A stretch of 64,000 nt of DNA, taken from NCBI RefSeq assembly GCF_000024425.1, contig NC_013946.1, forward strand, positions 2,666,001-2,730,000, given 5' to 3'. Positions 1 through 64,000 of this stretch are shown in pieces; positions within the stretch are counted from its first letter, which is position 1; each line of letters starts with the position of its first letter. Position numbers and translations under genes: made by a program. Origin of the DNA: Meiothermus ruber DSM 1279. Lineage in GTDB: Bacteria; Deinococcota; Deinococci; Deinococcales; Thermaceae. A model generated the notes under the pieces. The model was not told where the DNA came from. It made no database searches and saw only the letters and a list, made by a program, of their open reading frames with translations.

Positions 1-47
1 ATTCTGAATATTTCGCGCTGGGTATCCACAGCCACAAAGGCCAGCAT
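1..47 (-). CDS. possible 5' end of a gene cut by the window edge
   Basis: On the minus strand an ATG at 45-47 opens a frame that stays open to base 1 (MLAFVAVDTQREIFR). It would be divergent from the aminotransferase at 115. The frame is also open upstream of the ATG and no good ribosome binding site is visible, so this is only a candidate; 15 residues are too few to name a family. Confidence 0.25.
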   Translation of the reverse strand, partial: MLAFVAVDTQREIFR

Positions 48-98
48 ACTACGCAGCAGGGAGGCGCCGCGCCTGGCCCACAACCGCCCAGCAGAAGG

Positions 99-104
99 TA
101 GAAT
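99..104 (+). promoter_or_regulatory. -10 box TAGAAT before the aminotransferase
   Basis: TAGAAT lies 10 nt before the ATG at 115, which would give a transcript with almost no 5' leader. No ribosome binding site is visible. No clear -35 hexamer was found. Confidence 0.4.
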
Positions 105-114
105 CGGGGGCATT

Positions 115-1470
115 ATGAACCCCCTTGTCTGGAACACCGAGCAGCTCATCGAGCAGGATATCGCCCACCACCTGCACCCCGTCACCAACCTGCACCGCCA
201 CAAGCAACAGGGCCCGCTGGTGCTGGTGGAGGGCAAAGGCTCTAAGGTACGCGATAGCCAGGGCAAGTGGTACCTCGACGGCTTCGCCGGTCTCTGGAAC
301 GTGAACGTGGGGTACGGGCGCCAGGAGCTGGTGGAGGCCGCGCGCCAGCAGATGGCCCGGCTGGCCTTTCAACCCACCTTCTTTGGGCTGGCCACCCCCC
401 CGGTCATCGAGCTGGCCGCCAAGATGCACCAGCTTCTGCCGCACCACTCTCACTTCCAGTTCACCTCAGGCGGGGCCGAGTCCAACGAGACCGCCATCAA
501 GATTGCCCGCTACTACTGGGCCCTGTCGGGTCGGCCCCAAAAAACCAAGATCATCTCGCGGCGCATGGCCTACCACGGGATTGCCATGGGGGCGCTGGCC
601 GCCACCGGTGTTCCGGCCTACCACGCCGATTTCGGGCCGCTGCCGCCAGGGTTTTTGTATCTGAGCGCGCCGCTGGCCTACCGCAACAATCCGGGGCTTT
701 CCGAGGCCGGGTTTGTGGCCATGCTGGCCCAGGAGCTCGAGGACTTAATCCTTCGGGAAGGCCCCGAAACCATCGCGGCCTTTATCGGGGAGCCGGTGCA
801 GGGGGCGGGGGGCGTGGTGCCACCCCCCGAGGGCTACTGGCAGGCCATCGTCCCCATTCTGAAGAAGTACGAGATTCTGCTAATTGCCGACGAGGTGATT
901 ACCGGCTTTGGCCGCACCGGCGAGATGTTCGCCCAGACCACCTATGGCTTCCAGGCCGACATCACCAGCTTTGCCAAGGGCATCACCTCGGGGTATGTGC
1001 CGCTGGGCGGGGTGGGCATCAGCCCGCAAATTTTCGAGCGCATCTCGGCCCCCGACCGCATGTTCATGCACGGTTTCACCTATTCGGGGCATCCGGTGGC
1101 CTGTGCGGTGGCCCTGGCCAACATCGAGATTATCGAGCGCGAGCAGCTCTGGGTGAATGCCCATAAGCGGGGTGAGCAGCTTTTGCAGCGGCTAAAGGCG
1201 CTCGAGGCCCACCCCCACGTGGGCAACGTACGCGGCAAAGGGCTGATGGCCCTGGTCGAGGTGGTGGAGGACAAGGCCAGCAAAAAGACCTTCGATCCAG
1301 CCAAAGGCATTGGAGGACACTTGATGCAGGTCAGCCGGGAAAAAGGTGTGATTGTGCGCTGCAACGACACCGGCTTTGCCATTGCCCCACCCCTGGTCAT
1401 TACCGAGCAAGAGATCGACGAACTGGTAAACGCCCTGGCCGAGACCCTGGACGAAGTCCTGGGCGCCTAA
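115..1470 (+). CDS. class III (PLP-dependent) aminotransferase
   Basis: A 451-residue fold-type I aminotransferase of the omega-amino acid:pyruvate / class III group, which moves an amino group from an amine or omega-amino acid to a keto acid in the cytoplasm. The family pattern is clear: TSGGAESNETAIKIAR in the cofactor-phosphate region, then LLIADEVITGFGRTG with the aspartate that contacts the pyridine nitrogen, then SFAKGITSGY with the PLP-binding lysine at about K288. The length is typical. The substrate cannot be set from sequence; beta-alanine, GABA, putrescine-type amines or taurine are all possible. It appears monocistronic, and folC converges from the other side. Confidence 0.88.
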   Translation: MNPLVWNTEQLIEQDIAHHLHPVTNLHRHKQQGPLVLVEGKGSKVRDSQGKWYLDGFAGLWNVNVGYGRQELVEAARQQMARLAFQPTFFGLATPPVIELAAKMHQLLPHHSHFQFTSGGAESNETAIKIARYYWALSGRPQKTKIISRRMAYHGIAMGALAATGVPAYHADFGPLPPGFLYLSAPLAYRNNPGLSEAGFVAMLAQELEDLILREGPETIAAFIGEPVQGAGGVVPPPEGYWQAIVPILKKYEILLIADEVITGFGRTGEMFAQTTYGFQADITSFAKGITSGYVPLGGVGISPQIFERISAPDRMFMHGFTYSGHPVACAVALANIEIIEREQLWVNAHKRGEQLLQRLKALEAHPHVGNVRGKGLMALVEVVEDKASKKTFDPAKGIGGHLMQVSREKGVIVRCNDTGFAIAPPLVITEQEIDELVNALAETLDEVLGA

Positions 1471-1500
1471 AAAACATCTCGTAGTGGGATGAGACCAGCA

Positions 1501-2712
1501 TCAAACCGGTTCGGTGGCGGGCAGGTCGGTTGTAACGCGCCCCTGTAGCAGCCGGAGCATCTCCCCTACCAGGTACAAAGAGCCTGTCACCAGAACCGGC
1601 CAGCCATCCTGCCGGGCTATTTGAGCAGCGTCCTGGAGGGCCTCGAGCGGATCTTCGAAGTAGGGTGCCGGGTAAGCCTGCAAGAGCTCCTCCGCCCGCA
1701 AAGCGCCTTTTGCCGCATAAGTAAAGCGCACGCTTCTGGCTTTGGGCAGCAGGGTGTGCAGGATGCTGCGGTAGTCCTTACGGGGGAAGGCCCCAAACAC
1801 CAGATGAAAGCCCTCAAACTCCTCCACCAGGGCCCTGGCCGCAGGGGGGTTGTGGGCCCCATCCAGCACCACCGGGAGGCCTTGGTAGGTAAGCTGCTGC
1901 ATGCGGCCTGGGTGCTGGGCGGTGGACAGACCGGTGGCAATCACGCTGTCGCTGTAGCCCAGCAAGCGCAACACCGCCGCAGCCAGACGGGCGTTTTGCT
2001 CCTGAAAACGGCCCCGCAAGGAGGGCCGGGCTGGCAGCTCGAAAAGCGGACTGCCTTCGCTTAGCACATACAGCGGCGCGGCCCGCTCAGCGGCGATGGC
2101 ACGAATTACCTCGAGCCCAACCCCCTCGGCCCCGGTCACCACCGGAACCCCTGCGCGAATGGCCCCTGCTTTGTCCCTGGCCACGCCCTCGAGCGTGCCC
2201 CCCAGGGTCTCCAGGTGGTCTTCACCGATGTTGGTCAGCACTGTGGCCCGCACCCCAGGGAGCACGTTGGTGGCGTCCAGCGCCCCCCCCACCCCTGCCT
2301 CCACCGCGGCCAGGCCCACACCCTGCTGGGCAAAATGCTGAAAGGCCAGGGCCGTGGTGAGGTCGAAAAAGGCCACCGGCTCGCGGAACGACTGGCCCCG
2401 GGCCCACTCCACAAACCGCAGCACCTCCGCTTCGGGGATCGGGCCCAGATGGGTGCGGATGCGCTCACGAAAGTCCAGCAGGTGGGGGCTGGTGGTAGCC
2501 CCATAGCCTTCACCGGAAGCTTTAAAGGCCGCCTCGAGGTAGGCCACCACGCTGCCTTTGCCGTTGGTTCCAATCACATGCACCGCAGAGAACCCGGCCT
2601 CGGGATGACCCAGGCGTTCCAGCAGTTCTCGAATCCGCGACAGGCCCCGCGGCGCCCCGGCGCGGCTTTGGGAAAACAACCATTCCACCGCTTCTAGGTA
2701 GGTCACGAGCAT
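1501..2712 (-). CDS. folC: folylpolyglutamate synthase / dihydrofolate synthase
   Basis: A Mur-ligase-family enzyme of 403 residues that adds glutamate to dihydropteroate and/or folates using ATP, so keeping folate in the cell. The N-terminal half carries the P-loop GTNGKGSV and the folate-site region TSPHLLDFRERI. The middle holds the NIGEDHLETLGGTLEGVARDK block typical of FolC. The C-terminal half has VLDGAHNPPAARAL, the C-domain signature. Start ATG at 2712. The short gap to the divergent gene at 2778 suggests back-to-back promoters. Confidence 0.93.
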   Translation of the reverse strand: MLVTYLEAVEWLFSQSRAGAPRGLSRIRELLERLGHPEAGFSAVHVIGTNGKGSVVAYLEAAFKASGEGYGATTSPHLLDFRERIRTHLGPIPEAEVLRFVEWARGQSFREPVAFFDLTTALAFQHFAQQGVGLAAVEAGVGGALDATNVLPGVRATVLTNIGEDHLETLGGTLEGVARDKAGAIRAGVPVVTGAEGVGLEVIRAIAAERAAPLYVLSEGSPLFELPARPSLRGRFQEQNARLAAAVLRLLGYSDSVIATGLSTAQHPGRMQQLTYQGLPVVLDGAHNPPAARALVEEFEGFHLVFGAFPRKDYRSILHTLLPKARSVRFTYAAKGALRAEELLQAYPAPYFEDPLEALQDAAQIARQDGWPVLVTGSLYLVGEMLRLLQGRVTTDLPATEPV

Positions 2713-2765
2713 CAGTCTAGCGGGGTGCCCCCTGCAAGGGTAGGGTGCTTGGTCAGTCCGTACCG

Positions 2766-2771
2766 GATAAT
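2766..2771 (+). promoter_or_regulatory. leaderless-type -10 box GATAAT
   Basis: GATAAT is followed by exactly 6 nt and then the ATG at 2778. This supports that start rather than the in-frame codon at 2745, and predicts a transcript beginning at or near the start codon. Confidence 0.5.
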
Positions 2772-2777
2772 GGGGTC

Positions 2778-3326
2778 ATGGAACAGATGCGCGCCCGGAT
2801 GGAACTCGAGCTCAGCCAAGCCCTGCTGCACACCTGGATCAGCCGCCAGCTTGAGCGGGTGGATCTGCCGGTTCGGCTGCTACGCTTTCCGCTGGGCCGC
2901 CTCCAGCACGGCCAGCTTCGGCATTTTGAGCTGGGCGAAAACCACTGCCAGGCCGAGCTTGGGTTCGCCAGCGGCCCGGCCCTGCGCCTCAGGGTGCGGG
3001 CGCTGGACTTCCAGCCCGAGTCGCAAACCTGGCGGCTACGGGTCGAACACCTGCATTTTTCGGGGTTTCGGGGAGGGCCGGTGCTCAACCTGTTGCCGGG
3101 CAAGGTGCTGGAGATGGTCGCCCAGCAGGCCAACCGGCAGCTACCCGGCCTGCTGGCGGTGCACAACAACCTGGAACTCGAGCTTCGCCTGGAGCCGTTG
3201 CTGCAAAAAATCCTCAGGGCAGCGCCGCTCCAGACCATGGGCCTGGAAAAGCACCCCAGCGCGCGAATTGAGCACCTCGAGCTAGCGCAAAACCTCTTGC
3301 GGCTCAGCCTTCAGGCCAGCGGCTGA
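2778..3326 (+). CDS. hypothetical protein, 182 residues
   Basis: I do not recognise this family. The product is soluble-looking, rich in Leu and Arg, with alternating hydrophobic stretches (LRVRALDF, WRLRVEHLHF, LELELRLEPLL) that suggest beta strands. There is no signal peptide and no membrane segment. The pattern faintly recalls lipid-binding DUF2993-type proteins, but I cannot support that. The start is set by a GATAAT box 6 nt before the ATG. It is divergent from folC and converges on the VWA gene. Confidence 0.7.
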   Translation: MEQMRARMELELSQALLHTWISRQLERVDLPVRLLRFPLGRLQHGQLRHFELGENHCQAELGFASGPALRLRVRALDFQPESQTWRLRVEHLHFSGFRGGPVLNLLPGKVLEMVAQQANRQLPGLLAVHNNLELELRLEPLLQKILRAAPLQTMGLEKHPSARIEHLELAQNLLRLSLQASG

Positions 3327-3342
3327 GCTGGGGAGTTTGGTT

Positions 3343-4284
3343 TTAGATGACCTGGCGCCGCAGGTTGGCGAGCAGCAGGCTCGAGGCCAGCAACACCCCG
3401 GCCAGCAGCCCGAACATACCGCTAATTTCGGTGCGCTGGGGCTTCCAGCCCACCATCCGGCCCAGGTTGCGGTAGGCCTGCCGCAGGGCCTCCGCCGAGC
3501 CTGCAGCGTAGTACTGCCCCCCGGTGGCCTCGGCGATGGCCCGCAGGGTTTCTTCGTCGAACTGCATCCAGTAACCGCCCCAGTACTGGTCGGGGTCGCC
3601 GGGGTTGCTGCGGCGGCCCAGCCCGATGGTGTGCACCACCACCCCCATATCCCTGGCAAAGGGGGCGACTTCCATCGGGTCTACCCCGCTGTTGGTTCGA
3701 CCGTCCGAGAGCAGCACCACCGTGGAGGGGCCCAGGGGCTTGCCGTTTTCGTCTTTGGGGATGGCCCTGAGGCTCTCCAGCAAACCATCGCCAATGGCCG
3801 TCCGGCGGGCCATCTGTAGCAGTTCGATCTGGTCTATCACCCGCTGGTGGTCGGTGGTGGGCTCCGCCTCCAGGGTGGCGTAGCCCGCAAAGCTCACCAG
3901 CCCCACCTTGATCCCATCCGGCAGCGACCGCACAAAGTTTTTGGCTTCCTGTTTGGCCGCCTCGAAGCGGGTGGGCTGGATGTCCTGGGCCCGCATGGAG
4001 AGGCTGATGTCGATGGTCACGATGACGGTGGCCGTGGGGTCGGGCACTGGCACCACGGCTTGCGGACGGGCCAGCGCGGCAATGGCCAGGGCCAGGGCCA
4101 GGCCGTATAGAACAGCACTTAGGTGGCGCTTCCAGCGAGGCTCGGATAAGCGGGCCAGCTGGGCCAGGCTGGGGTAGAGCACGTGGCCGCTCGAGCGCCC
4201 TTCCTGCACCCTGCGCTGGTAGGCCCAGGCCAGCAGCGGCAGCAACAGGAGCAACAACAGCAGCAGCGGAAACTCAAACCCCAC
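3343..4284 (-). CDS. VWA-domain membrane protein, BatA-like
   Basis: A 313-residue protein with an N-terminal membrane helix rich in Leu, a second helix near residues 55-72, a von Willebrand factor A domain at about residues 85-260, and a C-terminal membrane helix (GMFGLLAGVLLASSLLLAN). The MIDAS metal site is visible as DISLSM, followed by the conserved Thr region and LSDGRTNSG. This is the architecture of BatA/BatB-type proteins, usually partners of MoxR ATPases, but no MoxR gene lies nearby. The start is GTG at 4284 with a GAGGGGGTGA ribosome-binding stretch. The VWA domain would face the periplasm or cytoplasm depending on topology. Confidence 0.85.
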   Translation of the reverse strand: MGFEFPLLLLLLLLLPLLAWAYQRRVQEGRSSGHVLYPSLAQLARLSEPRWKRHLSAVLYGLALALAIAALARPQAVVPVPDPTATVIVTIDISLSMRAQDIQPTRFEAAKQEAKNFVRSLPDGIKVGLVSFAGYATLEAEPTTDHQRVIDQIELLQMARRTAIGDGLLESLRAIPKDENGKPLGPSTVVLLSDGRTNSGVDPMEVAPFARDMGVVVHTIGLGRRSNPGDPDQYWGGYWMQFDEETLRAIAEATGGQYYAAGSAEALRQAYRNLGRMVGWKPQRTEISGMFGLLAGVLLASSLLLANLRRQVI

Positions 4285-4431
4285 AGCTCACCCCCTCGAG
4301 CAGCGCTTCGGGAAATAAACTACTCCTCGAGTTTGCCGACTAATGCCCTGCCAGATGGTAGGCCCATTTACGGTTGATCTTCAAAAATTTTACACAAACC
4401 AACAGACGCGGGGGCTCCAAGCAAAGGCGCA

Positions 4432-5907
4432 TTACCCATGAACCATCGCCGGCTGGGCTTCCAGTTGGGATTGAGCTGTGGCGCCCAGCAGATAGGCCAC
4501 CACATCCCGTGCGCTGTACTCAAGGCCAAACCGGCGCACAAAGCGGCCGATGCGCTCGAGGTCGTCGCCGCTGGTGATCAAGGGCCGCTCGAGGTCGCCG
4601 TTTTTCTGTAGCTGGCCCATCCCCACCGCCGCTAAAAGGGCGTTGCACAGGCACTTGCGCCCCTCGGTGTTGGCGAGCTCACCCCCTTTAGCCAGGTACT
4701 GCTCGATGGGCTCGGAAGCGCAGCGAAAGCCGATTTTGCCTTCGGGCGTCTGGTAGGCTTCCCGCAGGTAGCCCAGGTCGCAGACCCGCACCCGGCGCTG
4801 GTAGACCTCCGGCTGGGAGAGGGTGCCTTCCACCTCGGCCACCTTGAAGGGAAAGCCGGTGGGCGAGGCCTTGGGGTCGGTAAACACCTTCACGGCTCCC
4901 TGCGCGGCCTGCTCGAGGACGCGCCGCTTGAGCTCCGCTTCGAAGCCCGATTCCTGGCTGTAGGCAAACAGGGTTCCCACCTGAATGCCGGCGGCCCCTT
5001 GTGCAAGGGCTTCCTGCAAGGCCTCGGGCGAGCCCGTACCGCCGGCCAGCCAGAAGGGCAGGCCCAGGGCTTTGATCTGCTCGAGATCCACCACATCCCG
5101 CTCGCCGTAGACCGGCTGCCCGCGCTCGTCAAACACCGGGGCACCCCTAGGCGGGGCGTTGTGCCCGCCAGCGGTGGGGCCCTCAATCACGAAGCCTTGG
5201 ATGCTGCCCGTCACCTTGCGGGCCAGCAAGGTCGCCAGGGAGTTGGAGGCGATGATGGGCAAAAAGTGGGGGCGCTTGAGGGTTTGCGCGCCGCCCAGCA
5301 CCTCACGCGGGTCGAAGTGGAGTCGGGGGGCCTCGCTGCCCGTCCAGCCGGTTACGTCAATTTTGAGCGAGGCAGTCTCGCCAGCGGATAGTTTGTCGAG
5401 CACCTCGGGGATCTCGCGGGGAATGCCCGCCCCCATCAACACGTAGTCCACCCCGGCCAGCATGGCCCCATACAGCGTGCCCAGGGTGGGCAGTTGCAGC
5501 TTGGTGAGCAGGTTGATGCCCACCAGGCCCGAATGCCCTTCCTTGGCCAGAAACACCTCGATATACCCCCCCAACACATGCATAATCTGCGAGGCGGTAT
5601 CGCCCAGTCGGCTGGGCATGGGCAGACGTTTATAGGGCTGATCGCGGCGGCCCTCGGGCTGAAAATACCTCTCCAGCACCGGCTTAACCCAGCGCTGTAC
5701 CGGAAACGCGGCCAGGGCCCGGCGCACCAGCCCGCCGGGGTCGCCGTCCTGCAACCGCCGCACCAGCACGGTGTCCATGGCGGTTCCGGAAACCACCCCC
5801 AGTTGTCCCAGCATCGAGACCGTTCGAGCCAGGCGCCAGTTGGAAACGGAAACGCCCATTCCGCCTTGGATGATGCGCGGTAGGGCTATAGTAGCAACAC
5901 TTTGCAC
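4432..5907 (-). CDS. nitronate monooxygenase / NPD-family flavoprotein
   Basis: A 491-residue FMN-dependent TIM-barrel enzyme of the nitronate monooxygenase (2-nitropropane dioxygenase-like) family. Signatures are the N-terminal PRIIQGGMGVSVSNWRLA, the GPTAGGHNAP loop around the catalytic histidine (FVIEGPTAGGH), and PFWLAGGTGSPE plus GAAGIQVGTLFAYSQES, the FMN-phosphate region. It is longer than the usual 310-380 residues and has a C-terminal extension with cysteines (FRCASEP, GRKCLCNALLA), so it belongs to the longer PfaD-like subgroup. The start is GTG at 5907, eight bases after GGAGGT. The true substrate is unknown. Confidence 0.85.
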   Translation of the reverse strand: MQSVATIALPRIIQGGMGVSVSNWRLARTVSMLGQLGVVSGTAMDTVLVRRLQDGDPGGLVRRALAAFPVQRWVKPVLERYFQPEGRRDQPYKRLPMPSRLGDTASQIMHVLGGYIEVFLAKEGHSGLVGINLLTKLQLPTLGTLYGAMLAGVDYVLMGAGIPREIPEVLDKLSAGETASLKIDVTGWTGSEAPRLHFDPREVLGGAQTLKRPHFLPIIASNSLATLLARKVTGSIQGFVIEGPTAGGHNAPPRGAPVFDERGQPVYGERDVVDLEQIKALGLPFWLAGGTGSPEALQEALAQGAAGIQVGTLFAYSQESGFEAELKRRVLEQAAQGAVKVFTDPKASPTGFPFKVAEVEGTLSQPEVYQRRVRVCDLGYLREAYQTPEGKIGFRCASEPIEQYLAKGGELANTEGRKCLCNALLAAVGMGQLQKNGDLERPLITSGDDLERIGRFVRRFGLEYSARDVVAYLLGATAQSQLEAQPAMVHG

Positions 5908-6068
5908 GTCAACAAACCTCCATCAAAGCACTACGAGACCACGACAAGATGGCTGATTGTACGGTATGCGCAGGTGAGAACTACCGGCGCAGGTTCAAAA
6001 GTCGCCCGATCTGTACTGGGTACAAAACTATAGCCACAGGCTTACTCAGATGATGTAATGAAACCTGC

Positions 6069-6734
6069 ATGAGCCTCGAGGCCCTCTACGCTCAACTCAC
6101 CGCCTGCCGGGCCTGCCCCCGGCTGGTGGTCTGGCGGGAGCAGGTCGGGCGGGAAAAACGCGCGGCATTCCGCCACACCCCGTACTGGGCCAAGCCCGTG
6201 CCAGGCTTTGGCGACCCCAAGGCGCGGATTTTGATTTTTGGACTGGCCCCTGGCGCCCACGGCTCCAACCGCACCGGGCGGCCTTTTACCGGCGATGCCT
6301 CGGGTGATTTCCTGTACCCGGCCCTCTACCAGGCCGGGCTGGCCAACCAGCCCACCTCGAGCCACCTGGACGATGGCCTTGCGCTCGAGGGGGTGTACAT
6401 CACCGCAGCGGTGCGCTGCGCCCCGCCCAAAAACAAGCCCACCCCGCTCGAGCTCCGCACCTGCGCGGGCTGGACAGCCCAGGAGCTGGCCCTCTTACCC
6501 CACCTCCGGGTCTACCTGGCCCTGGGCCAGATCGCCCACCAGGCCCTGCTGGCATACCACGGCCTGCCCAGGGCTCACCACCCCTTCCGGCACGGCGGCG
6601 AGTATCGAGTGGGGGAACGGGTTCTGCTCAGCTCCTACCACGTGAGCCGCCAGAACACCCAGACCGGTAAGCTAACCAGGCCGATGTTCGAGGCCATCCT
6701 CGAGCGGGCCAAGGCGCTGGCCGAGATCGGGTAA
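6069..6734 (+). CDS. uracil-DNA glycosylase, family 5 (UDGb)
   Basis: A 221-residue DNA-repair enzyme that removes uracil and other deaminated bases, acting in the cytoplasm on DNA. Motif A is GLAPGAHGSNRTGRPFTGD, the family-5 form in which the usual catalytic Asp/Asn of motif A is replaced. Motif B is SSYHVSRQNTQTG. Four cysteines (CRAC near the N-terminus, then VRCAPP and RTCAGW) are placed to bind the 4Fe-4S cluster of family-4/5 enzymes. This matches the Thermus UDGb pattern. The start is ATG at 6069. Confidence 0.92.
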   Translation: MSLEALYAQLTACRACPRLVVWREQVGREKRAAFRHTPYWAKPVPGFGDPKARILIFGLAPGAHGSNRTGRPFTGDASGDFLYPALYQAGLANQPTSSHLDDGLALEGVYITAAVRCAPPKNKPTPLELRTCAGWTAQELALLPHLRVYLALGQIAHQALLAYHGLPRAHHPFRHGGEYRVGERVLLSSYHVSRQNTQTGKLTRPMFEAILERAKALAEIG

Positions 6735-6760
6735 AAAGTGGTGCCCCTGCGAAAGACCGA

Positions 6761-7411
6761 CTAGCTTTCTACCTGCTTGCTGTACAAAAAATCGTAGAGC
6801 AAAGCCGCCAACCCAGCCCCCACCAGCGGGCCCACCCAGTAGACCCAGTGGGCCGCCCACTCCCCACCGATGATGGCCGGGCCCAGCACCCGCGCCGGGT
6901 TCATGGCCGCCCCAGAGATGGCCCCACCGGCCAGGATGCCCATGGTAACGGCCAGGCCAATCGCCAGTCCGGCAAAGCTAAAGTTATTGAAGACCGCCGA
7001 ACCAAAGATAACCGAGACCAGGAAAAAGGTCAGGAAGATCTCCATCATGAGGGCCTGGATGACGGTGTGGTTCGCCCCGGGGGTCGGGGTTCCATCGGCC
7101 ACCGCTGCACCGCCATACAAAGCACCAATGAAAAAGGCCGCAAGCAGTCCTCCTAACAACTGGGCCACCCAGTAGCCCAGCGCGCCCACCGGGGTAATGC
7201 GTCCAGTAATGAGCATGGCAAAGGTCACGGCGGGGTTAAAGTGCGCCCCCGAGACAGCCCTCAGCGCCACCACCGAAAGGCCTATGGCCAGGCCGGGGGC
7301 CAGGGCCACCACCATCCAGTCATCCCTCTGGGTGGCCGCAATAGCCCCAACCGCCACAAAACACATAGCAAACACCCCTAAAAACTCCGCCACAAGGGCA
7401 CGCAAGTTCAT
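6761..7411 (-). CDS. MIP-family channel (aquaporin / glycerol facilitator)
   Basis: A 216-residue six-helix channel with both NPA boxes: HFNPAVTFAM in the first half and AAMNPARVLGP in the second. The hydrophobic helices are spaced as in the family. After the second box comes ARVLGPAI rather than the GlpF-type R-D, which favours a water channel (AqpZ-like) over a glycerol channel. No glycerol genes are adjacent. The start is ATG at 7411 after GGGAGGAAAGC. It shares a divergent region with the HD-domain gene at 7507. Confidence 0.9.
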   Translation of the reverse strand: MNLRALVAEFLGVFAMCFVAVGAIAATQRDDWMVVALAPGLAIGLSVVALRAVSGAHFNPAVTFAMLITGRITPVGALGYWVAQLLGGLLAAFFIGALYGGAAVADGTPTPGANHTVIQALMMEIFLTFFLVSVIFGSAVFNNFSFAGLAIGLAVTMGILAGGAISGAAMNPARVLGPAIIGGEWAAHWVYWVGPLVGAGLAALLYDFLYSKQVES

Positions 7412-7494
7412 GCTTTCCTCCCGCTCATACGTTACCCCAGCCCGTCAACTTCTCACAATTGGCCGAATTTGACAATCAAGGGGGCTTGTGTGCG

Positions 7495-7500
7495 TAGGAT
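7495..7500 (+). promoter_or_regulatory. leaderless-type -10 box TAGGAT
   Basis: TAGGAT is followed by 6 nt and the GTG start at 7507. A perfect TTGACA at 7469-7474 lies 20 bp upstream, a wider spacing than usual. There is no ribosome binding site, as expected for a leaderless transcript. Confidence 0.5.
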
Positions 7501-7506
7501 AAATCC

Positions 7507-7964
7507 GTGTGGTTGCGGCTTAAGCGTTTGTATAAAGCCTTCATCCCAGCCCAGGCCCAGCCGGACGACGCCTGGGCGCTGGCCGAGCTTAGCCTCGAGG
7601 AGGCCCCCCTGTACAAAGCCATGGACGTGCGCGACCGCGAGCACGCCGTGCGGGTAGCCAAAAGGCTGCTGGAGCGCTACCCGGACGCCCCCAGCTATGC
7701 CGTGCGGGCCGCCCTGCTGCACGACTGCGGCAAGGCCCTGCGGCCCTACCGTCCTTTGGAGCGCATCCTGACCGGGCTTATAAGCCTGGACGTGCCGATT
7801 GAACCGCTGCACAAAGGATGGCGGGGGGCCTGGCAGATTCGCCAGCACCACCCCGAGTACGGGGCTATGCGCATCCTCGAGCCCCAGGTAGCCCAGATTG
7901 TGCGGGAACACCACCAGCCGGTGAGCCTGTGGGCCAGGCGGTTACACGAAGTGGACGAAGAGTT

Positions 7965-7968
<4 letters not shown>
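7507..7968 (+). CDS. HD-domain phosphohydrolase
   Basis: A 153-residue HD-superfamily protein. The metal-binding signature is visible as DREHAVRVAKRLLE (first His), ALLHDCGKALRP (HD pair) and later QIVREHHQP plus a distal Asp. HD proteins of this size usually hydrolyse nucleotide phosphates or cyclic nucleotides in the cytoplasm, but the substrate is not predictable. The start is GTG, supported by the TAGGAT box 6 nt upstream. The last four bases overlap the end of the convergent P5C dehydrogenase gene. Confidence 0.82.
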
Positions 7969-9512
<1,544 letters not shown>

Positions 9513-9571
9513 ACTTGCTCCTTTCAGTTAGGTTACAATAGGGCGTTCGCGATACCCGGGATTGAACATAT

Positions 9572-10495
9572 CTACCCCTGGATCAGGCTGCGCGCCACGA
9601 ACAAAAGGTTCTCGGGGCGCTCGGCGATGCGGCGCGAGAAATAGGGATACCAGTCGGTGCCGTAGGGCACGTAGGCCCGCACGGTATAGCCCTCGGCGGC
9701 CAGCTTTTTCTGCTCGTCGCGGCGCACCCCATAAAGCAGTTGAAACTCGAAGCGATCCGGCCCGATGCCCATCTGCGCCGTCCAGCGTTTCATCTCCTGG
9801 ATGATCTGGGGGTCGTGGCTGGCAATGGCCGTGTAGAGGCCGTTTTCCATGGCTTTCTTGCACAGCAGCACAAACTGGGCGTCCACCAGGCGCTTATCCT
9901 GAAAAGCCACCTCGGGGGGTTCTTTGTAGGCACCCTTCACAATGCGCACCGGCGCTTTGAGGGGTATCAGGGCCTGCAGGTCTTGTTCGGTGCGCTTCAA
10001 GTAGCTTTGCAGCACCACGCCGGTGTTGTCGAAGCCGGCCTCGCGCAACCGCCGGTACATCCGGAGTGTGGCGTCTACACGGGGGCTGTCCTCCATGTCC
10101 ATGCGCACGAAGCAGTCGTGCTGCCGGGCCTCGCTCAGAATCTCCTCCATCAACGAAAAAGCTAGGTCTTCGGAGATATCCAGACCTAGCTGGGTGAGCT
10201 TGAGGGCCACATAGCGGGGGTAAGGTCGCTCACCCAATGCCTGCACCAGCCGGATAATCTCACGCTGGAACTGCCGGGCCTGGGCTTCGGAGGTGACCAT
10301 CTCGCCCAGCAGATCCAGGATGGCGTGAATCCGGTCGCGCTCGAGGGCCTCCACCACCTGCAAGGCCTCCTCGAGGGTATCGCCGGCAATAAAGCGGCGG
10401 GCAAATTTGCGGCCACGGGTGAGCACCAGGTGTTTGATGCGCTGGTTCTGGGCCAGGGCCAGCACAAACGAGCGGTAGCTTTGGTTGAAATCCAT
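9572..10495 (-). CDS. proline dehydrogenase (monofunctional)
   Basis: A 307-residue FAD-dependent proline dehydrogenase that oxidises L-proline to pyrroline-5-carboxylate, passing electrons to the respiratory chain at the membrane. It has the TIM-barrel motifs of the family: [39 protein letters not shown], and the substrate-carboxylate arginines in [14 protein letters not shown]. The length equals the well-studied Thermus thermophilus enzyme (307 residues), including the short N-terminal helical region. It sits 10 bases after the GntR gene, so the three genes read as one operon. Confidence 0.95.
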
Positions 10496-10505
10496 AGGGG
10501 TTCCT

Positions 10506-11165
10506 CTACTGCCAGGCCTGCGCCTGGAGGCTTTGTAGCACTAAGTCGCGGAAATAGCGCACATGGGCCCGCGCGGCCTCGGCGGCCTCGACGGGGTTGC
10601 GGGCCTTAAGCGCTGCCAGAATGGCCTGGTGCTGCTGGCGGGTTTTGGGGTGCTGGGACTGGGTTTGCTGAAACGAACGGACGAGGGTGAGGCTCGAGCG
10701 CAGATCGGCGTAGATGCGGGCCAGGGTTTTGTTGTGGGCCGCTTCGACCAGGGCGGTGTGAAAGTCGAAGTCCACCTGCATCTGCTGGGCATAGGCTTCC
10801 TTTGGCAGGGCCTCCAGCACCTGGAGCAGCCGCTCCAGCCGATCCAGTTCGGCCTCGGTGGCGTTTTGCGCCGCCAGGGCCGCCGCCTCGCCCTCGAGCA
10901 GGGCCCGCACATCGTAGACCTCGCGCACCTCCTCAGCCGAGAGCACCCGCACCCGCGCCCCCTTGCCCGGCAGCAGTTCTACCAGCCCCTCCTGGGCCAG
11001 ACGCTGCAGAGCCTCGCGCACCGGGGTGCGGCTGACGCCCAGTTCCTGCGCCAGCCCCGGCTCGGAGATGCGCGCCCCGGGCAGCAGGGAACCCGTCAGG
11101 ATGGCCCCCCGCAGGTGGCTGTAGGCGGCTTCCCGCACCGAGTGGGGTCGCTGAAACTGGGCCAT
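10506..11165 (-). CDS. GntR-family regulator (FadR/FCD type) of the proline operon
   Basis: A 219-residue transcription factor with an N-terminal winged helix ([13 protein letters not shown], then [24 protein letters not shown]) and a C-terminal all-helical FCD effector domain with metal-type histidines ([22 protein letters not shown]). It is the first gene of the proline operon, so it probably senses proline or a breakdown product and controls this operon, including itself. Supporting this, a palindromic GTATAC site lies directly before its start codon. The effector is an inference from position only. Confidence 0.88.
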
Positions 11166-11168
11166 AAA

Positions 11169-11185
11169 CTGTATACAGTATACAT
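11169..11185 (-). promoter_or_regulatory. probable autoregulatory operator with two GTATAC cores
   Basis: Just before the regulator's ATG (11165) is a perfect 10-bp palindrome CTGTATACAG at 11169-11178, and a second GTATAC at 11178-11183, seven bases from the first. The site overlaps the likely -10 region (TATAC runs) and the start of transcription, a position fit for repression. FadR-type GntR proteins bind short palindromes of this kind. Confidence 0.55.
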
Positions 11186-11207
11186 TACAGAACCCCCTGG
11201 GTCAAAC

Positions 11208-11233
11208 AAAAAAGGGCGGCCCGCAGGCCGCCC
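11208..11233 (-). terminator. intrinsic terminator of metK
   Basis: An 8-bp stem GGGCGGCC / GGCCGCCC with a 4-nt loop (11214-11233) is followed, on the minus strand, by a run of six T. It lies just after the metK stop codon. Confidence 0.85.
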
Positions 11234-11250
11234 AGAGCAGTTAAAGAGCG

Positions 11251-12426
<1,176 letters not shown>

Positions 12427-12540
12427 CTTAGTCCTCCTTATAGCAGCGGTCGGGCCGCGTCAACCGAAAGAGTATAGCACCCCGCTCTTCCGTTCGACGA
12501 AAAAGCACTCCAGCCCTGTCTTTTACGCTGTATAAAGGGG

Positions 12541-15126
12541 TCAGGCCGAACCCACCCGGCTGGCGATCAGCTCGACAAAAGCCTCCACGATGGCCGCATC
12601 GAGGGTCTGCCCGGCCTGCCGCTGCAGCTCGCACAGCGCATCCTCACAGCACCAGGCGGCTTTATAGGGCCGGGGGTGTATCAGGGCATCGTAAACGTCC
12701 ACTACAGCAAACAGGCGGGCCTCGAGGGGTATCTCCTCGCGGGTCAGGCCAAAGGGATAGCCGGAACCATCCACGCGCTCGTGGTGGTAGCGAACGATAT
12801 TCCGGGCCGTCTGCGACAAGAAGCCCAGGTTTTCCAGCATGCCAAAGCCAATATCGCAGTGGCTTTGCATAATGCGCCACTCAGCATCGGTGAGGGCTCC
12901 CGGCTTGAGCAGAATCGAGTCGGGGATGGCCAGCTTGCCCAGGTCGTGCAGGTAAGCCCCCATGCGCAACCCCTCGAGGTCGGGGAAGCCCAGGCGCTGC
13001 CCCAGGGCCACGGTCAGGGCCACCACCCGGTCGGTGTGGCCTTTGGTCTCGAGGTCGCGCAGCTCCAGGCCCAGACCCAGGGCCCGCAAGGCGTCCTCGC
13101 GGGTGCGGGTGATCTCCTCGAGGTGCGCTGCCCGCTCCAGCGCCCGCTCGAGCCGCCGGGCCACCGCTTCCAAAAGCGCCAGGTGCTCCTCGGAAACATG
13201 GGCCCTGTGGTCGAAGCTGGCCAGGGTAAGGGCCCCATACGGCTCACCCCGTAAAAACAAAGGGGCGGTTAGCAGGGTTCTTAGCTTGTGAACCTTCAGC
13301 TCCGGCCAGGCCCCCTCCCAGTCCTGGTAGTCCTCGATGCGCTGCACCTTGCCGCTGGCCAGGGCCTTACCCATAAACCCCTGGCCCAGGGTGATGGGTA
13401 GGTTGGAAAAGTGCTGCAAGCGCCCCTCCCTGGCCCGCTCGTGCCCCAGCACAAGCCGCACCCGACCGCTGCCCTGGCTCGCGTCCTGCAGTTCCAGGCG
13501 AAAAAAGCCGCCGGCGGAAAGCCCCGTAAGATCGATCAGCGTCTCCAGGGCCCGCTGGGCCATGCGGGTGGGGTCATCCAGGGTCTCGAGGTCGGAGGAC
13601 ATCTGCACCAGCCTGCGGTAGCGCTCGGTCTCCCGGTTGGCGCGCTCGAGGGCCTGCAAGCGCGAAAGCAACACCCCGGCCACCCTGGCCAGCACCTCCA
13701 GGGCGTAGCGATCCTGGGGGTGTATCTCCCCGCCGGCTCCGGCCGTATCCACCGAGAGCACGCCCACCATTCGGCCTTCAGGGTCACCCAAAGGCACCCC
13801 CAGGTAGGCCGCCGGAACCCGCCGGCCCGAGGCATACACGGCGCTGGGTTCGCGGGAGGCATCCGGCAAATACAGGGGGCTGCGCTGCTCCAGCACCCGC
13901 CAGGCCAGCCCTTCATTCCGCCTGATCCGGATACCTGCTGCCTTTTCGGCCGCGTGGCCGGCCGCTGCCACCACCTCGAGGAGGTCTTCTTTGGGCCGGT
14001 ACAACGTGACCAGACTGGTGGAAGCCCCGGTCTGCTCCAGGGCCTCCCGCACGATAAGCTGTAGCAGTTCTTCGGTGGTTTGTGCAGCCGTTAGGCCTTG
14101 ACTGGCCCGGGTCAGGCTCTGCAACCGGGCCAGCTCGCGCTGCTGGGCCGCCTGGGCCTGCAAGCGGGCCAGCACCTGGCCGGCCCCTCGGCCGAAGGCC
14201 TCGAGCACCGGCATATCCTCCGCTTCGAAGGGGGTCTCCGCGTAGGCCACCACCACCCCGAAGCCCTCCCCCTGGGCATCCTGGAGGGGGATAAAAGCGG
14301 CGTACTCCTGAGACCTGGCCGGCACCGCGAATTTGGGGCCGGCATCCTCGAGACGCAACATCTGCACCCGGCGCTCCTCGAGGGCCGCCCAGGAGATTCC
14401 CTGGCCCCTGGGAAGCGAAAAACCCAGCGCTTCCTTCCAGTTGATGGCGGCCTGTATCCTTAACTCGCTGCCCTCCCGACGCAGCGCCACTGCGCGCTCC
14501 GCGCCCAGGATTTCCATTACCAGGCGGGGCAGGGCCTGCCAGAGCAGATCCACCTCGCGGAAAGTAGACAGCACCTCCAGCACCCGGGCTAATCGCTCTT
14601 CGCGCTCGAGGCGGGCCTGGGTATTCTGGCGCTCTTTGATGGTTTGCAAAACCACGCCCAGGCTGAGCGCCAGCTCCCGCGCCAGCGGCAATGCCTCCGG
14701 CGGGAAGGGGGAGGCCTCAAAGCGATCCAGGTTGATCCAGGCCTCTACCCTGCCCTGCAGCGGGATGGGAATCTTGAGCAACCAGCGCATGCCCTGCAGG
14801 GTCTGGCGATCCCGTGGCAACAAGCCGCTCCGCTCGGCCTGAATCTGGAGAGCTCGAGGCCAGCCCGATAAGGCCTCCTCCAGGCTGCCCCCATACCAGC
14901 GAAGCTCATCCTGCAGGTTCAGGGTATACCCGGGCAGGGGCATCTCGTGGCCTCGCATAGCCACAAAGCGGTAGGCGTTTTCCTGGCGCAGCAAAACCGA
15001 ACCGGCCTGGGCCCCCGGAATCAAGCGCATGGCCCCCTCGAGCGCGGCCACGAGCAGATTCTCCAGGGTGGGGCACCCAACCAGCTCACGCAGTAGGGCC
15101 AGCATGCCCTGATAAGAACCGCCCAT
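12541..15126 (-). CDS. multi-GAF HD-GYP protein (probable cyclic-di-GMP phosphodiesterase)
   Basis: An 861-residue cytoplasmic signalling protein. I read four GAF-like sensor modules in series (about residues 10-155, 180-325, 335-490 and 500-665), a short helical linker, and a C-terminal HD-GYP domain (about 680-850). The HD-GYP catalytic set is present: LHDLGKLAIPD, IMQSHCDIG, RYHHERVDGSGYP and FAVVDVYDAL. HD-GYP enzymes break down cyclic-di-GMP. There is no GGDEF or membrane segment. What the GAF domains bind is not visible; no clear chromophore cysteine stands out. A TAGGCT box lies 9 nt before the ATG. Confidence 0.9.
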   Translation of the reverse strand: MGGSYQGMLALLRELVGCPTLENLLVAALEGAMRLIPGAQAGSVLLRQENAYRFVAMRGHEMPLPGYTLNLQDELRWYGGSLEEALSGWPRALQIQAERSGLLPRDRQTLQGMRWLLKIPIPLQGRVEAWINLDRFEASPFPPEALPLARELALSLGVVLQTIKERQNTQARLEREERLARVLEVLSTFREVDLLWQALPRLVMEILGAERAVALRREGSELRIQAAINWKEALGFSLPRGQGISWAALEERRVQMLRLEDAGPKFAVPARSQEYAAFIPLQDAQGEGFGVVVAYAETPFEAEDMPVLEAFGRGAGQVLARLQAQAAQQRELARLQSLTRASQGLTAAQTTEELLQLIVREALEQTGASTSLVTLYRPKEDLLEVVAAAGHAAEKAAGIRIRRNEGLAWRVLEQRSPLYLPDASREPSAVYASGRRVPAAYLGVPLGDPEGRMVGVLSVDTAGAGGEIHPQDRYALEVLARVAGVLLSRLQALERANRETERYRRLVQMSSDLETLDDPTRMAQRALETLIDLTGLSAGGFFRLELQDASQGSGRVRLVLGHERAREGRLQHFSNLPITLGQGFMGKALASGKVQRIEDYQDWEGAWPELKVHKLRTLLTAPLFLRGEPYGALTLASFDHRAHVSEEHLALLEAVARRLERALERAAHLEEITRTREDALRALGLGLELRDLETKGHTDRVVALTVALGQRLGFPDLEGLRMGAYLHDLGKLAIPDSILLKPGALTDAEWRIMQSHCDIGFGMLENLGFLSQTARNIVRYHHERVDGSGYPFGLTREEIPLEARLFAVVDVYDALIHPRPYKAAWCCEDALCELQRQAGQTLDAAIVEAFVELIASRVGSA

Positions 15127-15233
15127 CTTTGCACCAGCCTAGGGCCATATCCACCCCGCCCAAGTTTATACATCACAAGCTTATTGGGCTTGGCTTTGGT
15201 ACAAAAAGCGGGCGTGTTTTTTGCCCTGCACGC

Positions 15234-16484
15234 TCAGCGCTGAGAATTCGGCGCCCAGTCCAAGCGGTACTGCCATTCGGCCTCAAAACTACGCCCCCAG
15301 GGGAATTTCAGACCCTCCGGCCGAAGCTGCCCCAGCCCCAGGCGCGGCATGGGTTCAACCTGCAGGCGTTCAAAAACATAGCGGGCGGCTTCCTCGGTGA
15401 GGGGTTCGGGAAAGCGCGCGCGCACCCACGGGCGACCGATCTCACCCCAGAGGTACTCGAGGTAGGCCTGGGCCAGCACCTGGGTGCGCCGTTCCTCGCA
15501 CCAGGCCACAGGGTTTCCGGCCCGCTGGCACAAAGGCGTGGCAAACAGCCCTCCCTGGGCCAGCGCCGCGCCCAGGTTGTTGCCAGGGGTTCCCCACGAA
15601 GCATACGAGGCCAGCCCGGGGTAGAGATCCAGGGCCACCAGGTAGCGAACCAGCGAGGCATCGCCCCGGTTGACCCGGGCGATATCGGCCAGCGCGACCG
15701 GCGCTTCACGCAAGCCCTGCAGCACCGTTAGAACACCTCGCCGGGGGTCGCCACCGCTGTACACCACCAGCACCAGATCGGGCCGGCTTTCCACAGCAAC
15801 CGCCCCTGCCGCAGCCAGCAGGCGCGAAACGGATTCTTGCAAGGGAATCCCCTCGTAGCGGGTAACCTGCTGGGCAGCCTGGGGCTGGTCGTAAAGCACC
15901 CGCACCCGCATCCCTGGGTTCAAAGCCCGCAGCAACAGCACCTGCCCCGCCTCGTCGGCCCCAGGCCGGGTGGGAATGGGTAGGGTGGCGGCTTCGGCCA
16001 CCGCCGGTGAACCCGGCAAGGCGTCGTCCCAGGGCGCTTCGACATACGCAAAAGCATCCCCCAAATTGCGCAGCAGGTCTAGGTTGCGCGTCCGGTGGGT
16101 GGCGTCGGGATGGCGTGGAATCACCCCAAAAGCCAGCACCCGCCCACCCGTACGGGCCTGCCAGTGGGACAGCACCTCGAGGCGGCGCTGGGCCTCTTCC
16201 AGCGGGAGGGGCGAATTGCGGCTCTGCACCAGCCCGCCATACACCAGGGCATCCAGGCTGGCCACCAGGGTATGGCCGGTCTGTTCCTGCAACCAGCCCC
16301 AGAGCGCCTCCAGGCTGGCTCCTTGGCGCCCTTGGTAGAGCGCTCGAGGCGGGCAGCGTACCACCTGCCAGGTGCAGGGCGACCAGTTGGGGGGCCGATC
16401 ATCGAGGGGCAGGTAGAGGGTTCCACTCGGAAAAGCCCAGCCAAGCGACACAAAGATCAAAGCAAGCAACGACGCCCATCGCAT
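15234..16484 (-). CDS. DUF4127-family exported protein
   Basis: A 416-residue protein with an N-terminal signal peptide (MRWASLLALIFVSLGWAFP). It then has the block LYLPLDDRPPNW that marks the DUF4127 family, followed by SLDALVYGGLVQSR and VLVVYSGGDPRRG. The function of the family is not known to me. Some members sit near sugar or nucleotide metabolism genes, and here the next gene upstream on the strand is a 5'-nucleotidase. The ATG at 16484 is preferred to the TTG three bases earlier. Confidence 0.8.
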   Translation of the reverse strand: MRWASLLALIFVSLGWAFPSGTLYLPLDDRPPNWSPCTWQVVRCPPRALYQGRQGASLEALWGWLQEQTGHTLVASLDALVYGGLVQSRNSPLPLEEAQRRLEVLSHWQARTGGRVLAFGVIPRHPDATHRTRNLDLLRNLGDAFAYVEAPWDDALPGSPAVAEAATLPIPTRPGADEAGQVLLLRALNPGMRVRVLYDQPQAAQQVTRYEGIPLQESVSRLLAAAGAVAVESRPDLVLVVYSGGDPRRGVLTVLQGLREAPVALADIARVNRGDASLVRYLVALDLYPGLASYASWGTPGNNLGAALAQGGLFATPLCQRAGNPVAWCEERRTQVLAQAYLEYLWGEIGRPWVRARFPEPLTEEAARYVFERLQVEPMPRLGLGQLRPEGLKFPWGRSFEAEWQYRLDWAPNSQR

Positions 16485-16632
16485 CAAGCCATGGTAAAGC
16501 AGGTTGGTGAGGAAAGTTGCAGGGGCCGGACAGCCGCGCCTGGGAGCGGATCGGCTTCAGCATCTGAGCAACCATCCCATGGCACTGGGATTCCTTTGCA
16601 GGAAAGGTGGCCTGGAGCTGGCATGGGGCAAT

Positions 16633-16686
16633 TGAAAAAAAGAGGGCGGGCTGGGGCGGGTGACCTCCCCCCACCCCAGCGCCCTC
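16633..16686 (-). terminator. intrinsic terminator of the 5'-nucleotidase gene
   Basis: On the minus strand, GAGGGC-GCTGGGG pairs with CCCCAGC-GCCCTC across a GC-rich loop, with one bulged base in the 13-bp stem, followed by seven T. It begins about 17 bases after the 16703 stop codon. Confidence 0.75.
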
Positions 16687-16702
16687 ACCTTGGATTTAGG
16701 TA

Positions 16703-18370
16703 CTAGACCCCCACCCGCAAAAAGCGATCGGTGTAGAAGGGGCCTTCCCAACGCTGGCTGCGCGGTTCGTTGAGGATGGTGATGCGGTTTTCCAGGCGCG
16801 GCTCCCAGGAAGGCTGGGTGCGCAGGTACTCGATGAGCACCTCGGCATCGCCAAAGCCCGTATCCACCCGGAGGCCTTTGGCATCCCGCAAGACGGCAAA
16901 GCCGTCCCCACCGTTGGCGATAAAGTTGTTGGTGACAACCCGGTAGGTGGCGTTGGGGTCGAGCGGCTGGAAGCCGGTGGGGGTCTGCACCTGAACCTGG
17001 GTCACCCGGCTGCCCGCTGGGCGGGAAAGGTCGAAAGTGTAGCGAATACCAGCCACCCCCGACAGGAAGCGGCCTGCAATCTGCTCCCACTGGGAAACGC
17101 CGTTTTCTAGCGCGGCCAGAACCTCGCTGCCCTTGAGCTCGAGCACCACCAAGGTGTTGCCAAAGGGCAGTACCTCGTTGACCTGCCCAACCGTAATGTT
17201 CCCCGCCGGGATGGTGGTGCGGATGCCCCCCCCGTTCTGCAGAGCGATGGTGGTACCGGCCTGGCGGGTTTTCCAGAGCATGGCATCGGCAATCAGGTTA
17301 GCCAGGTTGGTTTCGCGGCGGCGCACATCGTTGCGCTCACCGTTGAGCACCACAGCGGCCCTGGAGATCACCTGGGCCCGCAAGGCTGCGATGGGCATGC
17401 CATAAGCTGTAATAGCGTCCAGGGCGAAGCGATCCTCAGGAAGGTTGGCGGTCAGGGGAATCACCTGGCCTTGGTGAGCCACCAGCTCGCCCCGCTCATC
17501 GAAGGTGACCTGCAGGCGGCCCACCACCTTGGCCCACTCCCAGGCCTGCACGATCAACACATCTTTGTTTTCGGGGTTTTTCACGATGGTGGGGTAAGGC
17601 CCCCCGGGGCGCAGCTCGGGGAAGGGGGTTTGCCCCAACAGGGTGTGGCTGTGGCCGCCCACAATCACCTGTACCCCCGTCACTTTGCGGGCCAGCTCCT
17701 GGTCTTGCAAGTAGCCCAGGTGGGAGAGCACCACAATGTACTTCACACCCTTGGCCAGCAGTTCCACCACGGCCTGCTGGGTGGCCGAAACCGGGTCGGT
17801 AAAGCGAACGTTGGGGCCGGGGCTGGACATGATGGGGGTATCGGGGGTGGTCAGTCCGATGATGCCCACCGGCTGCCCTCCCACGCTCACCACCGCGTAG
17901 GGCTTGATGCGCCCGGCCAGCTTGGGCTCCCTCGAGACGTCGGTGTTGGCCGAGACCACCGGGAAGCGCACCCCATTCAAAAAGTTCGCCAGCCCATCCG
18001 GCCCCAGGTTGTACTCGTGGTTGCCGGGGGCCATGGCCCGGATACCCATGCGGTGCAAAAAGAAGCGGTCGGCCAGCCCCTGGTACTGGTTGAAGTAGAG
18101 GGTTCCCTGGAACACATCGCCCGCGTGTAAAAACAGGGGGTTGGTCGCGGTTGCACGCAGGCGGTCAAACAGCGAGATCACCCGCGCAAACCCCCCCAGG
18201 CGCTGGTCTCGCTGCCCCCCCAGGGTGAGGCCACCGGTGGGCTCGAGGTGGGCGTGGGTATCGTTGATGTGAACGATGGTCATGGTGAAGCTGCCACCCT
18301 GGGCCCGGGTTAGCCCGGCCAGTGCCGCTCCACCCACCAAACCCGCTTTGAGTACTTCTCTACGACGCAT
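16703..18370 (-). CDS. Tat-exported 5'-nucleotidase / metallophosphoesterase (UshA-like)
   Basis: A 555-residue exported phosphoesterase that would release phosphate from nucleotides or related compounds outside the cytoplasm. The N-terminus MRRREVLKAGLVGGAALAGL is a twin-arginine signal. The calcineurin-like metal domain shows HINDTHAHLEPT, HAGDVFQG, APGNHEYNLG, VLSHLGYLQD and VGGHSHTLL. The C-terminal nucleotide-specificity domain follows, with LQNGGGIRTTIPAG and VVTNNFIANGGDGF. The start ATG at 18370 follows GAGGAGGAACC. It may work with the DUF4127 protein encoded next on this strand. Confidence 0.93.
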   Translation of the reverse strand: MRRREVLKAGLVGGAALAGLTRAQGGSFTMTIVHINDTHAHLEPTGGLTLGGQRDQRLGGFARVISLFDRLRATATNPLFLHAGDVFQGTLYFNQYQGLADRFFLHRMGIRAMAPGNHEYNLGPDGLANFLNGVRFPVVSANTDVSREPKLAGRIKPYAVVSVGGQPVGIIGLTTPDTPIMSSPGPNVRFTDPVSATQQAVVELLAKGVKYIVVLSHLGYLQDQELARKVTGVQVIVGGHSHTLLGQTPFPELRPGGPYPTIVKNPENKDVLIVQAWEWAKVVGRLQVTFDERGELVAHQGQVIPLTANLPEDRFALDAITAYGMPIAALRAQVISRAAVVLNGERNDVRRRETNLANLIADAMLWKTRQAGTTIALQNGGGIRTTIPAGNITVGQVNEVLPFGNTLVVLELKGSEVLAALENGVSQWEQIAGRFLSGVAGIRYTFDLSRPAGSRVTQVQVQTPTGFQPLDPNATYRVVTNNFIANGGDGFAVLRDAKGLRVDTGFGDAEVLIEYLRTQPSWEPRLENRITILNEPRSQRWEGPFYTDRFLRVGV

Positions 18371-18670
18371 GGTTCCTCCTCGCAATGTTGCAAGGCTATT
18401 TTATACCGATGCCAGGTCAGTACTACGTCATTACTTCGTAGCATGCAAAGCGAAATAAATTTGGTGTAGTTTTCGATATAGAACGGCTTGCTAAGTTTAC
18501 AGCAGCGGGGCTCGAGGTTTTTTACATGCTGCCGGATGTGCGGGTTGACTGGAATTATCCCCAATCCATCCGGCCCATCCCCTCTCGTGCCGGCAGCGGC
18601 TCGTCGAAAAACGAAGCCTCACGCAGCCAAGCCTTCCTAGACATCACTGCAAAAACCCCAACTCCGGCAG

Positions 18671-18723
18671 GGTGAGCTGTATGTCATGAGACCAAAGGGC
18701 AGATCTGGCGGGTCAACCTGTAG
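18671..18723 (+). pseudogene. 3' remnant of a second PQQ-type dehydrogenase gene
   Basis: GGT GAG CTG TAT GTC ATG encodes GELYVM. After a one-base loss the next frame reads TKGQIWRVNL and then a TAG stop at 18721. This lines up with the C-terminus of the intact dehydrogenase just downstream (GELYVVDHRGTIYRMTQR), residue for residue. I infer a former tandem copy, of which only the last 17 codons are recognisable. Confidence 0.5.
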
Positions 18724-18755
18724 CCTGCACACACCGACCTCAGAAAAAGCTTGGC

Positions 18756-18761
18756 TACACT
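18756..18761 (+). promoter_or_regulatory. leaderless-type -10 box TACACT
   Basis: TACACT, 6 nt, then the ATG at 18768. No ribosome binding site is present. No convincing -35 was seen. Confidence 0.5.
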
Positions 18762-18767
18762 GCGTTT

Positions 18768-19871
18768 ATGCGACAGATTGTTTGCTTTACCCTGTTGTGG
18801 TTTGGCCTGGCTTCTGCGCAATCTATTAACCTGGTTCCAATCGCCAACAACCTGAACCGCCCGCTGTTTCTCACCTATTCCCCAGATGACACCGGGCGGC
18901 TTTTTATCCTCGAGCAGGGCGGCACCATCCGCATCTGGCAGAACGGGCGGCTGCTCGCAGAGCCGTTCTTGGATATAAGCAGCCTGGTGGCCTGTTGCGG
19001 TGAACGGGGCCTCTTGGGGCTGGCCTTCCATCCCAATTTCCGCCAGAACAACCTGTTCTTCATTAACTACACCAACCGCAGCGGCAACACCGTAATTGCC
19101 CGCTACCGGGCAAACGGCAACCGCGCCGAGACAGATTCCGCTCAAACCCTGCTCACCATCGAGCAGCCCTATGCCAATCATAACGGCGGCATGATTGCTT
19201 TTGGCCCGGACGGCATGCTGTACATCGGCATGGGCGATGGGGGCTCGGCCGGCGACCCCCTCAACGCCGGCCAGCGGCTTGACACTTTGCTGGGCAAGAT
19301 CCTGCGCATAGATGTGAATCGTAGCGAGGGCAGCCGGGCCTATGCCATCCCCGCCGATAACCCTGTTCTGGCCGGACGCCGCAGCGAGATCTGGTCGTAT
19401 GGCTGGCGCAACCCCTGGCGCTTCAGCTTTGATCGTCAGACCGGCGACCTGTGGGTCGCAGATGTCGGGCAGAACGCCGTGGAGGAGGTGCACTTTCAAC
19501 CCGCCAGCAGCAAGGGCGGTGAGAACTACGGCTGGCGCATCATGGAGGGGAATCGGTGTTTCAACCCCCCGCAAAACTGCAACCGCAACGGTCTGGTTAT
19601 GCCCGTGCTGACCTACACCCACGACCAGGGCCGCTCCATCACCGGGGGCTATCGCTACCGGGGCAGCGCCATGCCGGCCTTTCGCGGGGCCTACTTTTAT
19701 GCCGACTACGTAAGCGGTCGCATCTGGGCTGCTACCCCTCAGGGCAGCGGCTGGCAGAGCCGGGAGGTGCTTAAGACCGATCTAAACATCAGTTCCTTTG
19801 GTGAGGATGCCGAGGGTGAGCTGTATGTGGTGGATCACCGCGGCACCATCTACCGCATGACCCAGCGCTAA
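18768..19871 (+). CDS. PQQ-dependent sugar (aldose) dehydrogenase, exported
   Basis: A 367-residue six-bladed beta-propeller of the soluble glucose/aldose sugar dehydrogenase family (GSDH / YliI-Asd type), which oxidises aldoses outside the cytoplasm with PQQ as cofactor. A signal peptide (MRQIVCFTLLWFGLASAQ) is followed by ERGLLGLAFHPNF, YANHNGGMIAFGPDGMLYIGMGDGG with the catalytic His region, and YGWRNPWRFSFD, GENYGWRIMEG and ITGGYRYRG, the blade motifs that contact PQQ and calcium. No PQQ biosynthesis genes are seen in the window. A leaderless-type promoter is placed 6 nt before the ATG. Confidence 0.92.
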   Translation: MRQIVCFTLLWFGLASAQSINLVPIANNLNRPLFLTYSPDDTGRLFILEQGGTIRIWQNGRLLAEPFLDISSLVACCGERGLLGLAFHPNFRQNNLFFINYTNRSGNTVIARYRANGNRAETDSAQTLLTIEQPYANHNGGMIAFGPDGMLYIGMGDGGSAGDPLNAGQRLDTLLGKILRIDVNRSEGSRAYAIPADNPVLAGRRSEIWSYGWRNPWRFSFDRQTGDLWVADVGQNAVEEVHFQPASSKGGENYGWRIMEGNRCFNPPQNCNRNGLVMPVLTYTHDQGRSITGGYRYRGSAMPAFRGAYFYADYVSGRIWAATPQGSGWQSREVLKTDLNISSFGEDAEGELYVVDHRGTIYRMTQR

Positions 19872-19894
19872 AAAAAGCCTCCCGCAAGGGAGGC
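19870..19894 (-). terminator. intrinsic terminator (minus strand)
   Basis: GCCTCCC / GGGAGGC with a GCAA loop at 19877-19894, preceded on the plus strand by seven A. Read on the minus strand this is a stem followed by T7, ending the gene at 19913. It may also slow the converging plus-strand transcript. Confidence 0.8.
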
Positions 19895-19912
19895 AAGCTC
19901 TTGCATATAAGC

Positions 19913-20662
19913 TCAGGGCAGGTAGTTGCCGGGCGTGCCCAGGGTCTCGGGTTTTTCCGTCCACTCGCCGGCAATGCCCAGCTTCCAGGCCCCCGCTGCG
20001 CCGCTGGCGTTGGTGTAGCCGCCGTATACCCCCAGCCGCAGCCCCCGCATCACTTCGTAGTACAAGGAAGTGGTGATGTCATAACCCAGGCTCAGGCCGA
20101 AAGGATAGCGAAGACCTCCTTCCAGATAAGCGTTCAGCTCACGGGTAAGCTCCAGCTTCAAGCCGGCATAGGCGTTGGCCGCAGCATTGAGCGAAAGCGA
20201 CGGCGCCACCACCAAGGTGGCGTCCAGGCCCGCGCCCCCATACAGCACCGCCGCACTGGCGATGCGCTGGGTAATGAAAATTTCCCCTCCTGCGTCGAAA
20301 TCAAAGCCAAAAGGCCCAGGTAAAATCACCTGGTTCGAGCCCAGGCGGAGGGCTCCTTCTACATAACCCGCATTGGATTCATTGAGCTTGGCTACCCCTA
20401 CCAGCCCGGCGCGGCTGGCCAGCACCAATTGCCCGGCGAAAAAACCTGGGCGCAGACTGGCTCCAGCCACGACGTTATCCGACAGGTTGAAGGTGTAGTT
20501 GACCGCAGTACCCCGGTAGCTGCGGTAAGGGGTTGTAAACTGCCCACCCACCAGGCCAACGTCGGGCAAAAACTGCAGGTTGCCTGTAACGGAAAAACCA
20601 TCGGCCAGAGCCGCCCCACCGATACCCAACGAAGCCATTACTGCCAACAAGGTTTTTTTCAT
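19913..20662 (-). CDS. exported envelope protein, predicted beta-rich
   Basis: A 249-residue protein with a clear signal peptide (MKKTLLAVMASLGIGGAALA). The mature part has many alternating-residue stretches ending in aromatic residues (AVNYTFNLSDNVVAGASLR, LRLGVYGGYTNASGAAGAW), typical of beta strands that could form a small outer-membrane barrel. There is no known motif and I cannot name the family. The start ATG at 20662 follows GGAGGAATC. A T-run terminator follows the stop. It is divergent from glnA. Confidence 0.75.
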   Translation of the reverse strand: MKKTLLAVMASLGIGGAALADGFSVTGNLQFLPDVGLVGGQFTTPYRSYRGTAVNYTFNLSDNVVAGASLRPGFFAGQLVLASRAGLVGVAKLNESNAGYVEGALRLGSNQVILPGPFGFDFDAGGEIFITQRIASAAVLYGGAGLDATLVVAPSLSLNAAANAYAGLKLELTRELNAYLEGGLRYPFGLSLGYDITTSLYYEVMRGLRLGVYGGYTNASGAAGAWKLGIAGEWTEKPETLGTPGNYLP

Positions 20663-20833
20663 GATTCCTCCAGATGGCTAAAGCGCCACAAACGGCCCAA
20701 TGATAGCGTCTGCGTTTGCTCAAAGATTGAGAAGGATTACAAGTTTCCTTAACACACATCCACATCGAAGCGGATTCACCTGCAATGACCGGTTGCGCAA
20801 AAAGATCGTCGTTACAAGGCTAGAGGCTATCGG

Positions 20834-20839
20834 TATGCT
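20834..20839 (+). promoter_or_regulatory. leaderless-type -10 box of glnA
   Basis: TATGCT, then 6 nt (GTATAT), then the ATG at 20846. TTACAA lies 16 bp upstream as a possible -35. No ribosome binding site is present, so the glnA mRNA is predicted to start at the initiation codon. Confidence 0.55.
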
Positions 20840-20845
20840 GTATAT

Positions 20846-22207
20846 ATGGCGCGAACCAAGCAAGACCTATTGCAGGAACTCAAAGACCAGCGAGTGCGTT
20901 TTCTACGCCTACAGTTCACCGATATCTTAGGCATCAACAAGGTAGTCGAGCTGCCGGTTACCCAGTTCGAGAAAGCGCTGGACGGCGAAATTATGTTCGA
21001 CGGTTCCTCCATCGAAGGGTTCGGTCGCACCGAGGTGGAGGAGTCGGACATGCTGCTCAAACCCGACTACAACACCTTTGTGGTCTATCCAAGCGACCTC
21101 GAGCCCACCACCAAAGGGGCTGTGGCCCGCCTCATCTGCGACATCGCCTACCCCGATGGCAAGCCTTTTGAGGGCGACCCCCGGCAAGCGCTCAAGCGCC
21201 AGATTGAGCGAGCCCAGAAAAAAGGCTTCGATAACCTTTATGTGGGCAGCGAGGTGGAGTTCTTTCTGTTCAACCGCAGCCCGGAGGGTGGCCCCACCAT
21301 TCACACCTACGACCGGGCCGGCTACTTCGATCTGGCCCCCACCGACAAAGGCGAGGAGGCCCGCCGGGATATGGTGGACATGCTGGTGCGGATGGGCTTG
21401 CAGCTCGAGGCCGCCCACCACGAAGGCGCCCCCGGCCAGCACGAGATTGACCTCAAATACACCGATGCCCTGCAAGCGGCCGACAACCTAACCACCCTTA
21501 AGTTTGTGGTCAAGCGAATTGCCATCAACCATGGGCTGCATGCCACCTTTATGCCCAAGCCCATTGCCGGCATCAACGGTTCGGGCTTGCATTTCCATCT
21601 GTCGCTCTTCAAAAATGGCGAGAATGCCTTTTATGAGCCAAAGGGGAGGCTCGAGGTCTGGCCCCATCAGCTTTCCAAAACCGCTCTGCAGTTCATCGCC
21701 GGCCTCTTCGAGCACGCCGAGGGCATGGCCGCCATCACCAACCCGCTGGTCAACTCCTACAAGCGCCTGACCCCCGGCTACGAGGCCCCCACCAGTGTGG
21801 CCTGGTCGGTCTCGCACCGCAGCGCCATGATTCGGGTGCCCAAGCGGCGCGGCACAGGCACCCGGGCCGAGTTTCGCTTTCCCGACCCCTCCTGCAACCC
21901 CTACCTGGCCCTGGCGGTAATCCTGGGGGCGGGCCTCGAGGGCATCGAGAACAACCTAACCCCCCCACCGCCCATCGAGCGCGACGTATACGAGCTTTCG
22001 GTGCGCGACCGGCGCAAATACCGCGTAAGCGAGATGCCCGGAACCCTGCGCGAGGCCCTCGAGGCCCTGCAAAAGAACCGGGTTATACGGGCTGCACTGG
22101 GTGAGCAAATTTATAAAGACTTCTTACATGCCAAACAGGTGGAATGGAACTCTTACCGAATCGCCGTGCACCAGTGGGAACTTGACCAGTACTTGGCCGA
22201 GTACTAG
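20846..22207 (+). CDS. glnA: glutamine synthetase type I
   Basis: A 453-residue enzyme that joins ammonia to glutamate with ATP, the main route of ammonia assimilation. Signatures in order: MFDGSSIEGFGRTE, VGSEVEFFLF with a metal glutamate, EGAPGQHEIDLKY, NGSGLHFHLSLF with the ATP and metal contacts, and RVPKRRGTGTRAEFRFPDPS with the glutamate-binding region. The C-terminal part reads DVYELSVRDRRKYRV and not the NLYDLPPEE found around the adenylylation site of enteric GSI-beta. With the length near 445-453, this favours the GSI-alpha type controlled by feedback. Confidence 0.97.
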   Translation: MARTKQDLLQELKDQRVRFLRLQFTDILGINKVVELPVTQFEKALDGEIMFDGSSIEGFGRTEVEESDMLLKPDYNTFVVYPSDLEPTTKGAVARLICDIAYPDGKPFEGDPRQALKRQIERAQKKGFDNLYVGSEVEFFLFNRSPEGGPTIHTYDRAGYFDLAPTDKGEEARRDMVDMLVRMGLQLEAAHHEGAPGQHEIDLKYTDALQAADNLTTLKFVVKRIAINHGLHATFMPKPIAGINGSGLHFHLSLFKNGENAFYEPKGRLEVWPHQLSKTALQFIAGLFEHAEGMAAITNPLVNSYKRLTPGYEAPTSVAWSVSHRSAMIRVPKRRGTGTRAEFRFPDPSCNPYLALAVILGAGLEGIENNLTPPPPIERDVYELSVRDRRKYRVSEMPGTLREALEALQKNRVIRAALGEQIYKDFLHAKQVEWNSYRIAVHQWELDQYLAEY

Positions 22208-22500
22208 CACCTAGCAGAGGTTTTTGCCGTACCGCTTGTAGCGGATGTAAGGCTTCATCGGCTGTGCGTGGTGGTCTTACTAAAACCAGTCAATGCCACT
22301 CCACCTAAAGGAGGATGCACAGGCCCTGACCTGGATCAGGAATCACACAAAGTACATAATCTTGCATTTTTATCAGGGTTGTGTAGGCTCATATTGGCTG
22401 GTTGGCAAAACATCCCCCCAGATTGACACAACGCTGCATGGGTCGGGTAAAATAGGCCAGCCAGCTAAGGCTAACTTGTTGTTCTTCAGGAGGAATCGGC
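22208..22500 (+). other. glnA-livJ intergenic region
   Basis: Contains a short hairpin (CCGCTTGTAGCGG near 22240) without a T-run, and the livJ promoter at 22423-22453. I see no tRNA or riboswitch. Confidence 0.5.
22423..22453 (+). promoter_or_regulatory. livJ promoter
   Basis: A perfect -35 TTGACA (22423-22428) and a -10 TAAAAT (22448-22453) with a 19-bp spacer. The ATG at 22501 follows a good AGGAGG site, so unlike its neighbours this mRNA has a normal leader of about 40 nt. Confidence 0.65.
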
Positions 22501-23661
22501 ATGAAAAAGCTCGCAATTCTAGCACTGGGCGCATTGGCTTTGGGTGCAGCCTCGGCCCAGTCCAACGTGATCAAGATCGCTTCGGTCTCGCCCCTGTCCG
22601 GGCCCCAGTCGGGTCTGGGCACTGCCATTGCGCAGGGTGCGCAGATGGCCATCGAGGACGCCCAGGCCCGCTTCCAGCAGCTTGGCTTCCAGCTCCAGTT
22701 CGCCCCCCAGGACGACCAGGCCAACCCCGACGTGGGCGTGGCTGTGGCCCGGCGTATCGTCAACGACCCCGACCTCTTGGGGATTGTGGGCCACCTGAAC
22801 TCCGGCGTGGCCATTCCGGCTTCGGAGATTTATAAAGACACCAACCTGGTGATGGTCTCCCCGGCCAACACCAACCCCCGCGTGACCGACCGCGGCTACC
22901 TGAGCGTCAACCGCATCTGCGGCCGCGACGACGTGCAGGGCCCGGTGGGCGCTGAGTACGCTGTTAGGATACTCAAGCGCAGCCGTCTGTTCGTGATCCA
23001 CGACAAGACCCCCTACGGCCAGGGCCTGGCCGAAGCCTTCGCTGCCCGCGCCAGAGAGCTGGGTGCTACCGTTGTGGCCCTGGTGGGCACCGAGGAAGCC
23101 TCCAACTTCCAGCCCCTGATCCTCCAGATGCGCGCCCAGCGCCCCGACCTGGTCTACTACGGCGGCATCTACGACAAGGGCGGTGTCTTGGTCAAGCAGA
23201 TGCGCGAGCGCGGCATTACCGCCACCTTCATGGGCGGCGACGGTCTGGACGCCTCCGACCTGGTCAAAATCGCCGGCTCGGCCTCCAAGGGTGTGCTCTT
23301 CACCACTACCGCCGGCCCCATCAGCACCCTGCCCAAAGCCGCGGCCTTTGCCCAGCGCTATAAAGCCAAGTTTGGCAAAGACCCCGAGGCCTATGCGGTG
23401 TATGCTTACGACTCGGCCAACGTCATCCTAGCTGGCCTCGAGGCTGCCATCAAAGCCAATAATGGCCGTAAGCCCACCCGTGAGCAGGTGGCCCGTGCGG
23501 TGCGCGAGGTCAAGATGGACGGCCTCACCGGTCGCATTGAGTTCGACAGCAAGGGTGACCGCAAGCTTTCCGACTACTACGTCGTAGGCTTGAAAGAGGC
23601 CAAGTACCCCGGCGAAGTACTGCGCGTGATTCAGTTCGCACCCCCGGCTGCTCGCCAGTAG
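22501..23661 (+). CDS. livJ: branched-chain amino-acid ABC transporter, substrate-binding protein
   Basis: A 386-residue periplasmic binding protein of the Leu/Ile/Val family. A Sec signal peptide (MKKLAILALGALALGAASAQ) is followed by IKIASVSPLSGPQSGLG, the family start, then LGIVGHLNSGVAIPAS, MVSPANTNPRVTDRG and the hinge-region block YAVYAYDSANVILAGLEAA. It binds an amino acid and hands it to the LivHMGF complex encoded 445 bp downstream. A strong terminator separates it from the permease genes, so it can be made in excess. The exact ligand is not visible; Leu/Ile/Val or a broader range are likely. Confidence 0.93.
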   Translation: MKKLAILALGALALGAASAQSNVIKIASVSPLSGPQSGLGTAIAQGAQMAIEDAQARFQQLGFQLQFAPQDDQANPDVGVAVARRIVNDPDLLGIVGHLNSGVAIPASEIYKDTNLVMVSPANTNPRVTDRGYLSVNRICGRDDVQGPVGAEYAVRILKRSRLFVIHDKTPYGQGLAEAFAARARELGATVVALVGTEEASNFQPLILQMRAQRPDLVYYGGIYDKGGVLVKQMRERGITATFMGGDGLDASDLVKIAGSASKGVLFTTTAGPISTLPKAAAFAQRYKAKFGKDPEAYAVYAYDSANVILAGLEAAIKANNGRKPTREQVARAVREVKMDGLTGRIEFDSKGDRKLSDYYVVGLKEAKYPGEVLRVIQFAPPAARQ

Positions 23662-23680
23662 GGTTGCTTATCCATCAAAG

Positions 23681-23706
23681 GCCCCCGTTTGCGCGGGGGC
23701 TTTTTT
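23681..23706 (+). terminator. intrinsic terminator of livJ
   Basis: GCCCCCG / CGGGGGC with a 6-nt loop, then TTTTTT. Confidence 0.9.
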
Positions 23707-23782
23707 GTTTGTTCCAGAAAAACCTCCAGGTACAGCCCACAGAACCCCCCCATCGGCCGGTCGCGCGCTTCTGGATTTATAC

Positions 23783-23836
23783 GCATTTCGGTAGTATCGT
23801 TCACGGTGGCAAGCCTAAACGATACTACCGAAATGC
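23783..23836 (+). repeat. 19-bp perfect inverted repeat
   Basis: The left arm at 23783-23801 and the right arm at 23818-23836 match over all 19 bases around a 16-nt loop (arm GCATTTCGGTAGTATCGTT). TTTTCT follows the right arm. It is far longer than a usual terminator stem. Confidence 0.85.
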
Positions 23837-23856
23837 TTTTCTACTCCCTTCGGTCG

Positions 23857-23904
23857 GCTTGAATCCTTCACCTCTGACTACGCAGGGCGGTGAAGGATTC
23901 AAGC
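23857..23904 (+). repeat. 16-bp perfect inverted repeat
   Basis: Arms GCTTGAATCCTTCACC at 23857-23872 and its exact complement at 23889-23904, again with a 16-nt loop. It lies 20 bp after the first large hairpin. Confidence 0.85.
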
Positions 23905-23943
23905 AAAAACGGTATTAGAAGCTTTTTTACGGAAATATCAAGG

Positions 23944-23963
23944 AACTGACCCGATGGTCAGTT
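23944..23963 (+). terminator. AACTGACC hairpin with short T tail
   Basis: An 8-bp perfect stem with a CGAT loop ending in TTTT. It may act as a weak terminator or attenuator before livHMGF. Confidence 0.5.
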
Positions 23964-24079
23964 TTATCCAAATTTTCAGCATTGCCAACCCGTTGTCAGG
24001 TTGGTTTGCAGCCTATATACTCTGGCAGGCTAAAGCTGGAAAGAACGCACGCTTGTATGGTTTTTTATGCGTGTGTTCG

Positions 24080-24085
24080 TATAAT
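24080..24085 (+). promoter_or_regulatory. -10 box of the livHMGF operon
   Basis: A perfect TATAAT lies 21 bp before the livH start. The best -35 candidate, TTGTAT at 24053, is 21 bp away, wider than normal. A transcript from here would have about 15 nt of leader with AGGAGG. Confidence 0.55.
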
Positions 24086-24106
24086 CATAAAGACTAGGAG
24101 GTTTAC

Positions 24107-25087
24107 TTGACGGTTGCAGATCTGTTTGCCATCCTACCGCAAACCCTGCTCGAGGGGCTGCTTTTGGGGTTCGTATATGCCATGGTGGCCCTGGGGTACA
24201 CCATGGTTTATGGGGTGCTGGGGCTGATTAATTTTGCCCACTCCGAGGTGTTCATGATCGGGGCGGTGATCGGCCTCGAGGTCTTCCGCTTCTGGGGCAA
24301 TCCCGAATCACCGGTGATCGCCAATCCGTTTGTGCTGCTCTTGGTGGCCCTGATTTTTGCCGCGGTGGGTTCGGGCATCATGGCTGTTCTGGTTGAGCGC
24401 TTCGCTTACCGGCCCCTGCGCAAGCGGGGCAGCAAAAACATCCTGGTGCCCATGATCACGGCCATTGGGGTCTCGTTTTTGCTGCAAGACCTGACCCGTA
24501 TCTACGCCGCGCTGCGCCACAATGAGTTCAACATGCAGTACCGTACCTACGACGCTCTGAACCAGACCTTTGAGCTGCCCTTTCAGACCATCATTCAGGT
24601 CAAGGGCATCATCATCATCGTGGTCTCCATCCTGATGCTCATCGGGCTCACCTACCTGGTCAACCGCACCAAGCTGGGCAAGGCCATCCGGGCCGTCTCA
24701 CAGGATATGCAAACGGCCTCCCTGATGGGTATCAACCCCGATGTGATCATCTCGCGCACCTTCTTGATTGGGGGTTCGCTGGGCGGGGTGGCAGGGGTTT
24801 TGTTTGGCCTGCTCTACACCAACGTAACCCCCTACTCCGGGGTGCTGCCAGGGCTCAAAGCCTTTACTTCGGCGGTGCTGGGGGGCATCGGTAACATCCC
24901 CGGTGCAATGGTCGGGGGGCTTATTCTGGGCCAGCTCGAGACCCTTTCGGGCACCTACCTGCCCTTCCTAACCAACGGCAACTTTGGCACCGAGTACAAA
25001 GATGTGTTTGCTTTCCTGACACTGGTGCTGCTGCTGCTGTTCAGACCACAAGGCATCTTTGGTCAGAATGTGAGTGAGAAGGTATGA
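24107..25087 (+). CDS. livH: branched-chain amino-acid ABC transporter permease LivH
   Basis: A 326-residue integral membrane protein with about eight helices, one of the two pore subunits. It shows the LivH pattern AMVALGYTMVYGVLGLINFAHSEVFMIGA near the start and the EAA-like loop with SLMGINPDVIISRTFLIGG and AFTSAVLGGIGNIPGAMVGG. The start is TTG at 24107, placed six bases after AGGAGG. It overlaps livM by four bases (ATGA), a sign of coupled translation. Confidence 0.93.
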   Translation: MTVADLFAILPQTLLEGLLLGFVYAMVALGYTMVYGVLGLINFAHSEVFMIGAVIGLEVFRFWGNPESPVIANPFVLLLVALIFAAVGSGIMAVLVERFAYRPLRKRGSKNILVPMITAIGVSFLLQDLTRIYAALRHNEFNMQYRTYDALNQTFELPFQTIIQVKGIIIIVVSILMLIGLTYLVNRTKLGKAIRAVSQDMQTASLMGINPDVIISRTFLIGGSLGGVAGVLFGLLYTNVTPYSGVLPGLKAFTSAVLGGIGNIPGAMVGGLILGQLETLSGTYLPFLTNGNFGTEYKDVFAFLTLVLLLLFRPQGIFGQNVSEKV

Positions 25088-26517
25088 GCCCGTTCATGCT
25101 TCCTTTTACCGTGGTCTTCACGGCCCTCTCCGTACTCGGGGCCTTTCTAGCACCCCAAAATGGACTGACCAACCTGGCCATGCTGCTCTCGGTTGGACTG
25201 GTCAGCCTGGGCCGGCTGCCCACCGCCTGGCGCTCGGGCTTGCTGGCCGTGCTGGCCTTGGCCCTGACGCTCCTGCTGCGGCTCAACCCCAGCGATAAGC
25301 TGGCCTTTTATGGCCTGCTGGGGGTGCTGGTAGCAGCGTTTTTGCTGCCCAACCTGAGCACCCTGGTGCGCGTTGCGCTGGGGGCGGCCATCCTGTTCAT
25401 TGCCGTGCCCATTGCCGGGCTTACCAACTCGTTCCTGTTCGAGCTGGGCATCCAGATCGGTATTTTTGCGGCCCTGGCTCTGGGCCTCAATGTGGTGGTC
25501 GGGCAGGCCGGGCTGTTAGACCTCGGTTTTGCGGCTTTCTTCGCCATTGGAGCCTACACCTGGGGCATCTTTGGCTCGCCACAGGCAGCCCAGTTCATCC
25601 CCGGTTACCCCTCGGAGGGCCTGCCGGGCAACTACCTCTACTTATTCATGGCCCTGGCGGTTATAACAGCGGCCATTACCGGGGTGCTTATCGGTTTACC
25701 AGCCCTGCGCTTGCGGGGCGACTATCTGGCTATTGTGACCCTGGGCCTGGGTGAGGTGGTACGGGTCTTCGCCAACAACCTCGACAAGCCCCTCAACATC
25801 ACCAACGGCCCACAGGGCATTACCCCAGTCAACCGACCGGAGGTGGGGCCGCTCACCGAGTTCCTGCGGGCCATTGGGGCCGAACGCCTGTACGGTCGGC
25901 CCATTGACGAACCCATCGCCTATGCGTTTTTCTTCTACCTGCTGGTGCTGGTGGTCATCGGCATTGTGGTGCTGGTCAACATCCGGCTGGCCAACTCCCG
26001 CTTTGGACGGGCCTGGGTAGCCATCCGCGAGGATGAAATTGCCGCCAAGGCCATGGGCATTCCGCTTCTGCCCACCAAGCTCTTGGCTTTCGCCACCGGC
26101 GCGGCCTTCTCCGGTGCGATGGGGGCCATTTTCGCCGCCAAGCAGACCTTCGTAAGCCCCGAGTCCTTTACCCTGCAAGCCTCCATTAATATTCTGGCCT
26201 TCGTGATTCTGGGCGGCATGGGCTCCATCGGTGGCGCGGTGGTGGGTGCGGCGGCGGTCACGGTGCTCAACATCGGCATCCTCAAGGACTTCTCCGACCT
26301 CCTGAACACCTGGCGCCAGACCGGGGTGACCATCCTGGGCTATAACATGGCCAACCTGCCTCCCCAGCTCAACCCCGCCAAGTACGAGCGCCTGGTCTTC
26401 GGATTGATTCTGATTCTGATGATGATCTTCAGGCCTGAGGGGCTTATACCCGAGCAAAGGCACCGGGCCGAACTACAGGAAGCCCGTCAGGAGGCCAAGG
26501 AAGGTGGTGGCAAGTGA
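25084..26517 (+). CDS. livM: branched-chain amino-acid ABC transporter permease LivM
   Basis: The second pore subunit, 477 residues. The conserved core runs from about residue 125 (ALGLNVVVGQAGLLDLGFAAFFAIGAY) through RGDYLAIVTLGLGEVVRV to AFVILGGMGSIGGAVVGAA near the end. The N-terminal 120 residues add four or more extra hydrophobic helices not found in short LivM proteins of about 320 residues. Such long forms are known in the family. It overlaps livH and livG. Confidence 0.92.
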   Translation: MSPFMLPFTVVFTALSVLGAFLAPQNGLTNLAMLLSVGLVSLGRLPTAWRSGLLAVLALALTLLLRLNPSDKLAFYGLLGVLVAAFLLPNLSTLVRVALGAAILFIAVPIAGLTNSFLFELGIQIGIFAALALGLNVVVGQAGLLDLGFAAFFAIGAYTWGIFGSPQAAQFIPGYPSEGLPGNYLYLFMALAVITAAITGVLIGLPALRLRGDYLAIVTLGLGEVVRVFANNLDKPLNITNGPQGITPVNRPEVGPLTEFLRAIGAERLYGRPIDEPIAYAFFFYLLVLVVIGIVVLVNIRLANSRFGRAWVAIREDEIAAKAMGIPLLPTKLLAFATGAAFSGAMGAIFAAKQTFVSPESFTLQASINILAFVILGGMGSIGGAVVGAAAVTVLNIGILKDFSDLLNTWRQTGVTILGYNMANLPPQLNPAKYERLVFGLILILMMIFRPEGLIPEQRHRAELQEARQEAKEGGGK

Positions 26518-27320
26518 GTGAGCTAGCCCTGGATGTACAAAACGCCACCAAAAAGTTTGGCGGCTTGGTGGCGGTCAACAACGTGAGCCTTCAAGTACGA
26601 CCCAAAGAAATCTTCTCGGTGATTGGCCCCAACGGGGCCGGCAAAACCACCTTCTTCAACCTGTTGACCGGAATTTACAAGCCCGATACCGGCAAGGTGG
26701 TGTTTTTTGGGAAAGACATCACCGGCTACTCGCCGGATAAAGTAGCCCGCACCGGCATTGGTCGCACCTTCCAGAACATCCGGCTGTTCAAGGCCATGAC
26801 CGTGCTGGAGAACGTGCTGGTAGGGCACCACAGCCTCACCCATCAGAGCTACCTGGACGTGCTGTTGCATACCCCGCGCTTTCACGCCTCGGAGCGGAAG
26901 GCGAAAGCGCGGGCCATGGAGCTGCTGGCCTACATGAACCTGGACAAGCGGGCCGAAGAGCTGGCCTCGGGGCTTTCGTATGGGGAGCAGCGCCGCCTCG
27001 AGATCGCCCGGGCCCTGGCCCTGGAGCCCAGGCTGTTGTTTCTGGACGAACCGGCAGCCGGCATGAACGAGCAGGAGACCGAAGACCTCAAGGTGCGGGT
27101 GCGCAAGCTGCGCGACGACCTGGGTCTGACCATCGTGCTGATCGAGCACGACATGGCTATGGTAATGAGCATCTCGGATCGGATTGCGGTGCTCGAGTAC
27201 GGCTCCAAGATTGCTGAGGGGCTACCCGCTGAGATCCGGAGCAACCCTCGGGTTATCGAGGCCTATTTGGGCAAAGGTGCCGCCGGGCAGGCTGGAGGGG
27301 GTACCCATGCCTCTGCTTGA
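26514..27320 (+). CDS. livG: branched-chain amino-acid ABC transporter ATPase LivG
   Basis: A 268-residue cytoplasmic ATPase. Walker A is GPNGAGKTTFFN, the Q-loop is RTFQNIRLF, the ABC signature LSYGEQRRLEIARAL, Walker B LLFLDEPAAGMNEQE and the switch histidine is in LIEHDMAMVM. The wording NQxET after Walker B is typical of LivG. The start is GTG within the livM stop (GTGA overlap), and its last bases overlap livF by 14. Confidence 0.93.
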   Translation: MSELALDVQNATKKFGGLVAVNNVSLQVRPKEIFSVIGPNGAGKTTFFNLLTGIYKPDTGKVVFFGKDITGYSPDKVARTGIGRTFQNIRLFKAMTVLENVLVGHHSLTHQSYLDVLLHTPRFHASERKAKARAMELLAYMNLDKRAEELASGLSYGEQRRLEIARALALEPRLLFLDEPAAGMNEQETEDLKVRVRKLRDDLGLTIVLIEHDMAMVMSISDRIAVLEYGSKIAEGLPAEIRSNPRVIEAYLGKGAAGQAGGGTHASA

Positions 27321-28020
27321 AGTCAAGGACATCCACACCTACTACGGCCATATCCACGCGCTTAAGGGCGTCTCGCTCACGGTTGAGGAGGGTGAGATCG
27401 TGACCCTGATTGGCGCCAACGGCGCGGGCAAGAGCACCACCCTGCGCACCATCAGCGGGATGAACAAGCCCCGCAAGGGCGAGGTGCTGTACCAAGGCAG
27501 CCCCATCCACAAGCTGCCCGCTGACAAGATCGTGGGGCTGGGCATTGGGCACGTGCCCGAAGGGCGGCGCATCTTCCCGCGCATGACGGTGGAGGAGAAC
27601 CTGGATATGGGCGGCTTTCTCATCCGCGACCCCAAAGTGGTGCAGGAGCGCAAGGAGCAGGCCTTCACCCTCTTCCCCCGCCTGGCTGAGCGCCGCAACC
27701 AGAAGGGGGGCACGCTTTCGGGTGGCGAGCAGCAGATGCTGGCCATTGGCCGCGCCCTGATGCAAGACCCCAAGCTGCTGCTGATGGACGAGCCCTCGAT
27801 GGGCCTGGCCCCGGTGCTGGTGGATTTTATCTTCGAGATCATCCAGAAGCTCAACCAGCAGGGCAAAACCATTCTGCTGGTAGAGCAGAACGCCCGGCTG
27901 GCCTTGCAGATTGCCCACCGGGGCTATGTGTTGCAGACCGGTCAGCTCACCATGAGCGGCCCGGCTAAGGAGCTGGCAGCCCGGCCCGAGATTCAGGAAG
28001 CCTACCTGGGTGGCCACTAG
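27307..28020 (+). CDS. livF: branched-chain amino-acid ABC transporter ATPase LivF
   Basis: A 237-residue cytoplasmic ATPase, partner of LivG. Walker A GANGAGKSTTLRTISG, the LivF-type block GIGHVPEGRRIFPRMTVEENL, signature LSGGEQQMLAIGRAL, Walker B LLLMDEPSMGLAPVLV and switch LLVEQNARLALQ. The ATG at 27307 (MPLLEVKDIHTYYG) is chosen because the ATPase fold begins here; an earlier in-frame codon at 27184 would sit deep inside livG. Confidence 0.93.
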   Translation: MPLLEVKDIHTYYGHIHALKGVSLTVEEGEIVTLIGANGAGKSTTLRTISGMNKPRKGEVLYQGSPIHKLPADKIVGLGIGHVPEGRRIFPRMTVEENLDMGGFLIRDPKVVQERKEQAFTLFPRLAERRNQKGGTLSGGEQQMLAIGRALMQDPKLLLMDEPSMGLAPVLVDFIFEIIQKLNQQGKTILLVEQNARLALQIAHRGYVLQTGQLTMSGPAKELAARPEIQEAYLGGH

Positions 28021-28037
28021 CCTTAGAGGAGCGACCT

Positions 28038-28382
28038 ATGAAAACCAAGTATGCCCAGTCCGCCAGTCTGAGGGGCCTCGAGGTGCCCGGCGCGGTGCTG
28101 CGCCCTTTTGCCGGTGAGCATCTGATGCTGCTGCGGGCCGAGGGGAAAGCAGGCTCGCCCCTGGCCGCCCACGCCCACCCCCACGAGCAGATCACCCTGG
28201 TGGTCTCGGGGCGGCTGCGCATGCGGGTTGGGGAGGAGTGGCTCGAGCTCGGCGCAGGTGACCTGGTGCACGTTCCCTCCAACGTGGAGCACGAGGTGCT
28301 TTTCCTTGAGGACAGCGTGGTGTTTGACGCCTTTCACCCGGTGCGGCAGGATTTGCTCGAGCGGCTCGAGGCCCAAAAATAG
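28038..28382 (+). CDS. small cupin-domain protein
   Basis: A 114-residue single-domain cupin. Motif 1 is AHAHPHEQITLVVSGRLRMRVG, with the metal histidines and glutamate, and motif 2 is ELGAGDLVHVPSNVEHEV. Such small cupins act as metal-dependent enzymes or effector-binding proteins. It follows livF by 17 bases with GAGGAG before the ATG, so it is probably co-transcribed. The function is unknown. Confidence 0.82.
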   Translation: MKTKYAQSASLRGLEVPGAVLRPFAGEHLMLLRAEGKAGSPLAAHAHPHEQITLVVSGRLRMRVGEEWLELGAGDLVHVPSNVEHEVLFLEDSVVFDAFHPVRQDLLERLEAQK

Positions 28383-28386
28383 TTCC

Positions 28387-28932
28387 ATGCAGCAGGAGGT
28401 CACCACCTACTACCTGGAGATGCGCGCCCCCCATGAACTACGCCCCAAGCGCGTTGAGATGGAGGGGTTGCAGCTTATCAAAGCCGAAATTCCCAGCGCC
28501 GAGTTGCAGCACTTCCTCTACCGCAGCGTGGGCGGCGACTGGTACTGGTACGAAAAGGCCGACTGGACGTATCAGCAGTGGCTCGAGTACGCCCAGAACC
28601 CCCACCTGCATACCTGGGTGCTGTTTCTGAAAGGTACGCCGGCGGGTTACTTTCAGCTCGAGGTGCAGCCGGATAACCAGGTGCAGATCGTGTATTTCGG
28701 CCTACTGCCGCAGTTTAGCGGGATGGGGCTGGGGGGGCATCTCTTGACCTGTGCGCTCGAGGAGGCCTGGCGCCTGGGGGCCAAGCGGGTCTGGGTGCAT
28801 ACCTGCTCACTGGATAGCCCGGCGGCCCTGGTTAACTACCAGGCCAGGGGTATGCGGCTTTATAAGTCTGAGACTAAAGCAATGGAAATTCCCGAGCGGA
28901 CACCAGGCCCCTGGCCGGGCGCCCATGGTTAG
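28387..28932 (+). CDS. GNAT-family N-acetyltransferase
   Basis: A 181-residue acetyl-CoA-dependent acyltransferase. The core GNAT region is PAGYFQLEVQPDNQVQIVYFGLLPQFSGMGLGGHLLTCALEEA, where QFSGMGLGGHLL is the acetyl-CoA pyrophosphate loop, and VHTCSLDSPAALVNYQARGMRLYKSE is the C-terminal block. The start ATG is at 28387, four bases after the cupin stop. The last four bases overlap the convergent YkvA gene. Substrate unknown. Confidence 0.85.
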   Translation: MQQEVTTYYLEMRAPHELRPKRVEMEGLQLIKAEIPSAELQHFLYRSVGGDWYWYEKADWTYQQWLEYAQNPHLHTWVLFLKGTPAGYFQLEVQPDNQVQIVYFGLLPQFSGMGLGGHLLTCALEEAWRLGAKRVWVHTCSLDSPAALVNYQARGMRLYKSETKAMEIPERTPGPWPGAHG

Positions 28933-29309
28933 TTTAGAGACGGCTCCCCAAACCACTCATCTGCTTTTCGTCGAGCCTGCTCCTTGATGGCGGGGGTGAT
29001 GTGCGCAGCCACCGTACCAATGGCCACCAGCAGGACGCTTAAATCGTCGGTGAAGCCCACCAGTGGGGCTAGGTCGGCCACCAGATCGAAGGGCAGGATA
29101 AAGTAAACCAGCGCGCCCACGATGGTACGCTTGGCCCAGGCCGGGGTCTCCGGGCGCTTTAGGGTGTAGTACAGCCAGAGCGCTTTTTCCACCACCTCGC
29201 GGCCTGCCTTACGGGCAAACTTTTGTAGTTTGTGCCAGAAGGCGGTTTCGCTGTAGCGCTCGGCTGCGTTAACCTCAACCACGTGCAGTCTCTGAATCTC
29301 GTTACCCAT
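28929..29309 (-). CDS. YkvA family (DUF1232) membrane protein
   Basis: A 126-residue protein with the DUF1232 core at about residues 55-100: PAWAKRTIVGALVYFILPFDLVADLAPLVGFTDD. The PFDLIPD-like motif between two hydrophobic helices marks the family. The role is not known; it is a small inner-membrane protein. The ATG at 29309 follows AGGAGGGCTAACT. Confidence 0.85.
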   Translation of the reverse strand: MGNEIQRLHVVEVNAAERYSETAFWHKLQKFARKAGREVVEKALWLYYTLKRPETPAWAKRTIVGALVYFILPFDLVADLAPLVGFTDDLSVLLVAIGTVAAHITPAIKEQARRKADEWFGEPSLN

Positions 29310-29394
29310 AGTTAGCCCTCCTGATCAACAAGAGGTATATATCTCATGGTAGCAGGTAGCCTGCGAGATGGCTCGAGCCCGCACAGACCCCCCC

Positions 29395-29422
29395 TTTACG
29401 TTCTAAGCGGCAGGTGTATACT
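29395..29422 (+). promoter_or_regulatory. promoter of the peptide-type SBP gene
   Basis: -35 TTTACG (29395-29400), 16-bp spacer, -10 TATACT (29417-29422). The ATG lies 107 bases downstream with AGGAGG, so this gene has a long leader. Confidence 0.6.
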
Positions 29423-29529
29423 TCGCTCTGTAGTTATATCTACCGAGTCCTGGTCAGGTTGCTTGAAGCAAAAGTCGTTTATTTGCAGCGTTTCAGCGCT
29501 CGAGCCAGGCTCGAGGTAGGAGGAAGCAG

Positions 29530-31119
29530 ATGAAATATAGGCTGTTAGGCATCTTGGCTCTGGGGTTATTGGGCAGCCTGGGGATGGCCCAAAAAATCCT
29601 GGTGTTCGGCTCCAACGGGGAACCCGCAAGCCTAGAGTCGGGCAACATCACCGATGGAATTTCCATCTACGCCCAGCGGCAGATCTACGATACCCTGGTG
29701 GACTTCAAACCGGGTTCCACCGATCCTCAAGCAGGCTTAGCGGTTAGCTGGTTCGCCTCTCCCGATGGTAAAACCTGGACATTCCGCCTGCGTCAAGGGG
29801 TTAAGTTCCACGATGGCACCGATTTTGATGCCAATGCGGTGGTATTCAACGTAAATCGCTGGTGGGATCCCAAAGACCCCAGCCGCATTAGCGGTGGCTC
29901 CAACTACGAAATTTGGGGTGAGCTTTTCGGCGGCTACAAAGGTGAAAAAGGTAGCTTCTTAGCCAGCGTAAGCGCCGTAGACAAGTACACCGTGCGCTTT
30001 ACCTTTAATAATCCTGTACCCTACTTTCCAGTAGCCATCGGATCGGGCTATTTTGGCATAGCCAGCCCTGCAGCCATCAAGGCTGCCGGGGCCAAGTACG
30101 GTACGGCCGCAGGTGGAGCCGTCGGTACGGGACCCTTCAAGGTTAAGGAGTGGCGTCCGGGCGATCGCCTGATTCTCGAGAAGAACACCAACTATTGGAA
30201 AAAAGGCTCCCCCAAGAGCGACGGCGTGGTATTCCGCTTTATCAAAGACCCCGCCGCACGTCTGGCTGAGCTGAAGGCTGGCTCCATTGACTTCACCACC
30301 GACATCCCCCCGGCCAATCTCAAGGATCTGCAAAGCGATCGCAACCTCCGCGCGGTCTTCCGCCCCAGCTTCAACGTGGGCTATCTGGCACTGAACCCCA
30401 GCCACAAGCCGCTTTCCGATGTGCGGGTACGTCAGGCCATCGCTATGGCCATCAACAAAAAGGAGATTGTAAAAGCCTTCTGGGGTGATCTGGGTGTCAC
30501 CAACGGCCACTTCTTGCCTGGTAGCTTCAAAACCTACTACTCGCCCAAAGTAACCGACTACGAGTACAACCCCGCCAAGGCCAAGCAACTGCTGGCCGAG
30601 GCCGGCTATCCCAATGGCTTTGACCTCGAGCTCTGGTACATGCCGGTTTCGCGCCCCTACTTCCCCACCCCTAAAGAAATAGCCGAGGCCATGGGGGCTG
30701 ACCTCTCGGCCATTGGCATTCGCGTGAAATTCCAGACCAAGGACTGGGCCACCTACCTTAACGACCGCCGCAACCCCCCGGGCTTCCAGGCTTACATGCT
30801 GGGCTGGACTGGCGACTACGGTGACCCCTCCAACTTCTTCGACCCACACTTCGCCTCTCCCATCAGCGACCTTTTCGATAGCGCTGGCAATAAGCTCGAC
30901 ATTAAGGAGCTCAACAGCGTGCTAGCCAAAGCTGCGTCCAGTTCCAACCAGGCTGAACGTGTGAAGCTCTATCAGCAAGCTGATGAGATCACCTTCAACC
31001 TTGCTCTGCGCATCCCTATTGTGCACAGCCAGCCCCTGGTTGCTCAGCGGGCCAATATCAGCGGCTGGGTTCCCAGCCCACTTGGCAGCGAGTCCTTCGA
31101 AGACATCGTGAAGCGATAA
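29530..31119 (+). CDS. peptide/nickel-type ABC transporter, substrate-binding protein
   Basis: A 529-residue periplasmic protein of the DppA/OppA family (SBP_bac_5). It has a signal peptide (MKYRLLGILALGLLGSLGMAQ) and the family motifs LAVSWFASPDGKTWTFRLRQGVKFHDGTDFDA, GTGPFKVKEWRPGDRLILEKNTNYW, and the DVRVRQAIAMAINKKEIV block. The close match to DppA-like proteins suggests dipeptides, but ligands in this family vary widely. A strong terminator follows, then the two permease genes. No ATPase genes are present in the group. Confidence 0.92.
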   Translation: MKYRLLGILALGLLGSLGMAQKILVFGSNGEPASLESGNITDGISIYAQRQIYDTLVDFKPGSTDPQAGLAVSWFASPDGKTWTFRLRQGVKFHDGTDFDANAVVFNVNRWWDPKDPSRISGGSNYEIWGELFGGYKGEKGSFLASVSAVDKYTVRFTFNNPVPYFPVAIGSGYFGIASPAAIKAAGAKYGTAAGGAVGTGPFKVKEWRPGDRLILEKNTNYWKKGSPKSDGVVFRFIKDPAARLAELKAGSIDFTTDIPPANLKDLQSDRNLRAVFRPSFNVGYLALNPSHKPLSDVRVRQAIAMAINKKEIVKAFWGDLGVTNGHFLPGSFKTYYSPKVTDYEYNPAKAKQLLAEAGYPNGFDLELWYMPVSRPYFPTPKEIAEAMGADLSAIGIRVKFQTKDWATYLNDRRNPPGFQAYMLGWTGDYGDPSNFFDPHFASPISDLFDSAGNKLDIKELNSVLAKAASSSNQAERVKLYQQADEITFNLALRIPIVHSQPLVAQRANISGWVPSPLGSESFEDIVKR

Positions 31120-31134
31120 AAGATATCTCCTCTA

Positions 31135-31160
31135 GGGCGTAGCGCGCTACGCCCTTTTTT
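31135..31160 (+). terminator. intrinsic terminator after the peptide-type SBP gene
   Basis: A 20-bp perfect palindrome (GGGCGTAGCG joined directly to its complement), then TTTTTT. Confidence 0.9.
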
Positions 31161-31309
31161 ATTGGGTCTCCCAGTCATTTCAAAGCGAAAGCTGGTATGG
31201 CGTATTTCAGTCAAAGTGCGTTGCCAGGCTGGTCTCTACCTGTTTCTAACCTATAGGCTTCACATCCTCGGCCAAGACCTATATCATCTGAAAGCTAGGT
31301 AATTATCTC

Positions 31310-32314
31310 ATGTGGGCTTATACAGCTAGGCGTCTTCTGGGCATCATCCCGGTACTCTTTGGGATATCGCTGTTGGTCTTTTTGTTTCTTCATCTAATAC
31401 CCGGCGATCCTGCTGTGGTCATGCTGGGCGAGCGCGCTGAGCCGGAGCGCATCGCTGCTCTACGGGAAAAGCTGGGCCTCGAGCGCCCGCTTTGGGAACA
31501 GTACCTTTTTTTTGTAGGCAACTTGCTGCAAGGTGATCTGGGAACCAGTATCTTTAACCAGCTCACCGTCAAAGAGCAGTTGGCTCGTCGTTGGCCTGCT
31601 ACTTTTGAGCTGGCCATCGCCGCAACTTTGTTTGCCGTAATCATCGGGATTCCCTTTGGGATACTGGCAGCCATCCGCAAAAACTCGCTGATAGACAACC
31701 TCGCCACCTCGTTTTCGCTTCTGGGGGTATCGCTGCCGGTATTCTGGCTGGGCCTTCTGCTGGTCTACCTATTTGCTGTAAATCTGCAGTGGCTACCTGC
31801 GGGCGGCAGGCTTTCCATCGATGTAGATGCGCTTTTTAAACCCATCACGGGGTTTTACGTCCTAGATGCTTTATTTCAACCCCAGACCTTCTGGGATGTA
31901 GCCAAGCACCTGATCTTGCCAGCCATCACCCTGGGCACCATCCCGCTGGCTATCCTGACCCGCATCACCCGTAGCGCTATGCTCGAGGTGCTCTCACAGG
32001 ATTATGTGCGCACCGCTCGAGCCAAAGGTCTGAGCGAACGGGTGGTGATCTGGCGGCATGCCTTCAAAAACGCCCTGCTCCCCGTCGTAACCATCATCGG
32101 TCTGCAGTTTGGAACCCTTTTAGGTGGTGCCATTCTGACCGAGACCATCTTTAGCTGGCCGGGCATTGGCAGTTGGATCTACGAGGGCATTCTCAATCGC
32201 GATTATCCAGTAGTGCAGGGAGGGGTAATCTTTGTGGCGTTGGTGTTTGTTGTCGTCAATCTGGTTGTGGATCTGTCTTATGCCCTGCTCGACCCAAGGA
32301 TTCAATACCGATGA
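31310..32314 (+). CDS. peptide/nickel-type ABC transporter permease, DppB-like
   Basis: A 334-residue membrane subunit. The start MWAYTARRLLGIIPVLFGISLLVFLFLHLIPGDPA and the motif LGLERPLWEQYLFF are standard for DppB, and the EAA loop EVLSQDYVRTARAKGLSERVVIWRHAFKNALLPV is complete. It forms a heteromeric pore with the next gene product. The usual DppD and DppF ATPases do not follow, so an ATPase encoded elsewhere must serve this complex. Confidence 0.93.
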   Translation: MWAYTARRLLGIIPVLFGISLLVFLFLHLIPGDPAVVMLGERAEPERIAALREKLGLERPLWEQYLFFVGNLLQGDLGTSIFNQLTVKEQLARRWPATFELAIAATLFAVIIGIPFGILAAIRKNSLIDNLATSFSLLGVSLPVFWLGLLLVYLFAVNLQWLPAGGRLSIDVDALFKPITGFYVLDALFQPQTFWDVAKHLILPAITLGTIPLAILTRITRSAMLEVLSQDYVRTARAKGLSERVVIWRHAFKNALLPVVTIIGLQFGTLLGGAILTETIFSWPGIGSWIYEGILNRDYPVVQGGVIFVALVFVVVNLVVDLSYALLDPRIQYR

Positions 32315-32384
32315 GCCGCTTTATCCAGCCACATACGTTGCCCACGTTCCATGGTTTCAATCTTGGTTTGTTGAGTGAGGTGGT

Positions 32385-33269
32385 ATGGCCCTGACCCAAA
32401 CAGCCCCCAAACCCAGCACCGACACCCCAACCCGCTTGGCAGTCAGGCGGTTCATGAGATCGAGTTCTGGCAAAATCGGACTGGTAATGGCGGTATTGTT
32501 GGTGCTGCTGGCCTTGCTGGCACCCGTACTCAAGCCCTACGACCCCACCACCGACCGTGATTTTATAAACCGTTTGAAACCCCCTTCAGCAGAGCGGCTT
32601 TTTGGTACCGACAATCTGGGACGCGATGTGTTTACCCGGGTAATTCACGGCAGCCGAATCTCGCTCCAGGTGGGGCTAATTGCCGTAGCCCTGAGCCTGG
32701 TAGTAGGCACCTTGTTGGGGCTGATGGCTGGCTATTTCCGGGGCTATCTTGAGATGCTTATCGGATGGATTACCGATATTTTGCTGGCCTTTCCCAGTAC
32801 CCTGCTGGCCATTGCCATCGTGGCGGTGGTGGGCCCCAGTCTAACCAACGCCATGATCGCAATTAGCATCACCCAGATTCCGGTTTACATCCGGCTGGCC
32901 CGCAGCGTGGTGCTTTCGGCCCGTGAGCTCGATTACGTGCAGGCTGCCAATGCGCTGGGAGCCCCCAACCGGCGGATTCTACTGCGCCACCTGCTCCCCA
33001 ATGCCTTGCCTCCCATCATCGTACAGGCCACCCTTTCCATCGGCACTGCTACCCTCGAGACCGCCGCGCTGGGTTTCCTCGGCTTGGGGGCTCAGCCGCC
33101 CGCACCCGAGTGGGGGGCCATGTTGTCTGATGCGTTCCGGGGCGGCTATGCTCTCAACGCCCCCTGGACAATGGTTTTCCCCGGTCTTTTCATCATGCTG
33201 ACCGTACTGGCCTTCAACCTGCTCGGGGACGGCTTACGCGACGCCCTCGACCCCAGGGCCCTGCGGTAG
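32385..33269 (+). CDS. peptide/nickel-type ABC transporter permease, DppC-like
   Basis: A 294-residue membrane subunit. The N-terminal helix (VMAVLLVLLALLAPVLKPYDP) and the LFGTDNLGRDVFTRVIHGSRISLQVGL motif are those of DppC, and the EAA loop is ELDYVQAANALGAPNRRILLRHLLPNALPPIIV. It lies 70 bp after the DppB-like gene. The ATG at 32385 follows GTGAGGTGGT. Confidence 0.92.
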   Translation: MALTQTAPKPSTDTPTRLAVRRFMRSSSGKIGLVMAVLLVLLALLAPVLKPYDPTTDRDFINRLKPPSAERLFGTDNLGRDVFTRVIHGSRISLQVGLIAVALSLVVGTLLGLMAGYFRGYLEMLIGWITDILLAFPSTLLAIAIVAVVGPSLTNAMIAISITQIPVYIRLARSVVLSARELDYVQAANALGAPNRRILLRHLLPNALPPIIVQATLSIGTATLETAALGFLGLGAQPPAPEWGAMLSDAFRGGYALNAPWTMVFPGLFIMLTVLAFNLLGDGLRDALDPRALR

Positions 33270-33361
33270 CTGCGCTTTAGCAGCATCTCATCATCGGCCA
33301 GCTCAGCTTCTTCTCTTTTGAGGAAAGATTTACCCAAGGCCAGCCCCTCATCCGAAGCCGC

Positions 33362-33367
33362 TAATAT
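33362..33367 (+). promoter_or_regulatory. leaderless-type -10 box TAATAT
   Basis: TAATAT, 6 nt (GGGGGT), then the ATG at 33374. No ribosome binding site. Confidence 0.5.
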
Positions 33368-33373
33368 GGGGGT

Positions 33374-34420
33374 ATGAAACCTTGGCTGGGTCTTATCCTG
33401 TTGGCCCTGGCCGGCTGCATCCCCGAGCCGGGTCAGCCGACCTACCGGGCCACCGAAATTCAGGTGCTGTTCCCCGAGAACACCGAGCGCTGGACGTATT
33501 TTTACGGCGAACCCCAGGTGGTGCAGCTCGACGGGCGCAGGCTGGCCCTTACCAAAGACACCTCCAGCAGCCCCCTGGCCGTGCCAGAAGCACTCCTGGT
33601 AGACGGCGAGGCCCTCTATCGTGAGATTGGGCCGGCCCAGCCCCGTGTAGCCCAGACCAGCCGCACCTTCTTCGGTTCACAGTTTGTGGTACGAGCCAAC
33701 CGCAATGTGCAAAGCGCCTGGCTGTTTGATGGGGACTGGTCGAGGCTGGGAAACAGTTTCCTCAGCAGTAGCGCACAGGTTGTGGATAATCGGCCCGGCA
33801 TGCCCCGTTTCGAAGAGCTGTCCGCGGCCGAGAACGCGGTGGTGCTGCGGGAAATCCTGGCCCGCCGCGGGGGCCGCCCGGTGGTGCTGTACGAGATTCA
33901 ACCGGCCCTCGAGCCCAACCGCTACACCCCCGCCCCCAGCCAGAGCCGGGTGGCGGCCCTGGCCGTGCAGTACGGCCTCGAGACGGAGCTCACCCTTATG
34001 CCCCCCAACCCTAACCCCAGCCCGCGCATCATGCGGCAAGGCAGCCAGTCGGCCTATACCGCCCCAGAGCCCGCCGCTTTCCTGGTTAGCAGCACCGAGC
34101 AGCTCCTTAGTGTCTGGCGGCTGGCTACCAGCAACCAGATCCCCCAACCCGCCACCCCATCGGTCGATTTCAGTCGGAGCCGGGTGGTGGCCTTCTTCTG
34201 GGGCCAGAAGCCCACCGGCGGCTATGGCGTGCAGTACGTGAGCAGCCAGCTTTCGGGCAGCACCCTGCGGGTCACCCTGCGCCTGGTGAGCCCCGCGCCA
34301 GGGGCTATCCTGACCCAGGCCCTGACCAGCCCCTTTGTGCTGCTCGAGGTTCCCGGACGCTTCACCAGGGTTGAGTTCGTAGACGTGAACGGACGGCTCC
34401 TGGCCAGCGCGGGAAGCTGA
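33374..34420 (+). CDS. lipoprotein with C-terminal PrcB-like domain
   Basis: A 348-residue protein with a lipoprotein signal peptide (MKPWLGLILLALAGC, lipobox LAGC, so anchored through Cys15). The middle part is not recognised. The C-terminal 110 residues (AFLVSSTEQLLSVW, then RVVAFFWGQKPTGGYGVQYVS and FVLLEVPGRFTRVEF) match the PrcB C-terminal domain, found in an accessory subunit of a bacterial surface protease. No partner protease lies nearby. A TAATAT box 6 nt before the ATG supports this start. Confidence 0.78.
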   Translation: MKPWLGLILLALAGCIPEPGQPTYRATEIQVLFPENTERWTYFYGEPQVVQLDGRRLALTKDTSSSPLAVPEALLVDGEALYREIGPAQPRVAQTSRTFFGSQFVVRANRNVQSAWLFDGDWSRLGNSFLSSSAQVVDNRPGMPRFEELSAAENAVVLREILARRGGRPVVLYEIQPALEPNRYTPAPSQSRVAALAVQYGLETELTLMPPNPNPSPRIMRQGSQSAYTAPEPAAFLVSSTEQLLSVWRLATSNQIPQPATPSVDFSRSRVVAFFWGQKPTGGYGVQYVSSQLSGSTLRVTLRLVSPAPGAILTQALTSPFVLLEVPGRFTRVEFVDVNGRLLASAGS

Positions 34421-34443
34421 GCCCCAAGCGCTGGCGTGTCTCG

Positions 34444-35805
34444 TTACTCCCTCTCCCCTGCCCCTTTGCCCGGCTGCTCCCGACGCCCGCGGAAGACCAT
34501 CCGGAAGGGAATCTCGCGCAAACCCAGGTCTTCGCCAATGCGGTTGCGTAAAAAGCCCTCGAAGGCCCGCGTGACAAACTCGGGGTGGTTGCAAAAGAAG
34601 ACAAAGGTGGGGGGGGCCACCTCGGGCTGGGTGAGGAAAAAAAGCTTGAGGGGTTTGCCCTTAAAGTTGGGGAGCAGGGTCTGGGTACTCCAGACCGAAA
34701 GCCAGCGGTTGAGTTCAGCGGTCTCGAAGCGAACCCGGGCCAGCTCATAGAGCCGGGCGGCCTCGGAAAGAAGCTTGTGCAGGTTCTGCTTGGTCACCGA
34801 GGAGACATACAGGAGGGGCAGGTGCTGCACGTGCGAGAGTTTGAGGGCCAGGTCGGCCCGCACCCGCCTGGCCTCTTCCTTGGTCTCGATCAGGTCCCAT
34901 TTGGTGATGGTCAGGATGACCGGCTTGCCGGCCTCGAGGGCCTCGTTGGCTAGCTTCAGCTCGTGGTCGCCCAGCTCCTTGGGGTCTATCACCAGCAGCA
35001 CCACATCGGCGTCGCGGATGGCCTGGTGGGCCCGCACGATGGCCTGTTCCTCCACCCCGGTCTCGGGCCGCTTGCGGATGCCGGCGGTGTCGACCAGCAA
35101 GAACCGGCTACCCCCGTAGTCGAACTCGACATCGATAGAGTCGCGGGTGGTCCCGGGTATCTCCGAGACGATCACCCGTTCCTCGCCCAGGATGGCGTTG
35201 AGCAGGCTGGACTTGCCCGCATTGGGCCGGCCCACGATGGCCAGCCGGATGGGTACGACCTCGGGCTCGCTCTCCCCCTGGCGGATGGGCAGCAGGGCCC
35301 AGATGCGCTCCAGCAGCTCATCGAAGCCCCGGCTGTGGGCCGCGCTGGTGGGGACGGGCTCGCCAAAACCCAGGGCATAGAAACTCCCCAGGTAGGCCTC
35401 GTGTTTAGGGTCGTCTATTTTTGTGGCTACCAACAACACCGGCTTGCCCTGGCGGCGCAAAAAGTCGGCGACCTCGAGGTCGGCAGTAACGATATCGCTG
35501 CGCCCATCCACTGCAAACAGCACCAGATCAGCATCGGCGATGGCCCGTTCGACTTTTTGCTTGATTTTCTTCTCCCACACGTCCCCCGACCACAAACCGC
35601 CGGTATCCACCAGCTTGAAGCGGCCCTGCTCACTTTCTACAACGCCCTCTTTGAGGTCGCGGGTCACCCCCGGCACATCGGCCACCACCGCAAACTGGCT
35701 CCCGGCCTTGGCGGCTTTCTCGGGGGCGGCGCGCAGTCCCAAAAGCTTGTTGAACAGGCTCGACTTACCCACATTGGGGCGGCCCACAATGACCACTCTA
35801 TACAT
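34444..35805 (-). CDS. der: GTPase Der (EngA), ribosome assembly
   Basis: A 453-residue protein with two GTPase domains in tandem followed by a KH-like domain, needed to build the 50S ribosomal subunit. First domain: P-loop GRPNVGKSSLFN, DTGGL, TKID. Second domain: P-loop GRPNAGKSSLLN, DTAGIRKRP, TKWDL. The C-terminal segment from about residue 360 carries the KH-like fold and ends in a charged tail. It converges on the PrcB-type gene, with 23 bp between the stop codons. Confidence 0.96.
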   Translation of the reverse strand: MYRVVIVGRPNVGKSSLFNKLLGLRAAPEKAAKAGSQFAVVADVPGVTRDLKEGVVESEQGRFKLVDTGGLWSGDVWEKKIKQKVERAIADADLVLFAVDGRSDIVTADLEVADFLRRQGKPVLLVATKIDDPKHEAYLGSFYALGFGEPVPTSAAHSRGFDELLERIWALLPIRQGESEPEVVPIRLAIVGRPNAGKSSLLNAILGEERVIVSEIPGTTRDSIDVEFDYGGSRFLLVDTAGIRKRPETGVEEQAIVRAHQAIRDADVVLLVIDPKELGDHELKLANEALEAGKPVILTITKWDLIETKEEARRVRADLALKLSHVQHLPLLYVSSVTKQNLHKLLSEAARLYELARVRFETAELNRWLSVWSTQTLLPNFKGKPLKLFFLTQPEVAPPTFVFFCNHPEFVTRAFEGFLRNRIGEDLGLREIPFRMVFRGRREQPGKGAGERE

Positions 35806-35871
35806 AACTCAACCCGCTTTCGGTTCTAGCTGGCCCACGTTACATAAGGCCATAAACAGCATTCTTGATGT

Positions 35872-35877
35872 TACCAT
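35872..35877 (+). promoter_or_regulatory. leaderless-type -10 box TACCAT
   Basis: TACCAT, 7 nt, then the ATG at 35885, supporting that start over the in-frame ATG at 35876, which overlaps the box. Confidence 0.4.
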
Positions 35878-35884
35878 GCGCGGT

Positions 35885-36547
35885 ATGAAGCCTAAAGCCT
35901 GCCTGGTGGTTGGAATGGGGCGGGGGCTTGGGCTCTCGGTGGCCCGGCGCTTCGGCCAGGAAGGGTACCGGCTGGGCCTGATCGCCCGCAGTGCGGCCAG
36001 CCTGGAAAACTACGCAGGGGCGCTGGAACTCGATGGCTGCGCGGTTCAAACCTTTCCCGCCGATGTAGCCCGCACCCCCCAGCTCATCTCCGCCATCCGC
36101 GAGGCCGAAAAAGCGCTCGGCTCCATCGAGGTATTGGTGTACAACGCCTACGCCGCCCAGGGCCGCCGGGCCTCGGAGCTGAGCCGGGAGGCCCTCGAGC
36201 AAACCCTCCAGGTCAATCTTTACGGGGCTTTGCTGGCAGCCCAGCTGGTCATCCCCGGCATGCTCTCGCGCCGCCAGGGCACCCTGCTCTTTACCGGGGA
36301 TGGCCTGGCCCTGAACCCCCAGCCCGACCAGGCCGCGCTCTCCATTGGCAAAGCCGCCCTGCGGGCCCTGGTGGGCGCCCTGAGCAAAGAGCTCTATCAC
36401 GAAGGCATCCATGCCGCTACCGTGACCATCGCCGGCCCGATCCGGCGCAACACCCCCTTCGACCCTGACCTGATCGCCGAAAAGTTCTGGGAGCTGCACA
36501 CCCAGCCTCCGGGCCGGTGGAAGACCGAGGTGGTCTACCAAGGATGA
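35885..36547 (+). CDS. short-chain dehydrogenase/reductase
   Basis: A 220-residue SDR-family oxidoreductase. The cofactor motif is VVGMGRGLGLSVARRF (GxxxGxG type), followed by VLVYNAYA in place of the usual NNAG. The usual catalytic YxxxK is altered: the expected region reads QAALSIGKAALRALV, where Ser or Ala replaces Tyr while the Lys is kept. It may therefore be a non-classical or inactive SDR. The start is ATG at 35885 (or 35876). Confidence 0.82.
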   Translation: MKPKACLVVGMGRGLGLSVARRFGQEGYRLGLIARSAASLENYAGALELDGCAVQTFPADVARTPQLISAIREAEKALGSIEVLVYNAYAAQGRRASELSREALEQTLQVNLYGALLAAQLVIPGMLSRRQGTLLFTGDGLALNPQPDQAALSIGKAALRALVGALSKELYHEGIHAATVTIAGPIRRNTPFDPDLIAEKFWELHTQPPGRWKTEVVYQG

Positions 36548-36656
36548 GGCCCACTTCATCAAAGCAAACTTCTTGTAACACCTCTCCGTAAAGCTCGCTC
36601 GGCTCTGGATTTAAACAGGGGATACCGTCCTAGAGAGCGTGTTTGTATTACCAGAC

Positions 36657-36893
36657 TTATTCCTCTGCAGTGGGCTTATCTGGACGTGCACCACGGAGCA
36701 AAGCCAACACCGCGAGTGCAGCGTTCAGACTTATAGCGAACAATACTATGGCCCATACTGCAACGGCTAAGCCTGAATTCCAGTTAATAACCATATCGCC
36801 GTTCACCGCAACGATGACCAGTGCAAAAAGTGATAACAGGATCCTGGTTAGATTTTTTTTTAAATGACGGTTCGATTTACTTTTCCCCAGCAT
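36657..36893 (-). CDS. small membrane protein, 78 residues
   Basis: Not recognised. A charged N-terminus (KSKSNRHLKKNLTR) is followed by two membrane helices (ILLSLFALVIVAVNGDMVIN and AVWAIVLFAISLNAALAVLALL). The ATG at 36893 follows GGAGGG and lies inside the end of the upstream gene (17-bp overlap), so the two are probably translated together. Confidence 0.6.
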   Translation of the reverse strand: MLGKSKSNRHLKKNLTRILLSLFALVIVAVNGDMVINWNSGLAVAVWAIVLFAISLNAALAVLALLRGARPDKPTAEE

Positions 36894-37236
36894 ATCTACC
36901 CTCCGCCGTGAAGCCTTCCTGTCCGTTTATTGAATTGCTGCTCTTGCTCGAACGACGCAAGAACTGAAGAAAAATCCCACCCAGCCACCCTGACAGAAAC
37001 AAAATCATTGCGTAAAGTGGCAGAACCAGCAAAACCCCAGGTAGGCTAGCAACTCCCAGGCTATTGTAAAGTGCAGGGAACTGCACCACAACAGCCGCTG
37101 TTGCCCAGCCAACTGACCAAGCAACCACCCAGAGGCTCATCTCAATGAGCGTATGGTATTTCGTCCATGCTACTATCCCGCTTAACACCGCCCCCACCAG
37201 TCCAACCGAAAAAATGGGTGGCCCACCCGACCCCAT
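36877..37236 (-). CDS. membrane protein, 119 residues
   Basis: Not recognised. Three hydrophobic helices (FSVGLVGAVLSGIVAW, EMSLWVVAWSVGWATAAVVV, LPGVLLVLPLYAMILFLSGWLGGIF) and a Ser-rich polar tail. It is coupled to the 78-residue membrane protein. Its start lies only about 30 bp from the left end of the IS982-type element, so its promoter may have been changed by the insertion. Confidence 0.6.
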   Translation of the reverse strand: MGSGGPPIFSVGLVGAVLSGIVAWTKYHTLIEMSLWVVAWSVGWATAAVVVQFPALYNSLGVASLPGVLLVLPLYAMILFLSGWLGGIFLQFLRRSSKSSNSINGQEGFTAEGRYAGEK

Positions 37237-37268
37237 GGCTGTTCCCAGCGCGCTAAGTGAGCTTACAA

Positions 37269-38160
37269 TAACTCAAGTTGCCACCTATCCTGACTACGCA
37301 GAAAATAAAGGCCACTATGAACTGGACTGTTCTAGTGGCCTTCTGCATTATAGACGATCTGCTCAAGACCCTCGGACACAAGGACGACCCCCAGAGCAAG
37401 ACCCCCGCCAGCGTCGTCCTCACCCTCTGGATTCTGGCCGCCCTGGCTTTCGCTGGAAAGCACAAGCACGCCCTGATCTATGCCAAAGAGCAGGGTCTTT
37501 TCAGCTACATCCCCTCCCCCAGCCGCTTCAGCCGACGGCTGCACAGCCTGGCCCACTGGATACCGCTGCTATTGTCCCTGAGCAAGACTTTATGGGAGCA
37601 GCTAAGCTCAGTGGAGCACTACATCCTCGACACCTTACCCCTGCCGGTCTGTGAAAACATCCGCGCGCCCCGTTGCCGCCTGGCCCCAGCCCGCGTATAC
37701 CGGGGCTACATTCCCAGCAAACGCAGCTACTTCCACGGACTCAAGCTCCACCTGGTCTGCACGGATAACCAGTGGATCAGCGAAGTTCTCCTCACCCCTG
37801 GCGCCACCGCGGACGTGGAGGGGTTGTATCGGCTGCCGCTGGACTTGCCGCAGGGAAGCAAGCTGTACGTGGATCGGGGGTACACCGACTATCAGGCCGA
37901 AGATGACCTGGCCATGGCTGAGGGCATCCGGCTGCGCGCCATCCGCAAGGGGAACTCCAAGCGCTACCACCCACCCGGTCAGTTCATAGTCACCGTGGGC
38001 AGGAAGATTATCGAGTCGGTGGGTGCTGCCCTGACGGAACTATTCCCCAAGCGCATACATGCCACGACCCTCCAGGGCTTTGTGCTCAAGGTGTGGGGCT
38101 TCATCTTTGCCCACAACTTCAGGCGGCTGGCTAGTATTTTGTAGGTGGCAACTTGGGTTA
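37269..38160 (+). mobile_element. IS982-family insertion sequence, 892 bp
   Basis: The terminal inverted repeats are 37269-37287 and 38142-38160; 18 of 19 bases match (left TAACTCAAGTTGCCACCTA). One transposase gene fills the element. No exact target-site duplication was found: the flanks GCTTACAA and GCTATAAC agree at only 4 of 8 positions. No CTCGAG site occurs inside, unlike the surrounding genome. Confidence 0.88.
37317..38144 (+). CDS. IS982-family transposase
   Basis: A 275-residue DDE transposase. Catalytic residues are likely the Asp in HYILDTLPLPVCEN, the Asp in KLYVDRGYTDY and the Glu in KIIESVGAALTELFP. The phrase SYFHGLKLHLVCTDN is typical of IS982 enzymes. The ATG at 37317 (MNWTVLVAFCIIDDLLK) is preferred; an upstream TTG at 37278 lies inside the terminal repeat. 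The frame is intact, so the element could be active. Confidence 0.88.
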   Translation: MNWTVLVAFCIIDDLLKTLGHKDDPQSKTPASVVLTLWILAALAFAGKHKHALIYAKEQGLFSYIPSPSRFSRRLHSLAHWIPLLLSLSKTLWEQLSSVEHYILDTLPLPVCENIRAPRCRLAPARVYRGYIPSKRSYFHGLKLHLVCTDNQWISEVLLTPGATADVEGLYRLPLDLPQGSKLYVDRGYTDYQAEDDLAMAEGIRLRAIRKGNSKRYHPPGQFIVTVGRKIIESVGAALTELFPKRIHATTLQGFVLKVWGFIFAHNFRRLASIL

Positions 38161-38805
38161 GCTATAACCAACAGCAAGGCCCGGGAAATTCTGGTTTGGC
38201 TGGCACTCAACGGCAAAGGAAGCCGCGGGCAGATCGTGGACGCACTATGGGATGGCTCCGACGACTATCGTCACATTGACTATTTCAAGATCTCGGTTCG
38301 TCGGCTTCGGTCGGCGCTTGCCAGTCATCCGCTGGTGGACTTTGATCCAGTACCCTTCGAGGGCGGCCTTTACAGGTTTGGCGATCGCCTCGAGGTGCAG
38401 GTGGACGTCGTGGAGTTGGAGGGTCTTTTGGCGCTTGGCAGTGCCGAAGACCTGGAAATGGCCCTGAAAGTTTACCGAGGAACCTTTTTGCCGGAAGTCG
38501 AGGCGGGCTGGGTGGAGCCCATCCGAACCCGAGCCCTCGATGCAGCCCTGGCTGCAGCTGCCTCGTTGGGTGAAATGCTGGCGGAAAATAACCCCACCCA
38601 GGCTGCTTGGGCTTTTCAAAAGCTGGTTGAGCTTGATCCCCTCGCAGAGGCCTCGTACATCAAACTGCTGAGGGTGTTGCGTCGGCTTGGTGACCATCCT
38701 CGGGCAAAACTGGTTTTCCGCTCGTTGGTGCGTATGTTGGCCAATGAGTACGGGGCCGACCCCGATCCAGCGGTAGTTCGGGAGTTTGGCGACCTGCTGG
38801 AATAG
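38161..38805 (+). pseudogene. 5'-truncated BTAD-domain transcriptional regulator
   Basis: Directly after the right IS end an open frame continues without a start codon: AITNSKAREILVWLALNGKG, then RGQIVDALWDGSDDYRHIDYFKISVRRLRSAL, a winged-helix DNA-binding domain of the OmpR/SARP type, then a bacterial transcriptional activator (BTAD) helical domain to the stop (KVYRGTFLPEVEAGWVEPIRTR, FQKLVELDPLAEASYIKLLRVLRRLGDHPRA). Full-length proteins carry a large N-terminal part (ATPase or TPR repeats). That part is absent here and is not found on the other side of the IS, so flanking DNA was lost. Translation could only come from a fusion with the transposase frame or an internal start. Confidence 0.8.
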
Positions 38806-38822
38806 CGAACCCAAACCACCCC

Positions 38823-38993
38823 CTAAAAGTACTTCCGAAGAACTCTCAGCCACGGCAACCGCACAGCCAGGGCGCGTTCATCCTTACTGCGCTGATTGTT
38901 CAACCGGGTTTGGCGCTCTATGGTGGCTTCCCGGTGTAACCGGGCCAGCTTTGTTTCGGTATACTCCCTGAGGAACATTTCGTTAATCTGCAT
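38823..38993 (-). CDS. small basic protein, 56 residues
   Basis: Not recognised. The sequence MQINEMFLREYTETKLARLH begins a charged, helical peptide rich in Arg, Glu and Lys. The ATG at 38993 is 6 nt after GAGGAG and overlaps the stop of the 98-residue gene upstream, which suggests coupled translation. No homologue comes to mind. Confidence 0.5.
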   Translation of the reverse strand: MQINEMFLREYTETKLARLHREATIERQTRLNNQRSKDERALAVRLPWLRVLRKYF

Positions 38994-39279
38994 AACCATC
39001 TCCTCTGTCCAACTCGAGCCAGTTGACAATGGCCTCTAACGAGGCCGAAACCGTCGCGGAGGCTGGGGGCAGAAGGTTGCTGGCTAGCTGGCGAATTTTG
39101 GCCAGGACGTCCGAAATTTCCTGGCCGGAGCTGAGTTTCTCTTCTGCCACAACAATCAGCGTCTCCCCAAGTAAAACCTGCTGCTGTGTCCAGGTACGGG
39201 TAAGCGGGGCCTCGCGGAACCTGGCTCGAATGGTGTCTAAGGCCAAAAGCACGGCATCATGTCGGCGAGGATTTTTCAC
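38983..39279 (-). CDS. hypothetical protein, 98 residues
   Basis: Not recognised. A soluble, mostly helical protein (LLALDTIRARFREAPLTRTW, ISDVLAKIRQLASNLL). The start is GTG at 39279 with only a weak ribosome binding site. Codon use fits the genome and the frame overlaps the next small gene, both of which support it being real. Confidence 0.5.
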   Translation of the reverse strand: MKNPRRHDAVLLALDTIRARFREAPLTRTWTQQQVLLGETLIVVAEEKLSSGQEISDVLAKIRQLASNLLPPASATVSASLEAIVNWLELDRGDGYAD

Positions 39280-39305
39280 GCAGCCCCCGTATGCACAACA
39301 TGGGC

Positions 39306-39512
39306 TTATACCAATCGGGATGAACCGCTTTCCTGAAGAACTGGGTATGCTTGAAGCCAGGGTTCCGGAGACGGCATTGGTTCAGGGATTGGAAGCGGAA
39401 TCGGTATGGGAATTGGACGTGGCCAGGGCAGCGGCATGGGCTCAAATCGGCGGCTCTCCACGCCAACGAGCTGGTAAGGCGAAGAAGCGCTATGAGTCCC
39501 ATCAGACTCCAC
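39306..39512 (-). CDS. possible short proline-rich protein
   Basis: A 68-codon frame with a striking middle section of Pro alternating with Ile, Met and Leu (PRPIPIPIPLPIPEPMPSP). The start is uncertain: GTG at 39512, or an ATG in another frame at 39502 preceded by GGAG (which would give MGLIALLRLTSSLAW). A frameshift joining the two frames is possible. The regular Pro spacing suggests coding but does not prove it. Confidence 0.3.
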   Translation of the reverse strand: MESDGTHSASSPYQLVGVESRRFEPMPLPWPRPIPIPIPLPIPEPMPSPEPWLQAYPVLQESGSSRLV

Positions 39513-39518
39513 TAACCC

Positions 39519-39608
39519 CTAACCAACCAGCACGACCGAGCCCAGCACAGCGCTGACCAAGGCCGAGATTAGAACTCCTACCTGAAAACCCAAACGGCGT
39601 TTTTGCAT
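39519..39608 (-). CDS. 29-residue hydrophobic peptide
   Basis: ATG at 39608 with a near-perfect AAGGAGGT eight bases upstream. The product is a basic start (MQKRRLGF) followed by one hydrophobic helix (VGVLISALVSAVLGSVVLVG). It would sit in the membrane or act as an exported peptide. It lies near the truncated BTAD regulator and two other small genes. Confidence 0.5.
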   Translation of the reverse strand: MQKRRLGFQVGVLISALVSAVLGSVVLVG

Positions 39609-39792
39609 AGCTACCTCCTTGTGTCACTTTGCGGCCCGCGCTTCTTTGGTGGCGAGCCAAGGGCAGGGTACACAGTGCGCGATAACAACACGGGAACAAC
39701 CGCAAACCGCCAAGGTGTCTCCGAGGTGTCTCTGAATTGAGTTTTGGGTTGCTCCTTTAGCCTGCACGCCCGGTCAGGGGCTTGGCAGGGCC

Positions 39793-39798
39793 TATACT
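39793..39798 (+). promoter_or_regulatory. leaderless-type -10 box TATACT before the channel gene
   Basis: TATACT, 7 nt, then GTG at 39806. Transcription from here would exclude the upstream TTG at 39782 as the start. Confidence 0.55.
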
Positions 39799-39805
39799 TG
39801 GGCCT

Positions 39806-40675
39806 GTGAGTGCCTCTACACCCAATCCCCTGGGTCGTCTGGTGGCGTCGGCCGCCTTCAACCGTTTTGTTACCGCTGTTATCGTGTTAGCCGCCGTACT
39901 GGTGGGCCTCGAGACCTACCCACCTCTCATGGCACGCTACGGCCCCGCCCTCCACCTGCTCAACAACCTGGTGCTGGCTATCTTTGCCCTCGAGGTGCTG
40001 CTGCGCATGGGGGCGCTGTGGCCCCGGCCGCTGCGCTATTTCCTCGACGGCTGGAACGTCTTCGATTTTTTGATCGTGGTGGGGAGCCTGCTGCCGGGGC
40101 TGGGGGCCTACGCGGTGGCGGCCCGCCTGCTGCGGCTCCTGCGGGTGTTGCGCCTCGTCCGCACCCTCCCCGACCTGCAAATTATTTTGGGCGCGCTATT
40201 GCGCAGCATTCCTTCCATCGGCTACGTCCTGCTGCTGATGCTGCTTTTGCTCTACGTCTACGCGGTGGCCGGGGTGTTTTTGTTCGGGACCAACGACCCC
40301 TTCCACTTCGGTAACCTGCACACCGCGCTGCTCACCCTCTTCAGCATCCTGACCTTAGAAGGCTGGGTGGATGTGCTGCGCATCCAGTACTTTGGCTGCG
40401 AGCGCTTCGAGCTGCCCGACCCGGCCCTGTGTGTCCAGCCCCAGGCCCAGCCGCTGGTCGCAGTGGTGTACATGGTCTCGTTTGTCCTGCTGGGCACCCT
40501 GGTGTTTTTGAACCTGCTGGTGGGCATCATCGTTAATAGCATGGACGAGATGCGCAAGAGCCTGCAGGAGCGCAAGGCGCCATCCTCCGACCTCGAGGCC
40601 CGGCTGGCAGAGGTACAGGCCAAACTCCGGGAGGCCCAGGCCCTGCTAAATAACCTCGCCGGGCACCGCGGGTGA
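39806..40675 (+). CDS. voltage-gated calcium-type channel (CavMr-like)
   Basis: A 289-residue six-helix, single-repeat voltage-gated channel of the bacterial NaChBac/NavAb superfamily. S1-S3 are followed by an S4 sensor with five arginines spaced every third residue (RLLRLLRVLRLVR). S5 is YVLLLMLLLLYVYAVAGVFLF, and the pore helix ends in the filter TLEGWVD (bases 40352-40372). The extracellular loop to S6 has two cysteines (FGCERFELPDPALCV) that could form a disulfide. S6 (FVLLGTLVFLNLLVGIIVNSMDEM) is followed by a coiled-coil tail for tetramer assembly. Sodium channels of this group read TLESW; the Gly form with Asp matches, as I recall, the calcium-selective CavMr of Meiothermus ruber. The GTG start is set by the TATACT box. 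Confidence 0.88.
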   Translation: MSASTPNPLGRLVASAAFNRFVTAVIVLAAVLVGLETYPPLMARYGPALHLLNNLVLAIFALEVLLRMGALWPRPLRYFLDGWNVFDFLIVVGSLLPGLGAYAVAARLLRLLRVLRLVRTLPDLQIILGALLRSIPSIGYVLLLMLLLLYVYAVAGVFLFGTNDPFHFGNLHTALLTLFSILTLEGWVDVLRIQYFGCERFELPDPALCVQPQAQPLVAVVYMVSFVLLGTLVFLNLLVGIIVNSMDEMRKSLQERKAPSSDLEARLAEVQAKLREAQALLNNLAGHRG

Positions 40676-40690
40676 GGCCATCCTTTATGC

Positions 40691-40696
40691 TATACC
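40691..40696 (+). promoter_or_regulatory. leaderless-type -10 box TATACC
   Basis: TATACC, 6 nt, then the ATG at 40703. No ribosome binding site. Confidence 0.45.
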
Positions 40697-40702
40697 GGTA
40701 AC

Positions 40703-41317
40703 ATGAAGCATCCTTACGCAATTCAGCCCCGGACGCCCTGGCAGCGTTTTGGGGTATGGGCCTTGCAACGGCTGGGCTGGACGCCCGTGATGGCCCCGCC
40801 CCCCGGCCAGAAGTTCGTGCTGGTGGGCTACCCCCACACCTCCAACTGGGACTTTCTATATGCCTTGCTGTGGGGCATGGCCTCGGGCACCCGCTTTCGC
40901 TGGGTGGGCAAGAAAGAGCTGTTTCCACCGGTGCTGGGCGTGGTGATGCGGTGGCTGGGGGGCATCCCGGTGGATCGGGCCAAGGCAGGCGGCGATTTTG
41001 TGGGCCAGGTGGCGCGCATCTTCGAGCAGCACGACAACCTGTGGGTGGTGGTGGCCGCCGAGGGCACCCGCAGCCGCGCCCCCTACTGGAAAAGCGGGTT
41101 CTATTACATGGCCCTCAAAGCCCGTGTGCCCATCGCCCTGGCCTACATTGACTACCGCAAGAAAGAGGTGGGGGTGGGCGGCTACCTCACCCCCACGGGC
41201 GACCTCGAGGCCGACTTCGAGCAGATCCGGGCCTTTTACCAGGACAAGGCGGGCAAAGACCCCCGCAAACAAAGCCCCATCCGCCTTAAACCCAAAGACA
41301 GCGAAGCGTCCACCTAA
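40703..41317 (+). CDS. PlsC-like acyltransferase
   Basis: A 204-residue member of the 1-acylglycerol-3-phosphate acyltransferase fold. The catalytic HxxxxD motif is HTSNWD, and the substrate-phosphate motif EGTR is in VVAAEGTRSRAPYWKSGF. A third block, RVPIALAYIDYRKKEVGVG, matches motif IV. Short versions like this one are often annotated as glycerol acyltransferases; the true acceptor is uncertain. It acts at the inner face of the membrane. Predicted leaderless mRNA. Confidence 0.82.
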   Translation: MKHPYAIQPRTPWQRFGVWALQRLGWTPVMAPPPGQKFVLVGYPHTSNWDFLYALLWGMASGTRFRWVGKKELFPPVLGVVMRWLGGIPVDRAKAGGDFVGQVARIFEQHDNLWVVVAAEGTRSRAPYWKSGFYYMALKARVPIALAYIDYRKKEVGVGGYLTPTGDLEADFEQIRAFYQDKAGKDPRKQSPIRLKPKDSEAST

Positions 41318-41385
41318 CCCACAAAGCAAGCGCGCGCCTACCCGCGCCCACACTTCCGCGCTATTCTGGTAGATAGTGACCGTGT

Positions 41386-42462
41386 ATGCTGGAGAAACTT
41401 GAGTCCTTAGAAGCCGAGTACCAGGCACTCGAGCGCCAACTGGCCGACCCGGCGGTGCTCGCCAATCAGAGCGAGTATCAGCGCATCAGCAAGCGCTACG
41501 CCGAGATGGGCCACCTGGTCGAGACCATCCGTAGCTACAAAGAGGCCCTGACCCACCTGGCGGAGGCCCGCGAACTGCAGTTCGACCCCGAGCTGGGCGA
41601 GATGGCCCGGGCCGACATTGCGGCCCTCGAGCCCCGCATCCGCGAGCTGGAAGCCGAGCTCGAGCTATTGCTGCTGCCCAAAGACCCCCTCGATGAGAAA
41701 AACGCCATCGTGGAGATTCGGGCCGGCACCGGGGGCGAGGAGGCCGCGCTGTTCGCCGCCGAGCTGCGCGACATGATCATGGAGTACGCCAAGCAGGGCG
41801 GCTACCGGGTCGAAGTCCTGGACACCTCGCTCACCGACCTGGGGGGGGTTTCTAAGGTGGTCTTCGAGGTGAGCGGGCCGGGGGCCTATGGCTACCTGAA
41901 GTACGAGGCTGGGGTGCACCGGGTGCAGCGGGTGCCCGCCACCGAGACCCAGGGCCGCATCCACACCTCCACCGCCACCGTGGCGGTGATGCCCGAGGCC
42001 GAGGAGGTGGATGTCCAGATCGACCCCGCCGACCTCGAGATCACCGTCTCGCGGGCCTCGGGGCCAGGGGGGCAGGGGGTCAACACCACCGACTCGGCGG
42101 TGCAGGTTCTGCACAAGCCCACCGGCATGATCGTCTCCTGCATGGAGTCGCGCAGCCAAATCAAAAACAAAGAAAAAGCCCTCTCCATCCTGCGTTCGCG
42201 CCTGCTGGAGATGAAGCGGGCCGAGGAAGCTGCCCGCCGCCGGGAAGACCGCCTGGCCCAGATTGGGGCGGGCGAGCGCTCGGAGAAGATTCGCACCTAC
42301 AACTTCCCCCAGTCGCGCGTGACCGACCACCGCATCGGCTTCACCACCCACGACCTGGAAGGGGTGCTGGCCGGCGACCTCTCCAAGCTGCACGAGGCCC
42401 TGCGCAAAGCCGATCAGGAACGGCAGCTCGAGGCTTTGTCCACCGCATCCAAGACCGCCTAG
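41386..42462 (+). CDS. prfA: peptide chain release factor 1
   Basis: A 358-residue release factor that reads UAA and UAG and releases the finished protein from the ribosome. The stop-codon-reading tripeptide is PAT (in RVPATETQGRIHTS), the RF1 form. The catalytic GGQ lies at residues 228-230 (SGPGGQGVNTTDSAV). The N-terminal helical domain and the C-terminal block RTYNFPQSRVTDHRIGFT are complete. The NUDIX gene begins 6 bases after its stop, so the two are probably transcribed together. Confidence 0.97.
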   Translation: MLEKLESLEAEYQALERQLADPAVLANQSEYQRISKRYAEMGHLVETIRSYKEALTHLAEARELQFDPELGEMARADIAALEPRIRELEAELELLLLPKDPLDEKNAIVEIRAGTGGEEAALFAAELRDMIMEYAKQGGYRVEVLDTSLTDLGGVSKVVFEVSGPGAYGYLKYEAGVHRVQRVPATETQGRIHTSTATVAVMPEAEEVDVQIDPADLEITVSRASGPGGQGVNTTDSAVQVLHKPTGMIVSCMESRSQIKNKEKALSILRSRLLEMKRAEEAARRREDRLAQIGAGERSEKIRTYNFPQSRVTDHRIGFTTHDLEGVLAGDLSKLHEALRKADQERQLEALSTASKTA

Positions 42463-42468
42463 GCGCAG

Positions 42469-42954
42469 GTGGTCGGTATGCATGGGTTACGGCGTGACCT
42501 ATTGGTGGCAGCCGCCATCCTGATGGACAAACAGGGACGGGTCTTGCTGGTCGCCAACGACTGGAGCCGCCGCGGGCGGGTGCGCTATACCCTGCCAGGG
42601 GGGATGGTCGAGGCTGGGGAGAGCGTGCTGGCCGCCATTGTGCGCGAGGTGCAGGAAGAAACCGGCCTGCACATCAGGGCCATCCAGCACCTGGCCTACG
42701 TGGTGCAGGTGGAGGACGCCCGCAAGAGCGAGCGCACCATCGCCATGGCCTTCCGCGCCGACTACCAGGGCCTGCTCAACCCCAAAGACCCCGATGGGCA
42801 CATTGTGGAGGCCCGCTTTTTTACGGCCGAGGAGGTCGCGGTCAAGCTGGACGAACACCGGCCCCTGCTGGAGCCCCTCATGGACTATATCCGGGGGGAG
42901 CGGGGCCGGTTTTATGCCTACTCGAGCTGGGGCGGCGAGGGCACCCGGGTATGA
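42469..42954 (+). CDS. NUDIX hydrolase
   Basis: A 161-residue cytoplasmic pyrophosphohydrolase. The NUDIX box is complete: GMVEAGESVLAAIVREVQEETGL fits GX5EX7REUXEEXGU. The N-terminal strand region LLVAAAILMDKQGRVLLVAND is normal. Substrates (nucleotide sugars, oxidised nucleotides, ADP-ribose) cannot be told apart. A start in a later ATG (42478) is also possible. Confidence 0.87.
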   Translation: MVGMHGLRRDLLVAAAILMDKQGRVLLVANDWSRRGRVRYTLPGGMVEAGESVLAAIVREVQEETGLHIRAIQHLAYVVQVEDARKSERTIAMAFRADYQGLLNPKDPDGHIVEARFFTAEEVAVKLDEHRPLLEPLMDYIRGERGRFYAYSSWGGEGTRV

Positions 42955-42957
42955 GCC

Positions 42958-45312
42958 TCAGCGGCGAATGGCAAAACCTTTTTGCTCGAGCGCGGCGATG
43001 ATGTTTTGCATAAACCCATCGGTCTCCGGGTCGGTCAGGGTGCGCTCGGGGTGGCGGAAGCTGAGGTGGAAGGCCAGGCTCTTCTGCCCCTCCTCGAGCG
43101 GCTTGCCCCGGTAGACATCGAAGACCTCGAGCTTTTCCAGGTATTCCCCAGCCCCCGCACGAATCAGCCGCTCGACCTCGGCATAAGGGGTGGCGTCCGG
43201 TACCACCACGGCTAGGTCGCGCATGGAAGCCGGATACCTGGCAATATCCACGAAACCGCCAGAACCCCTGCTGAGGGGGAGGGCCAACTCGAACAAGAAC
43301 ACCGGCGGCAGTTCCAGCGCCTCGGCAATGGCCGGGTGCAGCGCACCGATCTGCCCCACCTTCTGCTCGTTCCAGTAGACCGCCCCGCTGATGCCGGGGT
43401 GCAGGTAGGGCACGGCCTCTTTCTCGACCCGCACGCAGCTCCCCAGGTTGTGCGCAGCCGCCTCGAGGAGCCCCTTGAGGGCAAAAAAGCCGCCTCCCAG
43501 GCCCTTCTGCCACAGCCCCGGAACCGGGTCGCCACACAGCAAAGCCGCCAGGTGCAGGGATTCGACCTGCCTGAAGACCTTACCCACCTCGAAGAGCAGA
43601 AAAGGCTCCTCTTCTCCCTGGGCCAGGGCGGTTTGCAGGTTCCTGAGCAGGCCGGGGTAGAGGGCGGTGCGCAGGGCGGTGCGGTCGGGGGTCTGGGGGT
43701 TCTGCATGAACACCGTGGGGGCCGGCGCCCGCATCAGGGTGCATTCCTCGGGGGAAGACCAGGAGTAGTTCAGCACCTCCTGGAAGCCCAGCCCGGCCAT
43801 CACCTGCTTAAGCCGCTCGTTGGCCTCGTAGGGCGCCTCCACGCCCAGGTTGTCGGGGTGGGGGAAGAAGCTGGGCAGGGTGGTGGGGATCTGCTCGTAG
43901 CCCACCACGCGGGCCACCTCTTCCACCAGGTCTTCCTCGATGTTCAGGTCTACCCGGTGGCTGGGCGGGGTCACGGCCCAGACGCCGGCCTGATCGGTGG
44001 GCTCCACGGTGCAACCCAGGCGGCGGAGCACCTCGGCCTGGGTGGCCTCGGGGTACTCGAGCCCGACCAGCCTCGAGGCATAGGCGGGCCGGAAGGCAAT
44101 GGGCGGGTGGGGCTGGGTGTGGTTGAGGTCGAGGCGATCCTGGGCCACCTGCACATTGGGCCCACCCCAGGCCTGCAGCAGCTCCATAAAGCGATCGGCG
44201 GCCAGAAGCTGCCCGTCTTTGTCCACCCCGCGCTCAAAGCGGTAGGAGGCCTCGGTCTTGAGGCCCAGCCGCCGGGCAGTGCGGCGCACCCGCACCGGGT
44301 CGAAGTGGGCCACCTCGAGGGCCACTGCGCTGGTGGTTTCGCGGATTTCGTCCTCGAGGCCCCCCATCACCCCGGCCAGCCCGGCGGGACGGGTCTGTGG
44401 GCCGTCCTTGACCGCAATTAGCAGGTCGCGCTCGTCCAGGGTGCGCTCCTGCCCGTCCAGGGTGACCAGCTTTTCGCCGTTGCGGGCCCGGCGCACCACC
44501 AGGCCCTCCCGAATGAAGGCGGCGTCGTAGGCGTGCATGGGGTTGCCCAGCTCGAGCATGGCGTAGTTGGTAGCGTCTACCACGTTGGAGATGGGCCGCA
44601 TTCCCGCCGCATACAGGCGGCGCTGCACCCAGAGCGGGCTGGGCCCCACCCGCACCCCCCGCGCATAGGACAGGGTAAAGCGGTCGCAGCCCTCGGGGTC
44701 TTCGATCCAGACGCCAAACGGCAGCGGTAGGGGCGTGGTCTGGGGCTTGGGGCTGGGCCGCACCAGGCTCAGGCCCAGGGCGGCCAGATCGCGGGCCACC
44801 CCGTAGACCGAGAGCCAGTCGGGGCGGTTGGGGGTGATCTCGACCTCGATCACCTCGTCGGGCCCCCAGGCCTCGGCCAGGGGCGTGCCGGGCGGCAGGG
44901 CCTCGGGCGCAAACTCGAGCAAGCCCCCGGCATAATCGCCCACCCCCAGCTCCTTGGGCGAGAGGGCCATGCCGTAGGACTCGAGACCGGCAATGGTGCG
45001 CACCCGCAGCTCGCTGCCATCGGGCAGCACCGTACCCGGCAGGGCCAGGGCCACCCCCACGCCCGCTTTAGCGTTGGGCGCAGCGGAGATCACCTGCACC
45101 TCCTGCCCAATGTCCACCACAAGCCGGCGCACCTCCTTGCCTTCCAGGTTCTCAACCTGCAACACCCGGCCAAACACCACCCGGCTGGGCGGTGGGGCCA
45201 GTTTGGTGATGGACTCGGTCTCGAGGCCCAGTCCAGCCAGAAGCTCCTCCAGGCGCTCGCTGCTGGGGGCATCGGGTAGAAATTCTTTGAGCCAGCTATA
45301 GACAATTTTCAT
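42958..45312 (-). CDS. pheT: phenylalanine-tRNA ligase beta subunit
   Basis: A 784-residue subunit of the (alpha-beta)2 enzyme that charges tRNA-Phe. It begins MKIVYSWLKEFLPD. An N-terminal tRNA-binding fold (about 40-150) is followed by the B3/B4 editing region (VVDATNYAMLELGNPMHAYDA; ASYRFERGVDKD), the B5 domain, the catalytic-like domain (VLNYSWSSPEE) and a C-terminal anticodon-binding FDX-ACB domain (DIARYPASMRDLAVVVPD). ATG at 45312 is preferred to the TTG at 45318. It lies 12 bases after pheS and converges on the NUDIX gene with 3 bases between stops. Confidence 0.96.
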   Translation of the reverse strand: MKIVYSWLKEFLPDAPSSERLEELLAGLGLETESITKLAPPPSRVVFGRVLQVENLEGKEVRRLVVDIGQEVQVISAAPNAKAGVGVALALPGTVLPDGSELRVRTIAGLESYGMALSPKELGVGDYAGGLLEFAPEALPPGTPLAEAWGPDEVIEVEITPNRPDWLSVYGVARDLAALGLSLVRPSPKPQTTPLPLPFGVWIEDPEGCDRFTLSYARGVRVGPSPLWVQRRLYAAGMRPISNVVDATNYAMLELGNPMHAYDAAFIREGLVVRRARNGEKLVTLDGQERTLDERDLLIAVKDGPQTRPAGLAGVMGGLEDEIRETTSAVALEVAHFDPVRVRRTARRLGLKTEASYRFERGVDKDGQLLAADRFMELLQAWGGPNVQVAQDRLDLNHTQPHPPIAFRPAYASRLVGLEYPEATQAEVLRRLGCTVEPTDQAGVWAVTPPSHRVDLNIEEDLVEEVARVVGYEQIPTTLPSFFPHPDNLGVEAPYEANERLKQVMAGLGFQEVLNYSWSSPEECTLMRAPAPTVFMQNPQTPDRTALRTALYPGLLRNLQTALAQGEEEPFLLFEVGKVFRQVESLHLAALLCGDPVPGLWQKGLGGGFFALKGLLEAAAHNLGSCVRVEKEAVPYLHPGISGAVYWNEQKVGQIGALHPAIAEALELPPVFLFELALPLSRGSGGFVDIARYPASMRDLAVVVPDATPYAEVERLIRAGAGEYLEKLEVFDVYRGKPLEEGQKSLAFHLSFRHPERTLTDPETDGFMQNIIAALEQKGFAIRR

Positions 45313-45324
45313 CTGCAAACCCCA

Positions 45325-46488
<1,164 letters not shown>

Positions 46489-46522
46489 CTAAAAAACCAC
46501 CCCCCGGCCATACTTGCGGGTT

Positions 46523-46552
46523 AGCCTACCACCCCAGCAAAACCCCGGTCAA
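46523..46552 (-). promoter_or_regulatory. pheST promoter
   Basis: On the minus strand: -35 TTGACC (46547-46552), 18-bp spacer, -10 TAGGCT (46523-46528). The predicted leader is about 120 nt and holds the 46435-46458 hairpin. Confidence 0.55.
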
Positions 46553-46649
46553 TCGCGGTCATCACCCAAGCGCCGCACGGGGATGGCCTCTCGAGGGCCA
46601 GCGGCGTTTTTCTGTTTGAGCTGGCTAAACCACCTCCCACTGCAGGTTG

Positions 46650-46823
46650 CTAGCCAAGGACAAACAACAACAGGCCCAGCACGGCCGTCCCCACCGCGCT
46701 GGCCATCAGGATGGGGAAGGCTTTGTTGAGGTTGGGGTTGCGCGGGGCCAGCACCCGCCAGAGTGCTACCTCCACCGCGCTGACCAGCAGCAGCAGCAGA
46801 CCAACTAGTTTGATAGCTTCCAC
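46650..46823 (-). CDS. 57-residue two-helix membrane protein
   Basis: Not recognised. The sequence starts MEAIKLVGLLLLLVSAVEVA, then a short polar loop with LAPRNPNLNKAFP and a second helix (ILMASAVGTAVLGLLLFVLG). The GTG start at 46823 has no ribosome binding site, but a TACAAT box ends 6 nt upstream, the leaderless arrangement seen elsewhere in this window. It follows the DUF1932 gene on the same strand. Confidence 0.55.
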   Translation of the reverse strand: MEAIKLVGLLLLLVSAVEVALWRVLAPRNPNLNKAFPILMASAVGTAVLGLLLFVLG

Positions 46824-46829
46824 AGGCCC

Positions 46830-46835
46830 ATTGTA
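46830..46835 (-). promoter_or_regulatory. leaderless-type -10 box TACAAT
   Basis: On the minus strand TACAAT, 6 nt, then GTG at 46823. Confidence 0.5.
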
Positions 46836-46870
46836 GCAGCAGACCCTCCGAAAAGTACCGTTGGCTCGGC

Positions 46871-47659
46871 CTACTCAACGGGGCGCTGCCGTGTTTGTTC
46901 GAACAGATCGGCCAGCCAGGCCTCGGTGGCCTGGGCCATGTGGGGGGTGATCCCCAGCGCTTTGAGCATCTCTGCTGCTGCGGCCATCTCCTCCCGCCGG
47001 CGCCTCGCGTGGCGCAGGCTGCCCTCCACCAGCCGGTCTACCAGGCGGGCATCGGCGGCGGCCAGGGTCTCGGCGATGTTCTGCCAGGTCTCCTGCTCGC
47101 AGCCGAGCCGGCGGGCGGCCTCGAGGGCCTCCCCCACGGCCGCGGCCATCCCCTTGAAAAACACGCTGCGCACCAGCTTGCGGGCGGCTGCAGCCCCCGC
47201 CTCCGGCCCCACCGGCTCCACCGGCATGCCCAGGGCCCCCATGGTGGCGACGAAGCGGGCCGCCCCCGGCCCCGAGACCAGGGCCGGGGTGCGCAGGCCC
47301 CTGCCCGGCACCGGGCTCATCAAGGCCACGTCGGCGAAGAGGGCCCCGGTGGGGGCCAGCACCGCGGCCAGCGACTGCTTGAGGGCCGGCGCGGCGGTAT
47401 TGAGATCGGCAAAGAGCTGCCCTGGGCCGAGGGTGGGGGCCACGGTCTGGGCCACCTCGAGAGCCACCCGGGCCCAGTTGACGCTCAGGATCACATGGGC
47501 GCCCCGAACGGCCTCTATTTCGCTTCCCACCCGCTCGAGGCCCGCCACGCTGCGCTCGGGGATGGGGTCGTATCCTCGCACCCGTACCCCCAGGGCGACC
47601 AGATCGGCGGCGATGGCCGAACCAGCCTCCCCCAGGCCCAAGATGGCGATAACGGGCAT
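46871..47659 (-). CDS. NAD(P)-dependent dehydrogenase, DUF1932 / 6PGDH-like
   Basis: A 262-residue beta-hydroxyacid-dehydrogenase-like protein. The Rossmann motif is IAILGLGEAGSAIAADLVALG, followed by RGYDP, the usual acidic or phosphate-binding end of strand two. The conserved block LFADVALMSPVPGRGLRTPALVSG and the lysine in AARKLVRSVFFKGM match the 6PGDH catalytic region. The C-terminal domain is of the DUF1932 type. It ends the 12.6-kb aromatic-degradation gene group; the ATG at 47659 overlaps the aldolase stop (TGATG). In that group it could oxidise a semialdehyde or hydroxy-acid intermediate, which is an inference. Confidence 0.78.
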   Translation of the reverse strand: MPVIAILGLGEAGSAIAADLVALGVRVRGYDPIPERSVAGLERVGSEIEAVRGAHVILSVNWARVALEVAQTVAPTLGPGQLFADLNTAAPALKQSLAAVLAPTGALFADVALMSPVPGRGLRTPALVSGPGAARFVATMGALGMPVEPVGPEAGAAAARKLVRSVFFKGMAAAVGEALEAARRLGCEQETWQNIAETLAAADARLVDRLVEGSLRHARRRREEMAAAAEMLKALGITPHMAQATEAWLADLFEQTRQRPVE

Positions 47660-48309
47660 CACCCCTCCCCCATAGCCCTGGACAGCTCTTCTTCTACCTG
47701 GGGGCGCAGCCCGTAGAGGTCAATGGACAGCGCCCCCGCTGCGAACTGCTCGCGCAGACCGGCCTCGCGCTGGGCCCTGGCCTGGGCTGCTTGCAGGACT
47801 TCTTCGGCCCGCTCGGCAGCCACCACCACCGCCCCGTCGGCGTCCAGCACCACGATGTCGCCGTTGTGGATGGTCGTGCCGCCCAGGGTGAGGGGCACCC
47901 CCAGCCGGCCCAGGCTTTTGCGCTCGGCCCCCCGGGCCCGGATGTAGCGCGCCCAGATGGGCAGGCCCATCCGGCCCAGCTCCTCGGCATCGCGCACCGC
48001 GGCGTCGATCAGCATGCCGGCCACGCCGCGCCGGAGGGCCTGGGTGGCCAGCAGCTCCCCCACCAGGGCCACCGGCTGGGCCTCGGGCATGGCGATCACC
48101 AGCACCTCCCCCGGCTGGGCCACGGCCATCACCGCGTGCACCATCAGGTTGTCGCCCTGGGCGCACAGCACCGTGCGGGCCGGCCCGGCCACCCGGCTGC
48201 CGGGGGTGAGGGGGTGCAGCGGGAGATCCACCAGGCCCTGCCGCCCCGAGGCCTCGTAGACGGTGGCCACCCCCAGCTCGGCGAAACGCTGTAAATCCTC
48301 GAGCCTCAT
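47659..48309 (-). CDS. RraA-family aldolase (CHA/HMG aldolase-like)
   Basis: A 216-residue protein of the RraA-like fold that includes 4-carboxy-4-hydroxy-2-oxoadipate aldolase (LigK/GalC). The catalytic region is visible: GELLATQALRRGVAGMLIDAAVRDAEEL, with the Arg-Asp pair that binds metal and pyruvate, and GGTTIHNGDIVVLDADGAVVV. The reaction in the family splits the substrate into pyruvate and oxaloacetate with a divalent metal. The context (PIG-L hydratase-like gene directly upstream with an ATGA overlap) supports an aldolase rather than the RNase E regulator RraA. Confidence 0.8.
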   Translation of the reverse strand: MRLEDLQRFAELGVATVYEASGRQGLVDLPLHPLTPGSRVAGPARTVLCAQGDNLMVHAVMAVAQPGEVLVIAMPEAQPVALVGELLATQALRRGVAGMLIDAAVRDAEELGRMGLPIWARYIRARGAERKSLGRLGVPLTLGGTTIHNGDIVVLDADGAVVVAAERAEEVLQAAQARAQREAGLREQFAAGALSIDLYGLRPQVEEELSRAMGEG

Positions 48310-49019
48310 AGCGACCTCACCACCTGCGGCAGCACCCGCTGAAAAGCCTCGGCCCGCTCGATGTCTTTGTAGCCTGCGATGCGCCGGGCGTGGTTGGCCC
48401 GGTGGGCGGCCCGCTCGCTGTAGTACTGGCGCAGGTAGCTTTGCGAAGCGAAGACCGCCATGGCCTGCTGCTTCTTCTCCCAGACCGGGGTGATGTCCAA
48501 AAAGACGTTGGGCACGAAGCCGCATAGCTCGGGCTGGTGCGGCTCGAAGAGCAGCAGCTCGGGCGGACGCACGGTGCGGAAGGCGCTGGCCACCCCGGAG
48601 CCGCTGGCGAGCTGGCGGGCCCGCTCGGTGGCGGCGTAGGCCACCGGGTGGTCGGGGTTGAAGGGATCCTGCTGGGCGTGGGTGAGGATCAGGTCGGGGG
48701 CGGTCTCCACGATGATGGCGGTGAGGCGCTCGAGCGCGGCCCTGTCCACCTCGAGGGGGTAGTCCCCCAGATCCAGGCACTCGAAGCGGGCCCCCAGGAT
48801 GGCGGCGGCCTGGCTGGCCTCGCGGTGGCGGATCTGCTTGACCTTCTCTTCGGTCTGGCCCGGTTCCTTCCACAGCTCGCCCGACTCGCCCCGCTCGCCG
48901 TAGCTGAGGGCCACCACCCGCGCCACCCCGCCGGCTGCGGCAAAGGTGGCGATGGCCCCGCCGGCCCGCCACACGAAGTCGGCGGCGTGGGCGCTGATCA
49001 CCAGCAGGCTCCGGCTCAT
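48306..49019 (-). CDS. PIG-L family protein, GalB-like (4-oxalomesaconate hydratase-like)
   Basis: A 237-residue zinc-dependent protein of the PIG-L fold. Ordinary PIG-L deacetylases read AHPDD at the metal site; here it is SAHAADFVWRAGGAIA, which as I recall is the form seen in GalB, the 4-oxalomesaconate hydratase of gallate degradation. The remaining metal site (LTHAQQDPFNPDHPVAY) is present. The product would be 4-carboxy-4-hydroxy-2-oxoadipate, the substrate of the aldolase encoded next. It overlaps both neighbours by four bases or fewer. Confidence 0.8.
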   Translation of the reverse strand: MSRSLLVISAHAADFVWRAGGAIATFAAAGGVARVVALSYGERGESGELWKEPGQTEEKVKQIRHREASQAAAILGARFECLDLGDYPLEVDRAALERLTAIIVETAPDLILTHAQQDPFNPDHPVAYAATERARQLASGSGVASAFRTVRPPELLLFEPHQPELCGFVPNVFLDITPVWEKKQQAMAVFASQSYLRQYYSERAAHRANHARRIAGYKDIERAEAFQRVLPQVVRSL

Positions 49020-49948
49020 GCGCGCCCTCCCGTGGCCAGCCGGACGGTGTTGGTCACCGCCATGACCCGCACCTCCTCCTCGCTGAAGCCGGCCTCGAGC
49101 AGCCGGTCGGCGAACAGGGCCAGCCCGTCCTCCACCGGGGGGTTCTGGGGCTGGCCGAGGTCGGTGGACAGAAACGAGTGCGCCGGCCCGGTGGCTCGGA
49201 TGGCCTCGAAGGTGTGCTCCCAGGAGACCTTCCCGCTCACGATGGGGGCCAGGCAGCGCTCGAGGTAGGCCCCCTGCCGGGCCAGGGCCTGCTGGTCTTC
49301 AAAGGAGAGGTTCTGGGTGGGGTAGTCCGGGTGGGTGATGACGATCTGCTGCACCCCTTCTTCGCGGGCGGCCTGCACCACCGCCATAATCTCGTCGCGC
49401 CCGAGGTGGCCTGTGGCCAGGATCAGGCCGTGCCGGGCGATCACCTGCAAGACCTGCCGCACCACAGGGCGCACGGTTCCGTCCGGGTTCAGCACCTCGA
49501 TGGGCGGCAGCGGCAGGCCGGCTTCACGCAGCTCGAGCTGTAGCTGGGCCCACAGGGGCAGCTTGCGCCCCGGCCTGGGCTCGGCCTCGTGGGCCTCGTT
49601 GGCCGCGTCCACGGTGGGCAGCCAGACGATGCGGGCACCCCCCCGCGCGGCGATCTCCACCGCTACCGGGTTCAGCCCGCCCACCGCGTGGTTCAGCACG
49701 ATGGCCCCCAGGGCCTCCACCCCCGGCACCGCGGCGCGCACCACGGCGGCGCGCTCGGCGGTGGGGGTGTAGTGCGACTTAAGCACGAAGCCCCGCAGAC
49801 CCAGCTCGCTGTAGCGGCGGGCCAGCTCCAGGTCGCTGATGCGGCGGCGGATCACGTCCGGCTCGATGTGCACGTGCAGGTCGTAGGCCCCGCGCACGAG
49901 TTCGCGGGCCCCTGCGCTGGGCGATGGGATGGGGGTGGGTTCGCTCAT
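49016..49948 (-). CDS. DUF6282 amidohydrolase-like protein
   Basis: A 310-residue metal-dependent hydrolase-like TIM barrel. The amidohydrolase ligand set is all there: HxH in AYDLHVHIEPD, a Lys/His in VLKSHYTPT, His in ATGHLGRDE, His in VITHPDYPTQ and Asp in FLSTDLGQ. I place it in DUF6282. No reaction is known to me. In this gene order it could be the lactonase that opens 2-pyrone-4,6-dicarboxylate, a step done by LigI (also an amidohydrolase) in the classical route. It overlaps the GntR gene by four bases. Confidence 0.72.
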   Translation of the reverse strand: MSEPTPIPSPSAGARELVRGAYDLHVHIEPDVIRRRISDLELARRYSELGLRGFVLKSHYTPTAERAAVVRAAVPGVEALGAIVLNHAVGGLNPVAVEIAARGGARIVWLPTVDAANEAHEAEPRPGRKLPLWAQLQLELREAGLPLPPIEVLNPDGTVRPVVRQVLQVIARHGLILATGHLGRDEIMAVVQAAREEGVQQIVITHPDYPTQNLSFEDQQALARQGAYLERCLAPIVSGKVSWEHTFEAIRATGPAHSFLSTDLGQPQNPPVEDGLALFADRLLEAGFSEEEVRVMAVTNTVRLATGGRA

Positions 49949-50634
49949 GCTTCCTCCAGGATGGGGCTGGGTGGTTGGGGTGTGGTCAGGGCCGCGCTCT
50001 GCCGAAGGGCTTCGGCCACCTGGCTGAGGTGCTCGAGCATGGCCTGTGCGGCTTTTTCTTCGTCGTGGGCGGCCACCGCCTGCACGATGCGGCGGTGTTC
50101 CTCGAGCGAACGCCTCGAGCGGCCCGGCACCAGGATGGTGCGGAACTGGTGGCGCACGTTCTGGGCCCGCAGGCTCTCGATGAGCCGGGCGGCGGTGCGG
50201 TGCCCGGCGATCTCCAGCAGGCGCTGGTGCAGTTCGCTGTTGAGCTCGGACATCCCCAGCAAGTCACCGGCCTCGTAGCGCGCCTCCATCTGCCGCAGGA
50301 TATCCTCCAGCCGCTCGACCTGCTCGGGCGTGGCCTTGCGGGCCGCGTAGCGGGCGGCCAGGCTCTCCAGGGCCGCTCTGGCCTCGAGGATCTCCACCGC
50401 CTCGGCCTCGTCAATGGCCCGCACCGTGGCCCCGCGGAAGGGCTCGCTTTTTACCAGCCCCTCCTGCTCGAGGCGGGCCAGCGCGGTGCGGATGGCGGCC
50501 CGCCCCAGCCCGAAGCGCTCGGCCAGCTCCTTCTCCACCAGGCGCTGCCCCGGCAGAAGCTCCTCGGCCAGGATGGCCTGGCGCACCCGGTAATAAGCGG
50601 TCTGTGTCTCGGTGGCCTTCTCGCTTACCGGCAT
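49945..50634 (-). CDS. GntR-family regulator of the aromatic gene group
   Basis: A 229-residue FadR-type (FCD) regulator. The winged helix is TAYYRVRQAILAEELLPGQ with LVEKELAERFGLGRAAIRTALARLEQEGLV, and the C-terminal FCD domain has the metal residues (ELNSELHQRLLEIAGH; DEEKAAQAMLEHL). It lies inside the operon between the extradiol dioxygenase and DUF6282 genes. Its likely target is the repeated 18-bp motif before the SBP gene and the dioxygenase gene. Confidence 0.85.
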   Translation of the reverse strand: MPVSEKATETQTAYYRVRQAILAEELLPGQRLVEKELAERFGLGRAAIRTALARLEQEGLVKSEPFRGATVRAIDEAEAVEILEARAALESLAARYAARKATPEQVERLEDILRQMEARYEAGDLLGMSELNSELHQRLLEIAGHRTAARLIESLRAQNVRHQFRTILVPGRSRRSLEEHRRIVQAVAAHDEEKAAQAMLEHLSQVAEALRQSAALTTPQPPSPILEEA

Positions 50635-50635
50635 A

Positions 50636-51634
50636 TCACTCCTTCTCGACCGGCGGGGTGCCGTAGGTGTGGAAGGTGGGTACGGTCTGCAGACCCCAGG
50701 CCTGGCCCCGCTTGCGCTCCTCCTCGTTCCAGACGATGGGCTTCCAGTCCGGGGCCAGCAGCAGCCGGGCCCCCGGACAGGCGACCTCGAAGCGGTTGCC
50801 CCCCGGCTCGTAGACGTAGAGGAAAAAGGTCTGCTGGATGGCGTGCTTGTGCGGCCCGGTCTCGATGAACACCCCGTGCTCGAGGCAGATGTCCGCCGCC
50901 CGCAAGACCTCCTCCCGGCTGTCTACCGCGTAGGTGCAGTGGTGGAAGCGCCCCCGGGCCCCCCGGTGGTCCTTGGTGATGGCTATGTCGTAGGTTTTGT
51001 TGTTGGAGGTGAGCCAGACCCCCTGCTCGTCGCCCCCGCTGAAGATGATCTGTTCGGTCACCTTCATGCCCAGGCCCTCCTCCATAAACACCCGCATGAC
51101 CCGCACGTCCGAGGCCAGCAGGTTGAGGTGATCCAGCCGGCGCAGGTTGGCGCCCTTGCCCGGAAAGCGGGCGGCCTGGTTTTTCAGGGCGGGCCGGGTG
51201 GCCTCGCTGGGGGTGTACCAGCGGGTCTCGTAGTAGAGTTCCATGGGGTGGCCGTCGGGGGTGGTGAAGCGGTAGGCCGGGCCGTGGCCGGCATCGCCCT
51301 CCGTCCAGCCCCCGCCCCAGCCGAGGGCCTCCAGTTGTCGCACCCGCCGCTGCAGGGCTTCTGGACTTCTCACCCGAAAAGCGAAGTGCCCCAGGCCGCT
51401 GGTCTGGGCAGCGGTGAGCTTGAGGGTGTGGTGCTCGTAATCGTCCCAGCCGCGCAGGTAGACCGAGGCTTCCTCCGTACCGCTCACCGTCAGGCCCATG
51501 ACCTCGGTGAAGAAGCGCAGGCTCTCCTCCAGCCGCGGGGTGAGGAGTTCCAGATGGGCCAGGTGGGCCAGGTCGCAGTAGGGCCAGACCCCCTCCTGGA
51601 CAGGATTGGCAGGTTGTGGATGTTCGGTAGACAC
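50636..51634 (-). CDS. VOC-type extradiol ring-cleavage dioxygenase
   Basis: A 332-residue type I extradiol dioxygenase with two glyoxalase-fold (VOC) halves, like catechol 2,3-dioxygenase. The iron ligands are in the C-terminal half: His in RRLDHLNLLASD (about 169), His in RFHHCTYAVD (about 231) and Glu in YVYEPGGNRFEVA (about 283), with catalytic His and Tyr neighbours (HAIQQTFFLYVY). The substrate is a catechol; which one is unknown. Start GTG at 51634 with GAGGAGG at good distance, preferred to the GTG at 51640 that overlaps it. No ferredoxin XylT-like gene is present. Confidence 0.87.
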   Translation of the reverse strand: MSTEHPQPANPVQEGVWPYCDLAHLAHLELLTPRLEESLRFFTEVMGLTVSGTEEASVYLRGWDDYEHHTLKLTAAQTSGLGHFAFRVRSPEALQRRVRQLEALGWGGGWTEGDAGHGPAYRFTTPDGHPMELYYETRWYTPSEATRPALKNQAARFPGKGANLRRLDHLNLLASDVRVMRVFMEEGLGMKVTEQIIFSGGDEQGVWLTSNNKTYDIAITKDHRGARGRFHHCTYAVDSREEVLRAADICLEHGVFIETGPHKHAIQQTFFLYVYEPGGNRFEVACPGARLLLAPDWKPIVWNEEERKRGQAWGLQTVPTFHTYGTPPVEKE

Positions 51635-51660
51635 GCGCACCTCCTCAATGGGTCAACTAC

Positions 51661-51678
51661 ATTGTCAACAATATTGTA
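51661..51678 (-). promoter_or_regulatory. 18-bp inverted-repeat motif, copy 1
   Basis: Plus strand: ATTGTCAACAAT, one variable base, TTGTA. On the minus strand it includes TTGACA and lies 27 bases before the dioxygenase start. It is the same as the motif at 59558-59575 except for the single spacer base. Symmetric ATTGT-NN-ACAAT arms are typical of GntR operators. Confidence 0.7.
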
Positions 51679-51717
51679 GATGATAAGCCGGCCTCGAGGG
51701 CAAAACCTCAAGGCCCT

Positions 51718-52926
51718 CTACCCCCGCACCGGGGCGCGCAGCACCCCCGCGTAGCGCCCGCTGGTGTGCAGGCCCACGTAGTTCTCGGCCAGAAAGCGCT
51801 GCAGATGGGGGCTCTGGCCCAGGTGGCGCAGGTGGGCCTGGCGCAGGCCGTCGTCGAAGGGGTCGGCGGGGGTGTGCAGCAGGGTGGTCATGAAGTAGGA
51901 GAAGAGTTCCGCCTGCCAGACGTGGCGCAGGGCCTCCGGGGTGTAGGCCTCGAGCGGGCCCGGGTCTTTCTGCTGGTAATAAGCCTTGAAGGCCCGGTAC
52001 AGCAACACCGCGTCGCACAGCGCCAGGTTCATCCCCTTGGCCCCGGTGGGCGGGACGATGTGGGCGGCGTCGCCCATCAGGAAAAACCTCCCGTGCTGCA
52101 TGGGGGTGACCACCATGGAGCGCAGGGGGGTCAGGCTCTTTTCCAGCAGGGGGCCGGGCTCCACCTGGGCCACCCCCTCCAGCCGCCGGTTGAGCTCCTC
52201 CCAGATGCGCGCGTCGGGCCAGTCCTCCAGCCGCTCCTCCACCGGCACCTGCAGGTAGTTGCGGGCGATGCTGGGCGAGCGCATGCTGAAAAGGGCAAAA
52301 CCCCGGGGGTGGCTGGCGTAGATCAGCTCCTCGGCGGCCGGCCGGGCCTGGGCCAGGATGCCCAGCCAGGCGAAGGGGTAGGTTTTCTGATGCACCTGGG
52401 CCCCCGGAATCTGGCTGCGCAGGAGGCTGTGCGAACCGTCCGCCCCCACCACAAACTCGCAGACCAGCCGCTCGGTTTGGCCCTGGGGGGTGCGGTAGAC
52501 CAGGGTGGGCTCTGCCTCGAGCGCCTCCAGCCCCACCACCTCGTGCTCGAAGTGGATGGCATGGCCCTTTTCCAGGTACAGCCGGATTAAGTCCTGCACC
52601 AGGTACTGCTGGCCGTAGACCCAGATGCTCCGGCCCTCGGTGAGCGCGGGGAAGTCGAGGCGGTGCAGGGCCCCGTCGAAGGCCAGGTAGACCCCCCGGT
52701 GCTCGAGGCCCTGCACCAGCATGCGATCGCCCAGGCCGGCCTGCGCCAGGATCTCCTTGCTGCCCCACTCCAGCACCCCGGCCCGGATGCGGTGGGGGCT
52801 TTGCTCCAGGTACTCGCGGCTGCGGGCCTCGAGCACGGCCACCTCGAGGCCCTCCCCAGCCAGCAGGTGGGCCAGCAGAAGCCCCGCCGGCCCCGCCCCC
52901 ACGATGCCCACCTGCACCCTAGGCAT
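51718..52926 (-). CDS. pobA: 4-hydroxybenzoate 3-monooxygenase
   Basis: A 402-residue FAD-dependent aromatic hydroxylase that makes protocatechuate from 4-hydroxybenzoate with NAD(P)H and oxygen. FAD motif GIVGAGPAGLLLAHLL, RIRAGVLEWGSKEIL and VYGQQYLVQDL in the substrate region, DG motif VVGADGSHSLLR, and GDAAHIVPPTGAKGMNLAL near the C-terminal FAD site. These match PobA closely. The ATG at 52926 overlaps the 84-residue gene by eight bases. Its product is the substrate of PcaGH encoded at 61.6-62.9 kb. Confidence 0.92.
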   Translation of the reverse strand: MPRVQVGIVGAGPAGLLLAHLLAGEGLEVAVLEARSREYLEQSPHRIRAGVLEWGSKEILAQAGLGDRMLVQGLEHRGVYLAFDGALHRLDFPALTEGRSIWVYGQQYLVQDLIRLYLEKGHAIHFEHEVVGLEALEAEPTLVYRTPQGQTERLVCEFVVGADGSHSLLRSQIPGAQVHQKTYPFAWLGILAQARPAAEELIYASHPRGFALFSMRSPSIARNYLQVPVEERLEDWPDARIWEELNRRLEGVAQVEPGPLLEKSLTPLRSMVVTPMQHGRFFLMGDAAHIVPPTGAKGMNLALCDAVLLYRAFKAYYQQKDPGPLEAYTPEALRHVWQAELFSYFMTTLLHTPADPFDDGLRQAHLRHLGQSPHLQRFLAENYVGLHTSGRYAGVLRAPVRG

Positions 52927-53173
52927 GCTCACCCCCAAAAAGAATCAGGTCAGAGAGGGGCCGGGCCTCCACCCCGTCCTCATCCGGGCCGTAGGGCGTG
53001 GATAGGAGTTTGGAGAAGGTCTCCACCGGCTGCCAGGTGAGGGACTCCAGCTCCAGCGGGTCGAGCTCGATGCTGTAGCCCAGGCGTGGAGAGGTGATGC
53101 GCAGGCGTTCGCCGTTGCGGGTGGCAATTTTCTCCACCGTCACGGTGGTGAACTCGTTGGTCAGGGTGAGCAC
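52919..53173 (-). CDS. small protein in the Rieske dioxygenase group, 84 residues
   Basis: I do not recognise it with confidence. The sequence is mixed alpha/beta with no cysteine cluster, so it is not a ferredoxin (VTVEKIATRNGERLRITSPR, YSIELDPLELESLTW). Similar small proteins are found next to some ring-hydroxylating dioxygenases, and it may be an accessory factor. GTG at 53173 is favoured over 53179 because GGGAGG precedes it at a good distance. It is nested between the Rieske beta gene and pobA. Confidence 0.62.
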   Translation of the reverse strand: MLTLTNEFTTVTVEKIATRNGERLRITSPRLGYSIELDPLELESLTWQPVETFSKLLSTPYGPDEDGVEARPLSDLILFGGEHA

Positions 53174-53183
53174 GGACACCTCC

Positions 53184-53696
53184 CTAGAAGAAAAAGGCCA
53201 GGTTGTGGGTGGGCAGGGTGGCGCTGTCCAGGATCACCGTGCGGCGGGCCAGCCGCCAGCCTGCCGGGCTGTACCGCCACACATCGCGCCGCTCGGCGGC
53301 CAGGAGGGTGTAGTCGGGGCGATCCCAGCGGCTGCGGAAGACCAGCAGGTTGGAGCGCACCGCGCTTTCCTCGCCCTGCGGGGTGGGCTGGGGGTCGCCG
53401 ATGCGCACGTTGGTGACGAAGTGGCGCAGGCGGGAGGGGGGGTCTTCGGCCCAGGCGAAGCCGGTCTCGAGGCGGGCCACCCGCATCTCCAGCGAGGTGT
53501 AGTCCTCGTCGAGGTGGTACATCCCCTCCATCACCCCGCTCACCCCGCCCTCCGGGCCGCGCTCCTTGGTGACCCGCACCGGCACGCGGTAGCAGATGTC
53601 CTCGGCCAGCAGGCCCAGCCACTGGCGGTACTGCCCCTCGTCCAGCAGCTCGGCCTCCTGGTACAGCGTGTTGAGCAAGGCTTGGGTGCGATCCAT
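53184..53696 (-). CDS. aromatic ring-hydroxylating dioxygenase, beta subunit
   Basis: A 170-residue small subunit with the SnoaL-like fold. Family marks are EAELLDEGQYRQWLGLLAEDICYRVPVRVTKER and RLRHFVTNVRI, then AERRDVWRYSPAGWRLARRTVILD. It forms an alpha3beta3 complex with the next gene product. It starts with ATG at 53696, nine bases after the alpha stop. Confidence 0.9.
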   Translation of the reverse strand: MDRTQALLNTLYQEAELLDEGQYRQWLGLLAEDICYRVPVRVTKERGPEGGVSGVMEGMYHLDEDYTSLEMRVARLETGFAWAEDPPSRLRHFVTNVRIGDPQPTPQGEESAVRSNLLVFRSRWDRPDYTLLAAERRDVWRYSPAGWRLARRTVILDSATLPTHNLAFFF

Positions 53697-53705
53697 GGGC
53701 TACCT

Positions 53706-55040
53706 CTAGGAAAGCAGCATCTCCACGTAGCGGCGGTGGAAGTTGCGCATGTTGGCGTCGGTGAAGTTGAGGCCGTAGGCCACCCCCGGCCCCGGCCAGT
53801 TGGGGTCGGGCTCGAGGGAGAGGCCCATGCGGTAGTTGAGGCGCAGCGTCCGGCCCTGGCTGCTGCTGGCGTTGTGGGCCACGTGGCTCCAGATCTCGGT
53901 GTCGTCCTGCTCGAAGGTGCCCGAGGAACCGAAAAAGCGCAGGTAGGAGTGGCGGGTTTTCTCCTTGAACCACTCCGGCGCGTCCTTTTCCACCAGGGCC
54001 CAGGAGAAGATCTCGATGCGGCCAGGGCCCAGCGGATGCCAGACCCGGAAGGTCAGCATGGGCACGGTGCCCTGGTACTTGTGATCGGGCTTGCGGATGG
54101 GGTTGTGGAAGGAGAAGTTGGGGAAAAGGGTGACCAGCAGGATGCGGGTCTCCTTGGCGGTCTCGAACTGCTCGCGGCTGGGGTAGGAGGCTTTGGAGCG
54201 CTCCATCATCTCCTCGGGGTAGCCCCAGAAGGGCGGCAGCTTGGCCCCCGGCGGGGCACCCACCACCATGCTGCCGTGCCCCTTGCCGGGAATGTGAATC
54301 TGCTCGCCGTACATGGCGTACTTGGCATCCTTGGGGGCGATGCCCAGCTCGATCAGCGAGCGGTGGGTCATGAGGGTGTGGTAGCTGTCGCTGAGGAAGG
54401 TCTCCAGGGCCAGCTTCCAGTCAGTGTTCACCACCCAGCGCTGGGGCGGCCCCAGCACCTCCAGGCCCGCGGGGCTGCGCTTGGTGACGAGCTCGAGGTA
54501 CCAGCGAATCTCGCCCAGCCACTCCTCCAGCGGGGGGGCCTGGGGGTCCAGGTTACCGAAGATCATCCCGTCGAAGACCTCGAGGCGGGGGATGGGGCGA
54601 AGCCCCCACTCGGCCTTATTGAAGCCGGGACCGAAGGCCTCGCGCTCGGCCGGCACCCCCACCAGGCTCCCATCGTTGCGGTAGGTCCAGCCGTGGAAGG
54701 GACAGCGGAAGTGGCTGGCGTTGCCCAGCTCCGCCCGGCAGACCCGCATCCCCCGGTGGCGGCACATATCCAGCAGGGCCCGCACCGCCCCGTCCTCCCC
54801 CCGCACCACGATGTAGGGGTTGTTGGCTACGTAGCGCAGCACGTAATCCCCCGCCTGGGGGATCTCCGACGCATGGGCCATATAGACCCAGGAGCGGCTG
54901 AAAATCTTCTGCTGCTCCAGCTCGAAAAGCTCCGGATCGTTGAAGATCCAGGCCGGCACCAGGCCGTCTTCGATGCCCTCGAGCAGCTCCTCCAGCATCT
55001 GGTTGAGCCGGGGGGAGATCCCGGTTTTGATTCTTGCCAT
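53706..55040 (-). CDS. aromatic ring-hydroxylating dioxygenase, Rieske alpha subunit
   Basis: A 444-residue catalytic subunit. The Rieske 2Fe-2S ligands are C93, H95 (CRHRG) and C113, H116 (CPFHGW). The mononuclear iron site lies in NTDWKLALETFLSDSYHTLMTH, with bridging D218, H221 and H226; a further Asp lies downstream. It adds two oxygens to an aromatic ring. The substrate is not predictable from motifs; benzoate-, salicylate- or cinnamate-type acids are possible. No reductase or ferredoxin gene for electron supply is found in the window. The start ATG at 55040 lies 15 bases after the ABC gene. Confidence 0.92.
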   Translation of the reverse strand: MARIKTGISPRLNQMLEELLEGIEDGLVPAWIFNDPELFELEQQKIFSRSWVYMAHASEIPQAGDYVLRYVANNPYIVVRGEDGAVRALLDMCRHRGMRVCRAELGNASHFRCPFHGWTYRNDGSLVGVPAEREAFGPGFNKAEWGLRPIPRLEVFDGMIFGNLDPQAPPLEEWLGEIRWYLELVTKRSPAGLEVLGPPQRWVVNTDWKLALETFLSDSYHTLMTHRSLIELGIAPKDAKYAMYGEQIHIPGKGHGSMVVGAPPGAKLPPFWGYPEEMMERSKASYPSREQFETAKETRILLVTLFPNFSFHNPIRKPDHKYQGTVPMLTFRVWHPLGPGRIEIFSWALVEKDAPEWFKEKTRHSYLRFFGSSGTFEQDDTEIWSHVAHNASSSQGRTLRLNYRMGLSLEPDPNWPGPGVAYGLNFTDANMRNFHRRYVEMLLS

Positions 55041-55055
55041 CCGCACTCACCTCGC

Positions 55056-56510
55056 TCAGACGCCCAGGTAGCGGTGCAGCACCGCCTGGCTGGCCTCCTG
55101 GGGCCGACCCTCCCAGACCACCTGGCCGTGCTCGAGGATGTAAACCCGGTCGGCCACCGAAAGGGCCATCTGCACGTTCTGCTCGGCCAGTAGCACGGTC
55201 TCACCCTCTGCCTTGAGCGTTCGAATGATCTCGGCCACCTGCCGCACCATCAGGGGGGAGAGCCCCTCGGTGGGCTCGTCCATCAAAACCAGCCGGGGGT
55301 TGCGCAGCAGGGCGCGGGCAATGGCGACCATCTGCTGCTCTCCGCCGGAAAGGGCCCTCGAGGGGTTCCGGCGGCGCTCAGCCAGCCTCGGGAAGACCTC
55401 CAGCACCCGCTCCAGCGTCCAGCGACCCCGCTGACCCCAGGCCGCCATCTGCAGCTCTTCCTCCACGTTCAACCCGTCGAACATCCGCCGGCCCTGGGGC
55501 ACCAGGGCCAGGCCCAGCGCGGCCCGGCGGTGGGGGGGCAGGCGGCCGATCCCCTGGCCCAGGAAAAACACCTCCCCCTCCTGCAAGGGCAGCAGGCCCA
55601 TCAGGGCCGAGAGCAGGGTGGTCTTGCCCATGCCGTTGCGCCCCAGGAGGGCCACCACCTCGCCCTGGGCGACCTCGAGCCGCACCCCCGAGAGCACCTG
55701 CATGGCCCCGTAGCCGGCCCCCACCCCTTCGCTGCGCAGCACCTCCGCGCCTTTGGTCGTGGCCGCCTGGGCTTCTGCGGCCCAGCTGGCCCCCACATAG
55801 ATCTCCTGCACCTGGGGGTTCTGGCGGATCGCCTCCGGCTCGCCCTCGGCAATCACCTGGCCGTAGTGCAGAACCGTGACCCGCTGGGCAAAGCGCAGGG
55901 CGTACTCGAGGTCGTGCTCCACCAGCAGCACGGTCATCCGGGGATCCAGCCCCAAAATGAGCTCCCCAATCCGCTCCCGCTCGGCCCCGGAAAGCCCGGC
56001 CAGGGGCTCGTCCAGCAGCAGCACCGAAGGGTTTTGCACCAGGGCCATGGCGATCTCGAGCTGCCGCTTCTCCCCGTGCGAAAGCTGGCTGGCCACCACA
56101 TGGGCCCGCTCAGCCAGGCCCACCTGCTCCAGCACCCGCTGCACCCCCGGCTCCGGTTTCAGGCGCTGACCAAGGGCGGCGCCCTGACCCTGGGCGGCCT
56201 TCTGGGCCAGGGCCACGTTCTCCCAGACCAGAAGCTCGGGGAAGGCGTTGGAGCGCTGGAAGGTTCGGCCCAGCCCCAGCCGGGCCACCCGCTCCTGGGG
56301 CATCCCGCTCACCTCCCGCCCCTGCAGAAAAACCCGCCCCTGGCTGGGCCGCAGCTCCCCCGCCATCACCTTGAACAGGGTGCTCTTGCCAGCCCCGTTG
56401 GGCCCGATAACCGCCCGCCGTTCACCGGGGGCCACCTCGAGGCTCACCCTGGCCAGGGCCAGAAGCCCCCCAAAGGCCTTGCTAACCTGCTCAACCCTCA
56501 GCGCCTGCAC
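55056..56510 (-). CDS. fused LivG-LivF ABC ATPase
   Basis: A 484-residue protein with two complete ABC domains in one chain. First (LivG-like, about 1-230): Walker A GPNGAGKSTLFKVMAG, signature LSHGEKRQLEIAMAL, Walker B VLLLDEPLAGLSG. Second (LivF-like, about 255-480): Walker A GRNGMGKTTLLSALMG, VPQGRRMFDGLNVEEEL, signature LSGGEQQMVAIARAL, Walker B LVLMDEPTEGLSP. A 25-residue Ala/Thr/Lys-rich linker joins them. In the other Liv system of this window the two are separate genes. The GTG at 56510 follows GGAGGGGGCC and overlaps the LivM stop by 20 bases. Confidence 0.9.
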   Translation of the reverse strand: MQALRVEQVSKAFGGLLALARVSLEVAPGERRAVIGPNGAGKSTLFKVMAGELRPSQGRVFLQGREVSGMPQERVARLGLGRTFQRSNAFPELLVWENVALAQKAAQGQGAALGQRLKPEPGVQRVLEQVGLAERAHVVASQLSHGEKRQLEIAMALVQNPSVLLLDEPLAGLSGAERERIGELILGLDPRMTVLLVEHDLEYALRFAQRVTVLHYGQVIAEGEPEAIRQNPQVQEIYVGASWAAEAQAATTKGAEVLRSEGVGAGYGAMQVLSGVRLEVAQGEVVALLGRNGMGKTTLLSALMGLLPLQEGEVFFLGQGIGRLPPHRRAALGLALVPQGRRMFDGLNVEEELQMAAWGQRGRWTLERVLEVFPRLAERRRNPSRALSGGEQQMVAIARALLRNPRLVLMDEPTEGLSPLMVRQVAEIIRTLKAEGETVLLAEQNVQMALSVADRVYILEHGQVVWEGRPQEASQAVLHRYLGV

Positions 56511-57447
56511 GGCCCCCTCCCAGACGGCGTTCCAGCAGGGGCCACAGCCCCTCGCGGGCAAACAACACGGTCAGCACCAGCAAACTACCCACAAACAACC
56601 CCCACAGATCGGTAAACGAGCTGACCCAGGCCTGCACGAAGGTGTAGAGCAAAGCTCCAAAGACCGCCCCCCAGAGGCCCCGGCTGCCGCCCAGCAGCAC
56701 CATGACCATCAGGGTGGCCGAGGTCAGCCAGAAGAGGTCGTGGGGGCTGATGAAGCTGCGGTGCAGGGCCAGCCCGCTGCCAGCCAGGCCGGTGAGCGCG
56801 GCGGTGAGCAGGTACAAGGAGAGCTTGTAGTAAAAGGTGGGCACCCCCAGGGAGCGGATTTTTTCCTCGTTCTGCCGGATGGCCTCGAGGGTCTTGCCAT
56901 ACGGGGTCTGCAACAGTGCGCGCAAACCACCCACCGCAGCCAGCAGCACCCCCACCGCCACCAGGTGCAGCAGCACCGGGTGGATGGAGAGTCCGGAGAG
57001 GCTCAGCCCATCATCCCCCCCAGTGAGGCCGGTCCATTTGTGGGCCGCCGAGTAGACCATCTGCCCAAAGGCCAGGGTCAGCATCAGGATGAAGATGCCA
57101 TGGGTGCGGAAAACCAGCAGACCGGTCAGCAGGGCCAGCAGGGCCGCCGCCAGAGGGGCGAGTAGCAAGGCCAGCCCCAGAGGAAGCCCGGCCTTCAGGG
57201 CCAGGCCGACCGTGTAAGCCCCAAGCCCCAAAAAGGCGGCCTGGCCCAGCGAAGGCACCCCGCCGTGGCCCAGCAGCAGGCTCAGGGCCACCGCAGCCAG
57301 GCCCAGCAGGGCCGCTTCCGTCGCCAGGTACAGCGGATAGCCCCCCAGGGCCAGCGGCAACAGGAGCAGCCCCACCAGCCCCCAGCGCAGCAGGCCCTGC
57401 CGCCCGTTGCTTCCCGCCCGGGCTTCACGCGACAGCTCGGCCATCAT
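56491..57447 (-). CDS. LivM-like ABC permease of the aromatic gene group
   Basis: A 318-residue membrane protein with about nine helices and the LivM pattern: SLLLGHGGVPSLGQAAFLGLGAYTVG, FRTHGIFILMLTLAFGQMVY, and LTSATLMVMVLLGGSRGLWGAVFGALLY at the end. It is probably the pore subunit for uptake of an aromatic acid. It overlaps the LivH-like gene by four bases. Confidence 0.9.
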   Translation of the reverse strand: MMAELSREARAGSNGRQGLLRWGLVGLLLLPLALGGYPLYLATEAALLGLAAVALSLLLGHGGVPSLGQAAFLGLGAYTVGLALKAGLPLGLALLLAPLAAALLALLTGLLVFRTHGIFILMLTLAFGQMVYSAAHKWTGLTGGDDGLSLSGLSIHPVLLHLVAVGVLLAAVGGLRALLQTPYGKTLEAIRQNEEKIRSLGVPTFYYKLSLYLLTAALTGLAGSGLALHRSFISPHDLFWLTSATLMVMVLLGGSRGLWGAVFGALLYTFVQAWVSSFTDLWGLFVGSLLVLTVLFAREGLWPLLERRLGGGRAGAEG

Positions 57448-58307
57448 GCCATCCTCCTACCCAAAAGGCCCTCGGGCTTCAGGGCCAGCACCAGGGCCAT
57501 CAAAGCAAAGATCAGGAACATCGCCAACTGGGGCAGGAACAGCCGCCCGAAGCCGTCCACCAAACCCACCAGGATGGCCCCCCAGAAGGCCCCCTCAATG
57601 CGCCCCAGGCCGCCAATCACCACCACGATCAGCGCAAACAGGGTCATCTGGGCGTCCAGGCCGGGGGCCAGGGCGATCATGGGGGCCCCCACCACCCCGC
57701 CCAGCCCGGCCAGGGCCGTGCCGATCCCGAAGGTGAGCAGGCTCACCCGGGCGGGCTGGATGCCCAGGGTGCTGGCCATGCCGGGGTCGGCGGTGACCGC
57801 CCGCACCTGCACGCCGAAGGGGGTTCTGGCTAGCAGCAGACGCACCAGGAGGAATAAAAGCACCCCCATCGCCAGCACGAACAGCGGGTACTTGGGGTAG
57901 ATGAACGAGCCCAGGAAAAGCGGCCCCGCCAGCTCGGCGGGAGGCGGCACGGAGCGGATGGCCGCGCCAAAGAAGGCCCGCAGCAGGTCGGCCAGGATGA
58001 AGCCCAGGCCGATGGTGATCAAGACCTGCTCGAGCTCCCGTCCGTGCAAACCCCGCAAGAGAAAGCGTTCCACCAAGACCCCCAGGAGGCCCACCAGCAG
58101 CGGCACCAGCACCAGCGCCAGCCAGAAGCTGCCCAGGCTGGCCCCCAGGGCCAGCCCCAGGTAAGCCCCCAGCAGGTAAAAGGCCCCATGGGCCAGGTTG
58201 ACCACCCGGGCCACCCCAAAGATCAGGGAGAGGCCCAGGGCCAGCAGGAAGAGCAGCATGGCAAAGGCCAGGCTGTTGAGCAGTTGGGTGAGCAGGAGCA
58301 ACAGCAT
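57444..58307 (-). CDS. LivH-like ABC permease of the aromatic gene group
   Basis: A 287-residue membrane protein of the LivH type, with LNSLAFAMLLFLLALGLSLIFGVARVVNLAHGAFYLLGAY at the start, the EAA-like loop ASTLGIQPARVSLLTFGIGTAL and LIVVVIGGLGRIEGAFWGAIL. It lies two bases after the SBP gene. Confidence 0.9.
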   Translation of the reverse strand: MLLLLLTQLLNSLAFAMLLFLLALGLSLIFGVARVVNLAHGAFYLLGAYLGLALGASLGSFWLALVLVPLLVGLLGVLVERFLLRGLHGRELEQVLITIGLGFILADLLRAFFGAAIRSVPPPAELAGPLFLGSFIYPKYPLFVLAMGVLLFLLVRLLLARTPFGVQVRAVTADPGMASTLGIQPARVSLLTFGIGTALAGLGGVVGAPMIALAPGLDAQMTLFALIVVVIGGLGRIEGAFWGAILVGLVDGFGRLFLPQLAMFLIFALMALVLALKPEGLLGRRMA

Positions 58308-58309
58308 GC

Positions 58310-59497
58310 TTACTTACCAGGGTCGCGGATGGTGCCCAGGTCGGCCAGCAGGCGGTTGGTCAGCACCCCATCGATGCGGGCTACTTCCCGGGCGTAGACG
58401 TGCTGGGTGACGTTGTTGGTCTCCGGATCCATCTGCACAAAGCCCCGCGGGCTGATTATTTTCGCGCTCTCAATGGCCCCAAGCAGCCGCTGGCGGTTGC
58501 TCAAATCGCCCTGCACGGTGTTGATAGCGTCCACGATAAACTGCATGGCGTCGTAGCCCCGCACGGCAAAGTGGTTGGGCACCGCGTTGAATTTCTGCCG
58601 GTAGGCCTGGATGAACTCCCGGTTGGCGCTGTTGTTCAGGGTATAGACCCAGTGGTCGGCGCTCTTGGCCCCCAAAGCGGCATCCCCGATGGCCTCGAGC
58701 ACGTTCTCATCGGTTACCTCGCCGCTTACCGCAAGCTGAATGCTGCGGTTGAGGCCAAACTGGATGAACTGGCGCAGGAAGATGACCGCATCGCTACCGG
58801 AAAGCACCGCGTGCACCGCTTCCGGGCGGGCCGCGGCGATGCGCGAGATCACCGCGCTGTAGTCGGTGCTGCCCAGGGGGGTGTACAGCTCGGCCACCGG
58901 CTCCCCGCCGGCCTGCAGGAAGCCCTCTTTGAAGGCGGCGGTAGCTTCTTTACCGAAGGCGTAGTCCAGGGCCAGCAAAAAGACCTTTTTCCCGACGTTG
59001 CGGGCCACCCAGGGGCCCATGGGGTAGTGCTGCTGCCAGGCGCTGATGGAGGTGCGGAAGATGTAGGGGCTCCGGCGTTCGCGGGTGATGCCGTTGGCCG
59101 CGGCGTTGGCGATGACCAGGGGAATCTGCCGCTCGTGCACGTAGTCCCGGATGCCGTAGGCCGAGGACGAAAGGATAATGCCGCTCAGCAGGTTGACGCG
59201 ATCCTGCTCGACCAGCTTGCGCACCTTGCGCACCGCCACCGCGGGATCGGCCTCCTCGTCCTCTTTCAAGAGCTGGATGCGCCGGCCCCCCGCCTGGTAG
59301 CCCACTTTTTCCAGGTAGAGCTCCATCCCGCGGGTGATCTCCTGGCCCAGCCGGGCGTATGGCCCCGAGTAGGAGAGCACCACCCCGATGCGGATGGGTT
59401 CCTGCTGGGCCAGGCTGAAGGAAAAGCGGCTTGAGGCTGCCAGCCCCGCTAGCCCGAGCCCTGCCTTGATCAACTGCCTGCGACGTATTGTGGCCAT
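58310..59497 (-). CDS. Liv-type substrate-binding protein with Tat signal
   Basis: A 395-residue type I periplasmic binding protein. The N-terminus MATIRRRQLIKAGLGLAGLA is a twin-arginine signal, unlike the Sec signal of LivJ. Mature motifs are PIRIGVVLSYSGPYARLGQEITRGMELYL, LLSGIILSSSAYGIRDYV, and a C-terminal YDAMQFIVDAI block. It is the first gene of the aromatic group and likely captures an aromatic acid. The ATG at 59497 follows GGAGG. Confidence 0.88.
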   Translation of the reverse strand: MATIRRRQLIKAGLGLAGLAASSRFSFSLAQQEPIRIGVVLSYSGPYARLGQEITRGMELYLEKVGYQAGGRRIQLLKEDEEADPAVAVRKVRKLVEQDRVNLLSGIILSSSAYGIRDYVHERQIPLVIANAAANGITRERRSPYIFRTSISAWQQHYPMGPWVARNVGKKVFLLALDYAFGKEATAAFKEGFLQAGGEPVAELYTPLGSTDYSAVISRIAAARPEAVHAVLSGSDAVIFLRQFIQFGLNRSIQLAVSGEVTDENVLEAIGDAALGAKSADHWVYTLNNSANREFIQAYRQKFNAVPNHFAVRGYDAMQFIVDAINTVQGDLSNRQRLLGAIESAKIISPRGFVQMDPETNNVTQHVYAREVARIDGVLTNRLLADLGTIRDPGK

Positions 59498-59557
59498 TTT
59501 GACCTCCCTGCTTTTTTGCTTGTACCAGTGCCGCCAGCTTAGCAAATGGTCAGCCAG

Positions 59558-59575
59558 ATTGTCAACAATCTTGTA
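59558..59575 (-). promoter_or_regulatory. 18-bp inverted-repeat motif, copy 2, with SBP promoter
   Basis: The same motif as at 51661-51678 (ATTGTCAACAAT-n-TTGTA). On the minus strand TTGACA inside it can serve as -35, with TAAGCT 18 bp downstream as -10. A regulator bound here would cover the -35 region. Confidence 0.7.
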
Positions 59576-59608
59576 AACCCTAAGCCGACGCCGGTACTAA
59601 AAGCCCTG

Positions 59609-59652
59609 CGCTTGTTCGTATAGCGAACATATATACACCTTGCGAACAAGCG
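59609..59652 (+). promoter_or_regulatory. IclR-type operator with three CGAAC half-sites
   Basis: A palindrome GTTCG-TATAG-CGAAC (59614-59628) is followed by a third CGAAC (59643-59647), 19 bp on. The outer arms CGCTTGTTCG (59609-59618) and CGAACAAGCG (59643-59652) are a perfect 10-bp inverted repeat. The layout resembles the PcaU/PobR operators (palindrome plus direct repeat), and the core resembles the PcaR box GTTCGATAATCGCAC. Confidence 0.7.
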
Positions 59653-59657
59653 TATGC

Positions 59658-59663
59658 TACACT
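59658..59663 (+). promoter_or_regulatory. leaderless-type -10 box TACACT of the pca operon
   Basis: TACACT, 7 nt, then the ATG at 59671. It sits 6 bp after the last operator half-site, so the regulator would touch the promoter. Confidence 0.5.
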
Positions 59664-59670
59664 AGCCGAC

Positions 59671-60474
59671 ATGAACCTGCAAGCGCCCCCGATCCCGGAA
59701 GAGGCCGATACAGCCCCGGAGGAGCGATTTTTCGTGGAGGCGCTGGCTCGAGGCCTGGCGGTGATGCGCAGCTTCGACCAGCAGCACGAGCGCCTGACCA
59801 TCAGCGAGGTGGCCCGGCGCACCGAGCTCAACCGGGCCACCGCCCGCCGCTTTTTACTCACCCTGCAGGCCCTGGGCTACGTCGCCAGCGACGGCAAGTT
59901 TTTCTGGCTCACCCCCAAGGTGCTCAGCCTGGGCCATGCCTATCTGTCCTCTACCCCTTTGCCCCGGCTCCTGCAGCCGGTGCTGGAGCAGGTGAGCGAG
60001 GAGCTGCACGAGTCCTGCTCGGCCAGCATCCTGGAGGACGGCGAGATCGTCTACATCGCCCGCGCCGCCACCCGCCGGGTGATCTCCATCGGGCTGGGGG
60101 TGGGCAGCCGCCTGCCCGCCTACTGCACCTCGATGGGGCGGGTGCTGCTGGCGGCCCTGGAGGCGGATCAGCTCAGGGCCTACCTGGACAGTACGCCCCT
60201 GCTGCCGCTCACCCCCTACACCCTGACCGACCCGGAGCGGCTCCGGGCCGAGCTGGAGCGGGTGCGGGCACAGGGCTACGCCCTGGTGGATCAGGAGCTG
60301 GAACTGGGCCTGCGCTCGATTGCGGTGCCGGTGCGCAACGCCCGCGGGCGGGTGCTGGCCGCCATGAACGTAGGAGTACAGGCCGGGCGGGTGAGTCGAG
60401 AGGAGATGCTCGAGCGCTTTTTACCGGTGTTGCAGCACGCCGCCCAGGGGCTCACACCGTTGCTGGGGATATGA
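59671..60474 (+). CDS. IclR-family regulator (PcaR/PobR-like)
   Basis: A 267-residue regulator: helix-turn-helix ERLTISEVARRTELNRATARRFLLTLQALGYV, then the IclR effector domain (ASILEDGEIVYIARAATRRVISIGLGVGSRLPAYCTSMGRVLLA, LGLRSIAVPVRNARGRVLAAMNVGVQ). The strong match to PcaR/PcaU-type proteins and the adjacent pcaDCHGB genes suggest it responds to protocatechuate, 4-hydroxybenzoate or beta-ketoadipate. The three-half-site operator is in its own promoter, so it controls itself and the genes behind it, and maybe the divergent SBP operon. Confidence 0.9.
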   Translation: MNLQAPPIPEEADTAPEERFFVEALARGLAVMRSFDQQHERLTISEVARRTELNRATARRFLLTLQALGYVASDGKFFWLTPKVLSLGHAYLSSTPLPRLLQPVLEQVSEELHESCSASILEDGEIVYIARAATRRVISIGLGVGSRLPAYCTSMGRVLLAALEADQLRAYLDSTPLLPLTPYTLTDPERLRAELERVRAQGYALVDQELELGLRSIAVPVRNARGRVLAAMNVGVQAGRVSREEMLERFLPVLQHAAQGLTPLLGI

Positions 60475-61271
60475 ACATGGCTTCTTTTGCAGCTTTGCAT
60501 CACCTGACCTTGCACTACCGGCTCGAGGGCGAGGGCACCCCCACCCTGGTCTTCCTCAACTCGCTGGGCAGCGACCTGCGCATCTGGGACGGGGTGGTGG
60601 CCTCGCTGGAAGGGCGCTACCGGGTGCTCCGCTACGACCTGCGGGGCCACGGCCTCTCCGACGCGCCGGTGGGGCCTTACACCCTGGAGGATCACAGCGC
60701 CGATCTCCTGGCGCTGCTGGCGCACCTGGGCGTCCCCCGGGCGGTGCTGGTGGGTATCTCGGTGGGGGGGCTGATTGCCCTGGATCTGGCCCGGCGCCAG
60801 CCGGAGCGGGTCGAGGCCCTGGTGCTGTGCGATACCGGGGCCCGCATCGGCAGCCAGGACTCCTGGAACGAACGGATCGCCGCCATCCAGCATAAAGGGC
60901 TGCCGGAGGTGGCCCGTACGGTCATCGCCCGTTGGTTTACGGAGGATTTCTTTGTGCAGCGCAAGGCCGAGGCCGCCGGCTACTACAACATGCTGAGCCG
61001 CACCCCGGTAGAGGGGTATCTGGGCACCTGCGCGGCCTTGCGCGATGGCGACCTGCGCCCCTGGCTCCGCAGCATCCGGGCGCCGGCCCTGGTGCTGTGC
61101 GGCGAGCTGGATAAGGCCACCCCGCCCGAGCTTTCACAGGAACTGGCGCAGGGGTTGGGGGCCCGGCTCGAGCTGATCCCCCAAACCGCCCACCTGCCCT
61201 GCGTCGAGGCCCCTGCGCTGGTGGGGCAGCACATCCGTAGCTTTCTGAAGGAGTTGGGTTATGACCGATAG
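60471..61271 (+). CDS. pcaD: 3-oxoadipate enol-lactonase
   Basis: A 266-residue alpha/beta hydrolase that opens beta-ketoadipate enol-lactone to beta-ketoadipate. Nucleophile elbow GISVGG, catalytic Asp region CGELDKATPPE and His in QTAHLPCVEAP. LRIWDGVV and RYDLRGHGLS are typical of PcaD. The ATG at 60471 overlaps the regulator stop (ATGA); a second ATG at 60477 is possible. Confidence 0.9.
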   Translation: MNMASFAALHHLTLHYRLEGEGTPTLVFLNSLGSDLRIWDGVVASLEGRYRVLRYDLRGHGLSDAPVGPYTLEDHSADLLALLAHLGVPRAVLVGISVGGLIALDLARRQPERVEALVLCDTGARIGSQDSWNERIAAIQHKGLPEVARTVIARWFTEDFFVQRKAEAAGYYNMLSRTPVEGYLGTCAALRDGDLRPWLRSIRAPALVLCGELDKATPPELSQELAQGLGARLELIPQTAHLPCVEAPALVGQHIRSFLKELGYDR

Positions 61272-61662
61272 ATATCAGCAGGGCATGAAAACCCGCCGTG
61301 CAGTGCTGGGGGAGGCCCACGTCGAACGGGCTGAAGCCGAAAAAACCCAGTTCGACGCGGATTTCCAGCAGTTCATCACCGAGTACGCCTGGGGTGCGGT
61401 GTGGACGCGGGAGGGCCTCGAGCGCAAGACCCGCCACCTCATCACCCTGGCCCTGCTGGCCGCCCTGGGCCACGAGCACGAGCTGGCTATGCACATCCGG
61501 GCCACCGCCCGCACCGGCCTGAGCCCCGACGAGGTACGGGAGGCCTTGCTACAGGTGGCAGTCTACGCGGGGGTTCCCGCTGCCAACCGCGCCTTTGCGG
61601 TGGCTAAGCACACTTACGTGGAGATGGGGCTGCTCGCGCCCCAAGGAGGAAGCCATGAGTGA
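61261..61662 (+). CDS. pcaC: 4-carboxymuconolactone decarboxylase
   Basis: A 133-residue helical protein that removes CO2 from gamma-carboxymuconolactone. The family block is VWTREGLERKTRHLITLALLAALGHEHELAMHIRATARTGLSPDEVREALLQVAVYAGVPAANRAF, with the catalytic Glu and His region. It overlaps pcaD by 11 bases. It is a separate protein, not the PcaDC (PcaL) fusion known in actinobacteria. Confidence 0.94.
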   Translation: MTDRYQQGMKTRRAVLGEAHVERAEAEKTQFDADFQQFITEYAWGAVWTREGLERKTRHLITLALLAALGHEHELAMHIRATARTGLSPDEVREALLQVAVYAGVPAANRAFAVAKHTYVEMGLLAPQGGSHE

Positions 61663-62374
61663 ATCGGGTCATAAAGGCGTTTTGGATTGGAGCATCCAGC
61701 CACCCTACCTGCACGCACCCTATGTGGCCACGGTGCGCAGGGCCCCCCACCACCCCCTGGTGCCGCTCGCGGCCTCGCTTATGGAGCGCACCGGCCCGGT
61801 GTATGGGGAGGGGGATATCGGGCCCCTCGACCACGACCTCACCAAAAACGCAGCCAAAAACGGCGAGCCCCTGGGGGAACGCATCATCGTCACAGGCCGG
61901 GTGCTCGACGAGAACGGGCGCGGGGTGCCAGGGGTCTTGATTGAAATCTGGCAGGCCAATGCGGCCGGCCGCTACATTCACAAAAACGACCAGCACGACG
62001 CACCTTTAGACCCCAACTTTGTGGGCGCGGGCCGCACCCTCACCGACGAGAAGGGGTTCTACCGCTTCATCAGCATCAAGCCGGGGGCCTACCCCTGGAA
62101 GAACCACTTCAACGCCTGGCGGCCCGCCCATATCCACTTCTCGCTGATCGGGCGCAATTTCAGCGAGCGGCTGGTGACCCAGATGTACTTCCCCGGCGAC
62201 CCGCTGCTGGAGTACGACCCGATTTACCAGGGGATTCCCAACATCAAGGCCCGCTCGCGCCTGATCTCCCGTTTCGACCTGGAGACCACTCAGCCCGAGT
62301 GGGCCCTGGGCTACCGCTTCGACATCGTGCTGGCCGGCTACGACCAGACCTACTTTGAACCGGGAGGCCACTGA
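61655..62374 (+). CDS. pcaH: protocatechuate 3,4-dioxygenase beta subunit
   Basis: A 239-residue intradiol dioxygenase subunit that holds the ferric iron. The iron ligands are Y107 (GRYIHK), Y146 (KPGAYPW), H159 and H161 (RPAHIHFS), almost at the positions of the Pseudomonas protein (108, 147, 160, 162). The ATG at 61655 follows AAGGAGG and overlaps pcaC by 8 bases. Confidence 0.96.
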   Translation: MSESGHKGVLDWSIQPPYLHAPYVATVRRAPHHPLVPLAASLMERTGPVYGEGDIGPLDHDLTKNAAKNGEPLGERIIVTGRVLDENGRGVPGVLIEIWQANAAGRYIHKNDQHDAPLDPNFVGAGRTLTDEKGFYRFISIKPGAYPWKNHFNAWRPAHIHFSLIGRNFSERLVTQMYFPGDPLLEYDPIYQGIPNIKARSRLISRFDLETTQPEWALGYRFDIVLAGYDQTYFEPGGH

Positions 62375-62925
62375 TGCGCGCACAGTATCCCAGCCAGACC
62401 GTGGGCCCTTTCTTTGCTTTTGCCCTGGTGCGCGAGGGCGGCAACGTTCTGGTCAACGAGCAGACCCTGGGGGAGCGCATTACCCTGAAGGGCCGGGTGC
62501 TCGACGGGGACAACCAGCCGGTGGACGACGCCCTGGTGGAAATCTGGCAGGCCGACGCCCAGGGGCGCTTCCGCCACCCGGCCGACCCCCAGCACGCCCA
62601 GGCCGACCCCCACTTCAAGGGCTTTGGCCGTTCGGGCACCACTGGCGAGGGTTTTTGCTTCCAGACCATCAAGCCGGGGCCGGTTCCGCCCAGCCCGGTG
62701 CCCTGTATAGCCGTCCGGGTGTTCGCCCGCGGCATGCTGATTCACGCGGTCACCCGGGTGTACTTCTCCGACCACGACAACACCCAGGATCCGGTCTTTG
62801 CCGGGCTCGACCCCGTGCGGCGCCAGACCCTGGTGGCCCAGCGCTGCGAGCTGCCCGGCGGGGTGGTGTACCGCTGGGATATACGCCTGCAGGGCGAGGG
62901 CGAGACGATCTTTTTCGATTTGTAA
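62374..62925 (+). CDS. pcaG: protocatechuate 3,4-dioxygenase alpha subunit
   Basis: A 183-residue subunit with the same beta-sandwich fold but without the iron ligands, as usual. SQTVGPFFAFALV at the start, LVEIWQADAQGRFRHPADP in the middle and KPGPVPPSPVPCIAVRVFARGM at the former iron site. It shares one base with the pcaH stop. Confidence 0.95.
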   Translation: MRAQYPSQTVGPFFAFALVREGGNVLVNEQTLGERITLKGRVLDGDNQPVDDALVEIWQADAQGRFRHPADPQHAQADPHFKGFGRSGTTGEGFCFQTIKPGPVPPSPVPCIAVRVFARGMLIHAVTRVYFSDHDNTQDPVFAGLDPVRRQTLVAQRCELPGGVVYRWDIRLQGEGETIFFDL

Positions 62926-62928
62926 ACC

Positions 62929-64000
62929 ATGCCGTTTTTGCCGCACGAATCGAGGGTCTGGTCGGGGGTTTTTGGCGACCCGGCCCTGGCCGAGATTTTT
63001 TCCGAAGAAAACTGGTTAAAGCGGGTGCTCGAGGTCGAAATAGCCCTGGCCGGGGTGGAGGCCCGGCTGGGGCTCATCCCCCCGGAGGCCGCCCAGGCCA
63101 TCGGCCAACTGGCCGGCTTTACCCCCGACTGGGAGCGCCTGGCCCGGCAAACCGAGCGGGACGGGGTGCCCATAGCCGGGCTGGTGGCTCAGCTCCAGGC
63201 CCACCTGGGGCCCGGGTATGCCCGCTACCTGCACCTGGGGGCCACCACCCAGGACATTCTGGACACCGCGCTGGTGCTGCAACTGCGCTCGGCGCTGGAA
63301 CTGCTGGAAGAGCGGCTGCGCAAAAGCCTGCAAGGCCTGGCCCGGCTGGCCCGGCAGCACCTCGAGACCCCCATGCCGGGGCGCACCCACGGCCAGCAGG
63401 CCCTGCCCATCACCTTTGGGTACAAGGTGGCCGGATGGATGGCCCCCCTGCTGCGGCACCTGGAGCGCCTGCAAACGCTCAAAGAACGGGTGCTGGTGGT
63501 GCAGATGGGGGGGGCGGTGGGCACCCTGGCCGCGCTGGGGCCGCACGGGGTGGCGGTGATGGAGGGGCTGGCCCAGGCCCTCAAGCTGAAAGCCCCCCTG
63601 CTGCCCTGGCACACCGCCCGCGACCACCTGGCCGAGCTGGCTAGCTGGCTCTCCCTGTTGAGCGGGAGCCTGGCTAAGATGGCCCAGGACGTTATTCTGA
63701 TGGCCCAGAACGAGGTGGGCGAGGTACACGAGAGCCTCGAGCCCGACCGGGGCGGTTCTTCGACCCTGCCCCAGAAGTCCAACCCCATCAAAAGCGAGGT
63801 GATCATCGCCGCGGCCCGGGCCAACGCGGCCCTGCTCGCGGCCATGCACCAGGCCCTGATCGCCGAGCACGAACGGGCCACCCACGCCTGGCAGCTCGAG
63901 TGGCTGACGCTGCCGCCGATGCTGGCCCATACCGGGGTGGCCCTCAACCAGGCCGTGTTTCTAAGCCAGCACCTGGCCGTCCACCCCGAGCGGATGCGGG
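62929..64000 (+). CDS. pcaB: 3-carboxy-cis,cis-muconate cycloisomerase (cut by the window end)
   Basis: 357 codons are visible. A member of the fumarase/aspartase superfamily that forms gamma-carboxymuconolactone. The signature GGSSTLPQKSNPIKSE is present, as are YLHLGATTQDILDTAL and PGRTHGQQALPITFGYKVA. The start ATG at 62929 lies three bases after the pcaG stop. The real gene is expected to end about 250-300 bases past the edge. Confidence 0.93.
   Translation, partial: MPFLPHESRVWSGVFGDPALAEIFSEENWLKRVLEVEIALAGVEARLGLIPPEAAQAIGQLAGFTPDWERLARQTERDGVPIAGLVAQLQAHLGPGYARYLHLGATTQDILDTALVLQLRSALELLEERLRKSLQGLARLARQHLETPMPGRTHGQQALPITFGYKVAGWMAPLLRHLERLQTLKERVLVVQMGGAVGTLAALGPHGVAVMEGLAQALKLKAPLLPWHTARDHLAELASWLSLLSGSLAKMAQDVILMAQNEVGEVHESLEPDRGGSSTLPQKSNPIKSEVIIAAARANAALLAAMHQALIAEHERATHAWQLEWLTLPPMLAHTGVALNQAVFLSQHLAVHPERMR

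Follow-up and report, generated by a model that had tools for sequence, protein, structure and literature searches.

CavMr of Meiothermus ruber and the distribution of its TLEGWVD-type selectivity filter among one-domain voltage-gated channels

The open reading frame at 39806-40675 of the window (the whole stretch analysed here, 64,000 nucleotides of Meiothermus ruber DSM 1279, contig NC_013946.1, positions 2,666,001 to 2,730,000) is almost certainly the gene of CavMr, the voltage-gated Ca2+ channel of this species, as judged by species, residue numbering, and single-copy status. This identification is a rediscovery—the channel was described and measured in 2020—and the underlying observation is correct and already known. 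CavMr already serves as the reference among native calcium channels of prokaryotes, so nothing new is learned here about the gene. The accompanying survey of relatives names uncharacterised channels in other phyla that carry Gly4 and Val/Ile6, two filter positions shown to be important by mutagenesis, and it uncouples calcium selectivity from the loop cysteines. The features discussed below are as follows.

37278-38144: IS-type transposase gene, in the 36600-39750 segment
38059-38805: ORF for a BTAD-domain regulator, overlapping the transposase gene
39793..39798, + strand: TATACT, probable -10 promoter element by sequence, 7 nt before the GTG start
39806..40675, + strand: gene identified as CavMr, 289 aa, GTG start; one-domain voltage-gated calcium channel subunit with an Ion_trans match
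40103..40165, + strand: S4 voltage sensor helix, residues 100-120, a helix in the AlphaFold2 model; Arg 107, 110, 113, 116, and 119
40352..40372, + strand: selectivity filter TLEGWVD, residues 183-189, numbered identically in PMC7041947
40397..40399, + strand: codon of Cys198, first loop cysteine (FGCERF), paired with Cys209 in long-loop relatives
40430..40432, + strand: codon of Cys209, second loop cysteine (ALCV), paired with Cys198 in long-loop relatives
40523..40525, + strand: Gly240 in S6, the residue mutated to Ala in published CavMr recordings (PMC7041947)
40586..40666, + strand: C-terminal cytoplasmic helix, residues 261-287, a helix in the AlphaFold2 model

Identity and fold of the channel

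ORF 39806-40675 contains one Ion_trans domain (Pfam E 9.4e-47) and is the single Ion_trans match in a search of the whole M. ruber genome (3,097,457 bp for the chromosome of type strain 21T; PMC3035268); no NCBIfam model was found for the CavMr protein. The original prediction had placed a TLEGWVD filter of a voltage-gated channel at 40352-40372, and this is confirmed, with ACCTTAGAAGGCTGGGTGGAT on the + strand encoding TLEGWVD in frame inside the Ion_trans ORF and giving the single match to the pattern T.EGW.D in all six frames of the window. The motif is not a chance occurrence, since TLEGWV(D/E) is kept in 15/15 of the Meiothermus genomes with the gene (18 searched).

Shimomura et al. (2020, eLife e52828, PMC7041947) obtained their CavMr clone from M. 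ruber DSM 1279 (accession ZP_04038264) and gave its filter as 183-TLEGWVD-189. Counting from the GTG at 39806, TLEGWVD occupies residues 183-189 and residue 240 is Gly, both as in the CavMr numbering. What had been predicted as a resemblance to the CavMr filter thus turns out to be CavMr itself: species, filter sequence, numbering, Gly240, and single copy all agree, and no difference was found at these features. Sister species encode proteins that are 91-97% identical and have the same filter, which would suit a closely related channel, paralogous or orthologous to CavMr but distinct from the published one; however, the agreement of T183, D189, and G240 with the CavMr numbering and the single Ion_trans match of the genome make this very improbable.

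The protein shows the hallmarks of one-domain voltage-gated cation channels (BacNav/AnclNav), with an Ion_trans domain, six transmembrane helices, S4 arginines, and a P1-filter-P2 arrangement. R107, R110, and R113 of S4 do not vary across an alignment of 44 sequences. The AlphaFold2 model (mean pLDDT 85) comprises S1-S6, P1 (171-182), P2 (187-196), and the C-terminal helix (261-287), and in a fold search of the PDB it matches the structures of NavMs, NavAb, and CavAb. By analogy with other BacNav channels, the C-terminal helix probably assembles into a coiled coil of four helices. The bacterial channels that we recognised among the best 60 sequence and 50 fold matches in the PDB were canonical BacNavs, with no structure of CavMr or another AnclNav among them.

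Selectivity filter and glycine filters among relatives

In insect cells, CavMr produces a voltage-activated, Ca2+-preferring current with a V1/2 of -51.7 mV, and its PCa/PNa in the G240A background is 218 +/- 38 as recorded in heterologous cells rather than M. ruber (PMC7041947). This published electrophysiology settles as calcium-selective a channel that, under the terms of the original prediction, might have proved sodium-selective or non-functional. Filter mutants in the same G240A background gave PCa/PNa values of 11.9 (G4S), 7.73 (G4D), 40.1 (V6T), and 144 (D7M), from which the authors concluded that selectivity is set by Gly4 and Val6 while Asp7 is dispensable (PMC7041947). The emphasis that the prediction had placed on the final Asp is thus not borne out, since the D7M channel stays selective. 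As shown for NavAb S178G, which has a TLEGW filter and a PCa/PNa still <0.01, TLEGW alone is insufficient (PMC12919392).

Based on the structure of Cav1.1, the authors proposed that Gly4 widens the filter entrance (PMC7041947). In our reading, four copies of CavMr form the voltage-gated channel, as a tetramer by homology to BacNavs, and the arginine-bearing S4 senses voltage and causes the pore to open. The TLEGWVD filter passes Ca2+ and keeps out Na+ and K+, with Gly4 and Val6 as its determinants and Gly4 probably broadening the filter mouth for the entry of hydrated Ca2+; voltage gating and selectivity are both established by the published heterologous expression. A putative Cys198-Cys209 disulfide probably stabilises the loop that follows the filter.

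Known channels differ from CavMr in instructive ways. NavPp of Plesiocystis pacifica, which lies on the same branch of one-domain channels in the published tree, has the filter TLEDWTD and is more permeable to Na+ than to Ca2+ (PCa/PNa 0.31), in contrast to the Ca2+-passing TLEGWVD of CavMr (PMC7041947). The engineered calcium-selective NavAb variant CavAb shares high Ca2+ selectivity and the fold with CavMr but depends on many aspartates, whereas CavMr depends on Gly4 and Val6 (PMC7041947). Human Cav3.2 has TLEGWVD as the corresponding filter segment of its first repeat, identical to that of CavMr, but animal Cav3 channels have four repeats in one chain and CavMr has one. Canonical BacNavs (NavAb, NavMs, and NaChBac) have the fold, S4 arginines, and filter position in common with CavMr; unlike CavMr, they have Na+-passing TLESW filters and a short cysteine-free loop (relatives L119, L120, and L162-L166).

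Our survey of relatives covered 79 genome loci plus genomes of several phyla (n=142 after dropping near-identical rows), and the filter and loop columns were removed before the tree was computed. On this tree, whose deep branches are weakly supported, CavMr branches apart from the TLESW channels, which lie elsewhere, and it has a Gly at position 4, in keeping with the acidic residue or glycine found there in the AnclNav group and distinct from the TLESW of canonical BacNavs. A search of 111 genomes in the phylum found the gene in 15 of 18 Meiothermus genomes and one relative in another genus of the Thermaceae (L096), with no channel relative in the other genomes searched. This L096 channel (L096:1495-2340) is 57% identical, carries the filter TLEDWTD together with the cysteine pair, and stands on the tree as the nearest Thermaceae relative and sister to the Meiothermus clade, in which all copies have TLEGWV(D/E). 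With its NavPp-type filter, it forms with the Meiothermus channels a natural pair for studying the selectivity switch.

At least four lineages outside Meiothermus carry TLEGW(V/I)(D/E) filters, namely Ignavibacteria (TLEGWID in L102), Flavobacteriales (L034 and L035/L104, with TLEGWVD in L104), one genome of Oligoflexia (L080/L161), and one of myxobacteria (L061), the last with a TLEGW-type filter but without the long loop. These lineages sit in separate places on the tree, with weak deep support, and the best tree has 15 changes between Gly and another residue at filter position 4. Judged by their filter sequences, we regard these channels as candidate further prokaryotic calcium channels with presumed calcium selectivity. 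We see an even chance that calcium-type TLEGW(V/I)(D/E) filters arose several times in AnclNav, namely in Meiothermus, Ignavibacteria, Flavobacteriales, the Oligoflexia lineage, and the myxobacterial lineage; in that case, CavMr would be one example of a recurrent kind of native calcium channel in bacteria rather than a unique one. As late as 2026, CavMr is described as the sole prokaryotic Cav identified (PMC12919392), and the papers found in our literature search describe none of the non-Meiothermus Gly4 channels, the AnclNav list in the source data of Shimomura et al. aside. A subgroup with Gly at filter position 2 (TGEDWTD, TGDAWTD, and TGEGWSE; L146, L150, L151, L153, L154, L156, and L157) was seen in a phylum-wide search around a myxobacterial genome.

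Loop cysteines and calcium selectivity

Cys198 and Cys209 are the sole cysteines of the CavMr protein, and a 2023 review already states that the CavMr L6 loop has a disulfide and that NavAb and NaChBac are without long loops (PMC10120453). Among 107 long-loop relatives, the cysteine pair is complete in 76 and missing altogether in 31, and no channel has a single one of the two, a pattern of joint presence or absence in 107/107 that fits a disulfide. On well-supported branches, co-gain and co-loss could be followed in three independent contrasts; these nearly always point the same way, but their number is too small for significance in a sign test. That the two residues are instead free thiols or bind metal seems unlikely to us. 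Our literature search found no experiment on the CavMr loop cysteines and the M. ruber genome gave no match to a VKOR homologue, which leaves room for such a role, but the strict co-occurrence, the disulfide stated for CavMr in the review, and a DsbB-family protein present in the M. ruber genome all speak for a bridge.

The same review suggests that the loop disulfide itself may determine calcium selectivity in one-domain channels, in line with its presence in CavMr and the lack of long loops in NavAb and NaChBac (PMC10120453). We consider this quite improbable: the cysteine pair is no rarer with Asp4 (51 long-loop relatives with and 17 without) than with Gly4 (21 with and 12 without), nine independent contrasts on the tree reveal no association between Gly4 and the pair, and filter swaps alone shifted selectivity between CavMr and NavPp (PMC7041947). 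Since the pair occurs with Asp4 as well as Gly4 filters, the loop cysteines are no marker of calcium selectivity. The two cysteines for which a disulfide had been suggested are real and their co-occurrence is consistent with that bond, but as a calcium signature they fail, with the pair also found beside TLEDWTD.

Promoter and genomic neighbourhood

The TATACT element (region 39790-39805) is conserved, as a GCCTATACT box 7-9 nt upstream of the GTG, in four other Meiothermus loci, one of them from M. taiwanensis (L002), which suggests a leaderless CavMr transcript. In sister species, the channel gene has a der-GTPase block on one side and an acyltransferase-prfA-Nudix-pheT block on the other. 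Most of these conserved neighbours (der GTPase, acyltransferase, prfA, Nudix, and pheT) have housekeeping roles, and they offer no hint of channel function. M. ruber has a segment (36600-39750) between CavMr and the der/EngA side that is absent in sister species and contains the transposase gene with the overlapping BTAD-domain ORF. At 35840-36562 on the - strand, a 240-aa protein with no Pfam match is encoded whose gene adjoins the channel gene in most sister species; with 53-93% identity across these species, it is diverging faster than its neighbours.
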